Below are positions 1 through 55,768 of a stretch of 55,768 bases of DNA, piece after piece. The stretch is from Acidimicrobiaceae bacterium (GTDB lineage Bacteria; Actinomycetota; Acidimicrobiia; Acidimicrobiales; RAAP-2). Below the pieces are notes generated by a model. It made no database searches. It was not told where the DNA came from and worked only from the letters and a program-made list of their open reading frames with translations. The DNA is taken from positions 1 to 55,768 of the forward strand of contig PLKM01000016.1 in NCBI GenBank assembly GCA_003141095.1, read 5' to 3'. The first letter of the stretch is position 1. Each line of letters opens with the position of its first letter. The translations under genes and the position numbers were made by a program.

Positions 1-1014
1 CTCTTCATGATGGAGGCCGTCTACAACGCCGCGGGGCTCGGGCTTCCCATCGTCATGACCCTGGCCAATCGCGCCATCGGGGCACCGATCAATATCTGGA
101 ACGATCACAGCGACGCCATGGCCGTGCGTGACTCCGGTTGGATTCAACTCTTTGCCGAGACCAACCAAGAAGCGGCTGATCTGCACGTGCAGGCCTTTCG
201 CCTCGCGGAGGAACTCTCCGTTCCGGTGATGGTCTGCATGGACGGATTCATCCTGACCCACGCCGTCGAAGGCGTCGATATCCTCGACCAGTCCTTCGTT
301 GACTCATTCCTCCCGCCCTACGAACCGCGTCAGGTGCTCGATACCAGCGATCCAGTGTCCATCGGCGCCATGGTCGGTCCCGAAGCGTTCGAAGAGGTGC
401 GATACCTCGCCCATCTTCGCCAGCTCGACGCGCTGGAGAGGATTCCGTTGATCGCCAAGGAGTTCGCCGAAGCAACGGGACGTGAGAGCGGCGGTCTTGT
501 CCGGTCCTATCGAACCGACGACGCCGACATCATCATCGTGGCACTGGGATCAGTACTCGGGACCATCAAGGACGCCGTCGATATCCGAAGAGAAGCGGGC
601 GAGCGGGTTGGGGTCGTTGGAATCACGTCATTTCGACCGTTCCCTGGCCGTGCGGTGCACGAAGCCCTCTCGCACGCACGCCAGGTCGTCATCGTGGAGA
701 AGGCCTTCAGTCTCGGTTCGGGGGGCGTGCTCTCAACCGATGTCGCCATGGCGATGCAGGGTACGCCGCTGACGCTGCGCACGGTCATCGCCGGGCTCGG
801 CGGCAGGTCTATCACCCGACGCTCACTGGAGAAGTTGATCGAGGCCGCCGGCCGCGATGAGCTCGAGGGGTTGACTTTCCTTGATCTGGACAATGGCGCC
901 GTGGAACGAGAGCGCGCGCGAATGAGCGCGACCAGGCGGTCGGGCCCGTCAGCCGAGAACCTTCTGCGCGATCGTGGAACAGTGTCGTCGGTGAAGGCGA
1001 AAGAGGAAGTATGA
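1..1014 (+). CDS. porA: 2-oxoacid (pyruvate):ferredoxin oxidoreductase, alpha subunit, 5' end outside window
   Basis: The reading frame is open from base 1, so the gene begins upstream; 337 codons are visible. The visible part carries the PorA middle domain (TLANRAIGAPINIW, then a conserved VMVCMDGFILTHAVE stretch) and the C-terminal transketolase-like domain (VGITSFRPFPG, VVIVEKAFSLGSGG). PorA pairs with the TPP-binding beta subunit to oxidise a 2-oxoacid, probably pyruvate, to acyl-CoA with reduction of ferredoxin. The stop overlaps the start of the beta gene in an ATGA, so the two are translationally coupled. Substrate choice (pyruvate or another 2-oxoacid) cannot be settled from this fragment. 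The N-terminal TPP-contact half is missing only because of the window edge. Confidence 0.88.
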   Translation, partial: LFMMEAVYNAAGLGLPIVMTLANRAIGAPINIWNDHSDAMAVRDSGWIQLFAETNQEAADLHVQAFRLAEELSVPVMVCMDGFILTHAVEGVDILDQSFVDSFLPPYEPRQVLDTSDPVSIGAMVGPEAFEEVRYLAHLRQLDALERIPLIAKEFAEATGRESGGLVRSYRTDDADIIIVALGSVLGTIKDAVDIRREAGERVGVVGITSFRPFPGRAVHEALSHARQVVIVEKAFSLGSGGVLSTDVAMAMQGTPLTLRTVIAGLGGRSITRRSLEKLIEAAGRDELEGLTFLDLDNGAVERERARMSATRRSGPSAENLLRDRGTVSSVKAKEEV

Positions 1015-2030
1015 CAACGCAACCCGTTCACTTCTACCAAATCGGTAGCTTCGCCGTCGGCAATCGACTCCTGAGCGACGACGAGCGAACGGTTCAATCG
1101 AATCTGGACCGGACGAATTCAATTGACTCCGGCCACCGGGCCTGCCAGGGCTGCGGCGAGGCGCTCGGCGCGCGCTACGCGCTCGACGCCGCCATGCGGG
1201 CGACGAATGGTCAGATCGTGGCCGTGAACGCGACCGGATGTCTCGAAGTGTTCTCGACGCCGTACCCCGAGACCTCGTGGCGAATTCCGTGGCTGCACTC
1301 GCTCTTTGGAAATGCCCCCGCCGTCGCAACTGGCGTCGCCGCGGCCCTTCGAGTGAAGGGCAACAGGGACGTTCGCGTCGTTGCCCAGGCCGGCGACGGC
1401 GGAACGGTCGACATTGGTTTCGGGTGCCTTTCGGGGATGTTCGAGCGCAACGATGACGTGCTCTTCATCTGTTACGACAATGAGGGCTACATGAACACCG
1501 GTGTGCAACGCTCGGCGGCGACGCCACCCGCCGCGCGCACCGCGACAACCGAGGTTGTGGGACCTGAGCCAGGAAACATTTTTGGACAAGGCAAGGACCT
1601 GCCGCGAATCGCGATGGCCCACGACATTCCCTACGTCGCAACGGCGACGGTCGCGGACCTGCACGACCTCGAGCGAAAGGTGGAGCGTGCCATGGAACTT
1701 CACGGTGCCCGTTACCTTCACGTGCTCGTCCCTTGTCCCTTGGGCTGGGGCTCAGCGTCCAACGAGACCATTCATATCGCCCGCCTCGCCAAGGAGTCCG
1801 GACTCTTCCCGGTCTTTGAAGCCGAGAACGGCAAGGTCACCTCCGTATCCAAGATTCGCCGCCAGGTACCCGTTGAGGACTACCTGTCGATCCAGCGCCG
1901 CTTTGCCCACCTTTTTGGCAAGAACCCGCGTCCCGACGTTGTGGCGCACATCCAAGAAATGGCTGATCAGAATATTGCTCGTTATGGCCTTGTTGATGAA
2001 GACGCGGATTCGAAGGAGATGGCGGAATAA
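1011..2030 (+). CDS. porB: 2-oxoacid (pyruvate):ferredoxin oxidoreductase, beta subunit (TPP-binding)
   Basis: The 339-aa product has the full PorB layout: a CQGCGEAL cysteine pair near residue 45 that helps bind a [4Fe-4S] cluster, GCLEVFSTPYP with a further cysteine, the TPP/Mg motif GDGGTVDIG near residue 130 followed by DNEGYMNTG, and the C-terminal LVPCPLGWG cysteine region. It forms the active site with the alpha subunit in the cytoplasm. Start and stop overlap both neighbours (ATGA with the alpha gene; TAATG with the downstream oxidoreductase), giving a tight three-gene operon. The length is normal for the family. Pyruvate is the most likely substrate, by analogy only. Confidence 0.9.
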   Translation: MTTQPVHFYQIGSFAVGNRLLSDDERTVQSNLDRTNSIDSGHRACQGCGEALGARYALDAAMRATNGQIVAVNATGCLEVFSTPYPETSWRIPWLHSLFGNAPAVATGVAAALRVKGNRDVRVVAQAGDGGTVDIGFGCLSGMFERNDDVLFICYDNEGYMNTGVQRSAATPPAARTATTEVVGPEPGNIFGQGKDLPRIAMAHDIPYVATATVADLHDLERKVERAMELHGARYLHVLVPCPLGWGSASNETIHIARLAKESGLFPVFEAENGKVTSVSKIRRQVPVEDYLSIQRRFAHLFGKNPRPDVVAHIQEMADQNIARYGLVDEDADSKEMAE

Positions 2031-3655
2031 TGGAAATTCCCTTTGCAATCACGCTGGACGTGGGAACGAGTCGAGCCAATCACACCGGTTCGTGGCGAGT
2101 GGAGCGGCCGGTGTACGTCGACCGCATGCCGCCGTGCAACGACGCCTGTCCCGCGGGAGAGAATATCCAGGGTTGGCTCTACGAAGCGGAGTCGGGGAAC
2201 TACGAAGCCGCGTGGCGCAAGCTCGTCGAGGAGAATCCCATTCCCGCGATCATGGGTCGGGTCTGCTTTCACCCCTGCGAAACCGCGTGCAATCGAGTGC
2301 AGGTCGATGAGGCCGTGGGTATCAACGCGGTCGAGCGGTTCCTCGGGGACCTCGCCATCGAAAAGGGTTGGGACCTGCCCCCGGTGGGTACGGACACCGG
2401 AAAGCGCATTCTTGTGGTGGGAGCGGGCCCCGCGGGGTTGAGCGCCACCTATCATCTGCGTCGCCTCGGCCACCAGGTCCGCCTCGTTGACTCGGCTCCG
2501 CAACTCGGTGGCATGATGCGCTACGGAATCCCCGCGTACCGACTGCCGAGAGAAGTACTCGACGCGGAGATCGCGCGCATCGTGGCCATGGGCGTCGAAG
2601 TGGAACTCGGTCACGTCGTGCACGACATTGACCAAGAGCGCAGGGAGGGCGGTTTCGACGCGGTCTTCCTGGCGGTGGGAGCTCAACTCGGAAAACGGGT
2701 CAATATTCCCGCCGGTGACTCGTCGCATATCATCGACGCCGTCTCCTTTCTCCACCAGGTCGCGGATGATGATCCACCGTTACTCGGACGCCGGGTCGTC
2801 ATCTACGGCGGTGGCGACACCGCCTTCGACGCCGCTCGCACGGCGCGCCGTCTCGGGGCGACCGACGCGGTGATCGTGTACCGGCGCAATCGCGAGCGTA
2901 TGGGGGCGAGTGGCGAAGAGCTGGAACAGGCACTGGGCGAAGGTATTACGGTGCGCTGGCTTTCGACCGTCAACAAGTTCGAGGGCGATCGCATCGTGCT
3001 TGAGAAGATGGAACTGAATGCGGAGGGCTTTCCGGAGCCGACGGGAGAGTTCGAGGAACTCGACGCTGATTCCCTGGTGCTGGCCCTCGGTCAGGACACC
3101 GATCTCTCGCTGCTCGATCAAGCCAGTGATGTGACGGTGGAAGACGGCGCCGTCGAGGTGCAGGCGTCAATGATGGCCGGAGCGAGTGGCATCTTCGCCG
3201 GTGGCGACGCCGTCCCCGCCGATCGCACCGCGACGGTCGCTGTTGGCCACGGTAAGAAAGCGGCACACGGTATTGACGACTTCGTAATGGGTCGCATCCC
3301 CGCGCAAAAGGATCGTCACGAACTCGCCACGTTCGATCGGCTGAACACCTGGTACTACGCGGACGCCCCTCGAACGAAGCGACCCGAACTGGAAAAGATC
3401 CGCCGTCAAACCAACTTTGAAGAAGTCATAGGGGGCCTTCATGAAGACAACGCCCTCTTCGAGGCGCGGCGCTGTCTCTCGTGCGGGAACTGCTTCGAGT
3501 GTGACAACTGCTTCGGGGTCTGTCCCGACAACGCCGTCATCAAATTGGGCCCATCGCAGCGCTACCAGTTTGACTACGACTTTTGCAAGGGTTGTGGGAT
3601 CTGCGTGAAGGAATGTCCTTGCGGGGCGATTGAAATGGTCCCCGAGCGAATCTGA
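2030..3655 (+). CDS. GltD-like NADPH/FAD oxidoreductase fused to a C-terminal 2x[4Fe-4S] ferredoxin (PorD-like)
   Basis: The 541-aa protein has three parts. Residues about 30-95 hold the cysteine-rich GltD N-terminal cluster domain (CNDACPAG and CFHPCETACNR). Residues about 125-460 hold two Rossmann folds: FAD-binding VVGAGPAGLSA near 128 and NAD(P)H-binding VIYGGGDTAFDAAR near 257. Residues about 480-535 hold a ferredoxin domain with a dense cysteine set (CLSCGNCFECDNCFGVC and CKGCGICVKECPCGA). Translation is coupled to the beta subunit by a TAATG overlap. I infer that it takes the place of the delta (ferredoxin) subunit and passes electrons from the 2-oxoacid oxidoreductase to NADP+, or the reverse. 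It is not a real glutamate synthase small subunit, because no large subunit is nearby. Confidence 0.85.
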   Translation: MEIPFAITLDVGTSRANHTGSWRVERPVYVDRMPPCNDACPAGENIQGWLYEAESGNYEAAWRKLVEENPIPAIMGRVCFHPCETACNRVQVDEAVGINAVERFLGDLAIEKGWDLPPVGTDTGKRILVVGAGPAGLSATYHLRRLGHQVRLVDSAPQLGGMMRYGIPAYRLPREVLDAEIARIVAMGVEVELGHVVHDIDQERREGGFDAVFLAVGAQLGKRVNIPAGDSSHIIDAVSFLHQVADDDPPLLGRRVVIYGGGDTAFDAARTARRLGATDAVIVYRRNRERMGASGEELEQALGEGITVRWLSTVNKFEGDRIVLEKMELNAEGFPEPTGEFEELDADSLVLALGQDTDLSLLDQASDVTVEDGAVEVQASMMAGASGIFAGGDAVPADRTATVAVGHGKKAAHGIDDFVMGRIPAQKDRHELATFDRLNTWYYADAPRTKRPELEKIRRQTNFEEVIGGLHEDNALFEARRCLSCGNCFECDNCFGVCPDNAVIKLGPSQRYQFDYDFCKGCGICVKECPCGAIEMVPERI

Positions 3656-3770
3656 CGCCCGCCCAACGTCGCATATTTCATGGGCCAATCGACGCAGGCG
3701 AACGATCTCGAACGTCGCCGCGCGTCACGTCCCGCTTCAGGGTCATTGCGTGATCGAGCCACAAGTGAGA

Positions 3771-4853
3771 TTAGATGGGTCGGCTCGTGGCCCTTCGAAC
3801 GGCGGGAGCAATCTCGCTCGCGAGAATCTCAATCGATCGTGCGGCGTCGGCGAAGGGCAGTCCGCCGAGACCTATTTGGGCGAGAAATCTGGTGTGGCCG
3901 AGGATCTCGTACTCCCAGAGAATCTTTTCAATGATCTCTTGGGGGCTCCCAGCGAAAAGTGCTCCGTGTGGCGAAGACCAGGCGTCGAATGACTCACGAC
4001 TCATGAGTTGACCCCGGGCGCTCGGCATGTTGTTCGCGATGTAGCGCGAGTAGTACGGGTAGAAGGTCGTGCGGGCTCCCTGGCTGGTGGCCGCGGTGAA
4101 GAAGTGACTGGTGATGCCGATGCACAGTGACTCGACGTCGTGCCCCGCAATCTCGCCAGTGCGGCGATAGAGCGCGGCGAGATCGACGAAACGTTCCGGT
4201 TGGCCGAGAATTGCCAAGTACAAGGGGAGGCCGAGGCGGCCGGCGCGCTCCACGCTCGACGGCGTTCCGCCCACCGCAATCCACACCGGCAGGTGCGGCT
4301 GCACCGGACGTGGATAGACGCCGACATCCTTCAGTGCCGGGCGATGCTTGCCCGACCAGGTGACTCGCTCGGAGGAGTTGAGCTGAAGCAGGAGACCGAG
4401 CTTCTCTTCGAAGAGTTCGTCATAGTCGTCAAGATCGTTTCCGAACAGGGGGAATGATTCGGTGTAGGCGCCCCGTCCAGCGGTGATTTCGGCGCGCCCA
4501 TTGGAGACGAGGTCGAGCGCGGTGAAATCCTCGAAGACCTTCACGGGATCGGCGGTAGAAAGCACGGTGACCGTGCTGGTAAGTCGGATTCGGCTGGTCG
4601 CTTCGGCCACTGCCGCGAGCACTACCGCGGGCGAAGCAATGGCGAAGTCGGGACGATGATGCTCACCGACGCCAAAGACGTCGAGTCCGGCTTCGTCGGC
4701 CAGTTTTGCCAGATCGATGAACTCGCGCAAGCGAACCGCCGGATCAATCAATTGGCCGGTCACGAGGTCGACCGACAGTTCACCAAAAGTGAAGAGGCCG
4801 ATCTCCATTCCCGCTTCGGGCGAAACTCCGGCCGGGGACGCGACGTCACTCAT
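3771..4853 (-). CDS. Luciferase-like (LLM class) flavin-dependent oxidoreductase
   Basis: The 360-aa protein shows the bacterial luciferase family pattern: GLFTFGELS at the first strand, GVGEHHRPDF, RIRLTSTVTVLSTADPVKV, and GRAEITAGRGAYTESFPLFG. Such TIM-barrel proteins use FMNH2 or F420H2; the cofactor cannot be told from sequence. The start overlaps the stop of the upstream hydrolase gene by 4 nt, so it is the third gene of the azoreductase operon. An internal ATG at residue 16 (MEIGLF) is an alternative start, because the first 15 residues are not family-like. It converges on the oxidoreductase gene ending at 3655, with 115 bp between them and no clear strong terminator. Confidence 0.85.
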   Translation of the reverse strand: MSDVASPAGVSPEAGMEIGLFTFGELSVDLVTGQLIDPAVRLREFIDLAKLADEAGLDVFGVGEHHRPDFAIASPAVVLAAVAEATSRIRLTSTVTVLSTADPVKVFEDFTALDLVSNGRAEITAGRGAYTESFPLFGNDLDDYDELFEEKLGLLLQLNSSERVTWSGKHRPALKDVGVYPRPVQPHLPVWIAVGGTPSSVERAGRLGLPLYLAILGQPERFVDLAALYRRTGEIAGHDVESLCIGITSHFFTAATSQGARTTFYPYYSRYIANNMPSARGQLMSRESFDAWSSPHGALFAGSPQEIIEKILWEYEILGHTRFLAQIGLGGLPFADAARSIEILASEIAPAVRRATSRPI

Positions 4854-5494
4854 GGCGTCTCGTCACGCGACGTGGCTAAGTCCTCCAGCCACCTGACGAG
4901 TTGGACAAGTGCGTCTTGGCCGATTCCGTGTCCACCGGAGTGGCGCACCGTCATGGTGTGGGCGCCTGATTCGCCGGTGATGTATTCCCACGTCCGATCG
5001 AGCAGCTCGCGCGGAATGACCGTGTCGTCGTCACCTTGGGCGACGAAGACATTGGCGTCCTTGAGTCGACCAGGTGTGGTGGGCACGCCGGCGTCGAACG
5101 GGAGCGTGCCGTAGAGAATTGCCGCGCCCTTGAATCGTTCGGGCTCTTGCAGAAGCAGCGCTCCGGCGAACGCCGCACCGCCGCTGAAACCAACCAGGAT
5201 AACGGGACGTTGCCGGTCGGTGACAGAGTCGAGCCAGGTTCGAAACCACAGCATGGTCTCCTCGAGGGATTCGGCGACTGGGCGTCCAACGCCACGGTTG
5301 GCGAACCACGCATAACCGCCTTCTTCGCCGATGGGCGCACGTACCGCGGCGTACGCCGGTCCGACAGCCAGGTGCGCGACGAGCGAGGAGATCTCAGCCT
5401 CGTTGGATCCGCGTCCGTGCAGGAGTAGCACGAGCGGCGACGCCGGATCGCTCGATCCGCTCCAGGTGACCGTGGGTTTGGTCAGTGTGCTCAT
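4850..5494 (-). CDS. Alpha/beta-hydrolase of the phospholipase/carboxylesterase type
   Basis: The start at 5494 is chosen because a strong GAGAAGG ribosome-binding site lies just upstream; a longer open frame to 5776 runs into the azoreductase gene and is not family-like. The 214-aa product has the oxyanion region LLLHGRGSNE, the nucleophile elbow GFSGGAAFAG (serine in GxSGG), an acid loop VAQGDDDTVIP and a late histidine in SGGHGIG, which together form a Ser-Asp-His triad. Small esterases of this family act on short acyl esters in the cytoplasm. It lies 31 bp after the azoreductase gene and overlaps the LLM gene, suggesting a shared detoxification role. The natural substrate is unknown. Confidence 0.85.
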   Translation of the reverse strand: MSTLTKPTVTWSGSSDPASPLVLLLHGRGSNEAEISSLVAHLAVGPAYAAVRAPIGEEGGYAWFANRGVGRPVAESLEETMLWFRTWLDSVTDRQRPVILVGFSGGAAFAGALLLQEPERFKGAAILYGTLPFDAGVPTTPGRLKDANVFVAQGDDDTVIPRELLDRTWEYITGESGAHTMTVRHSGGHGIGQDALVQLVRWLEDLATSRDETP

Positions 5495-5525
5495 CGGCGG
5501 TACCTTCTCAGCTCCGTCGGCATCG

Positions 5526-6176
5526 TTAGTTCGCACCGGCGGATGCGAGGTGTCGCCCGTGGCGGGTGGCGAGGTGCTCTGCGTCACGACGCATGCCGGC
5601 GGCCAGTTCGGTGAATTCGTCCAGTGCCGGATTCTGTCCCACCAGGGTGAACTCGCGCTCAACGATTCGTAGGTCGAGTCCCCACACGTCTTCGAGGATG
5701 CGTCGGATCCAACCCGTCGAGTGGTCCCAGCCCTCTCGTGGCGTGCCCGGTCCGTAGGCGCCACCTCGCACGACAACGAGGACCGCGGGCTTGCCCGCGA
5801 GCGGTTGTCCGGCGCCGGTGGCGAGGCGAGGATCGGTGAGAGCGAGGTCGACCCACGCCTTCAGGTGCTGGGAAACTCCGAAGTTGTAGAGCGGAGCCGA
5901 AATGAGAATGGCTTCTGCGTCGAGGAGTTCGTCGACGATCGCGCTCGCGAGCGCCACCGCCTCACGCTGCTCGGGCGAGCGATCGTTCTCGTCGGTGCCA
6001 CCGGCGAATACGGCGTTGGCCCAAGCGCTCGAGGGCAGTGGATCCAGTCCTACGTGGCGACGAGTGATCTTCGCGTCAGGTTGAGCTTCACGCCAGGCGT
6101 TTTCAACGATGTCGCCAATAGCGCGGCTGGCCGAGCCCTGCGGGCGAATACTGGCATCGAGACGAAAGAGGGACAT
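5526..6176 (-). CDS. azoR: FMN-dependent NAD(P)H azoreductase / quinone reductase
   Basis: The 216-aa flavodoxin-fold protein has the AzoR features: an N-terminal phosphate-binding segment LDASIRPQGSASRAIGD, the FMN-contact loop SAPLYNFGVSQHLKAWVD, and VVVRGGAYGPG. These enzymes reduce quinones and azo dyes by two electrons. The start has an AAGGAG site 7 nt upstream. It is the first gene of a likely azoR-hydrolase-LLM operon and is divergent from an HxlR-family regulator, an arrangement known from quinone/diamide-responsive YodB-AzoR pairs. Confidence 0.87.
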   Translation of the reverse strand: MSLFRLDASIRPQGSASRAIGDIVENAWREAQPDAKITRRHVGLDPLPSSAWANAVFAGGTDENDRSPEQREAVALASAIVDELLDAEAILISAPLYNFGVSQHLKAWVDLALTDPRLATGAGQPLAGKPAVLVVVRGGAYGPGTPREGWDHSTGWIRRILEDVWGLDLRIVEREFTLVGQNPALDEFTELAAGMRRDAEHLATRHGRHLASAGAN

Positions 6177-6209
6177 GGAAACTCCTTGGGGTTGATTGAT
6201 CTGATGCTT

Positions 6210-6230
6210 CTATTATATATGTAACTATTA
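6210..6230. promoter_or_regulatory. azoR promoter and candidate HxlR operator
   Basis: In the 101-bp divergent gap, the minus strand has a perfect TATAAT -10 box (6212-6217), which would give a leader of about 28 nt before azoR. The hexamer CTATTA occurs twice in direct orientation (6210-6215 and 6225-6230, 9 bp apart) and overlaps this box. The segment is strikingly A+T-rich for this genome. HxlR proteins often bind A+T-rich repeats over the promoter of their target; that role is inferred here. Confidence 0.5.
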
Positions 6231-6277
6231 AAAACAGAGTTGCTCAGTCAGACCGAGACACAACTACTGTTGAGGAC

Positions 6278-6676
6278 GTGAATACTCCTTCAAAAGCCAC
6301 GGGTCGGGCTCAGACGTTGCACGTCCCCGAGGCGGGCGAGGAGTCAATGCGCCACTGCGATGCGGCGCTTGCTCGGGCCTTCGGATTCCTAGGCAAGCGT
6401 TGGAGTGGGGTCATTCTCGGCACCCTGGCGAACGGGGAGTCGGGCTTCGCTGAGTTGAAGCGGCGCGTCGAAGGCATCAGCGACTCCGTGCTGAGCGATC
6501 GACTGGCAGAACTGCAGGGTGCTGGTCTCATCTATCGAGCCGTCGAGTCGGGCCCACCGGTTTCGGTGTCCTACACACTGTCCGAGTCGGGCAAGGCGTT
6601 GATGCCCGCGATGTTTGAACTGAGCGAGTGGGCAGCCAAGAATCTCCCTGCGGCGGAGTCGGTCTCGCCAGAGTAG
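6278..6676 (+). CDS. HxlR-family winged-helix transcriptional regulator
   Basis: The 132-aa protein matches HxlR/MarR-like regulators: a cysteine at the start of the conserved part (RHCDAALARAFGFLGKRWSG), GFAELKRRVEGISDSVLSDRLAELQGAGLI as the recognition region, then a wing with SVSYTLSESGKALMP. The conserved cysteine is the redox sensor in YodB/HypR types. A TACTGT box 7 nt before GTG 6278 suggests a leaderless message starting there; ATG 6347, preceded by GAGGAG, is an alternative start. It very likely controls the divergent azoR operon. Confidence 0.85.
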   Translation: MNTPSKATGRAQTLHVPEAGEESMRHCDAALARAFGFLGKRWSGVILGTLANGESGFAELKRRVEGISDSVLSDRLAELQGAGLIYRAVESGPPVSVSYTLSESGKALMPAMFELSEWAAKNLPAAESVSPE

Positions 6677-6718
6677 TTCGGCGACATCATCGCTCAAGGA
6701 CGTTGTCGAACCTACGCC

Positions 6719-7612
6719 CTAGTGGGGCGAGTGCCAAAACGGGGCCGGCGTGTTGATTCGCTCCAAGTGGCTCACGACCTCGCCGAACCTTCCGTCGTCG
6801 TCGCACCACGAATCGAATGCCTGGTCGACCTCGGTGCGGCTTCGCGCGACGAAGTTCCACCACATCAGGATTTCGCTTTCGAACGGAATGCCGCCGAGCA
6901 GCATCACTCTCGCCGGTTCGAACGCGTCGAGTTCAATCTCGTCACTTGCGGGGGCCAGATAGCCGAGATGTCCGGGTTCGAGCGATGTTCCATCGAGTGC
7001 GATCACTCCCTCCAAGACAATGAAGGCGTACTCAAAATCAGAGCGAAGAGGGAGGCTGACGCGATTGTTGATCTGGAGTTCGACGCCCATTAGCGCGGTG
7101 TCGTGGCGGGCCGGACTGCTCACCCCGCAGAACTCGCCCACCAGGACCGTGGCCTTGGTGTCGCTCAGTTCGATGCGGGGAAGTTCGCCATGGTGCTCGA
7201 ATGCGGGAGCAAGGTGGCGAGTCGCGTCGGGCTGGGCAATCCAGAGTTGAATGCCCTGGAGTGAACCCTCGTACTGTCCCGTCGCCTCTTCTGAGTGCGA
7301 GACGCCTTGACCGGCGGTCATGAGGTTTAACTGACCGGGTGTAATCAGTTGTTCGGTACCCAAACTGTCGTGGTGGAGTGCCTCACCGCTGACGAGATAG
7401 GTGACAGTCTGCAGCCCCATGTGAGGGTGCGGCCCAATGTCGAGGCCGTGTTCCTTGGTGACCTGCGCTGGCCCCATGTGGTCGGCGAAGCACCAGGCAC
7501 CAACGGTTCGCCGACCCTTTCGAGGGAGTGCCCGGCGAACGTGGATGGCGCCCACCGTGGCCGGACGACTGTCGGTGACCTCTAATGGCGCCATACAACC
7601 AACGCTACTCAT
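6719..7612 (-). CDS. Pirin-family bicupin protein
   Basis: The protein (297 aa from the chosen start) is a clear pirin: RRALPRKGRRTVGAWCFADHMGP, the metal-ligand stretch IGPHPHMGLQTVTYLVSGEA, and GQGVSHSEEATGQ supplying His and Glu. The second cupin half ends near FEPARVMLLGG. Some bacterial pirins have quercetin 2,3-dioxygenase activity, while others act as metal-dependent regulators; which applies cannot be told. Start 7612 is preceded by GGAG. A longer frame begins at ATG 7639. It stands alone between an HxlR gene that converges on it and a terminator hairpin. Confidence 0.87.
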   Translation of the reverse strand: MSSVGCMAPLEVTDSRPATVGAIHVRRALPRKGRRTVGAWCFADHMGPAQVTKEHGLDIGPHPHMGLQTVTYLVSGEALHHDSLGTEQLITPGQLNLMTAGQGVSHSEEATGQYEGSLQGIQLWIAQPDATRHLAPAFEHHGELPRIELSDTKATVLVGEFCGVSSPARHDTALMGVELQINNRVSLPLRSDFEYAFIVLEGVIALDGTSLEPGHLGYLAPASDEIELDAFEPARVMLLGGIPFESEILMWWNFVARSRTEVDQAFDSWCDDDGRFGEVVSHLERINTPAPFWHSPH

Positions 7613-7725
7613 CGCACTCGCTCCACGGTGAAGGACCATTGTCGGTCTGAATGGAATCGCAGGAGGACGGGTTCAACTTGATTGGCAGGCGTTCACGACT
7701 GTTGGAGAAGTGGTGCGGGGACGGC

Positions 7726-7759
7726 AAAAAAGCCCGGACGGGGGGGCCCGGGCTTTTTT
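7726..7759. terminator. Bidirectional-looking rho-independent terminator
   Basis: The sequence AAAAAAGCCCGG pairs with CCGGGCTTTTTT around a G-rich loop of 10 nt, giving a G+C stem flanked by A and T runs on either side. On the minus strand it follows the stop of the membrane-protein gene 7778-8302 by about 20 nt, so it most likely ends that transcript before the pirin gene. Confidence 0.85.
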
Positions 7760-7777
7760 GGGGGAAGTCCGATCTTA

Positions 7778-8302
7778 TTAAATGACGTCTGCCGGGTCGC
7801 CTTGACGGTAGTGACGCACCCCGAGGAGAGTCAGGACGAGCATCACCAATGCGAGCAGGTACGAGGCAATGGCCGCGTACAGAGCGATCACACCGACGAA
7901 CCCGAAGGCGTAGGCGTTCAGTAGAAGTCCTTGCAACGTGTCGCCACGAAAGACGAGCTCTGTCTGGCTGGACTCGGGCGCTGCCGCGCTCAACTGAGCG
8001 TAGGTCTTGCCGTCGGCGATGACTTTGGTGTCAACCTTGATGATGTCATTGGCGAAAATCTGAGCTTCTGATCCGGTGAGGACCTGCTTGCCGGCGTACT
8101 GAGTCTCGTGAGCAGTCACGAGGTCGTGATAATCCTGCCCCGTCTTGGTGGGGAAGAAGACCTTCTGGTACTCCAACTGCGACTTCACCTGCGAACTCGT
8201 GAATGTGTAGCCGACTAGGCAACCGGTTCCCGCTACGAGGAGCATCAGAGTAAGCAGCGCGCCCACATAGTTCAGTAGTAGGTCCAATGTCTTACGCCTC
8301 AT
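7778..8302 (-). CDS. Membrane protein of unknown function with two terminal membrane helices
   Basis: The 174-aa protein has a hydrophobic helix near residues 8-33 and a longer hydrophobic stretch near residues 128-162. Between them lies a soluble, probably extracytoplasmic loop of about 95 residues (SQVKSQLEYQKVFFPTKTGQDYHDLV and following). An AAAGGA site precedes ATG 8302, and a terminator follows the stop. I do not recognise a named family. The two-helix, one-loop plan is like many small actinobacterial envelope proteins. It appears to be monocistronic. Confidence 0.75.
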   Translation of the reverse strand: MRRKTLDLLLNYVGALLTLMLLVAGTGCLVGYTFTSSQVKSQLEYQKVFFPTKTGQDYHDLVTAHETQYAGKQVLTGSEAQIFANDIIKVDTKVIADGKTYAQLSAAAPESSQTELVFRGDTLQGLLLNAYAFGFVGVIALYAAIASYLLALVMLVLTLLGVRHYRQGDPADVI

Positions 8303-8400
8303 ACGTAGTTCCTTTCGATTGACACTCGTCCATTCTTACGCGCGGTGACTCAGGGGCCTTAGAGGAAAAAGTCCCTTTAGGTACCCCGTAATCACTTAAT

Positions 8401-9093
8401 TTATGATTCGAGGGAAAGTCCCAACTTGGCGAGGTACCCAACTCCCATCACCGCCGCCTCGCACCCCACTTCTTCAAGTGCGGCAACGTCGCGGTCGTCT
8501 CGAACCCCGCCCGCGGCGACGATGGCGAGCCCGCTCGAACAGACCCGCTCGTAGAGGGCGAGGTCGGGTCCCTTCATGGTTCCGTCGCGTTCGATCGCGG
8601 TGACGTGAAGACGGGTGACCCCCGCGTCCACACAACGCGCCAGCGCCTCGTCTACCCCGAGGCCGGTCGACGACAACCATCCGCGTACCGAGAGCTGGCC
8701 GTCTCGAACATCGAACGCCACGACGAGTTGCTCGTCCAAGGCCTCCACGTAGTTCGCCAACGCGGAAGGTTCCGCCCACACGGCCGTGCCGACGATCACC
8801 CGTGACGCCCCCGCGCCGAGCGCGAGTCGGGCGCTTTCGATGGTGCGAATGCCACCCGAGACCTGGAGGGGGATCGAACCCGCGAGATCCACGCAACGGC
8901 GAACCACTTCGCTGCGCAGCGCACCATCGCGGGCGCCTTCCAAGTCGACGATGTGGATGAGCTCGGGACTCGTTGCGACTATTCGCCCGATGAACTCCTC
9001 GATGGGTTGACGAAAGAGGACGCGGTCGTAGTCGCCCTGTTCCAGGCGGACGGCGTAGTCGCCGAGGAGGTCGAGGGCGGGGATGATTTGCAT
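8401..9093 (-). CDS. hisA: 1-(5-phosphoribosyl)-5-[(5-phosphoribosylamino)methylideneamino]imidazole-4-carboxamide isomerase
   Basis: The 230-aa (beta/alpha)8 protein has the HisA N-terminus with catalytic aspartate (MQIIPALDLLGDYAVRLEQGDYDR), the first phosphate site LQVSGGIRTIESA, the tryptophan loop FDVRDGQLSVRGW, TAIERDGTMKGPD, and the second phosphate site AAGGVRDDRDV. It carries out the Amadori step between HisI and HisF. The long in-frame extension to 9381 is rejected because it covers the divergent regulator gene and is not HisA-like. The gene is divergent from the rest of the his genes, which is unusual because hisA normally sits between hisH and hisF. A dual HisA/TrpF (PriA) role is possible but not shown. 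Confidence 0.92.
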   Translation of the reverse strand: MQIIPALDLLGDYAVRLEQGDYDRVLFRQPIEEFIGRIVATSPELIHIVDLEGARDGALRSEVVRRCVDLAGSIPLQVSGGIRTIESARLALGAGASRVIVGTAVWAEPSALANYVEALDEQLVVAFDVRDGQLSVRGWLSSTGLGVDEALARCVDAGVTRLHVTAIERDGTMKGPDLALYERVCSSGLAIVAAGGVRDDRDVAALEEVGCEAAVMGVGYLAKLGLSLES

Positions 9094-9116
9094 AGCAGCG
9101 TAGTAGCACGTTAGCA
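9093..9116. promoter_or_regulatory. Divergent hisA / his-operon control region with three TAGCA repeats
   Basis: Only 30 bp separate the hisA start codon from the regulator start. The pentamer TAGCA occurs three times in direct orientation at 9093-9097, 9104-9108 and 9112-9116. The last copy is part of TAGCAT, a -10-like box exactly 6 nt before ATG 9124. On the other strand TACTAC lies 6 nt before the hisA ATG. I infer two leaderless divergent promoters sharing one operator, possibly bound by the TrpR-family protein encoded next door. Confidence 0.45.
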
Positions 9117-9123
9117 TGAGAGC

Positions 9124-9438
9124 ATGACCAGTGGCAAGGTACAACAAGCCGAAGCACGACCCGAGACCTCTGAACGGTTCGACGAACTCGTCGAGGCCTT
9201 CGTTCGCCTTCGAGATCCAAGGATAGTGGCCGCGTTCCTGCGCGACCTGTGCACGACGACCGAGCTCGACGCCATGGGCCAGAGGCTCCAGGTGGCGCGC
9301 CTGGTCGACGAGGCCGTTCCCTATCAGGAAATATCTCGACGCACCGGCGCTTCGACCGCCACGGTCACGCGCGTCGCGCACTGGTTGCGCTACGGCGAAG
9401 GTGGATATGAGGTAGTACTGAAACGAGGTCGCAAGTGA
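9124..9438 (+). CDS. TrpR/YerC-family helix-turn-helix repressor at the head of the his operon
   Basis: The 104-aa all-helical protein matches the TrpR superfamily (YerC/YecD branch): LRDPRIVAAFLRDLCTTTELDAMGQRLQVARLVDEAVPYQEISRRTGASTATVTRVAHWL. The helix-turn-helix covers about residues 62-85. It ends with a basic tail (VVLKRGRK). Its stop overlaps the GTG start of hisG by 4 nt. TrpR-family proteins bind a small amino-acid-like ligand; YerC-type proteins act as histidine regulators in some Firmicutes. The position suggests it represses hisA and the his operon in response to histidine; this is inference. Confidence 0.87.
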   Translation: MTSGKVQQAEARPETSERFDELVEAFVRLRDPRIVAAFLRDLCTTTELDAMGQRLQVARLVDEAVPYQEISRRTGASTATVTRVAHWLRYGEGGYEVVLKRGRK

Positions 9439-10292
9439 ATCGTCGTCTAACTATGGCGCTGCCATCGAAGGGTCGCATGCGCGAGCCCTCGTGGTCGCTA
9501 CTCGAGGCGAGCGGGGTCGACCCTCAAGAGCCCGGCGAGCGCGTGCTGCAAGCGCACTGTCGAAATGCTGAGATCGACCTGCTCTTTGTCCGTGCCGATG
9601 ACGTGCCTGAGTACGTGCAGGACGGTGTGGTCGATTGCGGGATCACCGGGCTTGACCTGATCTCCGAGCGCGAGAGCGACGTGGAGATTCTTCTTCGTCT
9701 GGGCTTCGGCACCTGTTCGCTGCAGGCCGCGGTGCCCATGGAGGACAGCGCGACGAGCATCGACGATCTCGAGGGGCGACGCATCGCCACGTCGCACCCG
9801 CGCACGGCCGCGAAGATGCTGGCCGAACGAGGCATCAAGGCCGAGCTCGTGCGGGTTGCCGGTTCGGTGGAGATCTCGCCTCGCCTGGGACTCGCCGACG
9901 CGATCATCGACCTCGTGTCGACCGGTTCGACACTCCGAACGAACGGCCTTCGATCGCTCGGTGTCCTCTTCGAATCAGAGGCCGTGCTCGTCGGACGCAA
10001 GGGAGCGATCGACCACGAGGCGCGAAACACGCTGCGGATGGTGCTCGGAAGCGTTATCAACGCTCGAGCTAACCGCTACCTCCTCTGCAACGTCAAGAAG
10101 GATCGCCTCGACGACTTGTTGGCGCTCTTGCCGACTTCGGGTTCTCCCACCGTGATGGACCTCGCGACGTCGGGCGTCGTTGCGGTGCACGCCCTCGTCC
10201 CCGCGGCCGATATCTGGTCGCTCCTGCCAAAATTAAAAGCCTGCGGCGCGAGTTCCGTTCTCACGCTGCCCGTCGAGCGGATGGTGCCATGA
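9435..10292 (+). CDS. hisG: ATP phosphoribosyltransferase, long form
   Basis: The 285-aa product is a long-form HisG: MALPSKGRMREPSWSLLEASG, FVRADDVPEYVQDGVVDCGITGLDLI, the PRPP-binding loop AIIDLVSTGSTLRTNGL, and a C-terminal regulatory ACT-like domain (about residues 210-285) that binds histidine in homologues. It catalyses the first, feedback-inhibited step of histidine synthesis, and no HisZ partner is needed for the long form. GTG 9435 overlaps the stop of the regulator, and the gene's own stop overlaps hisD, so translation is coupled on both sides. Confidence 0.93.
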   Translation: MNRRLTMALPSKGRMREPSWSLLEASGVDPQEPGERVLQAHCRNAEIDLLFVRADDVPEYVQDGVVDCGITGLDLISERESDVEILLRLGFGTCSLQAAVPMEDSATSIDDLEGRRIATSHPRTAAKMLAERGIKAELVRVAGSVEISPRLGLADAIIDLVSTGSTLRTNGLRSLGVLFESEAVLVGRKGAIDHEARNTLRMVLGSVINARANRYLLCNVKKDRLDDLLALLPTSGSPTVMDLATSGVVAVHALVPAADIWSLLPKLKACGASSVLTLPVERMVP

Positions 10293-11347
10293 GTAAGCCA
10301 GTGCAGACCGACCGGAAGATTTCCATCGAAGAAGTCGTGCAGGACGTGCGCGATCGAGGTGACGCCGCCCTCGTGGAGTGGTCGCAACTCTTTGACGGAA
10401 CGACCGCCGCGAAGCCCGAGAGGGCCGTCGCGTACGGGGATATTCCAACTGCCGCGGTGCTCGCGGCGGCGGAGGCGGTTCGAACCTGGCACTCCGCCCA
10501 GCGCCCCGTTGACCTCATGCTCGAGGTCTCGCCGGGCGTCACACTCGAGCGACGTTGGTCGCCGCTTCGCTCGGTCGGCATCTACGTGCCCAAGGGCCTC
10601 GTCTCGTCGCTCATCATGGGTGCGGTTCCCGCGCATGTCGCCGGCGTCGAGCGCATTGTTGTCTGCACGCCGCCGAGCGGCGCGCCGGCCGTCGCCGCCG
10701 CAGCGGCGCTACTGGGCATCGACGAAGTGTGGGCCATCGGCGGCGCCCAGGCGATCGCCGCAATGGCGTACGGCACCGAGTCCATCGCTCCGGTGGACAA
10801 GATCTTCGGTCCGGGTGGAGGGGCGGTGAATACGGCGAAACTCTTGGTGAGTCGCGACGTCGCCATTGACCTGCCCGCCGGTCCGAGCGAGGTTGTGGTG
10901 GTCGCGGACGAGGGCTACGACGAAGTGATCATTCAACAAGAGTTGGCCGCCCAGATGGAGCACGGCCCTGATTCGCGGGCATTTGTCGTTCGCGTCGGCG
11001 ATGACCTCGACGCGGCCCTGGCCGAAGTCGAGGGCTACGCCGCCGAGCACGTGGCGTTGCTTGGCGAACGCGCGGAGTCGCTGGCGGGGCGCATCCGCAA
11101 CGCGGGTGCGGTGTTCGTTGGTCCCTATTCGCCGGTTCCCGCCGGTGACTACGCCACCGGCGCCAATCACGTGTTGCCCACTGGTGGATGGTCGAAGTCA
11201 ACCGGTGGTCTCGGTCTCGAGGCGTTCATGAAGACGGTGACGGTTCAGCGCGTGACCAAGGAAGGTCTCGAACGATTGGCCCCCGTGATCGAAGCGTTGG
11301 CCGAACTCGAGGGAATGCCCGCGCACAAGGCCACGGCCCGCCGATGA
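10289..11347 (+). CDS. hisD: Histidinol dehydrogenase, compact form
   Basis: The 352-aa protein oxidises histidinol to histidine with two NAD+. Key features are present: SVGIYVPKG, AIGGAQAIAAMAYG, DKIFGPGGGAVNTAK, zinc ligands Gln and His in AAQMEHG, the catalytic Glu-His pair in YAAEHVALL, zinc ligand Asp in GDYATGANHVLPTGG and the C-terminal zinc His in EGMPAHKATARR. It is much shorter than the usual 420-440 aa. The N-terminal arm is reduced, and the stretch from the zinc Gln to the catalytic Glu is 31 residues instead of 67 as in E. coli. All catalytic residues survive, so I read it as a functional compact enzyme. It overlaps both neighbours by 4 nt. Confidence 0.9.
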   Translation: MSKPVQTDRKISIEEVVQDVRDRGDAALVEWSQLFDGTTAAKPERAVAYGDIPTAAVLAAAEAVRTWHSAQRPVDLMLEVSPGVTLERRWSPLRSVGIYVPKGLVSSLIMGAVPAHVAGVERIVVCTPPSGAPAVAAAAALLGIDEVWAIGGAQAIAAMAYGTESIAPVDKIFGPGGGAVNTAKLLVSRDVAIDLPAGPSEVVVVADEGYDEVIIQQELAAQMEHGPDSRAFVVRVGDDLDAALAEVEGYAAEHVALLGERAESLAGRIRNAGAVFVGPYSPVPAGDYATGANHVLPTGGWSKSTGGLGLEAFMKTVTVQRVTKEGLERLAPVIEALAELEGMPAHKATARR

Positions 11348-12864
11348 ACAAGCCCGTCGCCCTTGACGCCTACCAGTGGCCCCCCTCGAACGAAGCCATC
11401 GCCGCGAAGGTGGGGCTTGATCCGCGTTCCATCATCCGATTCGACGGCAACGTTCCGCCAACGCCCCCGGCCAGTGCCCGACCAGCGGCGCTGGCGAGAG
11501 CGCTCGCGGACATCAACGAATACGACCGCGGCCGCTACGAGCCGCTTCGCCAGGCCATCGCCACGCACCACGACGTCGGACTCGATCAAGTCTCCCTTGG
11601 CGCCGGGAGTGACGAGTTCATCGTGCTGCTGGCTCGGATCTTCGCCGAAGGCGGCACCGTCGCGACGGTGCCGGCGACGTCGTATTCGATGTACCGCTAC
11701 GCCGCCTTGATGGCGGGAGCGACCGTCATAGACGATCCGACGAAAGCGGACCTCGTATTCGTATGTCGGCCCAACAACCCCACGGGTGAGCTGCCCGATA
11801 TCCCCGAGGTGCCGGGACAGTTGATCATCGACGAGGCGTACGCCCAGTACGCGGGCGTTGATGCGCTGGACCGGGTTGACGGCGGGGCCATCGTGTTGCG
11901 GACGTTTTCGAAGGCCTACGGTCTCGCCGGCGCGCGCGTGGGCTACGCCATCGCGACACCGGCGCTCTCGGCCGTCATCTCGTCGCGCCAAGCCCCGCTC
12001 TCGGTGTCGTCGCTCTCGGCGTCGCTCGCCCTCGCAGCGATCGCGACGCCGATTGACGTGTCGGGTCAGATCGCCGAGCGCGAGCGCTTGACGGCTGAGC
12101 TCAGCGCACTGGGACTCGTGCCCCTTCGCTCGTACACGAACTTCCTTTACATCCCCATGGACGATCCTCAGGACATCGTCGACCGATTGATGCCGTACGG
12201 GGTGATGGTTCGTGCGTTCACGGGCGGGCTTCGCATCAGCGTGCGTGACGAGCTCGATGACAATGTGCTGCTCGACGCGCTGCGAGCTGAGCTGCTCGGC
12301 GAGGTCATGCCGGCCCCGGCACTTCGCCACCGTCGCGCCACCGCCGAGACCCTCCTCTCGGTTCGACTGCGGGTTCCCGGCGAGGGGCGCGTCTACGTCA
12401 ACACCGGCGAAGGCTTCTACGACCACATGCTCCAGCAGCTGGCGTTCCACGGGGGTATGGACCTGCGCCTCGAGGGCGTCGGCGATCTGGAGACGGGCGA
12501 TCACCACACCGTAGAAGACATGATGCGCACATTCGGCGAGGCCCTCGACATGGCGCTCGGCGATCGTCGAGGTCTCACGCGCTACGGCGAGGCGCGGGTG
12601 CCAATGGACGAGGCGATCGCGCACGCGGTGGTTGACCTGTCGGGGCGCGCGACGGCGAATATATCCATCTCGCCGGATCCGGGAATGGCCGCGCACGCGT
12701 TCGAATCCCTCGCCCAGACGGCGCGAATCACGTTGCACGTCACCGCATCGGGCGACAACGCCCACCACGTCGCCGAAGCGGCGTTTAAGGCGGTTGGACG
12801 CGCCCTCGCCCAGGCGATGACCCGCGACGGCACGCTCGTGCGTTCGACCAAGGGCTCGCTGTGA
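11344..12864 (+). CDS. hisCB: Fused histidinol-phosphate aminotransferase / imidazoleglycerol-phosphate dehydratase (HisC-HisB)
   Basis: One uninterrupted frame of 506 codons encodes two enzymes. Residues 1 to about 320 are HisC: FDGNVPPTP, LGAGSDEF, PNNPTGE, IIDEAYAQY and the PLP lysine K190 in TFSKAYGLAGARVGY. Residues about 323-506 are HisB dehydratase: GEGFYDHMLQQLAFHGG, TGDHHTVEDMMRTFGEAL, VPMDEAIAHAVVDLSGR, DNAHHVAEAAFKAVGRAL and the terminal STKGSL. No phosphatase domain is present. ATG 11344 overlaps the hisD stop; an in-frame extension to 11188 lies inside hisD and is rejected. The two genes are normally separate neighbours in this order, so the fusion probably arose by loss of the intervening stop. 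The enzymes catalyse successive pathway steps. Confidence 0.93.
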   Translation: MNKPVALDAYQWPPSNEAIAAKVGLDPRSIIRFDGNVPPTPPASARPAALARALADINEYDRGRYEPLRQAIATHHDVGLDQVSLGAGSDEFIVLLARIFAEGGTVATVPATSYSMYRYAALMAGATVIDDPTKADLVFVCRPNNPTGELPDIPEVPGQLIIDEAYAQYAGVDALDRVDGGAIVLRTFSKAYGLAGARVGYAIATPALSAVISSRQAPLSVSSLSASLALAAIATPIDVSGQIAERERLTAELSALGLVPLRSYTNFLYIPMDDPQDIVDRLMPYGVMVRAFTGGLRISVRDELDDNVLLDALRAELLGEVMPAPALRHRRATAETLLSVRLRVPGEGRVYVNTGEGFYDHMLQQLAFHGGMDLRLEGVGDLETGDHHTVEDMMRTFGEALDMALGDRRGLTRYGEARVPMDEAIAHAVVDLSGRATANISISPDPGMAAHAFESLAQTARITLHVTASGDNAHHVAEAAFKAVGRALAQAMTRDGTLVRSTKGSL

Positions 12865-13415
12865 GCGACGTCATTGTTGTCGACTACGGCGCGGGCAACA
12901 CCCGCTCGGTGCGCGCAGCGCTGACCCACCTGGGAAAGACCAGCGAAGTGAGCTCTGATCCCGGCAAGATCGTCGCGGCGCCCTACGTCGTGCTGCCCGG
13001 GGTGGGCTCGGCGAGGAGCGCCATGGCGCACCTCAATGCGACGAGCGCCGCCGCCGCCATTCGCGACCGCTTCGACGCCGGTGGCCCGACCTTGGGAATC
13101 TGCCTCGGGATGCAGTTGGCCCTGGAAATGAGCGAAGAGGACGGAGGCGTCGAGGGGCTCGGTCTCCTGTCCGGTGAAGTGGTCCGTCTCAGCGCGGAAC
13201 GAGTCCCGCGACTCGGCTGGGCCATGGTTGAACCATGGGGCGAGGCGTACTACTTCGCCCACTCGTTCGCTGCTCAGTCCAGTGACTCGATTGCGACGTC
13301 GGACGGCATCACGGTCGCGGTGCAACGCGGATCGTTTCTCGGGGTTCAGTTCCACCCCGAGAAAAGCAGCGGCGCCGGGCTCGACTTCTTGGGAAAATGC
13401 CTCTCCCGCGCCTGA
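12861..13415 (+). CDS. hisH: Imidazole glycerol phosphate synthase, glutaminase subunit
   Basis: The 184-aa class I glutamine amidotransferase has VVDYGAGNTRSV at the N-terminus, the nucleophile C81 in LGICLGMQLA, and the His-Glu pair in VQFHPEKSSGAGL. It supplies ammonia to HisF. It is slightly shorter than the usual 200 aa, mostly in the loop after the nucleophile. The GTG start overlaps the hisCB stop by 4 nt and the 3' end overlaps hisF by 19 nt. Confidence 0.92.
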   Translation: MSDVIVVDYGAGNTRSVRAALTHLGKTSEVSSDPGKIVAAPYVVLPGVGSARSAMAHLNATSAAAAIRDRFDAGGPTLGICLGMQLALEMSEEDGGVEGLGLLSGEVVRLSAERVPRLGWAMVEPWGEAYYFAHSFAAQSSDSIATSDGITVAVQRGSFLGVQFHPEKSSGAGLDFLGKCLSRA

Positions 13416-14149
13416 TCCCCTGCCTCGACGTGGCGAACGGCCGAGTGGTGAAGGGCGTGAGCTTCGTGGGACTTCGTGACGTGGGCGACCCCGTCGAGCT
13501 CGCGACGTTCTACAGCGACGGCGGCGCTGATGAGCTGGTGTTCCTTGACATCAAGGCGACGCCTGACGACACCACCACCATGACCTCGGTGGTCGCCCAG
13601 GTCGCCAACGTCCTGGAGATCCCCTTCACCGTGGGCGGGGGGGTCCGCAGCGTCGCCGACGCCTCGCGAATCATCGAGTCGGGAGCCGACCGGGTATCGC
13701 TGAACTCCGCCGCGCTGGCGAATCCCTGGTTGATCACGGCCATCGCCGACCGGTACGGCAGCCAGGCCGTGGTGGTGGCGATTGACGCGGGTGACGGAGT
13801 TGTCCACACGCACGGAGGACGGGTCGCCACGACAACACCGACCCTGGCGTGGGCCATCGAGGCCTGTGAACGTGGCGCGGGTGAGATTCTGCTCACCTCC
13901 ATCCGTCAAGACGGTCAGCGCACGGGATTTGATCTGGAACTGACGACGACAGTTCGAAACGCCGTCACCATTCCGGTTATCGCCTCGGGTGGCGCAGGGT
14001 GCGCCCAGCACGTCGCTGAGGCTCTTCGCGTGACTGACGCGGCGCTGATCGCGTCCATCGTGCACGAGAATCCCTCGGGGCTGCCGGGCCTGCGTCGAGA
14101 GATCGAAAGCTTCGGCATTCAACTACGACCAATTAAGGAGCGTCCGTGA
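13397..14149 (+). CDS. hisF: Imidazole glycerol phosphate synthase, cyclase subunit
   Basis: The 250-aa barrel has the HisF hallmarks: LIPCLDVANGRVVKG (catalytic Asp), VFLDIKATPDD, IPFTVGGGVRSV (phosphate site), VVAIDAGDG (second catalytic Asp), ILLTSIRQDGQRTGFD and VIASGGAG. It cyclises PRFAR with ammonia from HisH to give imidazole glycerol phosphate and AICAR. The start lies 19 nt inside hisH and the end overlaps hisIE by 4 nt. Confidence 0.94.
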   Translation: MPLPRLIPCLDVANGRVVKGVSFVGLRDVGDPVELATFYSDGGADELVFLDIKATPDDTTTMTSVVAQVANVLEIPFTVGGGVRSVADASRIIESGADRVSLNSAALANPWLITAIADRYGSQAVVVAIDAGDGVVHTHGGRVATTTPTLAWAIEACERGAGEILLTSIRQDGQRTGFDLELTTTVRNAVTIPVIASGGAGCAQHVAEALRVTDAALIASIVHENPSGLPGLRREIESFGIQLRPIKERP

Positions 14150-14691
14150 GCGAAGAACTTCGTGCCGCGATAATCCAGGACGATGCGACCGGCCGCGTCC
14201 TGATGCTGGGCTGGATGGACGAGGAGGCGCTCAGCCTCACGCGCTCCACTGGTTTCGTGCACTTCTTCTCGAGGTCCCGACAGAAGCTTTGGCGCAAGGG
14301 CGAGAGCTCGGGGAACACCCTTCGCGTCGTTGAAGTGCTGCTCGACTGCGATGAGGATGCGGTGCTCGTCCGGGCCAACGCCGATGGACCAACGTGTCAC
14401 GACGGCTCGACCTCGTGCTTCACCCCGTGGCTCTGGCGCAGAATTCTCCAGCGACAAGAGCAGGGTAACGACACCTCCTACGTCGCGAAGATGCTTCGCG
14501 AAGGAACGCCGCTCATTTCAAGGAAGGTCGGCGAAGAGGCGGTCGAAGTGGTGGTCGCGGCGCTCGCCGAAGACGACGAGCGAGTCGTGAGTGAAGCCGC
14601 GGACCTCTGGTTTCACACGCTGCTGTTGCTTCGAAGCCGTGGGTTGGACCCCGCCGCGGTGGAAGACGAACTGCGCCGCCGGGACCGTTGA
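14146..14691 (+). CDS. hisIE: Bifunctional phosphoribosyl-AMP cyclohydrolase / phosphoribosyl-ATP pyrophosphatase
   Basis: Residues 1 to about 100 are HisI: VLMLGWMDEEALSLT, FFSRSRQKLWRKGESSGNTL, DCDEDAVLVRANADGPTCH with metal-binding Asp/Cys residues, and a further Cys in GSTSCF. Residues about 102-181 are HisE: YVAKMLREGTPLISRKVGEEAVEVVVAAL and EAADLWFHTLLLLRSRG. The fusion is common in proteobacteria but less usual in actinobacteria, where hisI and hisE are mostly apart. GTG 14146 has a strong AAGGAG (14135-14140) and overlaps the hisF stop. It is the last his gene here; no histidinol-phosphate phosphatase is recognisable in the window. Confidence 0.93.
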   Translation: MSEELRAAIIQDDATGRVLMLGWMDEEALSLTRSTGFVHFFSRSRQKLWRKGESSGNTLRVVEVLLDCDEDAVLVRANADGPTCHDGSTSCFTPWLWRRILQRQEQGNDTSYVAKMLREGTPLISRKVGEEAVEVVVAALAEDDERVVSEAADLWFHTLLLLRSRGLDPAAVEDELRRRDR

Positions 14692-14709
14692 GACCAACCT
14701 CTGAGCGCG

Positions 14710-14776
14710 TACAGTGCACCGTAGAGGGTGGCGTGACGGTCGCTAGGTTCGAGTCCACCGTGAGGGGTTTTTAGAA
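14710..14776 (+). promoter_or_regulatory. Candidate promoter and leader for the ExxE membrane-protein gene
   Basis: TACAGT (14710-14715) could be a -10 box. The following leader of about 55 nt can form a weak stem (GGTGG 14727-14731 with CCACC 14755-14759) and ends in GAGGGG followed by a T run just before ATG 14777. It could be the his-operon terminator, a translation leader or a regulatory RNA; I do not recognise a known riboswitch in it. Confidence 0.3.
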
Positions 14777-15535
14777 ATGTTCGCGACATCGGTCTCTTCG
14801 GGCGCCCTCGTACTGGTCGTTGCGGTTTTTCTGGCGTCGGCCGTTGAAATGGTCGAAGCGCTCACCATCGTGTTGGCCGTGGGTCACACCCGGGGATGGC
14901 GCTCTGCCCTTGAGGGCGTCGGTGCTGGCTTGGCGACGCTCGCGGTCCTGGTGGCCGCCCTCGGACCAGCGATCGTCAAAGTGCCCATCGATGTCCTGCA
15001 CCTCGTCATCGGGGGAATTCTCCTGATCTTCGGGATGCAGTGGCTGCGCAAGGCCGTGCTGCGCTCGAGCGGACTGAAGGCGATGCACGACGAAGATGCC
15101 ATCTATCAAGAGACCGTCAACGGACTTTCGATAGCAGGTCCGAGACAGCAGCGAGACCGGATCTCCTTCGTCGTGGCTTTCAAGGGTGTCTTTCTCGAAG
15201 GACTCGAGGTCGTCATTCTGGTCATCACGCTCGGCACGTCGGCCCATCGCCTCGGCCTCGCCTCGGTGGCGGCGTTGAGCGCGGTGGTGATCGTCGGAAT
15301 TGCTGGGGCGGTCGTAGCGAAGCAGCTCTCGAAGGTTCCGGAGAACGCGATGAAGATGAGTGTGGGAATCCTGCTCGTCAGCTATGGGACTTTTTGGACC
15401 GGCGAGGGACTCAAGGTGAAATGGCCGGGGGCGGACGCCACGCTGCTGGGCTTTGTCGCCTTGTACGCGCTGGCGACGTGGACCCTGGTGCTGATGATGC
15501 GCCGCGAGGTCGGCGACGTCACGACGGTGGCGTGA
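14777..15535 (+). CDS. COG4280-like integral membrane protein with two ExxE helices
   Basis: The 252-aa protein is strongly hydrophobic, with six or seven predicted helices. It shows an internal repeat. Helix 1 carries E24 and E27 (FLASAVEMVEALTIVLAVG) and a helix after the central loop carries E141 and E144 (FLEGLEVVILVITLG). Each is followed by a turn and another long helix. Paired glutamates in membrane helices are typical of cation exporters and iron permeases (FTR1, GDT1/MntP style), so metal transport is a reasonable guess but not demonstrated. A polar loop (about 96-128) separates the halves. It overlaps the next small gene by TGATG. Confidence 0.72.
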   Translation: MFATSVSSGALVLVVAVFLASAVEMVEALTIVLAVGHTRGWRSALEGVGAGLATLAVLVAALGPAIVKVPIDVLHLVIGGILLIFGMQWLRKAVLRSSGLKAMHDEDAIYQETVNGLSIAGPRQQRDRISFVVAFKGVFLEGLEVVILVITLGTSAHRLGLASVAALSAVVIVGIAGAVVAKQLSKVPENAMKMSVGILLVSYGTFWTGEGLKVKWPGADATLLGFVALYALATWTLVLMMRREVGDVTTVA

Positions 15536-15777
15536 TGAGCCGGGCCAAACCTTCCTGGGCAGTTCGCGTCGTGAAAGGGTTCGCAATATTCTGGTGGGAC
15601 TTTCTGGTGGGCGACACGCCAGAACTGTTCGTGGCGGCCCTCGTCATCATCGCGGTTGTGGCGTTGCTGCGGATTGTTCTCCAGCGCAATGCCCTGGCAG
15701 CGATTGCTCTTCCGGTCTTGTCGATCGTCGCACTGGGCGTTTCCGTTCGCCGCGCTCGTGGAGCGGCGCGAAAGTAG
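15535..15777 (+). CDS. Small membrane protein coupled to the ExxE membrane protein
   Basis: This 80-aa product starts at the ATG within the TGATG overlap. It has a short basic N-terminus (MSRAKPSWAVRVVKGFAIFWWDFLVGDTPELF) and then two closely spaced hydrophobic segments (about 31-48 and 52-70), ending in a basic tail (RRARGAARK). A longer frame to 15040 is a shadow of the upstream gene. The coupling suggests it is a partner or accessory subunit of the upstream membrane protein. It converges on the dioxygenase gene with 1 bp between the stops. Confidence 0.72.
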   Translation: MSRAKPSWAVRVVKGFAIFWWDFLVGDTPELFVAALVIIAVVALLRIVLQRNALAAIALPVLSIVALGVSVRRARGAARK

Positions 15778-15778
15778 T

Positions 15779-16561
15779 TCAGGCGGCGGGCAACTCGTAG
15801 GACGTCATGGACAGGGTGCCCATCTCGTAGCCGTCGATGAGCGTACGTGTTGGTACGTCGGCCTGCGCCGACAAGCCGGCGATGTAGGCGAGCGGCAAGA
15901 AGTGGTCGGGCGTGGGCGCCGCGAGACGGTAGTCCGCGTGGGCGTTCGATGACCCTAGTTGGGACGGATCACTCGTCATGATGGCGCGCATGTCGTCGTC
16001 GAATCGGTGAGCCCAGTCGGTTCCCTTGCCCGGTAAGTTCCAGTCGATGAGTCGAAGGTTGTGCACGACGTTACCGCTCCCTAGGATCAGCACGCCTTCT
16101 TCTCGAAGGGCGTGCAGCCGGGTACCGAGGTCGAAGTGATAGTCGAACGGCAGCTCCGAGTTGATTGAGAGCTGCAGCACGGGAACGTCGGCCTTCGGGA
16201 ACATGTGTACCAGCACCGACCACGTCCCGTGATCGAGCCCCCAGCTGTCTTCGTCGAGTCCAACGTAGGTCGGCTTCACGACGTCGAGGATCCGCTGCGC
16301 GGTCTTGGGATCTCCCTGAGCGGGGTACTCGACGTCAAACAGTTGCTGGGGAAATCCATAGAAGTCGTGGATGGTGCGCGGCACCTTCATCGCCGTGACG
16401 GCAGTGATATTCACGTACCAGTGCGCCGAGACAACGAGCACGGCCTTGGGTTTGGGCATCGATGCGCCAAAGGCGCTCCAGGCGTCGGTGTAGCGATTGT
16501 GTTCCAGGGCATTCATCGGATTACCGTGACCAAAGAACGCGGCGGGCATTAACTGTGACAT
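15779..16561 (-). CDS. DODA-type extradiol aromatic ring-opening dioxygenase (YgiD family)
   Basis: The 260-aa protein matches the class III extradiol LigB/DODA family: FFGHGNPMNAL with metal ligand H12, VVSAHWYVN with H47, DHGTWSVLVHMFPKADVPVLQLS, LGSGNVVHNLR and TPDHFLPLAY with the last histidine. E. coli YgiD of the same size opens the ring of L-DOPA in vitro; the physiological substrate is unknown. It appears to be a single gene, with no SD motif of note. Confidence 0.88.
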   Translation of the reverse strand: MSQLMPAAFFGHGNPMNALEHNRYTDAWSAFGASMPKPKAVLVVSAHWYVNITAVTAMKVPRTIHDFYGFPQQLFDVEYPAQGDPKTAQRILDVVKPTYVGLDEDSWGLDHGTWSVLVHMFPKADVPVLQLSINSELPFDYHFDLGTRLHALREEGVLILGSGNVVHNLRLIDWNLPGKGTDWAHRFDDDMRAIMTSDPSQLGSSNAHADYRLAAPTPDHFLPLAYIAGLSAQADVPTRTLIDGYEMGTLSMTSYELPAA

Positions 16562-16645
16562 GAGAGTCTCACTTCGACGTGGTGAACAGACTCCATCGTA
16601 ACCGGCAGCTTTTTCTCCGAAACGTTGCGGACGCGAGTCAACTGC

Positions 16646-16780
16646 TTAGAGATAGTGTGGCGGCACCTCGTGGCTATCGCGACGGATTCGACGAATCTCC
16701 TCTTTGAGGCGCGCCACTTCCTCACGAAGTTTGGCGACTAACTCTTCCAGTTCTGCGCGCGTTGGCTCGGGTCTGCTCAC
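16646..16780 (-). CDS. 44-aa basic coiled-coil protein of unknown function
   Basis: From GTG 16780 a short frame reads through RAELEELVAKLREEVARLK and EEIRRIRRDSHEVPPHYL to TAA at 16646. The leucine/valine heptad spacing predicts one charged coiled coil (about residues 9-34), with a conserved-looking tail DSHEVPPHYL. No start-proximal ribosome site is clear. The regular heptads and the tidy fit between two neighbouring genes argue against chance, although the frame is short. I do not know the family name. Confidence 0.55.
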   Translation of the reverse strand: MSRPEPTRAELEELVAKLREEVARLKEEIRRIRRDSHEVPPHYL

Positions 16781-16930
16781 TCATCTAGGTTCGCACACTT
16801 AACGCGGTGTCGCGGCGGGCTCGAATTGGATGAATCCACCGCACACTTGGTCCAAACAGCAAGCACGGGATGGCGCCATTCGTTATCGTGTCAGGTGGTC
16901 GGCCCAAAGTGGCGCCGGCAAGGGGGAAGT

Positions 16931-18487
16931 ATGTCATCCAATCATTTGGAGACCCACGACGGCGATCGTCTCGCCGCGCTGGGCTATCACCAAGAGCTGT
17001 CGCGAGTGTTGTCGCTTTTTGACAACTTCTCGGTGGCGTTCAGTTACCTGAGTCCGATGGTGGGTATTTACTCGCTGTACGTGGTCGGACTCGGCGCCGG
17101 AGGACCACGGTACATCTGGACCATACCCATTGTGGTCGGTTTGATGACGTTGGTCGCTTTGGTGTTTGGCGAGCTCTCGAGTGAGTATCCGTTGTCGGGT
17201 GCGCTCTACCAGTACGGCAAATACAACGTCGGCCCACGCTACGGCTGGTTCGTCGGTTGGATCTACGGATTCGCACTTCTGGCCACCGTGGCCTCGGTGG
17301 ACTCGGGAATTGTGACGTACGTGGCGGACCTGATGAACATCTGGTTCAAGACCGATCTCAATCCGGCCAACCACGTGACGATCTTTGTCATCACCGGATC
17401 AGTGATCCTTCTCTCGGCGATGCTCAACTCGGTGGGTGCCAAGATCATGGGCCGAGTGGCGCGACTTGGTGTGTACGTTGAGACCATTGGGACCTTCGGC
17501 GTCTTCATCGCACTGGCGATTCACGGTTTTCACCAGGGGTTTGGATTCGTCTTCACCACCCAAGGCGTGCAGAATGTGGCGCATAATCCGTTTGGCGTTA
17601 ATTTCGGCGGCAACTGGTGGACCGGTGCGGCGCTCGTCGCAGTACTCGCGAACGTTTACATCTTCTTTGGTTTTGAGTCCGCTGGCGACATCTCCGAGGA
17701 GACCGTCGATGCGGCGCGCCAGGTGCCAAAGGCGATGCGTAACGCGCTGCTCTACGGTGGGATTGCGTCGTTCGTCCTGGTGCTGGGTCTCTTGCTCGCG
17801 ACTCCTAAGTCGGGCATTGGTACCGTCATCGCGGGTGGAATCCCGGTGCTGCTGGCCGCGCTGCCGAGCTGGTTGCAGGACTTCTTCCTGGTCATGGTCA
17901 TCATTGCGTTCTTCAGCTGCGGCACGGCCGTCCAGGGCGCCGGCGCGCGGGTGGCGTTCGCTCTCGCTCGAGACGGTGCCCTGCCGGCGAGCAACGCCTT
18001 GAAGAAGGTGTCGCCTCGCCACAAGACGCCGGTGAACGCCATTGCGGTGGGAACGATCATTCCGTTCCTGTTCTTGTTGCTGGTGCTCGTGAACCCGTCC
18101 AAGCCGATTCACATCCTCTGGTTCACCTATCCGGCCAAGATCAACGCACTGTACGCATTGGTGTCGTTCGCGACGTCGGGAATCTACCTGTCGTTCTTCC
18201 TGACGGTCCTCGGGGCGCTGATCGCTCGTCGTCGCGGCTGGAAGCCCAGCGGCTCGTTCACGCTCGGAAAGTGGGGTCTGCCGGTATCCATTGGCGGGGC
18301 CGGGTACTTGCTACTCATGCTGATCAACATTGTGTGGCCGAGTTCGCTCTCAAGCGGGCGAGCAGTGCTGTTCAACTACGGCTGGGTTACGTTGCTCGTC
18401 ATGTTGATCATTGTGGTGATCGGCGCCCTCTACGAGGGAGTCGCTCGACCGGACAAGAAGGTCGCACCGCACAGCGTCGACAAATAG
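16931..18487 (+). CDS. APC-superfamily amino acid/amine permease
   Basis: The 518-aa protein has about 12 hydrophobic helices and the amino acid transporter signature: an early FDNFSVAFSYLSPMVGIYSLY, GELSSEYPLSGALYQYGKY, and FFGFESAGDISEETVDAARQVPKAM in the helix-6 region. This subfamily (ACT/GabP-like, including bacterial choline, GABA and amine permeases) is marked by the last motif. ATG 16931 is chosen because AGGGGGAAG lies just before it; 105 nt of additional open frame upstream is not protein-like. A strong terminator follows. The substrate cannot be fixed from sequence. Confidence 0.86.
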   Translation: MSSNHLETHDGDRLAALGYHQELSRVLSLFDNFSVAFSYLSPMVGIYSLYVVGLGAGGPRYIWTIPIVVGLMTLVALVFGELSSEYPLSGALYQYGKYNVGPRYGWFVGWIYGFALLATVASVDSGIVTYVADLMNIWFKTDLNPANHVTIFVITGSVILLSAMLNSVGAKIMGRVARLGVYVETIGTFGVFIALAIHGFHQGFGFVFTTQGVQNVAHNPFGVNFGGNWWTGAALVAVLANVYIFFGFESAGDISEETVDAARQVPKAMRNALLYGGIASFVLVLGLLLATPKSGIGTVIAGGIPVLLAALPSWLQDFFLVMVIIAFFSCGTAVQGAGARVAFALARDGALPASNALKKVSPRHKTPVNAIAVGTIIPFLFLLLVLVNPSKPIHILWFTYPAKINALYALVSFATSGIYLSFFLTVLGALIARRRGWKPSGSFTLGKWGLPVSIGGAGYLLLMLINIVWPSSLSSGRAVLFNYGWVTLLVMLIIVVIGALYEGVARPDKKVAPHSVDK

Positions 18488-18495
18488 CGTGTCAG

Positions 18496-18532
18496 GAATG
18501 CCCCCGATCCCTAGAAGGGATCGGGGGCATTC
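18496..18532. terminator. Strong bidirectional terminator hairpin between convergent genes
   Basis: GAATGCCCCCGATCCC is followed by loop TAGAA and its exact 16-nt complement. It lies between the APC permease stop (18487) and the convergent TetR gene stop (18536) and can serve both. Confidence 0.88.
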
Positions 18533-18535
18533 TCG

Positions 18536-19165
18536 TTACGAGCGCTCAAGTGTATGGATGTAGCTCTTCAGGGCGATGAGTCCCTCGGCGAGGAACACCT
18601 CGGCGTTGCCGCCGGTCTCTTCGCTGATATCCAAGATGGTGGCGGTGACTTCAATGAGGATTCGCGCGGCCGCCCGGGCCCGGTCCTTTGAAACTCCGGT
18701 AAATCGAACTTGAAGTCGCGACGCGAAGAACTCCAGATACTCGTCGGTCTCCTTGCGGTCAAGCTCCACGAGTTCGGGTACTGCTCGAAAGGCGCGCCGC
18801 AGCTGCGCCGTCGCAGGGTGATCGTTTCGAAGTTGAATCGTGAGGCCAAAGATATCGTCCGCCCATTGGTCCAAATCGGGCGCGTCGGAGACCTCTCGCA
18901 GCTTCTCCAGGAGATGGGTCATGCGCCGCTGCTGGTCGATGCGAAACAGCTCCACCAGTATCGCCGTCTTGTCGGGGAAGTAGTGATAGACGGTTCCGAT
19001 GTTGACGCCGGCCCTCTCGGCGACGACGTTGGTATTCAGACCCTGGACTCCACGCTCCACGATGATGTCCGTCGACGCGTCCAGGATGCTGGTGAAGGTC
19101 GCGATTGAACGCGCCTGTGATGGTCTCTTCAGTTGGCCGCGTCGGTCGGGGGAAACTTTGGTCAC
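18536..19165 (-). CDS. TetR-family transcriptional regulator
   Basis: The N-terminal helix-turn-helix reads ILDASTDIIVERGVQGLNTNVVAERAGVNIGTVYHYFPDKTAIL, an archetypal TetR DNA-binding domain. It is followed by an all-helical ligand-binding domain ending near LIALKSYIHTLERS. GTG 19165 is preferred (209 aa) because AATACT lies exactly 6 nt upstream on the minus strand, matching the leaderless pattern seen elsewhere in the window; GTG 19180 is possible. It is divergent from the decayed amidohydrolase gene at 19248 and may once have regulated it. Confidence 0.85.
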   Translation of the reverse strand: MTKVSPDRRGQLKRPSQARSIATFTSILDASTDIIVERGVQGLNTNVVAERAGVNIGTVYHYFPDKTAILVELFRIDQQRRMTHLLEKLREVSDAPDLDQWADDIFGLTIQLRNDHPATAQLRRAFRAVPELVELDRKETDEYLEFFASRLQVRFTGVSKDRARAAARILIEVTATILDISEETGGNAEVFLAEGLIALKSYIHTLERS

Positions 19166-19247
19166 CTCACTAGTATTCACTGCCCGCGACGCTCGCGGCG
19201 CTATTTGAATTCGCTACATTGAGTATCAAATTTCTAAGGGGATCTTC

Positions 19248-19662
19248 GTGCCAGTCATTGTCTACCGAGCCCGTGAGGTCGTCACCCTCGACAGCAACTG
19301 TCCCTCCGCCGAGGCTGTCGCGGTGCTCGAAGGTTGAATCCTTTACGTGGGCACGTAGGGCGAGGTCGTCGAGGCCCTTGCTGATCAGAGCTTCACGACG
19401 GACCTGCGCTACGCCCAGCACGTCATCGTGCCGGGTTTCATTGAAGCCGACGGCCACCTTTCGGCCGACGGTGGGCTCGGCCTATTTGATCAAACGCGAC
19501 GACGAACTGGGCTCGATCGAAGTTGGCAAGTACGCCGACTTCACCATTCTGGCCGACAGCCCGTTGCGAGTCGATCCCATGGCGATCAAGGACATCGCCG
19601 TGCTCGCGACGGTCGTCGCCGGCCAGCCCGTCGCGGGGCGATCAACGGCCACGCCAACGTGA
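19248..19662 (+). pseudogene. Decayed amidohydrolase (metal-dependent, YtcJ-like) with internal deletion
   Basis: From GTG 19248 the frame reads VPVIVYRAREVVTLDSN and so on, the usual N-terminus of an amidohydrolase. It then meets TGA at 19335 and TAG at 19356, continues as RYAQHVIVPGFIEADGH (normally the metal-binding PGFIExHGH), and breaks near 19476. The following frame (+1) resumes with AYLIKRDDELGSIEVGKYADFTILADSP, the C-terminal end of the same family, to the stop at 19660. So about 400 residues of the barrel, with most metal ligands, are missing, there are two stops, and the halves are out of frame. The metal-site histidine-before-Gly position reads Asp. This is a pseudogene beside an intact TetR gene. 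Confidence 0.82.
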
Positions 19663-19696
19663 CGCGCTTGTTCGCGCCGGGTCGCCCCTCAGCTGA

Positions 19697-21004
19697 TCAG
19701 GGGAACAGCCCGCGAAGCTCAGTGGCCTCGGCGATGCGTTCCACTCCCGCGACGATCGCCGTGTCACGCAACGTGAGATCCAACTCCTTGTGGCGGTTCC
19801 AGATGTGGCTGAAGGCTTCGTGCATGAACTTCTCGAGACGCTGCTGAAAGAGCTCCGGTTCCCACATGAAACCCTGCAAGTCCTGGGCCCACTCGAAGTA
19901 CGACGCCACGACGCCACCTGCGTTCGCGAGAACGTCGGGAATAACGGGGATGTTGCGACTCGCGAGGACCGCGGCCCCCTCGCCGGTCGTTGGTCCGTTG
20001 GCTGCTTCAACCATGATCGACGCCGCCATCTCCGTGGCCACCTTCTCGGTGATGACGCCACCCAGTGCGGCGGGGATGGCGATGTCGCACGGAATGGTGA
20101 ACAAGAGGTCCGCGGGAACAGCGTCGCTTCCGGGGTAGCCCACGACGGTGCCCGCTTCGGCGACGTGCTTGGCGAGCGCCAGGTGGTTGATGCCTTCGGG
20201 CACGTGAATCGCGCCCTGGACGTCGGCGATGCCCACGATCTTCATGCCGCGGTCGCTCAAGAGCTTCACCAGAGGAGAGCCGACCTTGCCGTAGCCCTGC
20301 ACGACGACGCGCTGTTCGTTCGAGGGCCGGCCCAGACGCTGCAGCAGCGCGGAGGTGCAGATGGTGACGCCGAGCGACGTGGCTCCGGCGTGGCCGAGTG
20401 TGCCGCCGATGGCCAACGGCTTTCCGGTCACGACGCCGGGCGTGTTCTGTCCGCGAAGCATCGAGACCGTGTCCATGATCCAACTCATCACCTGGGTGTC
20501 GGTGTTGATGTCGGGAGCGGGGATGTCCCGGTCGGGCCCGATCACGGGCGCAATGGAGAATGCGTAGCGACGCGTCAGCCGTTCGAGTTCGCCGCGCGAC
20601 AACGTCGTGGGGTCGACCTTCACGCCGCCCTTGGCACCGCCGTAGGGGATGTTGACGACCGCGCACTTGATGGACATGTCGGCGCTGAGCGCGGCGATCT
20701 CGTCCACGTTCACGCTCTGGTGGAAACGAATGCCACCCTTGCCGGGTCCTCGGGAGGTGTCGTGCTGAATGCGCCAGCCGGTGTACATCTCGACCTGACC
20801 GGAGTCCATGCGCACCGGCACCGCCACTTCGAGTATCCGCTCGGGGGTGACGATTCGCTTGACCAGCCCCTCGTTGAGACCGAGTATTCTTCCTGCGTTT
20901 TCGATCAGGGAGGTCACCCGCAGCCACGGGTTGAAGCCGTCGCTCGGAGCCTCGTTCGGACGCGTGACCACGTTGTCACCAGCCTTTGGACTAGATGAGA
21001 GCAT
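19697..21004 (-). CDS. gdhA: Glu/Leu/Phe/Val-family dehydrogenase, probably glutamate dehydrogenase
   Basis: The 435-aa protein has the GDH active-site region GWRIQHDTSRGPGKGGIRFHQSV, the catalytic lysine segment NIPYGGAKGGVKVDP, PAPDINTDTQVMSWIMDT, and the Rossmann motif VVVQGYGKVGSPLVKLLSD. The long ADMSIKCAVVNIPYGGAKGG stretch and overall length fit NAD-type glutamate dehydrogenase rather than leucine dehydrogenase. It interconverts glutamate and 2-oxoglutarate plus ammonia. ATG 21004 is preferred because GGGAGC precedes it; an upstream in-frame extension to 21109 overlaps the divergent LLM gene. Confidence 0.9.
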   Translation of the reverse strand: MLSSSPKAGDNVVTRPNEAPSDGFNPWLRVTSLIENAGRILGLNEGLVKRIVTPERILEVAVPVRMDSGQVEMYTGWRIQHDTSRGPGKGGIRFHQSVNVDEIAALSADMSIKCAVVNIPYGGAKGGVKVDPTTLSRGELERLTRRYAFSIAPVIGPDRDIPAPDINTDTQVMSWIMDTVSMLRGQNTPGVVTGKPLAIGGTLGHAGATSLGVTICTSALLQRLGRPSNEQRVVVQGYGKVGSPLVKLLSDRGMKIVGIADVQGAIHVPEGINHLALAKHVAEAGTVVGYPGSDAVPADLLFTIPCDIAIPAALGGVITEKVATEMAASIMVEAANGPTTGEGAAVLASRNIPVIPDVLANAGGVVASYFEWAQDLQGFMWEPELFQQRLEKFMHEAFSHIWNRHKELDLTLRDTAIVAGVERIAEATELRGLFP

Positions 21005-21107
21005 CGTTGCTCCCACAGACCAGCGTACGACACGACCGACACGGCGGCGCGCCAGCACGGGGCACGTCAGATACTGTGCATGAAAGACACGACCCCGAAA
21101 GGCTCCC

Positions 21108-22154
21108 ATGAAGATTTCTACGATGCTCAGCTACTCCGGAGGCTTCAAACAGGCCGCCAACCAGGTGGTTGAAATGGAGAAGGCCGGCCTCGATCTGGTG
21201 TGGGTCGCCGAAGCCTACGGCTTCGATAGTCCGTCGCTCATGGGTTACCTCGCCGCTCTTACCCAGAAGGTGGAGATCGGAGCGGCCATTCTGCCGATTT
21301 ACACGCGCACCCCGACACTGATCGCGATGACGTCGGCGGGGATCGACGCCCTTTCCGACGGACGCTTTCACCTGGGGCTCGGCGCATCAGGTCCACAGGT
21401 GATTGAAGGCTTCCACGGCGTGCCCTATACGAACCCTTTGGGCCGGACCCGTGAGATCGTCGAGATCTGTCGTGACGTGTGGAGGCGCGAAGCCCCCCTG
21501 GTACACCAGGGCAAGAACTTCACGTTGCCCCTGCCGCCCGAGAAGGGCACTGGGCTCGGCAAGCCGCTCAAGATAATCGCGCACCCGTTACGCAGCGAGA
21601 TACCTATCTGGATCGCCTCGTTGGGCGAGAAGAACGTCGCGCTCACGGCGGAGATCGCCGATGGTTGGATACCAATACTGTTCATTCCCGAGCGCGCCCA
21701 CGACGTGTGGGGCGCCCCGCTCGAAGCGGGCAAGGCCAAGCGCGACGCGAACCTCGGTGAAATGATGATCACCGCCGGAGGTCTGCTGGCAATTGGCGAG
21801 GGCGAGGACGTGGTGGCGCTCCGTGAGCTGCAACGTTCCATGGTGGCGCTCTACGTCGGTGGCATGGGCGCGAAGGGGAAGAACTTCTACAACGAACTGG
21901 CCATTCGATACGGCTACGAAAAGGAAGCCGAGGTCATTCAAGACCTCTATCTCTCGGGAAAGAAGCGTGAGGCGGAAGCGGCCGTGCCCGCGGAGTTCCT
22001 CGAGCTCACCACCCTCTGTGGCCCCAAGGGTTACGTCAAAGAGCGCATCGCCGCGTTCAAGGCAGCGGGCGTCACCCACCTGCAGGTGCACCCGATCCCA
22101 CAGGGTGACCAAACTGCGGCGTCACTTATTGAGACGGTGAAGGGTCTGCTCTAG
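21108..22154 (+). CDS. LLM-class oxidoreductase, probably F420-dependent
   Basis: The 348-aa luciferase-fold protein contains GLDLVWVAEAYGFDSPSLMGYLAALTQKVEIGAAILPIYTRTP, GRFHLGLGASGPQVIEGFHGVPY and IPIWIASLGEKNVALTAEIADGW, all typical of actinobacterial F420-dependent LLM oxidoreductases. The start has AAAGG about 8 nt upstream and a TACTGT box (21073-21078) that could be its -10. F420 use is inferred from family resemblance. The substrate is unknown. Confidence 0.85.
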   Translation: MKISTMLSYSGGFKQAANQVVEMEKAGLDLVWVAEAYGFDSPSLMGYLAALTQKVEIGAAILPIYTRTPTLIAMTSAGIDALSDGRFHLGLGASGPQVIEGFHGVPYTNPLGRTREIVEICRDVWRREAPLVHQGKNFTLPLPPEKGTGLGKPLKIIAHPLRSEIPIWIASLGEKNVALTAEIADGWIPILFIPERAHDVWGAPLEAGKAKRDANLGEMMITAGGLLAIGEGEDVVALRELQRSMVALYVGGMGAKGKNFYNELAIRYGYEKEAEVIQDLYLSGKKREAEAAVPAEFLELTTLCGPKGYVKERIAAFKAAGVTHLQVHPIPQGDQTAASLIETVKGLL

Positions 22155-22157
22155 GCG

Positions 22158-24092
22158 CTACTCGTCGTCGCGGGTCGCGTCGCGACCGCCCGAGGCCAGC
22201 CACGCCTCGTACATGGCCGCGTAGGCGCCACCTCTCGTGAGGAGCTCGCGCGGGGTACCGACTTCGACGATGCCGCCCTTGTCAATGACCACGATGCGGT
22301 CGGCCCGCTGCGCGGTCGTGAGGCGGTGGGCGATCAGAATGGCCGAGCGACCTTCGAGGAGGCGGTCGAGCGCTCGTTCAATGACGGTTTCGCTCTGCAG
22401 GTCGAGCGACGAGGTCGCCTCATCCAAGATGAGAACGCGCGGACGGGCGAGAAAGGCCCGGGCCAGCGCCAGCAGCTGACGTTCGCCCGCCGACAGCGTC
22501 TGGCCCCGCTCGTGCACAATCGTGTCCAGCCCGTCGGGCAGGCGCTCGACGAGGTCGCGAAGCCCCACCACGTCAATGGCTTCCTCTATCTCTTCGCTCG
22601 TGATGCCGGTGCGTCCGAAGCCCAAATTCGTGCGGATCGAACCGGCGAAGAGGAAGGCCTCTTGGGGGACGACACCGAGCTGCGAGCGAAGCGAGTGCAG
22701 CGTGACGGTTCGAATGTCGATGCCGTCGAGGAGTACCCGCCCCGACGTGGGGTCGTAGAAGCGGTTCGCCAACTTGGCCATGGTTGACTTGCCCGCTCCG
22801 GTGGGCCCTACGAAGGCAACGGATTCGCCCGGGGCGATCTCCAGGTTGACATCGCGCAGGACCAGGTTGTCCTCGTTGTAGCCGAAACTGACGTTGTCAA
22901 AGGTGATTCGACCTTCAATGGTGGGCAGCGTCGCTGCGTTTTCGGTCTCGTCAACGCTCGGACCGGTCTGGAGCAGTTCGCGCAGGCGAATGACCGACGA
23001 CCGGCCCTGCTGGAGCGAGTTGTACTGCTGGACGAGCAGTTGAATTGGCGCGAAGAACCGGTTGAGGTACAAGAAGAACGCGATGAGGGCCCCGACGCTC
23101 AACTTGTGCTCGATCACCATATGTCCGCCGATGCCGAGCAGGAGCCCAGTTCCGAGGATCCCGATCATGTTGGTCGACGGTCCGTAGAGGGCGTTCACTC
23201 GTCCGGTGTAGAGGTTGGCGTCGCGGTAGGCGCCCACGACGTGACGGTGATTGCGGATGTTGCGCTTTTGACGGTTGTTGGAGGTGACGACGCGTATGCC
23301 GTACAGCGACTCCGAGAGGTCGGCCAGCACGTTGGCGATCCGGTCGCGGCTCAAGAGGTAGCCCTTTTCCGACGCGTGATGGAACCAGATCGAGAGGGCG
23401 AAGAGGAGCGGAACGATCAGCAGGATTGTCCAGGTGGCGAGGGCCACGTTGGTCGTGAAGAGCACGATGGTGATGACGATCATCGTGAGGCCCTGCAGAG
23501 CGAATGAGCTGATGCCGTCTTGAATCAGCTGCTGGAGGTTCTCAACGTCGCTCGTCATGCGACTCATCAACACGCCGGCCTTCTCTTCGGTGAAGAAGTC
23601 CAGGCTGAGTCGCTGGAAGTGGATGAAGACCCGGATGCGTAGGTCGTGCATCACCCGAGAGGCGAGTTTCCCGGTCACGTCAACCTGGACGCGCTGGAAG
23701 AGAGAGCTCGCGAGAGCGAGCAGGAGATACAGCAGCCCGCATATCGCGATCACGGTCAGGGAACGATGGCCCGGGGTCATGCCGTTGTTGATCGCGTATT
23801 CCGTCAGCTTGGGACCAGCCTGCATCACGAGGCTGATAACGATGACGAGCAGCGAACCAGCGCCCACGTAACCGGGGTAGTCGCGAAGCATCCGGGGCAA
23901 GGTGAGATCTTGGCGCTCTTTTTGGCTCGGACGCTGCTGGAACGTGAGCGCCGAGGGTTCGTGGGGAGGTTCGGTGGCGATGAGTTTGGTCGCCTCGGCC
24001 ATCAGCTCACTGGGAATACCCCCGAAAGGGAGCCCGGTATTCGACGAGGCCCCGAACATCGCCCCGCCGCCGCCCCATCCGCCCCACGCCAT
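22158..24092 (-). CDS. ABC exporter half-transporter B (consensus Walker B, altered signature)
   Basis: The 644-aa protein has a type I exporter membrane domain (about residues 80-380) and an ATPase domain with Walker A GPTGAGKST, Q-loop VVPQEAFLF, signature LSAGERQ, Walker B VLILDEATSSLD and H-loop IAHRL. The signature departs from LSGGQ while the catalytic Glu is present. This complements the partner gene upstream, which has the opposite defects. A glycine- and tryptophan-rich N-terminal tail (MAWGGWGGGGAMFG) of about 60 residues precedes the first helix. The start overlaps the partner stop as TAATG. Confidence 0.9.
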   Translation of the reverse strand: MAWGGWGGGGAMFGASSNTGLPFGGIPSELMAEATKLIATEPPHEPSALTFQQRPSQKERQDLTLPRMLRDYPGYVGAGSLLVIVISLVMQAGPKLTEYAINNGMTPGHRSLTVIAICGLLYLLLALASSLFQRVQVDVTGKLASRVMHDLRIRVFIHFQRLSLDFFTEEKAGVLMSRMTSDVENLQQLIQDGISSFALQGLTMIVITIVLFTTNVALATWTILLIVPLLFALSIWFHHASEKGYLLSRDRIANVLADLSESLYGIRVVTSNNRQKRNIRNHRHVVGAYRDANLYTGRVNALYGPSTNMIGILGTGLLLGIGGHMVIEHKLSVGALIAFFLYLNRFFAPIQLLVQQYNSLQQGRSSVIRLRELLQTGPSVDETENAATLPTIEGRITFDNVSFGYNEDNLVLRDVNLEIAPGESVAFVGPTGAGKSTMAKLANRFYDPTSGRVLLDGIDIRTVTLHSLRSQLGVVPQEAFLFAGSIRTNLGFGRTGITSEEIEEAIDVVGLRDLVERLPDGLDTIVHERGQTLSAGERQLLALARAFLARPRVLILDEATSSLDLQSETVIERALDRLLEGRSAILIAHRLTTAQRADRIVVIDKGGIVEVGTPRELLTRGGAYAAMYEAWLASGGRDATRDDE

Positions 24093-25933
24093 TACTCGTC
24101 ACCTGACGTGGTTTGGGCCAGTACTTCGGCGTACAGCGGGGAGTTGGCGAGGAGCTCTTCGTGTGTGCCCGAGGCCACCACGCGCCCTTCGTCGAGCAGA
24201 ATCACCCGGCTGGCGAGGGCGATGGTGGAGATGCGGTGCGCGATGACAATGGTGGTGCGTTGGTGAAGGAGACGGCCCAGCGCTTCGTAGATCCCCGCCT
24301 CCACGTGCACGTCGATGGCGCTCGTGGCGTCGTCCAGGATCAGAATCGGCGGGTTCACGAGGAGCGTTCGAGCGATGGCGATTCGCTGGCGCTGTCCACC
24401 GGACAGGGTGTAGCCGCGTTCGCCGACGACCGTGTCGTAACCCTCGGGGAGGCGCACGATGAACTCGTGGGCGTTCGCAGCCTTTGCCGCCGCCTCGATG
24501 TCGTCGAACGACGCGTCGGGTTGGCCGTAGGCGATGTTGTCGCGAATTGAGATCGAGAACAGGAACGGCTCGTCGAGCACGACGCCGACGTTGGTCCTGA
24601 GCGAAGGCAGCGTGACGTCTCGAACGTCGTGGTCGTCAACGCACACCGATCCGTCGGCGACGTCGTAAAAGCGCGTGACGAGTCGAGCGACCGTCGATTT
24701 ACCAGATCCGGTCCGTCCCACGATCGCCACGGTCTCGCCGGCCGTGATGTGGGCGTCAAAGTCAGTGAGGATTTCGGCTCCGTTGGCGTATTCGAAGCGA
24801 ACGTGGTTGAAGTCGATGTCGCCCTCGACATCGACCAGGTCGAACGCACCGGGGCGCTCGACGATGTCGGGACTCTCGTCCAAGACTTCGAAGATACGCT
24901 CGGCGCTCGCCTTGGCGCGCTGACCCATCATGACGAGTTGACCCAGCATCATGAAGGGTGCCTGGAGCATCAAGAGATAGATGTTGAAGCTAAGGATGGC
25001 GCCAGGGCCCAAGTTCCCATGGAGCACCATCCAGCCGCCGAAGAAGAGGACCAGAGCGAGCCCGACTTGGGGAAGGTTCTGCACCCAGGGCGACCACAGG
25101 CCACGAATTTGGGCGTCCTTGATGTACGCCCACGCCACCCGTTCGGCGGCGTCGGCGAGACGATTCACCTCGGCCTCTTCCTGGGCGAAGGACTTCACCA
25201 CCCGCACGCCGTTGATGTTCTCGTCGACGATCGTCGCGACGTCGGCGAGGCGGGCCTGGGTGATCCACGAAATAGGAAAGAGCACCCGACGCATGCGGAT
25301 GCCCACGAAGTAGAGGACCGGCATGATGGTCATGGCAATGCAGGCCAAGAGGACGTTGATCGAGAGCATGAAGCCAAAGGCCAGGACGCCTATGGAGCAC
25401 TGCACGATGATCAGGGGGGCGAAGGTCGAGTACATCTGCACGCTTCGAATATCGCTGTTGGCCCGACTGATCAGTTGGCCCGACTGCACCCTGTCGTAGA
25501 AGGTGAATGAGAGCCAGGTGAGGTGCTCGTAGATGAGCGTGCGAAGGTCGGCCTCGACGTTGTAGGCGGTGTGATAGACGTACTGGCGTGAGATAATGCC
25601 CGTGATCCCCGCAATCACGCCGACGATCAGAATGTGCACGACGTCGGTGTGCAGGGCGCCCGAATTCTTGGTGAGCACGTTGTGGATGGCCCCGTTCAAC
25701 ATGTTCGGAACCAGCGTCTGGAACACCAGGCTGACAAATGACAGAGCAATCGCGGTGATGAAGGTCAATCGGTGCGACGCGATGATCGGCAGGATCCTTC
25801 GCCACCAGGCCAAGTTCCGGTCGCGCGAGATCTCCGCGCGTGGTCCCGGATAGTTGGAGCGGATGCCCCCAAGGGGATTGGCTTGAACCTGCTCTGGACC
25901 GTGCGAGGTACCGGTGCGGAGCGAAGAAGCCAT
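24092..25933 (-). CDS. ABC exporter half-transporter A (degenerate Walker B)
   Basis: The 613-aa protein has six membrane helices (about residues 45-330) and an ATPase domain with Walker A GRTGSGKST, a Q-loop changed to VVLDEPFLF, an intact LSGGQRQR signature, Walker B LILDDATSAID with Asp in place of the catalytic Glu, and H-loop IAHRI. With its partner it forms a heterodimer with one degenerate and one consensus ATP site, as in TM287/288 and BmrCD. The cargo (drug, lipid or peptide) is unknown. A TACGAT box exactly 6 nt before ATG 25933 suggests a leaderless message. Confidence 0.9.
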   Translation of the reverse strand: MASSLRTGTSHGPEQVQANPLGGIRSNYPGPRAEISRDRNLAWWRRILPIIASHRLTFITAIALSFVSLVFQTLVPNMLNGAIHNVLTKNSGALHTDVVHILIVGVIAGITGIISRQYVYHTAYNVEADLRTLIYEHLTWLSFTFYDRVQSGQLISRANSDIRSVQMYSTFAPLIIVQCSIGVLAFGFMLSINVLLACIAMTIMPVLYFVGIRMRRVLFPISWITQARLADVATIVDENINGVRVVKSFAQEEAEVNRLADAAERVAWAYIKDAQIRGLWSPWVQNLPQVGLALVLFFGGWMVLHGNLGPGAILSFNIYLLMLQAPFMMLGQLVMMGQRAKASAERIFEVLDESPDIVERPGAFDLVDVEGDIDFNHVRFEYANGAEILTDFDAHITAGETVAIVGRTGSGKSTVARLVTRFYDVADGSVCVDDHDVRDVTLPSLRTNVGVVLDEPFLFSISIRDNIAYGQPDASFDDIEAAAKAANAHEFIVRLPEGYDTVVGERGYTLSGGQRQRIAIARTLLVNPPILILDDATSAIDVHVEAGIYEALGRLLHQRTTIVIAHRISTIALASRVILLDEGRVVASGTHEELLANSPLYAEVLAQTTSGDE

Positions 25934-25939
25934 TGGTGA

Positions 25940-25945
25940 ATCGTA
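25940..25945 (-). promoter_or_regulatory. -10 box for a leaderless ABC-exporter transcript
   Basis: TACGAT on the minus strand, followed by 6 nt and ATG 25933. It matches the spacing seen before ten other starts in this window. Confidence 0.5.
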
Positions 25946-26013
25946 CCGGCCAGGTAGAAACCTGCTTCAGTCTGCGCCGCCCGGGGTTCTCGACATTCGC
26001 ACGAGTGGCGGCG

Positions 26014-26019
26014 TAGTCT
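26014..26019 (+). promoter_or_regulatory. -10 box for leaderless upp transcript
   Basis: TAGTCT, then 6 nt, then GTG 26026. There is no ribosome-binding site between them. Confidence 0.5.
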
Positions 26020-26025
26020 GACCTC

Positions 26026-26667
26026 GTGCCTTCACCGCTTATCGTCAACCACCCCATTGTGGCGGACAAGATCCGTCAACTGCGTGACGCCACCACCTCG
26101 AACGCGGACTTTCTCCGCTTGGCCGGCGAGATCTCGCGATTCGTGGCCTACGAAGCATTCCGCGAGATGCCCGTCACCGCGACCACGGTGGATACGCCCG
26201 TCGTGAAAGGCGCTGCGGCCGTTCGAATCGAGAAGCAGTTCGTGATCGTGCCCATCCTTCGAGCCGGTTTGGGGATGATCCCCGCGGTGCAAGAGGTACT
26301 GCCCCGCCATCGGGTGTGTCTGGTGGGACTGCGTCGCAACGAGTCGACACTCCTGCCCGACGTCTACCTCGACGGACTGCCCGACGAGTTGGAGAGCGCC
26401 CCGGTGGTGCTCTGCGACCCCATGCTCGCCACCGGTGGATCGCTCGTCTGCGTGCTCGACATGCTGCGCCAGCGCGGGGCGGGAGAAATCACCGTGCTCT
26501 GTCTCATCGCGGCCCAGCCGGGGATTGACTTCGTCACGTCGCGCCACCCCGACGTGCAGATCGTCGCCGCGGCCCTTGACACCGAACTCACTGAAATTGG
26601 TTACATCACCCCGGGCCTCGGCGACGCCGGTGATCGACTATTCGGGCCGCCCGTTCGTTTGCACTAG
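26026..26667 (+). CDS. upp: Uracil phosphoribosyltransferase
   Basis: The 213-aa protein converts uracil and PRPP to UMP. It has the Upp N-terminus (LIVNHPIVADKIRQLRDATTSNADFLRLAGEISRFVAYEA), VPILRAGLGMIPAVQEVLP, the PRPP motif VVLCDPMLATGGS, and the uracil-binding end TELTEIGYITPGLGDAGDRLFG. The GTG start fits a leaderless promoter. Its stop overlaps by 2 nt the stop of the convergent cytosine deaminase gene. Deaminase and Upp together take cytosine to UMP. Confidence 0.93.
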   Translation: MPSPLIVNHPIVADKIRQLRDATTSNADFLRLAGEISRFVAYEAFREMPVTATTVDTPVVKGAAAVRIEKQFVIVPILRAGLGMIPAVQEVLPRHRVCLVGLRRNESTLLPDVYLDGLPDELESAPVVLCDPMLATGGSLVCVLDMLRQRGAGEITVLCLIAAQPGIDFVTSRHPDVQIVAAALDTELTEIGYITPGLGDAGDRLFGPPVRLH

Positions 26668-27134
26668 AGCCCGATGTCCTCGTGCCACAACTCGGGGTGC
26701 TCGTGTATGAACGTCGCCAGCAACTCGGTGCACGCGGGGTCGTCGAGGATGATGATCTCCACCCCGTACTCGCCCAACCAGTCGTGGCCGCCGTGGAAGT
26801 TCTCCGCCTCACCAATCACCACGGCACCAATGTTGAACTGGCGCACGAGTCCCGAGCAGTACCAACACGGGGACAGTGTCGTCACCATCACGGTGTCGGC
26901 GTAGTCGCGCCGGCGTCCCGCGCGACGAAATGCGTCAGTTTCGGCGTGCACCGATGCGTCGTGTTCTTGAACTCGACGATTGTGGCCCGATCCGAAAAGG
27001 ACGCCATCGCGCGAAAACAGCGCAGCCCCAATGGGTATCCCGCCCTCCTCGAGACCCTTCACGGCCTCGTCGTAGGCCGTAACCAAGAACTCTCGAGCCA
27101 GATGGATGTCGAGAGGCGCCCGAGGGGAACTCAT
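26664..27134 (-). CDS. Cytosine deaminase of the yeast Fcy1 / CDA-fold type
   Basis: The 156-aa protein has zinc ligands H63, C90 and C93 with catalytic E65 (VHAETDA and TTLSPCWYC). Its whole C-terminal third, VVIGEAENFHGGHDWL, then GVEIIILDDPACTELL and HPELWHEDIGL, resembles yeast cytosine deaminase, including the closing EDIG residues. The length (yeast enzyme 158 aa) also agrees. It is unrelated to the larger bacterial CodA amidohydrolases. The start at 27134 is chosen because the upstream extension to 27278 covers a divergent gene; CATACT lies 6 nt upstream. Guanine or another base is an alternative substrate, but the tail favours cytosine. Confidence 0.82.
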   Translation of the reverse strand: MSSPRAPLDIHLAREFLVTAYDEAVKGLEEGGIPIGAALFSRDGVLFGSGHNRRVQEHDASVHAETDAFRRAGRRRDYADTVMVTTLSPCWYCSGLVRQFNIGAVVIGEAENFHGGHDWLGEYGVEIIILDDPACTELLATFIHEHPELWHEDIGL

Positions 27135-27140
27135 GGAATC

Positions 27141-27148
27141 AGTATGCT
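27141..27148. promoter_or_regulatory. Overlapping back-to-back -10 boxes for deaminase and phosphoribosyltransferase
   Basis: On the minus strand CATACT (27141-27146) is exactly 6 nt before the deaminase ATG. On the plus strand TATGCT (27143-27148) is 8 nt before GTG 27157. The two boxes share four bases, so transcription in the two directions may be mutually exclusive. Confidence 0.4.
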
Positions 27149-27156
27149 CCAACATC

Positions 27157-27765
27157 GTGGGCGAACGAACGTATTCAGTTGAGATCGGTACCCAGCGAGT
27201 TGATCTGCCGGTAGTGCCCTTGAGCGAGCAACTCGCCCTCGCCCTTCTTATTACGGTCGACATGGGCGTGAAATTCATGTCCCAGGCCGGTCTCGAGCTG
27301 GCTGAAATACTGCGTCCCTACGACGTCGACATCGTCGCGACCGTCGCGACGATGGGAATTCCGCTGGCAGTTGAAGTGACTCGACACCTGGGTCTCGATC
27401 AGTACGTGACCTTGCACAAGACCCCGAAGATTCATTTAGCCGACGCCGTCTTCGAGCCCGTTCGTTCAATAACGACCGATGCCGACCAGCGGCTTCTCTT
27501 CGACCGAGCTCGAGTCAAGGACGTCGAGGGAAAGCGCGTGGCGATTGTCGATGACGTGATCTCGACCGGTGCCTCCACCGGCGCGTCGCTTCGCTTGCTG
27601 CGCCGTGTCGACGCCAACATTGTCTGCATTGGCACACTCGTCACCGAAGCGTCGCTCTGGCGAGAAGCCCTAGGCAACGACGCCCAGATGGTGAGGGCCT
27701 TAGGGTCAATTCCTGTGTTTCGACCCGACGGCTCGGGTGGCCTCGTCGAGGACTGGGTCGGCTGA
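27157..27765 (+). CDS. Phosphoribosyltransferase (adenine/xanthine type, COG0503-like)
   Basis: The 202-aa protein has the type I PRTase PRPP loop VAIVDDVISTGASTGASLRLL, preceded by a substrate hood VVPLSEQLALALLITVDMGVKF. Further segments are VDIVATVATMGIPLAVEVTRHLGLDQYVTLHKTPKIHL and a C-terminal ALGSIPVFRPDG. It probably salvages a purine base to its nucleotide; the base is uncertain. GTG 27157 is preferred (8 nt after TATGCT). ATG 27133, preceded by AGGGG, would add 8 residues but would overlap the deaminase start codon in a shared CATG. A strong terminator follows. Confidence 0.82.
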   Translation: MGERTYSVEIGTQRVDLPVVPLSEQLALALLITVDMGVKFMSQAGLELAEILRPYDVDIVATVATMGIPLAVEVTRHLGLDQYVTLHKTPKIHLADAVFEPVRSITTDADQRLLFDRARVKDVEGKRVAIVDDVISTGASTGASLRLLRRVDANIVCIGTLVTEASLWREALGNDAQMVRALGSIPVFRPDGSGGLVEDWVG

Positions 27766-27776
27766 ACTTTCGAGTG

Positions 27777-27812
27777 CGCCGATCCCCGGGCGAGAAGGCC
27801 CGGGGCTCGGCG
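27777..27812. terminator. Bidirectional terminator hairpin
   Basis: CGCCGATCCCCGGGC pairs with GCCCGGGGCTCGGCG around a GAGAAG loop with one mismatch. It lies between the phosphoribosyltransferase stop and the convergent NCS1 permease stop. Confidence 0.85.
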
Positions 27813-27826
27813 TCTCTTCGACCGAT

Positions 27827-29374
27827 CTAGATCGTTGGCTCGAGTTCTTTTTGGCGCTTGACCTGCTTGGCCACATTCCCGGTCGCCTTTTCGAGCAGGA
27901 AGTAGATCAGACCGGCGACGATGATGCCCGTAGGGACCGAGAAGTCCGCACCTCCGAACCAACCGGCCGAACCGCAGTCGGCGACCTTCGTCCCCGCACA
28001 GTAGAAGGCGTTGAAGTGGTTGGAAATCGGCGTCATCCAGTGGAAGGGAAAGCCCACGGGAGGCGGAGCCTTCGAGAAGGCGAGCGTCGCGGTCACTACG
28101 CCGACCACGAACGCCGCGATGGCGTTCCAATTGATGCCCGACGATCCGGTGAAGTACAAACCGCCCTTGTCGGTGCGTTGCAGTTCGGCGGCGTTGTAGC
28201 GGAACCTGCGCATCATCCAGTCCATTAAGTAGATGCCCAGCCATGGGGCGATCCACAAGATGATGACCCCGACGAACTCCTTCATGTAGAGCGAGAACGT
28301 TGACTGGAACTCGGCCCAGATCGTGAGCCCGCACGCGATGAAGCTGTCGAGCACGACGGCCTGGTAACGCTTCAATCGAAGACCCATTGCCTGCAGCGAG
28401 ACGCCGGAGGAGTAGAGGTCGAGGGAGTTGATCCCGAAGAGCTGCACTATGGCGAACACCATGAAGAGCACCACCACCCAGCTCGGAATGTAGTGCTGGC
28501 TGCGAAAGGCCTCGAAGGGATTCGCTCCGTTCCACACAGTGCTGGTCGAGAGGAAGGTAAAAGTAAGGGCGCCGAGAATCATCATGAGGATCTCCGGAAT
28601 GGCGGTGCCAAGGAAGATCCAGCCCACGATGGCGCCCTTCTTGGCGTCGCGAGGCACGTACCGGCTGTAGTCGTTGCCGCACTCGGTCCAGCCGAGTCCC
28701 GAGAGAGCGAAGACAAAGGCGAGCCCCGCGGTGTAGAGCTGCCAACCGCCGAGGAATCCCTTGTCACTCGCGCTGCCGTGCTTGATGTCGTAGATGGCGA
28801 GCACCACAAATATCGCCCCGAAGGGGATGATGAGGGCGCGAAGGACCTTCACCATCGTCGCGTGACCGAGGTAGGGCATGACGGCTTGGATCGTCGCGGC
28901 CAAGATGATGAAGATCACCTTCAGCGGAGTCGAGACGTGAATGCCGGCCATCTGGCACAGGACGATGACGGCCCCGACGATGAGAATGAGCCCCTCGGTT
29001 TCAAAACCCAACTGCGTGATCCAGTTGAAAAAGCTGACGAGTTTCGATCCTCGCGATCCGAAAGCGGCTCGGCTGATCGCGAAGGCCGTGGTGCCGGTCT
29101 CGGGGCCCTGCAGCGACGCCAGGCCGAGCAGGAAGAACGAGAGGTTTCCGAAGATGATGATGGTGAGCGCGGTGTAGAAGCTGAACCCGAAGCCCATGAG
29201 CAGCGCTCCGTAGACGAAGTACTCAACGTTGATCGCCGAGCCCGTCCAAAGAGCGCCGATGTTGCGCGGCGTCGCCCATCGTTCATTCTCTGGAATGAAG
29301 TCGATGCCGTGCGTTTCGACTCGGAAAGCCTGGTCTCCAGACGAACCGTCGTGCGATTCCAATACTGATGCCAC
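27827..29374 (-). CDS. NCS1-family cytosine/purine permease
   Basis: The 515-aa protein has about 12 helices and NCS1 signatures: an N-terminal FIPENERWATPRNIGALWTGSAINVEYFVYGALLMGFG, LASLQGPETGTTAFAISRAAFG, GFETEGLILIVGAVIV, and GLGWTECGNDYSRYVP. It probably takes up cytosine, a purine or a related base, matching the salvage genes beside it. GTG 29374 is chosen because GGGAGG stands 9 nt before it; the open frame to 29497 is not protein-like. The longer hydrophilic loop near residues 445-470 carries several cysteines and glycines. Confidence 0.87.
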   Translation of the reverse strand: MASVLESHDGSSGDQAFRVETHGIDFIPENERWATPRNIGALWTGSAINVEYFVYGALLMGFGFSFYTALTIIIFGNLSFFLLGLASLQGPETGTTAFAISRAAFGSRGSKLVSFFNWITQLGFETEGLILIVGAVIVLCQMAGIHVSTPLKVIFIILAATIQAVMPYLGHATMVKVLRALIIPFGAIFVVLAIYDIKHGSASDKGFLGGWQLYTAGLAFVFALSGLGWTECGNDYSRYVPRDAKKGAIVGWIFLGTAIPEILMMILGALTFTFLSTSTVWNGANPFEAFRSQHYIPSWVVVLFMVFAIVQLFGINSLDLYSSGVSLQAMGLRLKRYQAVVLDSFIACGLTIWAEFQSTFSLYMKEFVGVIILWIAPWLGIYLMDWMMRRFRYNAAELQRTDKGGLYFTGSSGINWNAIAAFVVGVVTATLAFSKAPPPVGFPFHWMTPISNHFNAFYCAGTKVADCGSAGWFGGADFSVPTGIIVAGLIYFLLEKATGNVAKQVKRQKELEPTI

Positions 29375-29605
29375 TTGAGTGGTCCTCCCTAATAGATGGT
29401 GTTCAGTTGATACATCTTCGTGAGGCGCTAGACGTACGCGCCCAGTATGTCCGATAAATGCCGCGAAACAAGGAGTTGTGTGTCCGTTTCGTGACACTTT
29501 CCTTATTTAGTGGGTTCTTAGGCTCCCCCTAAAACCCTCAAAAACTGTGCCGCCAAGATGGTCATGCCTCGAAATACGTCGAGGTGTTGTCAGAAAGGTC
29601 CCCCC

Positions 29606-30358
29606 ATGTACCGCACAACAAAGAAGAAGCTCGTGAAGCGGGTCGGCGTATCCGCCGTAATTGCTCTGGGCGCCCTCGCTACTGGAGCCGGCGTCGCGAG
29701 CGCCGCGCCGTCATCCGCGAAAGGCACCTCCGCGACGGTCGCCTCGAGCCGAGAAAGCGCTCACGCAACCGTGCCGGGCCCTGGTTCGAGGTGCGCCCCA
29801 GGAGCGGGTGGGGTGGTCAGTGCGCTCACCAGCTCCTCGATCACCGTCGTGGACCCGAGCGGTACTTCGACCACGTTTAGCATTTCCTCGGCAACGACCG
29901 TGACCAAAGATCGTGCGATCGCCGCTGTTTCGGACCTGGCCGTCGGTGACCAGGTTCGAATCACTCCCACGGGGGCTGGTTCGACCACCGCGCAGAGTAT
30001 CGACATTGAACAGCCGAGCGTGATGGGCACGGTCACGGCCGTGAGCGGCGACACGATTACGGTCAGCGGCCCCAATGGCACCAGCGAAACCGTCGTGGTG
30101 AGCGGTGCAACGACTTACACGAAGAGTGGCGCCAGCGCCACGCTGGCCGACATCGCGGTTGGCACGTGGATCTTCGCCGAGGGCAACTTCTCCACGGGCA
30201 GCACGACGAACCTTGACGCCACGACGGTTGGCGTTGGCGTCGGTCAGGGACAACCTGGCGGAGGTCAAGTCGATCAGGGACAACCTGGCGGAGGTCAACC
30301 GTACGGACCAAACCCCCAGGGTGGCGGCCCCAGTCCCGCGTTCGCGCACGTTCGTTGA
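29606..30358 (+). CDS. Secreted DUF5666-type repeat protein with Gly/Gln/Pro-rich tail
   Basis: ATG 29606 follows AGAAAGG. A Sec signal peptide is clear: basic MYRTTKKKLVKRVG, a hydrophobic core VSAVIALGALATGAGVASA, and an Ala-x-Ala cleavage site near residue 33. The mature protein holds two related beta-rich units (about residues 67-130 and 136-195; GGVVSALTSSSITVVDPSGTS and MGTVTAVSGDTITVSGPNGTS), each of the small all-beta DUF5666 kind. The last 50 residues are a low-complexity tail with GQPGGGQ repeats. It is exported, with unknown function, and is followed by a hairpin. Confidence 0.78.
   Translation: MYRTTKKKLVKRVGVSAVIALGALATGAGVASAAPSSAKGTSATVASSRESAHATVPGPGSRCAPGAGGVVSALTSSSITVVDPSGTSTTFSISSATTVTKDRAIAAVSDLAVGDQVRITPTGAGSTTAQSIDIEQPSVMGTVTAVSGDTITVSGPNGTSETVVVSGATTYTKSGASATLADIAVGTWIFAEGNFSTGSTTNLDATTVGVGVGQGQPGGGQVDQGQPGGGQPYGPNPQGGGPSPAFAHVR
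30244..30298 (+). repeat. Two-copy 30-bp tandem repeat coding for the GQPGGGQ tail
   Basis: The 25-mer beginning TCAGGGACAACCTGG at 30244 recurs exactly at 30274, a period of 30 bp. It lies in frame and encodes the repeated (V/D)QGQPGGGQ segments of the secreted protein. A recent duplication is likely. Confidence 0.8.
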
Positions 30359-30374
30359 TAGGGGCGAATTAGAT

Positions 30375-30416
30375 TTCAGGGTCCGGGCGTCCCCCCCTTT
30401 GCGCCCGGGCCCTGAA
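30375..30416 (+). terminator. Hairpin after the secreted protein gene
   Basis: TTCAGGGTCCGGGCG pairs with CGCCCGGGCCCTGAA around a C-rich 12-nt loop. There is no T run after it, so it may be a weak or Rho-assisted terminator, or an mRNA end stabiliser. Confidence 0.6.
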
Positions 30417-30553
30417 GTAGTAGTGATTTCGTTGTCTGGCCATTGTCAAGAAGAAGTAATCAAGTAGTTCTTGTAATACCTCAACTTCTTGCTATGTTTC
30501 CCCCAGAGGAGATTCCACACAAGGTGGTTTTTCTGGGGGAAAGCAGGATCAAG

Positions 30554-32449
30554 ATGTCATCCACGTTCGATCGTCGATCGTTCCTTACGCATTCAGCCGC
30601 GACCATTGGTGGCGTTGCAATGGCGGGGAGCGTCGTAGATGGTTTACTGGCAACTGTGGCGGGGGCGACCACGGGCATCAGTAATGCCAAGCCAAAACTG
30701 GGCGGTACGCTCACCGTCGGATTAATTTCCGATGTTCCGAACTATCACGTCTTTAACGGATCGCAGGGCAAGATGGACGCCTCGGGATTCTGTGTGGCGA
30801 ACGCGCTGTACGACCCGCTCTTCGTGATGGCCTTCAACGGCACCTCGTGGCTGCCGATGCTGGCTCTTTCGGCGACACCGAACGCGAATTACACGGTATG
30901 GACGATCAAGTTGCGTCATGGTGTGCACTTCACGAACGGTGACCCGTTCAATTCGGCCATTGTGGTCGCGAACTACACCGCCGCAGCCGCCGACCCCACC
31001 GTAGGATTGGCGATTCAGCCGATTATCAAGTCGGTGACGGCGATCGACGAGTACACCGTTGCCTACAACATGGTCATCCCGTTCTCGACCTACCCGACCA
31101 ACCTGGCCGAGCAGCAGATCGCCTACATGGCGCACCCGTCGTCGATGGTCGCTGGCTACAGCGGGAACCCAATTGGCACTGGGCCTTTCAAGGTGAAGTC
31201 GTGGCAGGTGGGAGTGGAGTCCCAGTTCGTGAAGAACACCGGCTACTGGCGCAAGGACTCGGCTGGTCGTAAGTTGCCGTACCTTTCGGGCGTGAACTTC
31301 AAGACGATCCCGGACAACCCCACGCGCAACTCCGCCCTCCAGTCGGGCAGCGTTGACATGGTGCTTCAACAAGACGGATCGAGCATCGCCGCTCTTAAGA
31401 AGATGAAGGGCATCAAGTACGTGACCGACATTGGCGCGCCGCGTGACCCCTCGGTCAACTGTCTGATCATGAACACCACCGGAACAATGAACCAGTACTT
31501 CTGCTGGGCCGGGGAGTTCGCCACCGCGGGCATACCCGGTACGTTGCCCTACATCTTGAAGGGCCAGGCTGCGCCCGCGGCCGTGCAGTTGGCGGACTAC
31601 GAAGGTACCTTGGGGGCGGTGGACCCATCGTCCTTGACGTGGAACACCAAGTTGAAGCCGGTGGTGAGCGACGTGAACATACGTACGGCCTGCGCCATGG
31701 CGATCAATCGCACGACCTACTTCAAGGACATTGACGGCGGAGTGGGAGCTGTTGCGGACGGCGTATACCGTCACGACTCGCCCTACTACAAGAACCCGAA
31801 CTACCCCGCCTACAACCCGAGCAAGGCCAAGTCATTGGTCGACGCGTATAAGTCAGCGAACAACGTCACTTCGGTGGGCTTTGTCATAGACATTGTCTCG
31901 GGTGACTCTTCGGCGCAGAAGCAGTTCGCGTTCTTCCAGCAGCAGTTGGCCGCGGTGGGCATCACGGTGACGCCACGTCCCTCGGTTCAGAGCACGCTGA
32001 TCAATAACGTGATCTACGGTGAGTACGACTGCGCCACGTGGAACCAGTTCGGCGGCGTTGACCCCTCACTCAACTATGTGTGGTTCCTCTCCCTGTCAGC
32101 GACCGCGTCGCCGACCGCTGGTGGCCTGGGCATGTCCGCGGTCCCAGCGGGAACCTTCATAGCTGGAGCGGTCAACTTCGCGCACCTGGGCGATCCCGTC
32201 ATCGAGTCGGCGATGCTTGCTGCTTTGGCGGCCCGTCCGGGCTCGTCGGCGCAGAAGAACAACTGGGCGGCCATTAACTCGCAGTTCTCGAAGGATATTC
32301 CTTACCTGTTCCTCGACATCACGGTCACCGCCTGGGGGGCACGTCCGAACGTGCAGAACTGGGCGGTCAGCACGGCTGCGGACGGCCGGACTCGCACGCT
32401 CACCTTCGATGGTGGTTCGTCGCGATGGGACCAAACCTGGGTGAAGTAG
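30554..32449 (+). CDS. Tat-exported ABC substrate-binding protein, family 5 (oligopeptide/nickel type)
   Basis: The 631-aa protein starts with a twin-arginine signal: DRRSFLTHSAATIGGVAM (RRxFL). The mature part has family-5 binding-protein hallmarks: GGTLTVGLISDVPN near the start, LRHGVHFTNGDPFNSAIVVANY, the GTGPFKVKSW motif, and NIRTACAMAINRT toward the C-terminal lobe. Such proteins deliver peptides, opines, or chelated metals to an ABC importer. No permease or ATPase gene lies nearby, so the rest of the importer is encoded elsewhere or is lost. ATG 30554 is chosen because the signal peptide begins just after it. A UUCG-loop terminator follows. Confidence 0.88.
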   Translation: MSSTFDRRSFLTHSAATIGGVAMAGSVVDGLLATVAGATTGISNAKPKLGGTLTVGLISDVPNYHVFNGSQGKMDASGFCVANALYDPLFVMAFNGTSWLPMLALSATPNANYTVWTIKLRHGVHFTNGDPFNSAIVVANYTAAAADPTVGLAIQPIIKSVTAIDEYTVAYNMVIPFSTYPTNLAEQQIAYMAHPSSMVAGYSGNPIGTGPFKVKSWQVGVESQFVKNTGYWRKDSAGRKLPYLSGVNFKTIPDNPTRNSALQSGSVDMVLQQDGSSIAALKKMKGIKYVTDIGAPRDPSVNCLIMNTTGTMNQYFCWAGEFATAGIPGTLPYILKGQAAPAAVQLADYEGTLGAVDPSSLTWNTKLKPVVSDVNIRTACAMAINRTTYFKDIDGGVGAVADGVYRHDSPYYKNPNYPAYNPSKAKSLVDAYKSANNVTSVGFVIDIVSGDSSAQKQFAFFQQQLAAVGITVTPRPSVQSTLINNVIYGEYDCATWNQFGGVDPSLNYVWFLSLSATASPTAGGLGMSAVPAGTFIAGAVNFAHLGDPVIESAMLAALAARPGSSAQKNNWAAINSQFSKDIPYLFLDITVTAWGARPNVQNWAVSTAADGRTRTLTFDGGSSRWDQTWVK

Positions 32450-32468
32450 TCCGACGTATCGAATCCTC

Positions 32469-32498
32469 AAGAGAGCGGCGCTTCGGCGCCGCTCTCTT
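32469..32498. terminator. UUCG-tetraloop terminator
   Basis: AAGAGAGCGGCGC, loop TTCG, then the exact complement GCGCCGCTCTCTT, followed by GCTTTT. It ends the binding-protein gene; the convergent MFS gene ends 11 bp beyond. Confidence 0.88.
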
Positions 32499-32508
32499 GC
32501 TTTTGGGG

Positions 32509-33675
32509 CTAGGCCGGTGGGCGAATGTTGCCGTTCACGTTGCGCCACCACCAGAGGGTGGTCGCCGCGAGCACCGAAGCGACCACGGCTATCAAGGTGA
32601 AGGGCAGCGCAGAGTTGACGCTGAAGAGGAAGCCCGACACGCTCGCGGCGATGGCGAGCGCGGCGGTGTTGGACGTGGCGTAGAGACCTTGGCGGCGGCT
32701 GAGCTCACGGTTCAGCGCGCCTTGACTCATGAGCGATGACACCGCCGGGACCGAAAGTGCTGCGCCCACCGATTCGAGGGAGCCCACGAAGAGCATCACG
32801 ACGTTGTTGTGGATATGGGGATACAGCGCGAGAAAGATTGCTCCGTTGAGAAGTCCGGCGAGACCGATCAGGCGTCGATTCGCATGGTCAGCGAGCCAGC
32901 CGCCCACGCGACTGAGGGCGACCCAGGGCAGCGAGAACATGGTCCAACTCAGCCTGATCTCGAGAGTGCTGGCGTGGTGCGAGTGCATGAGCAGGCTCCA
33001 GCACGCTTCGTAGACGCCAATGGTGAGTCCGCTCGCGCTCGCGGCGAAGAGCGCGCCGACGAGCTGTGAGTTCCATTGGAGCTTGGGCAATGGCGTCGGG
33101 TCGAATACCTTGTCCCCGAGATTGGTATTGAAGGTGACGACCGCCGCGCACAGACTGACGAGCCCAGTCGCGAAGAAGGCCAGACCGAGTTGACGTACTG
33201 AGGCGACGACCCCGGCTACCGGGCCAATAGCGATGCCGAAGAGTTGCGCGGCAAGAATCTGTGAGACGGCCCGACCGCGTTGCGCTTCGGAGAAGAGGGC
33301 CGCCACCGCGGACATCGACGCCACCTCGATTGCTCCCGCGGAAGCTCCCTGCACGATTCGAGTGAGCGCGAACCATGGAGCGGCGACCGGTAAGAGGTAC
33401 GTCATTGAAGCCAGACCGTAGGCAACCAGGCTGAGAACCAGCACCGGTCGGCGGCCGAACTTGTCGGCCAGATGGCCGAGGAAGAACTGCGTGACGACGC
33501 CCGCGGCGAAGAACGACGCCATGATCAGGCCGATGATGCTGGGCGTTCCTCCACGGTGCTCTAGGAAGAGTGGCAGGAGGGGTAGGCCCAGGGTTGCCCC
33601 CATCCACTGAATCGCCACAATGATTGTGAGGCGGCGAAGCGTCTGCTGCGGGGTGGAAATTGGCACGACGACCAC
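32509..33675 (-). CDS. MFS transporter
   Basis: The protein (388 aa from GTG 33675) has 12 predicted helices and the MFS loop 2-3 motif GHLADKFGRRPVLVLS, followed by ALTRIVQGASAGAIEVASMSAVAALF in the next segment. This pattern fits drug-type (DHA1-like) exporters; the substrate is unknown. An alternative start at GTG 33726 overlaps the end of the upstream CadD-like gene by 19 nt and would add a non-hydrophobic tail. It may form an operon with that gene, which lies 32 bp upstream. Confidence 0.82.
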   Translation of the reverse strand: MVVVPISTPQQTLRRLTIIVAIQWMGATLGLPLLPLFLEHRGGTPSIIGLIMASFFAAGVVTQFFLGHLADKFGRRPVLVLSLVAYGLASMTYLLPVAAPWFALTRIVQGASAGAIEVASMSAVAALFSEAQRGRAVSQILAAQLFGIAIGPVAGVVASVRQLGLAFFATGLVSLCAAVVTFNTNLGDKVFDPTPLPKLQWNSQLVGALFAASASGLTIGVYEACWSLLMHSHHASTLEIRLSWTMFSLPWVALSRVGGWLADHANRRLIGLAGLLNGAIFLALYPHIHNNVVMLFVGSLESVGAALSVPAVSSLMSQGALNRELSRRQGLYATSNTAALAIAASVSGFLFSVNSALPFTLIAVVASVLAATTLWWWRNVNGNIRPPA

Positions 33676-33707
33676 GCTAGTGGGCGCCCTCGAACTAGTC
33701 GGGGGAA

Positions 33708-34277
33708 CTAACTGAAAGTTCCGCACTCAATCAAGATGAGGACACCCAGGCCGAGATAGATCCAGGGAATAAGCGAACGGCCGTAGCGGTTGCCCCAACC
33801 AATGACGCGCGGGTGACTCGCGAGCGACTGTGCGGCGAAGATGAATACGGCCTCCCACAACGCAAATACCGCAATCGTGAGGATCTCGTGAAGCGTTCTG
33901 CTGGCGCGAAGCAGGGGTATCCACACCGCCAAGTTGTCGCCCCCGAGAGCGAGGCAGAGTGTGAAGGTGGTGAGCGCGCCGCGACGGTACTGTTCGTGAG
34001 CGGGTTTCGCCCGGTGACGCCATCCGTGGACAGCGAGGGCCCAGGGCGCCACGCAGAGAAGGCCGATCCAGCGGGTGGGAATCGCCACGAGGAGGGTGCC
34101 AACGCCCGCGGCGAGCAACACCAGTGTCGTCACGCCGAGTGCCTGCGCGGAACTGATCCGTTGGTAGCGATCGCGCTCGGTGAGGGCGAGCTGCGCCGCG
34201 AACGCGAAGAAGTTGTCGAACATCGTGCCCGTGAAGGCCAGCGTGGCGACAACCATGACCCCGACGAGCGAATGCAC
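33708..34277 (-). CDS. CadD-family (LysE superfamily) metal-resistance transporter
   Basis: The protein is about 189 aa from GTG 34277. It has two pseudo-repeated three-helix halves, each with a polar pair in its first helix: TGTMFDNFFAFAAQLAL in the first and LALGGDNLAVWIPLLRA in the second. This is the D(D/N) pattern of CadD cadmium-resistance transporters, which usually have about 205 aa. The longer frame to 34367 crosses the divergent dehydratase start and is not used. A TAAGGT box 7 nt before GTG 34277 fits the local leaderless style. Metal specificity is not known. Confidence 0.72.
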   Translation of the reverse strand: MHSLVGVMVVATLAFTGTMFDNFFAFAAQLALTERDRYQRISSAQALGVTTLVLLAAGVGTLLVAIPTRWIGLLCVAPWALAVHGWRHRAKPAHEQYRRGALTTFTLCLALGGDNLAVWIPLLRASRTLHEILTIAVFALWEAVFIFAAQSLASHPRVIGWGNRYGRSLIPWIYLGLGVLILIECGTFS

Positions 34278-34339
34278 GAAGTCGACCTTACTTGGCAGTA
34301 CGAAAACTATGAAATAGGCGACGAGTAGGATTGCCTTCG

Positions 34340-35314
34340 ATGATTCGTCACGTCTCGCCCCCAACATCCGAGCAGCTCGAAGCCGCCCGACGAGTAATTG
34401 CCGACCACTTGGTCCCGACGCCGACCGTCACGTTGTCGCTGCGCGGACGTGCGGTGCTCGCCAAATTGGAGAGCCTCCAAATAACCGGTGCGTTCAAAGT
34501 GCGCGGTGCCTTGAGCGCCGTTGACGCGGCTCGCCGCGAAGATCCCCGGGGTGCGGTGATCACGTCTTCAGCGGGAAACCACGGTTTGGGGATCGCCCAT
34601 GCGGCGACGCTCCTCGGCGTACCGGCAACCGTTGTGGTGCCCGCGAACGCGTCCGCGGCCAAGGTGAGGAAGCTACGCCAGTACGACATTGAACTGATCC
34701 AGTTCGGCTCCTCGTACGACGACGCGCAACGCCACGCCCTCGACCTCGCCGAGCGTCGAGCGATTCGCTACATCTCACCCTTCAACGACACCAACGTCAT
34801 CGCTGGTCAGGCCACCGTCTTTGACGAGATGCTCCTTCAGGCTCCTGGTCTCGAGCACATCGTGGTGTCCGTGGGCGGCGGGGGCTTGATCTCGGGCGTG
34901 CTCATGTCACGCGAGGATCATGGACGCGGCGACATCAAGGTCACCGGCGTACAACCGGTCGAGAGCGCGGCGATGTACCACGTGCTGCGCGGTGCCAACA
35001 TGGCTGAAATCGTGCATCGTCCCACCATCGCTGACGGTCTGGCCGGCGGCGGAGACGACGGGGCGGTCACGAACGAGCTGATCGCTCGACACGAAGTCCC
35101 CCTGGTACTCGTCGAAGAGATTGAGATTCGTCGCGCCGTGCGAGAGGTCGCCGAGACCAACGGATTGGTCCTCGAGGGGTCCGCCGCCGCTTCCTACGCG
35201 GCAATCACCGCGAATCTGATCGACGATTCCAATTCACGGGTTGGATTCATCGCCTGCGGGCGCAATATCTCGCACGAACTCTTCTTGGCGCTCTTGCAAG
35301 AGCCCTTGGCCTGA
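34340..35314 (+). CDS. PLP-dependent threonine/serine dehydratase
   Basis: The 324-aa fold-type II PLP enzyme has the cofactor lysine in SLQITGAFKVRGA, ITSSAGNHGLGIAHAA, and the phosphate-binding loop VVSVGGGGLISGV. It has no C-terminal ACT domain, so it matches the short catabolic (TdcB-like) or serine racemase group; deamination of threonine to 2-oxobutyrate is the usual reaction. ATG 34340 is chosen; TTG 34331 in the same frame is possible. It is divergent from the CadD-like gene. Confidence 0.88.
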   Translation: MIRHVSPPTSEQLEAARRVIADHLVPTPTVTLSLRGRAVLAKLESLQITGAFKVRGALSAVDAARREDPRGAVITSSAGNHGLGIAHAATLLGVPATVVVPANASAAKVRKLRQYDIELIQFGSSYDDAQRHALDLAERRAIRYISPFNDTNVIAGQATVFDEMLLQAPGLEHIVVSVGGGGLISGVLMSREDHGRGDIKVTGVQPVESAAMYHVLRGANMAEIVHRPTIADGLAGGGDDGAVTNELIARHEVPLVLVEEIEIRRAVREVAETNGLVLEGSAAASYAAITANLIDDSNSRVGFIACGRNISHELFLALLQEPLA

Positions 35315-35346
35315 AGTCCACCGAATCCGTCTCGCGCGCCGGACGG

Positions 35347-35352
35347 TAGGGT
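35347..35352 (+). promoter_or_regulatory. -10 box for a leaderless transcript
   Basis: TAGGGT, then 6 nt, then ATG 35359. The identical box and spacing precede the glutathione peroxidase gene at 47370. Confidence 0.5.
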
Positions 35353-35358
35353 TGCTCC

Positions 35359-36165
35359 ATGGCAGTTTCCAAGCGCACCGGGGCCGCGGTTCTCGCGGTG
35401 GTCGCGAGCGCACTCACCATCACCGGCGTGGTGCTGGCGGCGACCGACCCCAATCCGTCAGGCATTTTGAAGGACCCGCTCGCGCTCAACGGCTACGCAC
35501 CGAAGTCCGCGGACCTTGAGGTGGACGTCTCGACGGGGCAGGGCTACAGCGTCCATGCGAACGTGAAGGTCAATTTTGTGACCAATTCCGTCGAAGCGAC
35601 GCTTCAGGTCCCCTTGGTGCTCTCCAGCGTCGAAGGGGATATTCGACTGGTGAACAATCACCTCTACGCCACGACATCGAACCTGTCGTCGGTGATCGGC
35701 GCCTCGTGGCTCGCTACCAACATGTCGCTGCCTTCGCTCTACGGGTACTCACTCGAGCTGGTCAAGCCCGACATCTCCTTGATCACCGGCTTTAGCCACA
35801 AGACCGTTACGAAGAACGGCTACTTCACGACCTACGACTTCTCGCGCCACGACGTCGCGGTCACGAACCTGGACTCGGCGAAGGGAACGTTGCCGAGCGT
35901 GGGCTCGCTCGACTGGAGCATCACGACGGGCAAGCAGGGCGAGGTCACGGCGAGCAGTCTCACCATTTCGACCAAGAAGTCCGCGACCACCATCAGTGCC
36001 ACCGTGCTCTCCTACAACAAGCCCGTTACGATCAACGCTCCACCGCCGGGTGACGTGAAGCGCGAGAGCGCCAAGTTCCTGACCAAGCTGTTCGGGGCAA
36101 CACCACTCTCCACGCTGTTGGTCCCTCAGAATTTGACATCGCTGGGAAGCGCTCAACTCAACTAA
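35359..36165 (+). CDS. Exported LppX/LprG-like protein of unknown function
   Basis: The 268-aa protein has a signal peptide (basic MAVSKRTG, core AAVLAVVASALTITGVVLA, cut after AxA near residue 28). No lipobox cysteine is seen, so it is probably secreted or membrane-anchored by the uncut signal. The body alternates hydrophobic and polar residues (VNFVTNSVEATLQVPLVL, GDIRLVNNHLYATTSNLSSVIGASWLAT), as in the antiparallel sheet of LppX/LprG-like actinobacterial envelope proteins; this likeness is by pattern only. A downstream membrane protein follows after 10 bp. Confidence 0.7.
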   Translation: MAVSKRTGAAVLAVVASALTITGVVLAATDPNPSGILKDPLALNGYAPKSADLEVDVSTGQGYSVHANVKVNFVTNSVEATLQVPLVLSSVEGDIRLVNNHLYATTSNLSSVIGASWLATNMSLPSLYGYSLELVKPDISLITGFSHKTVTKNGYFTTYDFSRHDVAVTNLDSAKGTLPSVGSLDWSITTGKQGEVTASSLTISTKKSATTISATVLSYNKPVTINAPPPGDVKRESAKFLTKLFGATPLSTLLVPQNLTSLGSAQLN

Positions 36166-36175
36166 CTTGAGTGAC

Positions 36176-36811
36176 ATGACGCCGCGCCCGGAACCTCGCT
36201 GGCCCGCGTCGGTGGCGCTGCTGGTGTGCGTGGGGCTCTACATTGCCCTGCCGAATCGACTCGTGGTGGGTCCTCGCTGGCTGCTACCCGTATTGATTGC
36301 GCTGCCGCTCATACCTTTATCGGCGACCAGGCATCGCCACCCCAACGAGTCGGCATGGGTACGCAATCTGACGCTCTTCTTGATCGGCGTCATCACGGTC
36401 GCGAATGTCACGTCGATGGCGCTGCTGGTCCATCACCTACTCGTGGCCCACGTCTCTCAAGGCCGGTACCTCATCTACTCCGCGGTCTCGGTGTGGCTGA
36501 CCAACGTGATTGTTTACGGCCTCTGGCTGTGGGAGATCGATCGGGGCGGTCCCCACCTACGCGCGGGGGGCGAGACGACCTTTCCCGACATTCAATTTCC
36601 CCAGATGGAGAACCCCCAACTGGCGCCGAAGGACTGGCGGCCGCGCTTTATTGACTATCTCTACACGTCATTCGCCAACGGCACGAGCTTTGCGCCAGCC
36701 GACGCCATGCCGTTGACGCTGAAGGCGAAGACGCTCTTCGCGTCTGAATCAATTGTGTCGCTGATCACCATCGCGGTGGTCGCCGCGCGCGCCGTCAATA
36801 TCTTGAAATAG
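36176..36811 (+). CDS. Conserved actinobacterial multi-pass membrane protein
   Basis: The 211-aa protein has about five hydrophobic helices. Its central stretch WLTNVIVYGLWLWEIDRGGP and the C-terminal FIDYLYTSFANGTSFAPADAMPLTLKAKTLFASESIVSLITIAVVAARAVNIL are recognisable from a widespread actinobacterial family of unknown function. The TSFANGTSFAPAD segment lies just before the last helix, where ion channels carry their pore loop; that parallel is only suggestive. ATG 36176 is chosen; TTG 36167 is an alternative. It is likely co-transcribed with the exported protein upstream. Confidence 0.75.
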   Translation: MTPRPEPRWPASVALLVCVGLYIALPNRLVVGPRWLLPVLIALPLIPLSATRHRHPNESAWVRNLTLFLIGVITVANVTSMALLVHHLLVAHVSQGRYLIYSAVSVWLTNVIVYGLWLWEIDRGGPHLRAGGETTFPDIQFPQMENPQLAPKDWRPRFIDYLYTSFANGTSFAPADAMPLTLKAKTLFASESIVSLITIAVVAARAVNILK

Positions 36812-36818
36812 GTCGGAT

Positions 36819-38207
36819 CTATTCAAAGAGCCGATCGAGCAAGCGGATGGCCCGACTTGGCCGGCCGTGGCGGCGCTCGGTGTGGTCGGCCCACGTTGCG
36901 AGGCCGATCCCCGTATTGATACCCAGCCAACGAAACGGCTCAAACTCCCAGCGCTTGCTTCGGTGCTGGACAAACGTCAACTTCGTGTGCGCGGTCTCCT
37001 TCGAGGGTGCGGTCAAGAGGTCGGCCAGTGCGGTGGCGCAGACCCGGCTCAGCACCACGCCGTCGCCCGTGTAGCCGCCCGCGCTGGCGAGCCCACTTTC
37101 GTAGTCGACCAGCACGGAGGGGGAGAGGTCGCGGGCCATCGCGACCGGCCCGCCCCACCGGTGGGTGATTGAACCCTCGAGGGTGGGAAAGAGCTCGCGG
37201 AGCGTCGTCTCGATCACCCGAAAGACTTTCGCGTCGTGGTCGAACTTCTCCTCCACGGTGGATCCAAAGTGATAGGGCGCACCTCGACCGCCGAAGGCAA
37301 TTCGGTTGTCGCTGGTCCGTTGACCGTAGATAGTGAGGTGGCGATCATCGGCGAAGGTCGCGTAGTCGCGAAAGCCAACGTCATCCCAGAACGAATCCGA
37401 GAGTGGTTCCGTCGCGATCATCAATGAATAGAGCGGCGCAACCGTGCGGCGTTCACCCGGAAACGTCGGGGTGAACGCCTCGCTCGCTCGCACCACGTAG
37501 TCGGCCCTCACGGTGCCACCGATGCTTAGCACCTGAGGACGACCGCCGCGGTGTCCAGGAAGGATTCTGGTCACCGCGGTATCTTCAAAGATTTCGACGC
37601 CAAGCCTCTCGACAACTTCCGCCAGGCCTCGAACGAGTCGAGCGGGGTTGATCCGCGCGCAGTGCGGTGTAAACATCGCTCCGTGGGCGCCTCGCACGTA
37701 CCCGTAATCGTAGAGATCGCTCACCTCGAGCCATCTGAGGTCGCCCTCGTCCAGACCCAGCTCGCGAGAGGCACGAATCTCGTCTTGAAGCCTCGCCGCC
37801 TGCAACTCGCTACGCGCGAACGTGAGTGTGCCGCCCTGGACGAAGTGGGCGTCGATCCCGTCATCGTGCGCGGCCTCGCCGAGTTCTCGAACTGCGCGCT
37901 CTAGGACACTGCGCTGGTGGGTGAAGGCGTCAATCCCGTAGCGAGTAACGACGGTGTCGTTCTTGATGGGAAAGAGCGCCGACGCCCACCCGCCGTTTCG
38001 CCCCGACGCGCCGAAGCCGCACACTGACTTCTCGAGCACGGCAATGCGAAGATGGGGATCGCGGCGCTTGAGTTCTCGTGCGGTCCACAGCCCCGTGAAG
38101 CCCCCTCCGACAATGGCGACGTCGACGTCAATGTTCTGTCGTAGCGACGCGCGAGCCGCCACCGGCTCGTCCAGTGTTGACCACCAGAGTGAGTGTGGCG
38201 GCCTCAC
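36819..38207 (-). CDS. FAD-dependent DAO-family amine/amino-acid oxidoreductase (PuuB/OrdL-like)
   Basis: The 462-aa protein binds FAD through DVAIVGGGFTGLWTARELKRRDP, followed by the VLEKSVCGFGASGRNGGWASALFP motif typical of gamma-glutamylputrescine oxidase-type enzymes, and ends with a GGYTGDGVVLS FAD-closing segment. Homologues oxidise polyamines or N-methyl amino acids. Its start overlaps the aminotransferase stop by 4 nt, so both belong to the Lrp-led operon. The natural substrate is probably an amine or amino acid, given the class III aminotransferase and nearby aldehyde dehydrogenase. Confidence 0.85.
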   Translation of the reverse strand: MRPPHSLWWSTLDEPVAARASLRQNIDVDVAIVGGGFTGLWTARELKRRDPHLRIAVLEKSVCGFGASGRNGGWASALFPIKNDTVVTRYGIDAFTHQRSVLERAVRELGEAAHDDGIDAHFVQGGTLTFARSELQAARLQDEIRASRELGLDEGDLRWLEVSDLYDYGYVRGAHGAMFTPHCARINPARLVRGLAEVVERLGVEIFEDTAVTRILPGHRGGRPQVLSIGGTVRADYVVRASEAFTPTFPGERRTVAPLYSLMIATEPLSDSFWDDVGFRDYATFADDRHLTIYGQRTSDNRIAFGGRGAPYHFGSTVEEKFDHDAKVFRVIETTLRELFPTLEGSITHRWGGPVAMARDLSPSVLVDYESGLASAGGYTGDGVVLSRVCATALADLLTAPSKETAHTKLTFVQHRSKRWEFEPFRWLGINTGIGLATWADHTERRHGRPSRAIRLLDRLFE

Positions 38208-39628
38208 TCGTCGAGGAACTTGGTCGCCCCGCTGAATACCTCGCGCAAGATACCGACCATGAGGTCGATGTCATCGCGCGTGGAAATCAGCGGCGGAGCC
38301 AACTGTACGACGGGGTCACCCCGGTCGTCGGATCGACAGATGAGGCCCCGACGGAATATTTCTGGCGAGACGTAGCCACGAAGAAGCCGCTCGGCGTCAG
38401 CGCCAGCCCACGTTTCCTTGGTCTCCTGATCCTTCACGAGCTCAATGCCCCAGAAGTAGCCCGTTCCTCGTATGTCGCCCACGATCGGCAGCTCCTTGAG
38501 CGACAACAGGCTCTCTTGGAAGTAGTCCTGATTGTTGAGCACGTTCTCCAGAACGTGCTCGTCTTCGATGATCTTGACGCTCGCGAGCGCGACCGCGCAC
38601 GAGACCGGGTGACCGGACCAGGTGAAGCCGTGAATGAACGAACTATCACCGTGCTGGAAGGGCTCGGCGATCCGGTCGGACACGATCATTGCGCCGAGTG
38701 GCGCGTAACCAGCGGTGATTCCCTTGGCGCAGCAGATGATGTCGGGGACGTAGTCGTACTTCTGTCCACCGAACCACGTGCCGAGTCTGCCAAAGGCGCA
38801 GATCACCTCGTCCGAGACGAGAAGGACGCCGTAGCGGTCACAGATGGCGCGTACCTCTTGCCAGTAGCCCGGGGAAGGAGTGAAGCACCCTCCCGCGTTC
38901 TGCACCGGCTCGAGGAAGACGGCGGCGATGGTCTCGGGTCCCTCGCGCAGAATTGCTTCTTCAATATGGTGCGCTGACCATAGGCCGAAGGCCTCAAAAT
39001 CGTCGGCGTACTTCTCTGCTCGGTAAAAGTTCGCCGCGGGCACCTTCACGGCGCCGGGAACGAGCGGTTCGAAGGGCTGACGGTATCCGTCGAGCGACGT
39101 GATCGTCAGCGCACCGAGCGTGGTGCCGTGGTACGCGACGTCGCGGCTGATCACCTTGTAGCGATCGGTGTCGCCGCGCATCTTGTGGTACTGACGGGCC
39201 AGCTTCCACGCGCTCTCAATCGCCTCGGCTCCACCGGTGGTGAAGAAGACGCGATTGAGATCGCCCGGAGCCAAGCTCGCAATTTTCTCCGCGAGTTCAA
39301 TGGCCTTGGGGTGGGCGTAGGTCCACAGTGGGAAGAACGCCATCGTGTTCATCTGCTCCGCGGCGGCTTCGGCGATTTCGGTGCGGCCGTGACCGAGCAT
39401 GTTCGTGAAGAGCCCCGACAACCCGTCGAAGTACTCCTGGCCGTTCGCGTCGTAGACGCGCGTGCCCTTGCCCCGCACCATGATTGGAATTTCGTTGTGC
39501 TCGTCGTATGCCCCCATGCGCGACATCTGGAGCCACAGGTGGCGCCGAGCCCGTTCGGAATAGCTATGACTGGCGGTTGCCTCATCACCGACGGTGACTC
39601 CGTCTGTATAGATTTCGTGAAGCGTCAT
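38204..39628 (-). CDS. Class III (omega-amino acid / polyamine type) aminotransferase
   Basis: The 474-aa PLP enzyme has the class III layout: GKGTRVYDANGQEYFDGLSGLFTNMLGHG, FFTTGGAEAIESAWKLARQYH, FLEPVQNAGGC, LLVSDEVICAFGRLGTWFG, and the PLP lysine in CCAKGITAGYAPLGA. Relatives act on putrescine, GABA, beta-alanine and similar omega-amines with pyruvate or 2-oxoglutarate. ATG 39628 is chosen because it overlaps the Lrp stop (ATGA) and has GGGGGA upstream. It is the middle gene of the Lrp-aminotransferase-oxidase operon. Confidence 0.88.
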   Translation of the reverse strand: MTLHEIYTDGVTVGDEATASHSYSERARRHLWLQMSRMGAYDEHNEIPIMVRGKGTRVYDANGQEYFDGLSGLFTNMLGHGRTEIAEAAAEQMNTMAFFPLWTYAHPKAIELAEKIASLAPGDLNRVFFTTGGAEAIESAWKLARQYHKMRGDTDRYKVISRDVAYHGTTLGALTITSLDGYRQPFEPLVPGAVKVPAANFYRAEKYADDFEAFGLWSAHHIEEAILREGPETIAAVFLEPVQNAGGCFTPSPGYWQEVRAICDRYGVLLVSDEVICAFGRLGTWFGGQKYDYVPDIICCAKGITAGYAPLGAMIVSDRIAEPFQHGDSSFIHGFTWSGHPVSCAVALASVKIIEDEHVLENVLNNQDYFQESLLSLKELPIVGDIRGTGYFWGIELVKDQETKETWAGADAERLLRGYVSPEIFRRGLICRSDDRGDPVVQLAPPLISTRDDIDLMVGILREVFSGATKFLDE

Positions 39629-40146
39629 TTTGTCCCCCATGCGTATGTCTGTTTTGATAGTTTCAAATACAGAAATGTTTCAACTTCGGTCACCCCGGGA
39701 ATACTCCGAATCGAGTCATTCAAGAGGTGAACTAATGCGTTATCGTCCACTGCAATTACCTCAGCGATGATGTCAAAACTCCCCGCGGTCATAACCACGT
39801 AGTTGGCCTCGTCGATTGCCGCGATCTTGTCGGCTACCAAGCGAACGTCCCCGTGCACTCGGATGCCGATCAGTGCTTCGCGGCCGTAGCCCAACTGCAG
39901 CGGATCGGTGATTGCCACAATCTGCATCACCCCCGAGTCCCGGAGACGTTGTACCCGACGACGAACGCCAGCTTCTGAGAGTCCAACCTCATCGGCTATC
40001 GCGCCGTACGGACGCCGACCATCATGTTGCAAGAACCCGATGATCTGACGATCAATCGCGTCAAGAACGTTCGACGCCGAGCCGAGTTCCGCGTTCGAAC
40101 GCACTGCGTTCTTTGAACTCTGTCGGCGTGGTTTAGTTCCTGTCAT
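39625..40146 (-). CDS. Lrp/AsnC-family transcriptional regulator
   Basis: The 173-aa protein has an N-terminal helix-turn-helix (LDAIDRQIIGFLQHDGRRPYGAIADEVGLSEAGVRRRVQRLRDSGVMQIVAI) and a C-terminal ligand-binding RAM domain (GSFDIIAEVIAVDDNALVHLLNDSIRSIPGVTEVETFLYLKL). A basic 25-residue tail precedes the HTH. GGGGAG lies before the ATG, and a TATAGT box (40197-40202, minus strand) could be its -10. As first gene of its operon and divergent from the aldehyde dehydrogenase gene, it probably regulates both sides in response to an amino acid or amine. Confidence 0.88.
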   Translation of the reverse strand: MTGTKPRRQSSKNAVRSNAELGSASNVLDAIDRQIIGFLQHDGRRPYGAIADEVGLSEAGVRRRVQRLRDSGVMQIVAITDPLQLGYGREALIGIRVHGDVRLVADKIAAIDEANYVVMTAGSFDIIAEVIAVDDNALVHLLNDSIRSIPGVTEVETFLYLKLSKQTYAWGTK

Positions 40147-40341
40147 TGGTCGCTCCCCGCTCGGATGCCAAAGGCTCCGAGACTGCGGATAGAGACACTA
40201 TAGGGTGAAATCACGACGATATGAGGCGTCAATTGTTAATTCTGTGCGTTTTTTCTTATTTTTGAGGTACTGGAGCCGTGAAAACTCTCGCAGAGTGGCT
40301 GAGAGCGCGAGCGCATAGTCGCCGTGGCGTGGAGGAAGAGT
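40147..40341. promoter_or_regulatory. Divergent control region between Lrp regulator and aldehyde dehydrogenase
   Basis: This 195-bp gap holds TATAGT (40197-40202) on the minus strand as a likely -10 for the Lrp gene, an A+T-rich segment around 40230-40265 (TTGTTAATTC and TTTTTTCTTATTTTTGA) suited to Lrp wrapping, and CATAGT (40314-40319) as a candidate -10 for the aldehyde dehydrogenase gene. No coding signal is visible. Confidence 0.4.
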
Positions 40342-41767
40342 TTGCGTCGTTTGTGCAATTTCATCAACGGTGAATCGGTGGCGCCGAAGAGCGCGAAGTA
40401 CGTCGAGCTCATCAATCCCGGCATCGGCCAACCAATGGCTGAGATGCCCGTGTCCAATGACGTCGACATTGACGACGCGGCCCAGGCCGCCTTGAAAGCA
40501 TTTCAGTCGTGGAAGAGGACCACTCCCTCGCAGCGCAGTTCAGCGCTTCTCAAGATCGCCGACGTTCTCGAAGCCCACGCCGAAGAGCTCGTTGCGGTCG
40601 AGGCCGAAAACTGCGGCAAGATTATTTCGGTGACGATGAGCGAAGAGATTCCACCGATGCTCGATCAGATTCGGTTCTTTGCCGGAACGGCTCGGTTGCT
40701 CGAGGCCCGCGGCGCCACTGAGTACATGGAAGGCATGACGAGCTACGTCCGACGCGAGCCTGTTGGCGTGTGCGGCGCGGTCACTCCGTGGAACTATCCC
40801 ATGATGATGGCCGTGTGGAAGTGGGCGCCGGCAATTGCGGCTGGCAACACGATGGTGCTGAAGCCGGGCGATTCGACGCCCGCCTCGACTCTTCTGATGG
40901 CTCAGCTGATGGCCGAGGTTCTCCCCGCTGGCGTCTTTAACGTTGTCTGCGGCGACCGCGAGGCCGGCGCGCGCGCTGGTCGAGCACCCGATACTTGCGA
41001 TTGTCTCGGTGACGGGCTCGATTCGTGCCGGCATGGAAGTCGCTTCCTCCGCGTCAAAGACTCTCAAGCGTGTGCATCTTGAACTCGGTGGCAAGGCACC
41101 GGTGGTTGTTTTTGATGACGTGGACATTGCCGCCGCCGAAGGAATCAGCATCGCCGGCTTCTTCAACGCGGGTCAGGACTGTACCGCTGCGACTCGAGTG
41201 CTCGTAGGCCCCAAGGTCTATGGCGACTTCGTTGACGCCCTCTCCGAACAGGCGAGGAACACCGTCATTGGTTTGCCGGATAACGATGACGCCCTCTTCG
41301 GGCCAGTGAACAACATCAATCAGTTCGAGCGGGTGACGGGAATCCTTGGTCGCAAGCCCGACCACGCCACGTTCGCCGCTGGTGGCGAACGGGTTGGCGA
41401 CACTGGCTACTTCATTTCCCCGACCGTGGTCGCCGATCTTCGCCAGGGCGACGAAATGGTCCAGAGTGAGATCTTCGGACCGGTAATCACGGTGCAGAAG
41501 TTCAGTGACGAAGCCGAGGCTCTCGAATGGGCTAACGGCGTTGAGTACGGTTTGGCGTCATCGGTCTGGACGAGTGATCACGGCCGGGCGATGCGATTCA
41601 CCCGCGATCTCGACTTCGGTTGTGTGTGGGTGAACACGCACATTCCAATCGTGGCTGAAATGCCCCACGGAGGCTTCAAGCGCTCGGGCTACGGGAAGGA
41701 CCTTTCGGTGTACGGCTTCGAGGACTATACCCGTATCAAGCACGTGATGCACAACATAGAAGCTTGA
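40342..41767 (+). pseudogene. Aldehyde dehydrogenase (aminobutyraldehyde type) with a +1 frameshift
   Basis: TTG 40342 follows GGAGG at 40331. The N-terminal half carries FINGESVAP, AVTPWNYPMMMAVWKWAPAIAAGNTMVLKPGDSTP (catalytic Asn) and FNVVCGDREAG, after which the frame is lost. The remainder is in the +1 frame from about 40970, with ALVEHPIL, the catalytic glutamate in LELGGKAPVVVFDD, and the nucleophile cysteine in GFFNAGQDCTAATR. A single extra G in the GC-repeat at about 40966-40976 explains the break. Otherwise all catalytic residues are intact, so it may be a very recent mutation or a read error. Together the parts resemble gamma-aminobutyraldehyde / betaine-aldehyde dehydrogenases of about 475 aa. 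Confidence 0.82.
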
Positions 41768-41777
41768 AGATTCAACG

Positions 41778-41813
41778 GAGAACGTGCGGGAGGACAGTCT
41801 TCCGCACGTTCTC
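41778..41813. terminator. Terminator-like hairpin
   Basis: GAGAACGTGCGG pairs exactly with CCGCACGTTCTC around a 12-nt loop, 11 bp after the aldehyde dehydrogenase stop. There is no T run. The 107 bp between it and the convergent USP gene show no supported gene. Confidence 0.7.
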
Positions 41814-41920
41814 GTGAGATATCTCGTGACATCATGCGGGCAGCGGGTCCGTGGGCTGCGCGCAACCTGCGTCGTCGCCTCCTAGAAAAGCTGACCCCGG
41901 GCTCGTATCGCCAAGCCGGC

Positions 41921-42400
41921 TTAGTGATCGACTCGAACAATGAGGACTGGACAGTGTGAGTAATGCGCACACTGGGTGGATACCGAGCCCATCATCAGCC
42001 CCATGAATCCTCCCAGTCCTCTCGATCCGACAATTAAGAGCGTGGCATCAGCGCTCGCATCGATGAGCACCTCCGACGGATTGCCCGGCACGGCCAACCA
42101 TTGGACGTCAATACCCTCGGTCGAGGGGGCTTGAGCCTTGACGCCCTCGACAAGTTCTCTCGCTTCGGCTTCGACCTGGTCGTAGTAGTCGAGGCCAGTG
42201 GATCCCGTCAACGCTGACGCCATGACGGGGTAGGCGTACGTGATGTGCAGGCTCGCATCACGGTATCGGGCCTCTTTGATGGCAAGGTCGAGCGCAACGA
42301 GTGCCAGCGGTGAACCATCGACACCGACGACGATCCGCTGCGGTGATTCGACTTCGGGATCTTGGAGATCAGTCATTGCGTCAGTTTGAAGGGAAGTCAT
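41921..42400 (-). CDS. Universal stress protein (UspA family)
   Basis: The 159-aa protein has the Usp fold: RIVVGVDGSPLALVALDLAIKEARYR at the N-terminus and the ATP-binding GSRGLGGFMGLMMGSVSTQCAHYSHCPVLIVR at the C-terminus (GxxGxxxGS-type). It begins 1 nt after the permease stop, so it is probably co-transcribed with the APC permease, an arrangement seen in other transporter-Usp pairs. It may tune the permease or respond to energy state. Confidence 0.87.
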   Translation of the reverse strand: MTSLQTDAMTDLQDPEVESPQRIVVGVDGSPLALVALDLAIKEARYRDASLHITYAYPVMASALTGSTGLDYYDQVEAEARELVEGVKAQAPSTEGIDVQWLAVPGNPSEVLIDASADATLLIVGSRGLGGFMGLMMGSVSTQCAHYSHCPVLIVRVDH

Positions 42401-42401
42401 G

Positions 42402-43970
42402 TCAGTGCGCCTCATTCTGCTTGGATAGGAATTCTTCGGTCACGAGGGTCGGTGTGTCCCGATTGAGCGTCTCGCCGCGAAAGAAGGCTGGCCGGAAGGC
42501 CTGCATGGTGAACATCAGAATGACGCCGATGAGAAGCGTCCCGACGTCGAGAGTGAACGTACCGCCGATCTCGCGTCCGAAGACGTCCATGTGCGTGGTG
42601 CTGTTATCCGGCTGCCAGTAGTAGTAGAAGGACCAGCCGAGGATGAAGTACAGCACCAGACCGCCGATTGAGGGCAGGACGCCCTGAATGAAGAAGTTGT
42701 GCACGCTCTTGTTCAAGTTCTTGCGGTAGTACCACACACACGAAAATCCCGTGAGCCCGTAGTAGAACGCGATCATGACCCCCAAGGCGTCGACGGAGTC
42801 GGCGATGACGTGCCCGGCGGACAAGAAGTTCATGACCACATAGAGCGCTATCGATACCAATCCGAAGATCACTGTCGCCATCGTGGGTGTGAGATAGCGC
42901 TTGTGCATCTTGGTGAACGCATGCGGGGCGGCCTTATGCACCGCCATTGAAAGCACGGTCCGGGCGGTTGGCAAGATGGTTGTCTGCGTCGAGGCCGCCG
43001 CGGACGACAACACCATCAGCAACAAGAGGTGAGAAAGGATCGACGCCACTGTCGAATGCCCGAAGATGGCCGGGCCGAGGATGGAGAGCACGTCATTTTG
43101 ATGGGCACTGTTACCTAGTCCTATTCCCGACGAGCCAATTCCGGCGTACGACTCGACGGCGAGGATTACCAAGGCGTAGATGCCGAGCAGGACGAACGTC
43201 GAGATTACTCCCGCCTTGCCCGGTGTTGTCTCCGCATCGGCGGTCTCTTCGTTGAGATTGAGTGCCGTATCCCATCCCCAGTAGATGAAGAGCATGTCCG
43301 CCAGTCCCACAATGAAGTCACTGAAGTGCTTCACTTTGAAGGGATTGAACCACGAGAGGGTTGGAACGAGGTGCCCGACCGGGGCGCTCCCGTTGCCCAC
43401 CCTCACGAGTGCCCACACCGACATCACCGTCAACATCGTGAGCTCGATCCCGAGTAGCGCCTTCTGGAAGTTGGCCGAGACCTCAATACCGACGTAACAG
43501 ATCCACGTCATGAATACGATCCAGGCAACGCCGACGAGCAGCACCCAAGGACTTGACGCATCACCACCGATCCCATTGGCGTTGAACAGGTCGAAGACGT
43601 ACTGACCAGCGATCTGGGCGAGGCTCGCCATCACGATGATGTCAGCGGCGATGACGCCCCAGCCACCCATCCAACCAACGCGGGGACTGAACGCTCTCGT
43701 CGCCCACGTGAAGGTCGCCCCGCAGTCAGGGTCGGCCCTGTTCATTTGCTGGAAGGCAAGAGAAATGAACCACATCGGGAAGAAGGCACAGATGGTAACA
43801 ATCGGTGCTTGCACGCCGATCGCTACGACCACGAAACCGAGTGTCGCGGCCAGACTGTACGCGGGGGCCGTCGAGGCAATGCCGATGACGACGCTCGAGA
43901 TCAGGCCGAGTGCACCAGACTTGAGCCCCTTCTCGTGCGCTCGATTTGCCGGTTCTACGATTAACGCCAC
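42402..43970 (-). CDS. APC-superfamily amino acid permease
   Basis: The 522-aa protein has about 12 helices and APC motifs: GLKSGALGLISSVVIGIASTAPAYSLAATLG in the first helix, DPDCGATFTWATRAF, and LFIYWGWDTALNLNEETADAETTPGKAGVIS in the helix-6/7 region. GTG 43970 is chosen because AGGGGGC is just upstream; codons back to 44015 are not family-like. With the Usp gene and the catabolic enzymes to its left it probably imports an amino acid or amine used by that cluster. Confidence 0.86.
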   Translation of the reverse strand: MALIVEPANRAHEKGLKSGALGLISSVVIGIASTAPAYSLAATLGFVVVAIGVQAPIVTICAFFPMWFISLAFQQMNRADPDCGATFTWATRAFSPRVGWMGGWGVIAADIIVMASLAQIAGQYVFDLFNANGIGGDASSPWVLLVGVAWIVFMTWICYVGIEVSANFQKALLGIELTMLTVMSVWALVRVGNGSAPVGHLVPTLSWFNPFKVKHFSDFIVGLADMLFIYWGWDTALNLNEETADAETTPGKAGVISTFVLLGIYALVILAVESYAGIGSSGIGLGNSAHQNDVLSILGPAIFGHSTVASILSHLLLLMVLSSAAASTQTTILPTARTVLSMAVHKAAPHAFTKMHKRYLTPTMATVIFGLVSIALYVVMNFLSAGHVIADSVDALGVMIAFYYGLTGFSCVWYYRKNLNKSVHNFFIQGVLPSIGGLVLYFILGWSFYYYWQPDNSTTHMDVFGREIGGTFTLDVGTLLIGVILMFTMQAFRPAFFRGETLNRDTPTLVTEEFLSKQNEAH

Positions 43971-44552
43971 TTTGCCCCCTCTGACGTGGGCGTATCCGCA
44001 CGCGTCGCTCTTCAACTCAGTTCAGAACTTGCCCGATACTATTGCATACTCGTCGACAGTGAACGACCTTGGCTGGTGAAGGATTTACCTAAAGTTCAGG
44101 GCCTCGGACCACTCGAGGTTGAAGATGTCGGCCGCCGCTCGCGCCTAGGCGGATCTGTGACCCTTGGGTCTCTGCTGTGGGTCTCCTTCGCCCGTGGCGG
44201 CACCGCCCTTGACGGACCCGTCCAGGATTCCACTGCCCTCGTCGCCCTCCGGTTTGGCACGGACGCAGCGTGAACCCGGGTCCTTGTAATGGCCATTAGC
44301 AAGGAGTTCTGACGGATCGTGAAGGCGGTCCGTTGGTTTACCTTGGGTGGCGCGTTGCAATTTCGGTCTTCTTTCCGGTCCGTAAGCCACGTCCTCGCCG
44401 TCGAAACCAGACCTCGATGCCGTCCACGTAGGGATGGAGGATCCTGTTGAATTCGTGGATGAGCGATGTGACGACATCGGTCTCTTCACGCAGCCACCCG
44501 CCACGTATGACACAATCGAAATAACCCTGCAAAGTAGAAAGGATGATCAACG
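43971..44552. other. Long non-coding or decayed gap between APC permease and alanine dehydrogenase
   Basis: About 580 bp lie between two divergent genes. The left end holds the permease promoter. On the minus strand a 70-codon frame (44338-44550) includes SLIHEFNRILHPYVDGIEVWF, which looks protein-like but matches no family I know; it continues as unrelated frames toward 44145. It may be the remains of a lost gene. Nothing else is convincing. Confidence 0.4.
44036..44063 (-). promoter_or_regulatory. Candidate promoter of the APC permease-usp operon
   Basis: Minus strand: TTCACT (44058-44063), a 16-bp spacer, and TAGTAT (44036-44041). It would give a leader of about 60 nt with an AGAGGGGG ribosome site. 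Confidence 0.4.
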
Positions 44553-45671
44553 ATGATCATCGGCGTACCAAAGGAAATAAAAAAGGACGAGAATCGCGTA
44601 GCCGTCACCCCGGCTGGCGTTCGCGAATTGACTGGCTCCGGGCACAAGGTGCTCATTGAGCGTGGGGCGGGTGTCGGGTCGTCAATTGGCGACGCTGACT
44701 ACGTTGCCAATGGTGCCACCATCGTCGACGCGGTTGATGACGTGTGGGCGGAAAGCGAACTGGTGCTGAAGGTCAAGGAGCCCGTCGCCGAGGAGTACCA
44801 CCGCCTCTCGGCGCGCTCGAATCAGGTTCTCTTCACTTATCTTCACTTGGCCGCCTCACGCGAATGCACCGACGCGCTCGTGCAAGCGAAGAACGTAGCG
44901 ATCGCGTACGAGACCGTACGACTGCGCGACAACTCGCTGCCGCTGCTGACGCCGATGAGCGAAGTCGCTGGCCGCATGGCTCCGTTGATGGGCGCTCATC
45001 ATTTGATGCGTCCCGGTGGTGGACGCGGCACCTTGATAGGCGGCGTGCCCGGTGTGCATCCGGCGAACGTCGTCGTGATCGGCGCCGGTGTGGCGGGTTT
45101 GGCCGCAGCTTCGATGGCTGTGGGACTTCACGCCAACGTCAAGATTCTCGATCGCAACCTCGATCGTCTGCGCCAAGTCGACATCCACTTTGATGGACGA
45201 GTGCAGACGATCGCTTCTTCCACGCTCACTCTTGAAGAGGCCTGCCTCGACGCCGACATCGTGATCGGCGCGGTGCTGGTGGTTGGAGCCAAGGCTCCGA
45301 AACTGGTGTCCAATGACCTGGTCTCTCGCATGCGACCCGGCTCGGTGCTCGTCGACATATCGGTCGACCAGGGTGGTTGCTTCGAGGACACGCGACCAAC
45401 CACGCACTCGGACCCCACTTTTGCCGTGCACGGCTCGGTCTTCTACTGCGTGGCCAACATGCCTGGGGCCGTTCCTCACACCTCGACCTACGCGCTCTCG
45501 AACGCCACGTTGCCCTACACCATCGAGCTCGCCCGACTCGGCTGGCGCGAAGCGGTGCTCGCCGATGATGCGCTCGCTGAAGGCGTGAACGTGGTTGACG
45601 GCACCGTCACGTACGGCCCGGTCGCCGATGCGCTGGGCGTTCGCTGCACGCCGCTTCGCACCTTCCTCTAG
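44553..45671 (+). CDS. ald: Alanine dehydrogenase
   Basis: The 372-aa protein is a textbook Ald: MIIGVPKEIKKDENRVAVTP, VKEPVAEEYHRLSARSNQVLFTYLHLAAS, the NAD fold VVVIGAGVAGLAAASMAVGL, and DISVDQGGCFEDTRPTTHSDPTF with VANMPGAVPHTSTYALSNATLPY. It interconverts alanine and pyruvate with NADH and ammonia. AGAAAGGATG supplies the ribosome site. It would regenerate pyruvate as amino acceptor for the nearby class III aminotransferase, or use the alanine it makes. Confidence 0.95.
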   Translation: MIIGVPKEIKKDENRVAVTPAGVRELTGSGHKVLIERGAGVGSSIGDADYVANGATIVDAVDDVWAESELVLKVKEPVAEEYHRLSARSNQVLFTYLHLAASRECTDALVQAKNVAIAYETVRLRDNSLPLLTPMSEVAGRMAPLMGAHHLMRPGGGRGTLIGGVPGVHPANVVVIGAGVAGLAAASMAVGLHANVKILDRNLDRLRQVDIHFDGRVQTIASSTLTLEEACLDADIVIGAVLVVGAKAPKLVSNDLVSRMRPGSVLVDISVDQGGCFEDTRPTTHSDPTFAVHGSVFYCVANMPGAVPHTSTYALSNATLPYTIELARLGWREAVLADDALAEGVNVVDGTVTYGPVADALGVRCTPLRTFL

Positions 45672-45684
45672 ATTTTCCAAAGCA

Positions 45685-45724
45685 GTCAACAGTTACGGGC
45701 GGCGACACCCCCGTAACTGTTGAC
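45685..45724. terminator. Perfect 15-bp inverted repeat after ald
   Basis: GTCAACAGTTACGGG (45685-45699) and its exact complement (45710-45724) enclose 10 nt. It lies 13 bp after the ald stop and lacks a T run. It could be a terminator; the A+T-rich, fully symmetric arms also resemble a protein-binding or recombination site. Confidence 0.6.
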
Positions 45725-45787
45725 GTCACGCGAGGGCGGGTTGTACCTGTCGTTGATTAGTCCTGACGGTGGCCCCTGACTCACGCG

Positions 45788-46114
45788 ATGCCGGCGATGA
45801 TCGTCGCGAGCTTGGGCCGAGAAAGTGGGCCCGTGGCGGTGGCTTCGTCGGCGCGCTATGCGGCTCAGCAAATTGGCGCTTGGTTCGCAACGGCTATTTG
45901 AAACGCGATGATCACTGCGAGCGCCAAAGCGTACGATGCCGCAGTGGTTCACCGCCCCGCTGCATCGACGGCACTCGCCACCTTGCGTGATGCTGCCAAT
46001 GTCCACCGCTACGATTTGGCAATTCGATTCGGATCGGCCATGCTTTTACTCGCGGCCGGGTTCCTCATTCTTTTTCGTGAACATCGATCGCCATCACCTT
46101 GCTCGGTACGACGA
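45788..46114 (+). pseudogene. C-terminal remnant of an EmrB/QacA-type MFS exporter
   Basis: From 45788 one frame reads MPAMIVASLGRESGPVAVASS and RYAAQQIGAWFATAI, meets TGA at 45899, then continues in the same frame with NAMITASAKAYDAAVVHRP and HRYDLAIRFGSAMLLLAAGFLILF. The (Q)QIG-x-W-F/ALATAI stretch followed by a loop and a hydrophobic last helix is the C-terminal end of 14-helix drug exporters. The first ten or more helices are missing and the frame upstream is closed by a stop at 45764. Recognition is by pattern only. Confidence 0.55.
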
Positions 46115-46130
46115 GATCGTCATCGCGCAA

Positions 46131-46349
46131 CTAGTCCGTGAGGTACGGGCAGTGGCGACACCCACTGTCACAGCAGTTCCCACGAGACCGGTGCGTTTCG
46201 ACGGTGAGCACCAAGAGTCCCGATGACGGGTCACGATACCAAGCTTCGCCTTGGGCGACGGCCTTTTCGTGGGCCGCCAGAATCTCCTGGTAGTCCGGTC
46301 TCGTCGGACTGCACCGCGACGGGTGCGGACGAAGTTCGGAGGAACTCAT
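46131..46349 (-). CDS. DUF5522-family small cysteine-rich protein
   Basis: The 72-aa protein contains RPDYQEILAAHEKAVAQGEAWYRDPSSGLLVLT and the hallmark cysteine cluster GNCCDSGCRHCPY near its C-terminus (four Cys, one His), the defining motif of DUF5522. The cluster could bind zinc or an iron-sulphur centre; no function is established. TAGTTT exactly 6 nt before the ATG indicates a leaderless message. Confidence 0.85.
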   Translation of the reverse strand: MSSSELRPHPSRCSPTRPDYQEILAAHEKAVAQGEAWYRDPSSGLLVLTVETHRSRGNCCDSGCRHCPYLTD

Positions 46350-46355
46350 CGATTC

Positions 46356-46361
46356 AAACTA
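46356..46361 (-). promoter_or_regulatory. -10 box for leaderless DUF5522 transcript
   Basis: Minus-strand TAGTTT, 6 nt, ATG 46349. Confidence 0.45.
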
Positions 46362-46368
46362 ACTGTCA

Positions 46369-47316
46369 CTACTGATCAACGCGCAGAAGCACCTTGCCGA
46401 ACTTTCCGGATTCGGCGAAATACTCATAGGCCAGGGTCGCTTCCTCGAGTTCAAAAGAGCGGGCGACGGGAACGTGGATCTCCCGGTCGGTCCACCTCGG
46501 AACCAACGACTGGTTGATTTGGGCGATGACGTCGGCCTTCTCTTCACGTGAACGCGCCCGCAGTGTTGAGCCGGTGAGTGTCGCTCGCAGCCCCATGATG
46601 AGTCGCAGGTCGATCTCGACCCGACTACCGCCGCCGACACCTATCACGACGATCCGCGCGCGCGGGGCCAAGACGTTTTGAGCCTGGCTCAGGTTCGCCG
46701 CTCCCACGAGTTCCAGAACGAGGTCGACCCGATCAATCGACGACACTTCGTCGAGAGTGATCGTGGCGTCCGCACCGAGCGAACGAAGTTGTTCGTGGTG
46801 CTGAGTGGTGCGGGTCACGGCGGTGACGTGGGCGCCCAGGGCGTGTGCGATCTGCACGGCGGCTGTTCCAACGCCACCGTTCGCCCCCGAGACCAAAACT
46901 CGTTCACCGGCGACGAGGTGGCCTTGGGTGACCAGGGCATCGTGGGCCGTGGTGAAGGCTTCGGCGAAGCCGCCTGCTTCAGCCCAACTGACATCATCGG
47001 GGACGAAGATGAGGTGCTCGGCCGGCACCAAGCAGTGCGTAGCTTGAGCCCCGCCGCCGACAATCGCACAGACACGCCGACCCAGCAGTGGTTCGGTGAC
47101 TCTGTCACCGACCGCACTCACGACGCCGGCCATCTCCAGACCCGGAATATCGACGGGCGATCCCGCGGGGGCTGGATAGAAGCCCTGCCGCTGGAGCAGG
47201 TCAGCGGCATTGATGCCCGCCGCGCGCACGCTCACCACAACGTCGTAGGGACCCGGCTCGGGGGTCGGACGTTCAACGATTTCCAGATTTCCATCAGTGA
47301 TAACGACTGCCTGCAT
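46369..47316 (-). CDS. Zinc-free quinone oxidoreductase-like MDR enzyme
   Basis: The 315-aa medium-chain reductase starts MQAVVITDGNLEIVERPTPEPGPYDVVVSVRAAGINAADLLQRQGFYP, has PGLEMAGVVSAVGDRV, and an NADPH-binding VLVSGANGGVGTAAVQIAHALGAHVTAV (AxGGVG). The zinc-site cysteine/histidine set is lacking, and the GRNADLLQRQG-like start places it with PIG3/QorB-type quinone oxidoreductases. ATG 47316 is preferred (TAGGCT box 7 nt upstream); an extension to 47421 crosses the divergent peroxidase gene. Confidence 0.87.
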   Translation of the reverse strand: MQAVVITDGNLEIVERPTPEPGPYDVVVSVRAAGINAADLLQRQGFYPAPAGSPVDIPGLEMAGVVSAVGDRVTEPLLGRRVCAIVGGGAQATHCLVPAEHLIFVPDDVSWAEAGGFAEAFTTAHDALVTQGHLVAGERVLVSGANGGVGTAAVQIAHALGAHVTAVTRTTQHHEQLRSLGADATITLDEVSSIDRVDLVLELVGAANLSQAQNVLAPRARIVVIGVGGGSRVEIDLRLIMGLRATLTGSTLRARSREEKADVIAQINQSLVPRWTDREIHVPVARSFELEEATLAYEYFAESGKFGKVLLRVDQ

Positions 47317-47357
47317 GTCCTGCAGCCTACGGGTGACACTCTTGGTGGATGCGCCGA

Positions 47358-47363
47358 TAGGGT
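47358..47363 (+). promoter_or_regulatory. -10 box for leaderless glutathione peroxidase transcript
   Basis: TAGGGT, 6 nt, ATG 47370; the same box and spacing as at 35347. Confidence 0.5.
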
Positions 47364-47369
47364 GCGGGA

Positions 47370-47852
47370 ATGACAATTTTCGAAATTCCAGTCCACACCC
47401 TGTCGGGCGATGAGAGCTCACTCGCTCCCTACGTCGGAAAGTCGGTGCTCGTCGTCAATGTTGCTTCGAAGTGCGGCCTCACGCCGCAGTACGAGGGGCT
47501 CGAGACGTTGCAGGAAACCTACGGCGATCGCGGCTTCAGCGTCGTGGGTTTTCCGTGTAACCAGTTCATGGGTCAAGAGCCCGGCACCGCGGAAGAGATC
47601 CAGACATTCTGCTCGACCACCTACGGCGTCACGTTTCCCCTCTTCGAAAAGATTGACGTGAACGGTGAGAACCAGAACCCCATCTACGCCGAGCTCACGA
47701 AGTCAACCGACGCCGAGGGCTACACCGGCGACGTTCGATGGAACTTCGAGAAGTTCCTCATCGGACCCGACGGCACGGTAACGCGCTTCGGTCCCAAGGT
47801 TGTTCCCGAGGACCCCGCACTCGTAACGGCCATTGAGGCCACGCTGAGCTAA
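47370..47852 (+). CDS. Glutathione peroxidase-family (thioredoxin-type) peroxidase
   Basis: The 160-aa protein carries the peroxidatic Cys35 in NVASKCGLTPQY, Gln in GFPCNQFMGQEPGT, a candidate resolving cysteine at position 81, and Trp124-Asn125 in VRWNFEKFLIGPDG. It is a cysteine, not selenocysteine, type; such enzymes usually use thioredoxin and reduce hydroperoxides. Its stop lies 4 bp from the convergent acetyltransferase gene. Confidence 0.9.
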   Translation: MTIFEIPVHTLSGDESSLAPYVGKSVLVVNVASKCGLTPQYEGLETLQETYGDRGFSVVGFPCNQFMGQEPGTAEEIQTFCSTTYGVTFPLFEKIDVNGENQNPIYAELTKSTDAEGYTGDVRWNFEKFLIGPDGTVTRFGPKVVPEDPALVTAIEATLS

Positions 47853-47856
47853 GCGC

Positions 47857-48774
47857 CTAGAGCGTGCGCTGAAGTCGCACGTAGGTGGGATGGAAGCCGT
47901 ACGAGGTCCAGTACAGCGTGGCGCCCAGGTTGGCGCTGCGCCACTGGACTTCGGCGTATCTGAAACCCTTGGCGATGGCGTCGTTGAGCGCGGCGTCGAG
48001 CATGGCGCTTGCGACGCCACGCCGTTGGTGATGCGGGTCAACGACGACTTCGCTGAGGTACAGGGTGTTGTCAAAGGATCCTCGCCGAGGTGGCGCCGGG
48101 AACGTGACGCACTGGGCGATGACGCGCTTATCGAATTCGACGACGTAATGATGCGTCTCGAGGTCGTTGAGAGTTGCGAAGAGGTCCTCTTGATCGGCCG
48201 CAAGTTCACTGGACGACTTCGAACGGACGTCGACCGCCTGTGCCGTGTCGAGCACGGCGTCCAACTCGATGGCCCGCTCGAAGTCGTCGGGCGTCCCGCG
48301 GCGAAGCGAGTATCCCATCGGCAACGAACGTGAATCGTGCGTCACGAGTTCCCTGGCGCCCCGCACCGAGAAGAGTGAGTAACCCGAGTCAGTCCAGGAC
48401 ATCACACGGGCTGGTTCGCTTAAACACCAAACGCGATGCTCTTTAACGCCTCGACCGCGCCACTCGCGAACAGCTTCAAGCAAGAGGGCGTCGAGCACCT
48501 CTGCGCCGTCGAACGACGAACCGTCGGGTCCGGTCCACGACACCGGCCCGCAACGGTCACTGAGCACTGCGCCGTAGAGGTGTCCGCCGATGTCGTCATC
48601 GAGTTCGTAGACCCACGCAGAGTTCTCAGTGTGACGCAGCGAATCAAGCAGTAACTGCCGATCCAGCTCAGGATTGACCAGCGAATTACGTGACGCGTCA
48701 GCCCGAAGTTGGTGCTCGATGCGCCCAACCACGGGTCCTGCATCGCGGGCACGGAGCTTTCGAACGGGCGTCAC
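47857..48774 (-). CDS. Tandem GNAT acetyltransferase
   Basis: The 305-aa protein has two GNAT-like halves. The second (about residues 165-305) has a good acetyl-CoA site: TLYLSEVVVDPHHQRRGVASAMLDAALNDAIAKGFRYAEVQWRSANLGATLYWTSYGFHP. The first half keeps the fold outline but has a weak CoA loop (WRGRGVKEHRVW). Such double-GNAT proteins include mycothiol synthase, but the substrate here is unknown. The start GTG 48774 has TACGGT exactly 6 nt upstream; the extension to 48942 covers a divergent gene. Confidence 0.82.
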   Translation of the reverse strand: MTPVRKLRARDAGPVVGRIEHQLRADASRNSLVNPELDRQLLLDSLRHTENSAWVYELDDDIGGHLYGAVLSDRCGPVSWTGPDGSSFDGAEVLDALLLEAVREWRGRGVKEHRVWCLSEPARVMSWTDSGYSLFSVRGARELVTHDSRSLPMGYSLRRGTPDDFERAIELDAVLDTAQAVDVRSKSSSELAADQEDLFATLNDLETHHYVVEFDKRVIAQCVTFPAPPRRGSFDNTLYLSEVVVDPHHQRRGVASAMLDAALNDAIAKGFRYAEVQWRSANLGATLYWTSYGFHPTYVRLQRTL

Positions 48775-48780
48775 ACGCCA

Positions 48781-48786
48781 ACCGTA
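48781..48786 (-). promoter_or_regulatory. -10 box for leaderless GNAT transcript
   Basis: Minus-strand TACGGT, 6 nt, GTG 48774. Confidence 0.45.
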
Positions 48787-48811
48787 GTGGGTGGTGTGCC
48801 AGAGTTGCGGG

Positions 48812-49474
48812 GTGACAGTTGACGCGACGTTGTTCGATATGGACGGGCTTTTGATTGATTCAGAGGTCCTGTGGCACAAGGCGGAAGTGGAGATTTTTGG
48901 AGGTCTGGGCGTCCCGCTCAGCGAGCAGGAAGATCGAAGCACGAAGGGAATGTTCGTCGCCGAAGTCGTCGACTATTGGTTCGCGCAGTACCCCTGGAGC
49001 GGACCGAGCGCTGAGGAGGTGGTGGCCCAGCTCTTGGTCCGGGTGGGCGACTTGGTGGAGCAGGAAGGTCGGTTACTGCCGGGCGCGCTGCGCGCGCTTG
49101 ATCTTACGAGTGAGCGCGGCCCCATCGCACTCGCCAGTTCGACGCCGTTGAAGTTGATCTATCGATGCCTGGACCACTTTGACCTACGAACTCGTTTCGT
49201 CACCGTACACTCGGCGGAGTTCGAGCCTTATGGCAAACCCCACCCCGGTGTCTTTCTCACCGCGGCGGCGTCGCTCGATGTCGATCCTCGGAGTTGCCTC
49301 GTCTTCGAAGACTCTGCCGCCGGCGTCTTGGCGGCGAAGGCCGGACGGATGAGTGTCGTTGCGGTGCCCACGAAAGAGGATCGAGTCCAGCCCGCATTTT
49401 CACTCGCCGAACTCGTGCTGGGCTCGCTCGAGGAACTGCTTCCCGAGTGGCTGGACTATCAGTTCGGCGAGTGA
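48812..49474 (+). CDS. HAD-superfamily sugar-phosphatase-like hydrolase (YniC/HxpB type)
   Basis: The 220-aa protein has all four HAD motifs: nucleophile LFDMDGLLIDSE (DxD), ALASSTPLK (motif II), GKPHPGVFL (Lys, motif III) and LVFEDSAAGVLAAKAG (acidic motif IV), with the C1 helical cap of beta-phosphoglucomutase-type phosphatases. Substrates are probably small sugar phosphates. It could also supply a missing histidinol-phosphatase activity, but nothing in the sequence proves this. GTG 48812 is chosen; GTG 48791 is possible. The 3' end overlaps the convergent GNAT gene by 16 nt. Confidence 0.85.
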   Translation: MTVDATLFDMDGLLIDSEVLWHKAEVEIFGGLGVPLSEQEDRSTKGMFVAEVVDYWFAQYPWSGPSAEEVVAQLLVRVGDLVEQEGRLLPGALRALDLTSERGPIALASSTPLKLIYRCLDHFDLRTRFVTVHSAEFEPYGKPHPGVFLTAAASLDVDPRSCLVFEDSAAGVLAAKAGRMSVVAVPTKEDRVQPAFSLAELVLGSLEELLPEWLDYQFGE

Positions 49475-49944
49475 AGAATTTTTGTGAAGCGCGACGCCAT
49501 GGGGTGCGTAAAAGAATCCGGCGGGAACTCCTCCACCCGTGTCCAACCGTGCTTGGGGTAGAAGGCGAGTGCTTCGGGCTGAGCGGGACCTGTTTCTAGG
49601 TAGAGCTGGCGGTAGCCGAGTTGGCGAGCCCGCTCCTCGATCTCCCCCATCAGCAGGGCAGCGACGCCGCTTCGGCGCAGGTCTGGGCGTACCCAGAGCC
49701 GCTTGACTTCACCGAGGAGCAACTCGGGACTGCTTATCGCGCGAAGTCCCACGCCGCCCGCGAGGTGCCCGTCGCTTCGCGCCACGAGGAAGCTCCCGCG
49801 TGGCGGCCCCAACTCGTCGAGGTGCATGGCTATATCGTCATCGACCGAGCCGTAGCGCCTATTGAGTTCATCGGTCGCTGCGTTCAAGACGCTCAGCGCA
49901 CCGCTCGAATCGAAGGGTTCATCGGTGATGGTGAGAGGAAGCAC
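49459..49944 (-). CDS. Single-domain GNAT acetyltransferase
   Basis: The 161-aa protein contains the acetyl-CoA site GEVKRLWVRPDLRRSGVAALLMGEIEERARQLGYRQLYLETGPAQPEALAFYPKHGW, typical of small-molecule or protein N-acetyltransferases. GTG 49944 is preferred because TACTCT lies exactly 6 nt upstream; codons out to 50004 are not family-like and run to the ileS start region. The substrate is unknown. Confidence 0.82.
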   Translation of the reverse strand: MLPLTITDEPFDSSGALSVLNAATDELNRRYGSVDDDIAMHLDELGPPRGSFLVARSDGHLAGGVGLRAISSPELLLGEVKRLWVRPDLRRSGVAALLMGEIEERARQLGYRQLYLETGPAQPEALAFYPKHGWTRVEEFPPDSFTHPMASRFTKILHSPN

Positions 49945-49950
49945 TCCACC

Positions 49951-49956
49951 AGAGTA
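49951..49956 (-). promoter_or_regulatory. -10 box for leaderless GNAT transcript
   Basis: Minus-strand TACTCT, 6 nt, GTG 49944. It lies back to back with the ileS promoter region. Confidence 0.45.
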
Positions 49957-49982
49957 GGGGCGGGATGTGCGGCGCCCGGTGT

Positions 49983-50016
49983 TAAGTACGATGGAAGGAA
50001 TCATCTAAGGAGAACC
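49983..50016 (+). promoter_or_regulatory. ileS promoter region with micro-ORF
   Basis: TACGAT at 49987-49992 is the best -10 candidate; AAGGAG at 50007-50012 is the ileS ribosome site. A five-codon frame MEGII (49991-50005, two ATC isoleucine codons) ends at TAA 50006-50008, overlapping that site. If transcription starts just after TACGAT the micro-ORF is not in the message. There is no room for a T-box. Confidence 0.4.
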
Positions 50017-53000
50017 GTGTTTCGCCCCGTCAGCGCTGAACTTGATTTTGTGGCCATCGAAGAGGCCGAGCTCGCGCGGTGGAAGGCCAATGACGTTTTC
50101 GCCCGTTCGATGAAGGAGCGCTCGGGCGCCGAACCATGGATCTTCTACGAAGGACCTCCCACCGCCAACGGCATGCCCGGGCTTCACCACGTATGGGCGC
50201 GCGTCTATAAGGATCTCTTCTGTCGCTACCAGACCATGCAGGGTCACTACGTTGCGCGCCGCGCGGGTTGGGATACCCACGGACTCCCGGTCGAAGTCCA
50301 GGTTGAGAAGCAGCTGGGCATCTCAGGGAAAAAGGCCATTGAAGAGCAGATCGGGATCGCGGAGTTCACGAGACTTTGTCGCGAATCGGTGCTGACCTAT
50401 GTCGGAGAGTTCGAAAGGCTCACTGAGCGCATCGGTTACTGGACCGATATGGAGCACGCGTATTACACCTACCACCCCTCCTACGTTGAGTCAGTGTGGT
50501 GGCAACTCCAACAACTCTTCGACCGCGGTCTGTTGTATGAGGATCTCAAAGTAGTTCCCTACTGCCCGCGGTGTGGCACCGCCCTCTCGAGCCACGAACT
50601 CGGTCAGGCCGGCGTGTACACCGACGAAGTCGATGAGAGTTGCTACGTGCGACTGCGCATCACCGACGCCGACACCCACGGAGGGCTCCACGGAGCCACG
50701 CACCTCGTGGCGTGGACGACGACTCCGTGGACGCTGCTTTCCAACGTCGCCATCGCGGTCAATCCCGACGTTGCCTACGCCGTCGTTGACGGCCTGGTGG
50801 TCGCCGAGGCGCTCGTCGAGTCGGTCTTTGGCGAAGGCGCCACTATCGGTGCCACCCTGCACGGGAGCGAGCTCGTGGGCGTGCACTACGAGCGTCCCTT
50901 TGACGACGTCGAGCTTCCCGCTGGCGTCGATGCCTGTTACGTCGTCGCCGCCGACTACGTCACCACCGACGACGGGACGGGTCTCGTGCATCAAGCTCCG
51001 GCTTTTGGCGAGATCGACCGTCAGGTCGCGCGTGATCACTCGCTGCCCACGGTCAATCCGGTGGGCCCCGACGGCTGCTTCACCGCCGAGATCGCGTGGC
51101 TCGAGGGCCAAGGCGTCCGCAGCGCGAACCACGCAATCAACGACGAACTCGAGCGTCGCGGGTTACTGCTGCGCCGTTTCGACTACGTCCACTCGCTGCC
51201 GCACTGCTGGCGCTGCGGCACGGTCCTGATCTACTGGGGAAAGCCAAGTTGGTACGTCGCGACGAGCCAGTTCAAAGATAAATTGCTGTCTGAGAATGCG
51301 ACGATTGACTGGCACCCCGCCCACATCCGAGAGGGCCGCTTCGGCGAATGGTTGTCGAACAATGTTGATTGGGCGCTTTCGCGCGACCGCTTCTGGGGCA
51401 CGCCGTTGCCGATTTGGCGTTGCGAGGACGGTCACTTCACGTGCGTGGGATCGCGCGCCGAGCTGTCGGAGTTGACGGGAGAGGACCTCGGCGAGATCGA
51501 TCCTCATCGACCCGCCATTGACGAAGTGGTGGTGCCGTGTCGAACGTGCGGTGAACCAGCGCACCGCGAGGAGGCCGTCATCGACGCGTGGTTCGACTCG
51601 GGCGCCATGCCGGCCGCCCAGGTGGGCTTCCCCCACGTTGAGGGCAGCAGGGAGGCGATGCAGTTCCCGGCGCAGCTGGTGGTGGAAGCCATTGACCAGA
51701 CTCGCGGATGGTTCTACTCGTTGTTGGCGGTCAACACCCTGGTATTCGGTGAAAAGCCCTACGAGCACGTGCTGTGCCTCGGCCACATCGTTGACGAGAA
51801 CGGGAAGAAGATGAGCAAGTCCGTGGGCAATGTGATTGACCCGTGGGAGGTTCTCAACACCCGCGGCGCTGATCCACTGCGCTGGTGGATGTTTTCCCAG
51901 GGCTCGCCGTGGACGTCGACCCGGGCGGGACTGAACGCCATCGATGCGTCACTTCGAGAAACGTTGGCGACGTTGTGGAACACTTTCAGTTTCTTCACCA
52001 CGTACGCGTCGCTCAACAACTTCGATCCGAGTGACGTCGAGATTCCCGCTCCGGAGAACCGAGCGGCGATTGATCAATGGATCTTGTCTCGCTTGGAGAG
52101 CGTCACGGACGTAGTAACCACGGCCCTCGATGGCTACGAGCCACTCGCCGGAACCGCCGCGCTCGCCCAACTGATCGACGACGTCTCGAACTGGTACGTT
52201 CGCCGGAGTCGTCGACGTTTCTGGCGTACCGATCCGAGCACGCCGCGCTCGGACTCGCTCGCGGCGCAGGCGACGCTGCTGGAAGTCCTTCAGCGAGTCA
52301 CGTTGCTCATCGCGCCGTTCTGTCCCTTCGTCTCCGAGCGCCTCTACAGCGAGTTGTTCGACGTCGATGATGCGGCGTCGGTGCACCTGGCGGACTGGCC
52401 GGTGGGCACACCGGGTCAGCGCAATGTTGACCTCGAAGAGTCGATGGACGTGGCTCGTCGCCTCACATCGCTCGGACGAGCTGCTCGCGCCGAGGCGGGT
52501 ATCAAGGTCCGCCAGCCCCTCTCGCGTGCGCTGGTGTTCCTGGCGTTGGGCTCACCCATGCCCCCGGCGGGGATCGTGGAGGACGAACTGAATGTGGACC
52601 TGCTCGAGTACGGGACCGAGCTCGCCGAGGTACTTACGTTTGAACTGGTCCCGAACTTCCGCACGGTCGGACCCCGCCTCGGTGAAGCCGTCAAGGAGCT
52701 GAAGCCTGCGCTCGCGAAGCTGGACTCGGTGGCGAGCGCCGAGACGCTCGAAGCCGGGGGAGTCGTGTCGGTCTCGTTGTCGACGGGCACGTTCGAGTTG
52801 GGCAGCGATGACCTCGAGCTTCGTGTGAAGAGCCAAGGTGGATTTGCGGTGTCGCGCGACGGTGGCGAAGTCATCGCCCTCGATCTCACGCTGGACGATG
52901 ATCTTCGCCGAAGAGGCTATCTGCGCGACGTCGTGCGCCAGGTGCAGGACCTGCGAAAGAATTCGGGTTTTGACGTCTCGGATCGGATAGTCCTCCACGT

Positions 53001-53151
53001 CACTGGTATTGACGACCTGCGCGACGGGTTTGCGACCCTCGCGAGCGAGGTGCTTGCCGTGGAAGTGATCGCGGGCGAGGGAACCGGCGAGGGAACCGTG
53101 CTGGAACTGGATGATGGTCGCGACGCGAAGGCGTGGGTGACGAAGGCTTAG
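50017..53151 (+). CDS. ileS: Isoleucyl-tRNA synthetase
   Basis: The 1044-aa class I synthetase has the HIGH-equivalent in PPTANGMPGLHHVWARVYKD (near residue 56), the KMSKS motif in GKKMSKSVGN, an editing (CP1) domain with HLVAWTTTPWTLLSNVAIAVNP and YVTTDDGTGLVHQAPAFG, and zinc-like Cys pairs (CPRCGTALS and CRTCGEP). Its size and C-terminal anticodon-binding region place it in the longer, eukaryote-like group (IleS2-like) found in many actinobacteria, some of which resist mupirocin. GTG 50017 follows AAGGAG by 4 nt; the open frame upstream to 49621 is the shadow of the GNAT gene. Its stop overlaps that of the convergent MarR gene. Confidence 0.95.
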   Translation: MFRPVSAELDFVAIEEAELARWKANDVFARSMKERSGAEPWIFYEGPPTANGMPGLHHVWARVYKDLFCRYQTMQGHYVARRAGWDTHGLPVEVQVEKQLGISGKKAIEEQIGIAEFTRLCRESVLTYVGEFERLTERIGYWTDMEHAYYTYHPSYVESVWWQLQQLFDRGLLYEDLKVVPYCPRCGTALSSHELGQAGVYTDEVDESCYVRLRITDADTHGGLHGATHLVAWTTTPWTLLSNVAIAVNPDVAYAVVDGLVVAEALVESVFGEGATIGATLHGSELVGVHYERPFDDVELPAGVDACYVVAADYVTTDDGTGLVHQAPAFGEIDRQVARDHSLPTVNPVGPDGCFTAEIAWLEGQGVRSANHAINDELERRGLLLRRFDYVHSLPHCWRCGTVLIYWGKPSWYVATSQFKDKLLSENATIDWHPAHIREGRFGEWLSNNVDWALSRDRFWGTPLPIWRCEDGHFTCVGSRAELSELTGEDLGEIDPHRPAIDEVVVPCRTCGEPAHREEAVIDAWFDSGAMPAAQVGFPHVEGSREAMQFPAQLVVEAIDQTRGWFYSLLAVNTLVFGEKPYEHVLCLGHIVDENGKKMSKSVGNVIDPWEVLNTRGADPLRWWMFSQGSPWTSTRAGLNAIDASLRETLATLWNTFSFFTTYASLNNFDPSDVEIPAPENRAAIDQWILSRLESVTDVVTTALDGYEPLAGTAALAQLIDDVSNWYVRRSRRRFWRTDPSTPRSDSLAAQATLLEVLQRVTLLIAPFCPFVSERLYSELFDVDDAASVHLADWPVGTPGQRNVDLEESMDVARRLTSLGRAARAEAGIKVRQPLSRALVFLALGSPMPPAGIVEDELNVDLLEYGTELAEVLTFELVPNFRTVGPRLGEAVKELKPALAKLDSVASAETLEAGGVVSVSLSTGTFELGSDDLELRVKSQGGFAVSRDGGEVIALDLTLDDDLRRRGYLRDVVRQVQDLRKNSGFDVSDRIVLHVTGIDDLRDGFATLASEVLAVEVIAGEGTGEGTVLELDDGRDAKAWVTKA

Positions 53152-53606
53152 CGCGGCGTGTTCAACTTGGTGAGCAGCGCGGCGAGCGTTTCGCGCTCGT
53201 CGCCGCTGAGCCGCGACGCCATGTTGTCCTCAAGGTAGTCCAGGTGCACGTCCAGCGCCTCGTCGAGCTTCTGATTACCCAACTCGGTGATGGCGACGTG
53301 AATGGCGCGCCGGTCGCTTGGACAGTGGTGGCGTGCGACGAAACCCGCTTCTTCGAGTCGGTCGATGAGCCGGGTCGTTCCACCGGTCGAGTGCACTATC
53401 GCGTCAGCGACCTGATTCATCTTCAATCGGCCGTCCGGGGCCTTTCTCAGCTGCAGCAGAACCTCAAACCACGCGAGCGGCAGATTGCAGGTCGCTTCGA
53501 GCTCCAGGCCCAGGCTTTTGGAAAGGCGGGCGTTGGTCTCCAACAGGAGACCAAAGAGCACGACACGTTCGTCACCTGATGGGCAGGCAGTTGGTTGAAT
53601 GGCCAC
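53148..53606 (-). CDS. MarR-family regulator
   Basis: The 152-aa protein has the MarR winged helix: LPLAWFEVLLQLRKAPDGRLKMNQVADAIVHSTGGTTRLIDRLEEAGFVARHHCPSDRRAIHVAITELGNQKL. TAAAAT exactly 6 nt before GTG 53606 suggests a leaderless message. It is divergent from the YceI gene, with a good promoter and a palindrome in the gap, so it most likely represses YceI and itself. The ligand is unknown; Cys near the N-terminus is possible as a redox sensor. Confidence 0.87.
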   Translation of the reverse strand: MAIQPTACPSGDERVVLFGLLLETNARLSKSLGLELEATCNLPLAWFEVLLQLRKAPDGRLKMNQVADAIVHSTGGTTRLIDRLEEAGFVARHHCPSDRRAIHVAITELGNQKLDEALDVHLDYLEDNMASRLSGDERETLAALLTKLNTPR

Positions 53607-53612
53607 GTCCCA

Positions 53613-53618
53613 ATTTTA
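53613..53618 (-). promoter_or_regulatory. -10 box for leaderless MarR transcript
   Basis: Minus-strand TAAAAT, 6 nt, GTG 53606. Confidence 0.45.
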
Positions 53619-53645
53619 GCATAAACTTCACCTTGCGATTACTTC

Positions 53646-53675
53646 TTGACAAGTTGTTGTAGATGCAACTATACT
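53646..53675 (+). promoter_or_regulatory. YceI promoter with a MarR-like operator between -35 and -10
   Basis: TTGACA (53646-53651), an 18-bp spacer and TATACT (53670-53675) make the best sigma-70-type promoter in the window. Within the spacer TTGTAGATGCAA (53657-53668, flanked by G and C) is an imperfect palindrome of the TTGYA-TRCAA kind favoured by MarR proteins. Binding here would block RNA polymerase. Confidence 0.6.
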
Positions 53676-53716
53676 TGACGGTACACAGCAAGTGTCCAAC
53701 CAATAGGAGATTCAAG

Positions 53717-54262
53717 ATGAGCAACCTTCCCGCTCCCGGCGTCTACAACGTCGATGCAGTTCACTCAACCATTAGTTTCGTCGCACGCCACCTCGTAGCC
53801 GCCAAGGTTCGTGGCAGTTTCACTGACTTCTCAGGTGTAATCACCATTGGTGACAGCTTCGAGAATTCAACGGTGGAAGCAACGGTGCAAGCGGCGAGCA
53901 TCACTACGAACAACGAAATGCGCGACGGCCACCTGAAGAGTGGCGACTTCCTCGAAGAGGAGACCTTTCCGACGTTGATCCTCAAGTCAACGAAGATCAC
54001 CGCGAAGAGTGGCGACAAGTACGAACTGACCGCTGACCTTACAATCAAGGGCGTCACCAAGTCCGTCAACTTCGACCTTGAGTACCTCGGCACGGGCCCC
54101 AGCATGGCTCCTGGTGTTTCGGTGACCGGCTTCGAAGCCAGCGCCGAGATTGACCGCCGTGAATTCAACGTCAACTTCGAGGGAACCATTGAGAACGGCA
54201 GCCTCGTTGTCGGCAACAAGATCGTCCTCGAACTCGCGATTGAGGCCCACCAGCAGGCCTAG
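53717..54262 (+). CDS. YceI-family polyisoprenoid-binding (lipocalin-like) protein
   Basis: The 181-aa protein matches YceI: GVYNVDAVHSTISFVARHLVAAKVRGSFTDFSGVITI at the start, ASITTNNEMRDGHLKSGDFLEEETFPTLILKST in the middle, and a closing FNVNFEGTIENGSLVVGNKIVLELAIEA. YceI proteins bind isoprenoid or quinone-like lipids. No signal peptide is present, so this one is cytoplasmic. AGGAGA (53705-53710) lies 6 nt before ATG 53717. A strong terminator follows. Confidence 0.9.
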   Translation: MSNLPAPGVYNVDAVHSTISFVARHLVAAKVRGSFTDFSGVITIGDSFENSTVEATVQAASITTNNEMRDGHLKSGDFLEEETFPTLILKSTKITAKSGDKYELTADLTIKGVTKSVNFDLEYLGTGPSMAPGVSVTGFEASAEIDRREFNVNFEGTIENGSLVVGNKIVLELAIEAHQQA

Positions 54263-54280
54263 GCCGTCCATGAAGTAGTC

Positions 54281-54312
54281 AAAACGCCGGGGGCTTTGGC
54301 CCCCGGCGTTTT
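54281..54312. terminator. Strong rho-independent terminator after YceI
   Basis: AAAACGCCGGGGGC, a 4-nt loop, then GCCCCCGGCGTTTT: a 14-bp perfect stem with a T tail. Confidence 0.9.
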
Positions 54313-54318
54313 GCTCGT

Positions 54319-54324
54319 TACGAT
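54319..54324 (+). promoter_or_regulatory. -10 box for leaderless 40-aa membrane protein
   Basis: TACGAT, 6 nt, ATG 54331, 7 bp after the terminator. Confidence 0.45.
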
Positions 54325-54330
54325 AGAGGC

Positions 54331-54453
54331 ATGGCAGAGGAATCGAAGGGTAAGGGCGTCAAGTCAACCATTGGTGTCGTCGGAGCGATCGCCACGATCG
54401 TCTCGGTGTGGTGGTTTGCGCTGCGCCCGCGCAAGAAGAAGCGCGAAGAGTAG
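54331..54453 (+). CDS. 40-aa single-span membrane protein
   Basis: The frame reads MAEESKGKGVKSTIGVVGAI and so on: a charged start, one hydrophobic helix (about residues 12-28, ending VWWFAL) and a strongly basic tail with RPRKKKREE. The promoter spacing (TACGAT-N6-ATG) and the terminator on one side and hairpin on the other support a real one-gene unit. The positively charged C-terminus predicts it lies inside. Its function is unknown. Confidence 0.65.
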   Translation: MAEESKGKGVKSTIGVVGAIATIVSVWWFALRPRKKKREE

Positions 54454-54455
54454 TT

Positions 54456-54477
54456 CCGCAGGATCTAGGTCCTGCGG
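54456..54477 (+). terminator. Hairpin after the 40-aa protein gene
   Basis: CCGCAGGA and TCCTGCGG pair around a 6-nt loop, 2 bp after the stop. There is no T run, so its strength as a terminator is unclear. Confidence 0.5.
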
Positions 54478-54503
54478 TTCGTGCGGATCGGGGTAGCGGG
54501 CGT

Positions 54504-54509
54504 TAGCGT
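54504..54509 (+). promoter_or_regulatory. -10 box for leaderless MFS transcript
   Basis: TAGCGT, 6 nt, ATG 54516. Confidence 0.45.
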
Positions 54510-54515
54510 TGATCG

Positions 54516-55766
54516 ATGGCTTCCGCTTCTTTTGCTCCCTTACGTCATAGAAGCTTCACCCTCGCCTTGAGTTCTTCCTTCGTCTCCTCGTCGGGAACGT
54601 GGATGCAGACGGTGGCGCTCGGCGTGTACATCACCGAAAAGACGAACAACGACATTTGGTTGGGACTCCTCACCGCGGCCGCCTGGTTACCGGCACTCGT
54701 GGGCTCACCGGTGGGCGGTGTCTTTTCTGACCGGTTCAGCCGTCAACGCTGGATCCAGGCGAACAACTTCGTCATGGCGATCACCGCGAGCACCCTCGCC
54801 GTCGCCGAGATCACCCATCATCTGAGTTTGCAGTTGGCCTGTTATCTCGCCGTGATTGAAGGACTGTGCGGCTCCGCATCGTGGGCCGCGTGGCAGTCGT
54901 TGCTGCGCGACCTCGTGAATGACGATGAGGTGCTCGCCGCGGTCTCGTTGTCGTCCGCGCAGTTCAATCTCGGACGAGTCATCGGTCCCACGCTCGCGGG
55001 CGTCGCGATCGCCGTCGGCTCGACGGGCTGGTGTTTCGCGCTCAACGCCGCGTCGTTCATCTTCGTGGTCGTCATCTTCTCGTTCGTGAAGAGCCCGTCT
55101 CGAGCAAAGGTGCTGACCAAAGTTCGCGTGGGGGCCGAGACGATCGTGGGAGCCAAGGTGGCGTGGTCGGTGAAAGGATGCCGCAATCCAATAATCGGGG
55201 TCGGCACCGTAGCGCTGATTTCGAGTCCCTTCATCGCCCTGGTGCCGGCGATGGCGGTCCACACCCTGCACTCAGGCAAGGTGGGCATCGCGTGGCTCGT
55301 CGGGGCTCAAGGAGTGGGCGCGGTGATCGGCGCCCTGACGCTGCCGGGCGTGGCTCGGCGCTGTTCGCGGCTGACGGTGTTGCGCGGCTCGCTGTACGTA
55401 CTCGCACTCTCGGAGGCTCTGTACGCGCTCGCTCCGACATTGGCGCTCTCGGTCTGCGCGCTGGTGATACTCGGTGGAGCGTACGTTGGATCGCTCACCG
55501 GGCTCAATACATCGGTGCAACTGCACGCTCCACAAGGTGAGCGGTCGCGAATCTTGGCGCTGTACACCCTTTCACTTTCGATCTTCTATCCCTTCGGGGC
55601 GATCGCGCAGTCGGCATTTTCAACGACGTGGGGAGTTCGTCCCGTGATGTTCGGGGCGGGCTGTTTGATGGGCCTCATTCTGATCATGGTGAACTTTTTT
55701 AAACCGACGTTCTGGGCGGAGATCGGCGCGTCCCCGTCGGAGCGGTTGAATTTGCTGGCAGACTAG
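54516..55766 (+). CDS. MFS transporter, EntS-like (MFS_3) type
   Basis: The 416-aa protein has 12 predicted helices. It starts with FAPLRHRSFTLALSSSFVSSSGTWMQTVALGVYI, typical of the enterobactin exporter (EntS/DUF894) group, then GGVFSDRFSRQRWIQANNF as the loop 2-3 motif, and SWAAWQSLLRDLVNDDEVLAAVSLSSAQFNLGRVIGPTLAGVAI, another group signature. Members export siderophores or macrolide-like compounds; no biosynthetic genes are nearby, so the cargo is unknown. It ends 2 bp before the window edge. Confidence 0.87.
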   Translation: MASASFAPLRHRSFTLALSSSFVSSSGTWMQTVALGVYITEKTNNDIWLGLLTAAAWLPALVGSPVGGVFSDRFSRQRWIQANNFVMAITASTLAVAEITHHLSLQLACYLAVIEGLCGSASWAAWQSLLRDLVNDDEVLAAVSLSSAQFNLGRVIGPTLAGVAIAVGSTGWCFALNAASFIFVVVIFSFVKSPSRAKVLTKVRVGAETIVGAKVAWSVKGCRNPIIGVGTVALISSPFIALVPAMAVHTLHSGKVGIAWLVGAQGVGAVIGALTLPGVARRCSRLTVLRGSLYVLALSEALYALAPTLALSVCALVILGGAYVGSLTGLNTSVQLHAPQGERSRILALYTLSLSIFYPFGAIAQSAFSTTWGVRPVMFGAGCLMGLILIMVNFFKPTFWAEIGASPSERLNLLAD

Positions 55767-55768
55767 TC

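Follow-up and report, generated by a model that had tools for sequence, protein, structure and literature searches.

A predicted Fcy1-type cytosine deaminase gene next to upp and NCS1 permease genes in an Acidimicrobiaceae genome

Results

Four adjacent genes on alternating strands

The stretch of DNA analysed (the window; 55,768 nucleotides) covers positions 1–55,768 of contig PLKM01000016.1 of an Acidimicrobiaceae bacterium, in which a sequence-only reading had grouped genes for Upp, a deaminase, a second phosphoribosyltransferase (PRT) and an NCS1 permease. All four were found together. The upp gene (26026–26667, + strand, GTG start) encodes a uracil phosphoribosyltransferase of 213 aa that matches NCBIfam TIGR01091 with 222.9 bits (cut-off 208.35). 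Its stop overlaps, tail-to-tail, that of fcy (26664–27134, − strand, ATG start), which encodes a 156-aa CDA-fold deaminase of the Fcy1 type. The following prt gene (27157–27765, + strand) most likely starts at GTG 27157, a choice made from conserved start spacing, with ATG 27133 as the alternative. Its product carries PF00156 and is nearest to purine PRTs; it failed to reach the cut-off of any NCBIfam model matched (PRK07322, 119.2 bits, cut-off 143) and matched adenine PRT 5zgo with 81 bits among solved structures. Judged from these sequence matches, the enzyme looks purine-type. The NCS1-family permease gene (27827–29374, − strand) encodes 515 aa when read from GTG 29374, with a longer frame reaching 29497, and matches PF02133 with 135.5 bits.

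The prt and permease genes lie tail-to-tail around a hairpin (27776–27813) that may act as a two-way transcription terminator. The surrounding region (27760–27832) folds as RNA at −40.7 kcal/mol (z −3.56); the hairpin was missing from the output of a terminator scan that demands a T-run. In the order upp, fcy, prt and permease, the strands read + − + −. A single operon for the four genes is therefore ruled out, and their association is one of adjacency.

The fcy product is an Fcy1-type CDA-fold enzyme

A profile search matched the fcy product to PF00383. Among solved structures (phmmer against the PDB), the best match was yeast cytosine deaminase with 113 bits, followed by TadA (52 bits) and guanine deaminase (28 bits). 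The AlphaFold2 monomer had a pLDDT of 94.6, and its 25 best PDB fold matches in Foldseek were all yeast cytosine deaminase (E from 4.5e-17, query-normalised TM 0.86–0.90); guanosine deaminase and TadA followed from about 1e-10. The earlier assignment to the yeast Fcy1 type thus agrees with both the sequence score and the predicted fold (TM about 0.88). The homology to the yeast enzyme that had been noted for the C-terminal third is real and extends through the whole domain, spanning residues 20–155 of 156, with 58 of 136 aligned positions identical (43%).

The zinc ligands and catalytic glutamate of the yeast enzyme, H62, E64, C91 and C94, correspond to H63, E65, C90 and C93 in the fcy product, and the cytosine pocket residues N51, F114, W152 and D155 to N52, F113, W150 and D153. 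All of these positions are invariant across 42 aligned sequences. In yeast numbering, the residues that touch the ligand are E64, N51, D155 and G63, and the path by which it leaves is lined by F114 and W152 (PMC11000218). Near the active site, the fcy product differs from yeast at G63 (Ala), D92 (Trp) and M93 (Tyr). The PCxMC zinc loop, which marks the yeast branch and not the family, is absent from the fcy product, whose PCWYC loop places it in what we term class 1; sequences with PCxMC make up class 2. At the positions of yeast D92 and M93, class 1 sequences show little variation (PCWYC, PCWFC or PCYYC), and specificity could therefore have shifted. By analogy with the yeast reaction, the product of 26664–27134 is most likely a zinc-dependent cytosine deaminase of the Fcy1 type.

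NCS1 permease genes recur beside fcy

The window permease had no match among solved NCS1 structures, where it has no relative, and no tblastn match to CodB. In an alignment read by eye it keeps the Gln of the CodB TQxG motif, and Phe replaces CodB Trp108 of the Gln105/Trp108 pair. Three further PF02133 permeases are encoded in the assembly. The window permease is a putative base transporter.

At the best 30 of 36 fcy loci, an NCS1 permease gene was present within 1.5 kb of fcy in 18, and none was detected in 12. None was detected near the class 2 loci L142–L169 either (0/28, flanks of up to 1.5 kb). The pairing occurs in three layouts: prt lies between fcy and the permease gene in the window's family; an NCS1 permease gene is directly upstream of fcy in family f37 and in Mycolicibacterium and Nocardia loci; and a CodB-like permease gene is directly downstream in families f23, f45 and f41 and in Blastococcus. 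On a Palleronia plasmid, the gene next to the fcy homologue is annotated codB. The occurrence of the deaminase beside CodB-like and other NCS1 permeases in other lineages supports cytosine as the substrate. Plasmid records with annotated homologues describe these only as 'nucleoside deaminase'.

Alternatively, class 1 enzymes could be CDA-fold deaminases for another small base, such as 5-methylcytosine, isocytosine or a triazine, and accept cytosine as a side substrate. The aromatic pairs (WY, WF, YY) that replace yeast D92/M93 are consistent with such a change. A remoter relative (41.5% identity, without the WxEDIG end) is located on the atrazine plasmid pADP-1 and adjoins a piece of the AtzD/TrzD ring-opening enzyme. 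In 3/3 Streptomyces loci scanned, the fcy homologue abuts a 2OG-Fe(II) dioxygenase gene, and a PucR-type regulator is nearby in two of the three, a hint of base catabolism. We nevertheless consider this alternative unlikely, given that all side chains contacting cytosine in yeast are conserved and that CodB-like permeases repeatedly adjoin class 1 genes.

The fcy/prt junction contains a putative two-way leaderless promoter

The start codons of fcy and prt are 23 bp apart and flank AGTATGCT (27141–27148), which can be read as overlapping −10 elements, TATGCT-N8-GTG for prt (+ strand) and CATACT-N6-ATG for fcy (− strand). Of 43 distinct fcy/prt junctions, 27 carry the element, each with both in-frame start codons 6–8 nt away, and 16 lack it. 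Conservation over the motif columns is 2.0 bits by construction, the rows having been picked by exact match, and carries no evidential weight. The upp start is preceded at 6 nt by TAGTCT, a leaderless-type −10. In a set of 50 upp loci that includes repeated copies of one genome, TANNNT lies 5–9 nt ahead of a plausible start in 37, counting starts up to 30 nt from the aligned one; in 25 of the 37 the start so marked is the aligned one itself. The background for a −10 at leaderless spacing was 42/3433 ATG/GTG codons. Scanning 25800–29700 for two-hexamer sigma-70 promoters gave none (0 found; shuffles 0.7), so the promoter reading draws on the −10 and its spacing. From these sequence features we infer that AGTATGCT is a two-way leaderless promoter of fcy and prt, a feature new to this analysis.

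AGTATGCT occurs twice in the whole assembly (2.51 Mb), against 24 occurrences of the reversed pattern, and is thereby ruled out as a general genome-wide −10. TATGCT is rare outside the junction, 22 of its 28 copies lying inside AGTATGCT. Genomic avoidance of the element was considered and dropped, because 8-mers of the same make-up are also few (median 3 copies in 29 sequences).

We identified neighbour genes at the relatives' loci by tblastn, because antisense frames interfered with ORF clustering. Of the 80 named loci, 22 carried upp, prt and the permease gene together with fcy. Inherited gene order alone, without joint function, might account for this: close relatives also conserve the flanking ABC-exporter genes, and in many cases binding-protein genes too, the strands alternate and the second PRT is purine-type. 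Such an explanation seems improbable to us. The complete island persists at four loci (L055, L059, L066 and L074) where the neighbouring ABC-exporter genes give a weak match or none, the permease pairing recurs in differing layouts, and both the fcy and the prt start keep a tight spacing to a single short element.

Distribution and trees of Fcy1-type enzymes

The sequence-only reading had called such homology unusual in bacteria. Within the window's phylum, 36 of 396 genomes had a match, and within the phylum of Pseudoxanthomonas 48 of 398 did; Fcy1-type enzymes are fairly common in bacteria. The find is a good annotation and not a rarity. Literature searches, in which subscription literature was thinly covered, returned no paper on bacterial Fcy1-type enzymes, a weak negative.

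Trees were built from Fcy1-like rows, TadA rows and a single fungal sequence (yeast). Class 1 formed one bacteria-only clade that includes the fcy product (support 100/99–100), and the fcy product clustered with sequences of its own family. Yeast Fcy1 nested among bacterial class 2 rows in the best trees. The class 2 rows did not form one clade; 28 of the 33 came from one phylum, as that phylum was searched with a class 2 query, and those nearest yeast among the rows sampled were from Pseudomonadota. In AU tests, neither a placement of yeast beyond every bacterial Fcy1-like row (p 0.29) nor one with class 1 (p 0.141) was rejected.

The idea that this lineage acquired fcy from fungi draws on the clear whole-domain similarity to yeast Fcy1. 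It is very hard to reconcile with the bacteria-only class 1 clade in these trees, for which one fungal sequence was sampled, and with the closer identity of yeast to class 2 (58% to L164) than to the fcy product (43%), and we regard it as highly improbable. Identity as a guanine or tRNA-adenosine deaminase, for which the common CDA fold and the best NCBIfam match (TadA, NF008113, 49.1 bits) might speak, is equally remote, since that score is far under the cut-off of 150 (no NCBIfam model reaches its cut-off for the fcy product or four relatives), the assembly has a separate TadA-like gene (L002, whose 104-aa piece scores 115 bits, also under cut-off), TadA rows occupy a separate side of the trees, and guanine deaminase, judged by score, reaches 28 bits against 113 for yeast.

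We tentatively propose, at slightly less than even confidence, a bacterial family of at least two classes, in which fungal FCY1 would derive from a PCxMC bacterium, the actinobacterial PCWYC class would represent a second solution with a zinc loop of its own, and a conserved two-way leaderless promoter would drive it in Acidimicrobiaceae.

Discussion

Possible conversion of cytosine to UMP

Taken as a whole, the locus is probably best explained by base salvage through an Fcy1-type cytosine deaminase, Upp and an NCS1 permease, with a shared two-way leaderless promoter. The permease most likely imports the base. Cytosine would be gripped by Asn52 and Asp153 beneath an aromatic lid (Phe113 and Trp150), and Glu65 would activate a zinc-bound water to attack cytosine C4, the zinc-water deamination mechanism of yeast cytosine deaminase. 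Deamination would yield ammonia and uracil, which Upp would convert with PRPP to UMP. No full-length uracil phosphoribosyltransferase other than Upp was found in the assembly; a second match covers 56 model positions within a 334-codon frame. In the route to UMP as originally drawn, the deaminase and Upp hold as a possible path, and a part for the second PRT, which looks purine-type, finds no support. fcy and prt most likely share one two-way promoter, with translation from the first mRNA base, and upp would be driven by a separate leaderless promoter.

The Fcy1-type enzyme probably stands in for CodA, as had been suggested: no CodA match at E ≤ 1e-10 was found in the 93%-complete assembly. 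Close CodA homologues and Fcy1 co-occurred in 0/3 cases within 61 genomes of the family, and CodA homologues with at least 50% identity in 0/17 among 396 genomes; fcy was present in 4 of 20 genomes with remoter CodA relatives. The direction fits mutual exclusion, but the numbers are too small to go beyond chance, and we did not use them as evidence.

Recognition of these proteins as likely cytosine deaminases would fill a gap in the pyrimidine salvage of bacteria that lack CodA, and it predicts sensitivity to 5-fluorocytosine. The proteins could also serve as fresh starting points for the prodrug pair now based on yeast Fcy1. Flucytosine acts through fungal FCY1, and where that gene came from becomes a testable question.

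Comparison with known systems

Yeast Fcy1 (PDB 1p6o, 1uaq) and the fcy product share fold, length, the HxE and PCxxC zinc motif, the cytosine-contacting residues, the aromatic lid and the WxEDIG end. They differ in sequence (43% identity), in HGE to HAE and PCDMC to PCWYC, and in family branch in the best trees. Bacterial class 2 enzymes (e.g. L031–L033, L142–L167 and Palleronia L116) have the same family and active site as the fcy product; the aligned rows are 44–54% identical to it and nearly all end in WxEDI, whereas their zinc loop is that of yeast, and they are nearer yeast Fcy1 than the fcy product is.

CodA is an amidohydrolase with a fold different from CDA. Escherichia coli codBA, like the island, combines an NCS1 permease with a cytosine deaminase supplying Upp, but its deaminase is of the CodA type, which has no match in this assembly. 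Bacterial promoters that fire in both directions from a symmetric −10 were reportedly described by Warman et al. in 2021. AGTATGCT resembles these in using one short, near-symmetric element for both strands. Unlike them, it would give two leaderless products and appears to be conserved over more positions than a −10 would require.

The deaminase and its island

Four genes adjoin in the window, as the sequence-only reading had proposed: upp (26026-26667, + strand), the CDA-fold deaminase gene fcy (26664-27134, - strand), a PF00156 phosphoribosyltransferase gene (prt; 27157-27765, + strand, alternative start 27133) and a PF02133 permease gene (27827-29374, - strand). upp and fcy overlap tail to tail, fcy and prt lie head to head, and prt and the permease gene are tail to tail with a strong hairpin between them. 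The alternating strands rule out one operon; the genes are merely adjacent.

Compared with all solved structures, the deaminase gave yeast cytosine deaminase as its top match (113 bits). The match spans residues 20-155 of 156, with identity at 58 of 136 positions; homology to the fungal enzyme is therefore clear, and it is not limited to the C-terminal third to which it had been assigned. Identity as TadA or guanine deaminase was rejected, both being outscored in the same search (52 and 28 bits) and the TadA rows standing apart in the tree. An AlphaFold2 model (pLDDT 94.6) retrieved yeast cytosine deaminase as its 25 top-ranked chains, with guanosine deaminase and TadA ranking after, and the proposed Fcy1-type identity is thus upheld by both sequence and predicted fold. 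NCBIfam gave the deaminase no name (top model TadA, 49 bits, cut-off 150), and a distinct TadA-like gene is present elsewhere in the assembly. The prt product scored highest with adenine/purine phosphoribosyltransferase models and PDB 5zgo, all NCBIfam scores being under their curated cut-offs, and is most likely a purine-type enzyme. No relative of the permease was found among solved structures, even with a 14-row profile; the assembly encodes three further PF02133 permeases. The Fcy1-type cytosine salvage island is genuine and well preserved, and the genome carrying it is Acidimicrobiaceae-like.

Distribution and gene neighbourhoods

Among 396 genomes sampled from the window's phylum, 36 carry a match to fcy at E<=1e-15, 27 at >=57% identity and nine at 46-52%; in its own family, 29 of 61 genomes match. 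A class 2 query (classes are defined below by zinc loop) matched 48 of 398 genomes in the phylum of Pseudoxanthomonas. A scan of named genomes returned at least 555 relatives, the best 80 of which include Acidimicrobiaceae MAGs, Nocardia, Mycolicibacterium, Mycobacterium, Streptomyces, Saccharopolyspora, Lysobacter, Pseudoxanthomonas, Thiomicrorhabdus, Blastococcus and others. The Fcy1-type family is therefore ordinary in bacteria, and the view that it is unusual there falls. Three loci (L043, L047, L048) resemble the window's family under Saccharibacteria or Acidobacteria record titles, which are probably wrong.

upp, prt and the permease gene all stood beside fcy in 22 of these best 80 loci. 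An ABC exporter beyond upp is also conserved in the window's close relatives, so general gene order accounts for part of the island's conservation; the island persists in four loci where the exporter match is weak or absent (L055, L059, L066, L074). Loci from the best 30 of the 36 phylum genomes were fetched and read for a permease within 1.5 kb of fcy, the queries being the permeases of the window and of Palleronia together with E. coli CodB. An NCS1 permease was detected in 18 and not detected in 12; in eleven of the 18 the permease lay upstream and resembled that of the window or was remotely akin to it, in six it was CodB-like and downstream on the same strand, and in one it was CodB-like and upstream of a class 2 gene. 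The same queries detected none in the 28 loci L142-L169. On a Palleronia plasmid, the fcy-type gene directly precedes a gene annotated codB. In all three Streptomyces loci scanned (L062:8446-9411, L067:8449-9357, L109:8440-9420), the fcy-type gene directly adjoins one for a 2OG-Fe(II) dioxygenase, and in L062 and L109 a PucR-type regulator is also close by; these genes possibly form a base catabolism unit. A remote member (41.5%) that lacks the WxEDIG end is present on the atrazine plasmid pADP-1 (L115:5974-6450) and in seven further plasmid records; in the two of these records that were opened (L115, L178), it adjoins part of an AtzD/TrzD-type ring-opening enzyme.

The small enzyme had been proposed to stand in place of CodA. 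Searching the window's assembly, which is 93% complete, with E. coli CodA gave no match at E<=1e-10. CodA matched three of the 61 family genomes (51-53%), none with an Fcy1-type gene, an outcome with a chance of ~0.14 by our arithmetic. Across the phylum sample, 37 of 396 genomes matched CodA (E<=1e-30); fcy was found in none of the 17 at >=50% identity and in four of the 20 with remoter matches. Replacement of CodA by Fcy1 fits these counts but falls short of statistical proof.

Two classes and the origin of fungal FCY1

The family divides by its zinc loop into class 1 (PCWYC or, in a few, PCWFC or PCYYC) and class 2 (mostly PCxMC, yeast-like). In a first tree of 73 rows, from which L080 was omitted for too few columns, class 1 formed a single clade (support 100/100) and TadA rows were separate (100/99). 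Class 2 was not a single clade; yeast clustered (97/88) with 28 rows of class 2 and one of pADP-1. A second tree left out several long-branched rows; among its 62 rows, yeast fell within sets of class 2 rows (95/91 to 100/98). In these trees the window protein stands apart from TadA and does not group with yeast; transfer from fungi into its lineage finds no support, class 1 being one bacteria-only clade.

The trees suggest the other origin raised, an ancient bacterial source of fungal FCY1. The suggestion is a tentative one: yeast is represented by a single row, long and partial; one phylum, that searched with the class 2 query, supplies 28 of the first tree's 33 class 2 rows; and AU tests did not reject a placement of yeast with class 1 (p 0.141) or outside every bacterial Fcy1-like row (p 0.29). 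Class 1 genes of Lysobacter, Thiomicrorhabdus and Pseudoxanthomonas (L106, L108, L112) nest among actinobacterial rows in the first tree, suggesting phylum-to-phylum transfer.

A putative two-way leaderless promoter

The fcy ATG (27134) and the likely prt GTG (27157) have just 22 bp between them, a gap that contains AGTATGCT. The 8-mer occurs in 27 of 43 distinct fcy/prt junctions (excluding L056, where the genes are 7 kb apart), in every case flanked by in-frame starts, that of fcy 6-7 nt away and that of prt 6-8 nt away on the opposite side; it was not found elsewhere in the 43 junction sequences. The 2.51-Mb assembly holds just two copies, the second at G000:C34:52693-52700. The 16 junctions without it belong mostly to remoter family members, but four come from loci with an fcy of 75-77% identity (L008, L010, L074, L127).

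In nine of 50 predicted window genes (rough calls, including a false frame across fcy), TANNNT precedes the first start codon by 5-9 nt, vs 42 of 3433 for all ATG/GTG; upp is among the nine (26014-26026). Such spacing suggests that many genes of the window's genome are transcribed without a leader. TANNNT was similarly placed in 37 of 50 upp loci, some being copies of one genome, when starts within 30 nt were allowed, and in 25 of the 37 at the aligned start. A simple scan of the island region found no two-hexamer sigma-70 promoter. We infer that AGTATGCT is a putative two-way leaderless promoter, in which TATGCT would serve prt as its -10 element and CATACT, overlapping it, would do the same for fcy. 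The whole 8-mer recurs while the upp -10 varies, so its conservation exceeds that of a -10, and a regulator may act there.

Comparison with known enzymes and transporters

In an alignment by eye, the permease motif TQLGF lines up with TQVGW of CodB, keeping Gln105 and replacing Trp108 with Phe; the roles of these residues are described in an excerpt of PMC9379551. Mapped on the yeast enzyme with ligand-contact residues from an excerpt of PMC11000218, the deaminase retains the zinc ligands, the catalytic Glu and the side chains that bind cytosine and lie over it; it differs in having Ala for Gly63 and Trp-Tyr for Asp92-Met93. What is new here is the division of the Fcy1-type family into classes, together with the putative two-way leaderless promoter; the enzyme itself is of a known kind, common among bacteria but poorly named.
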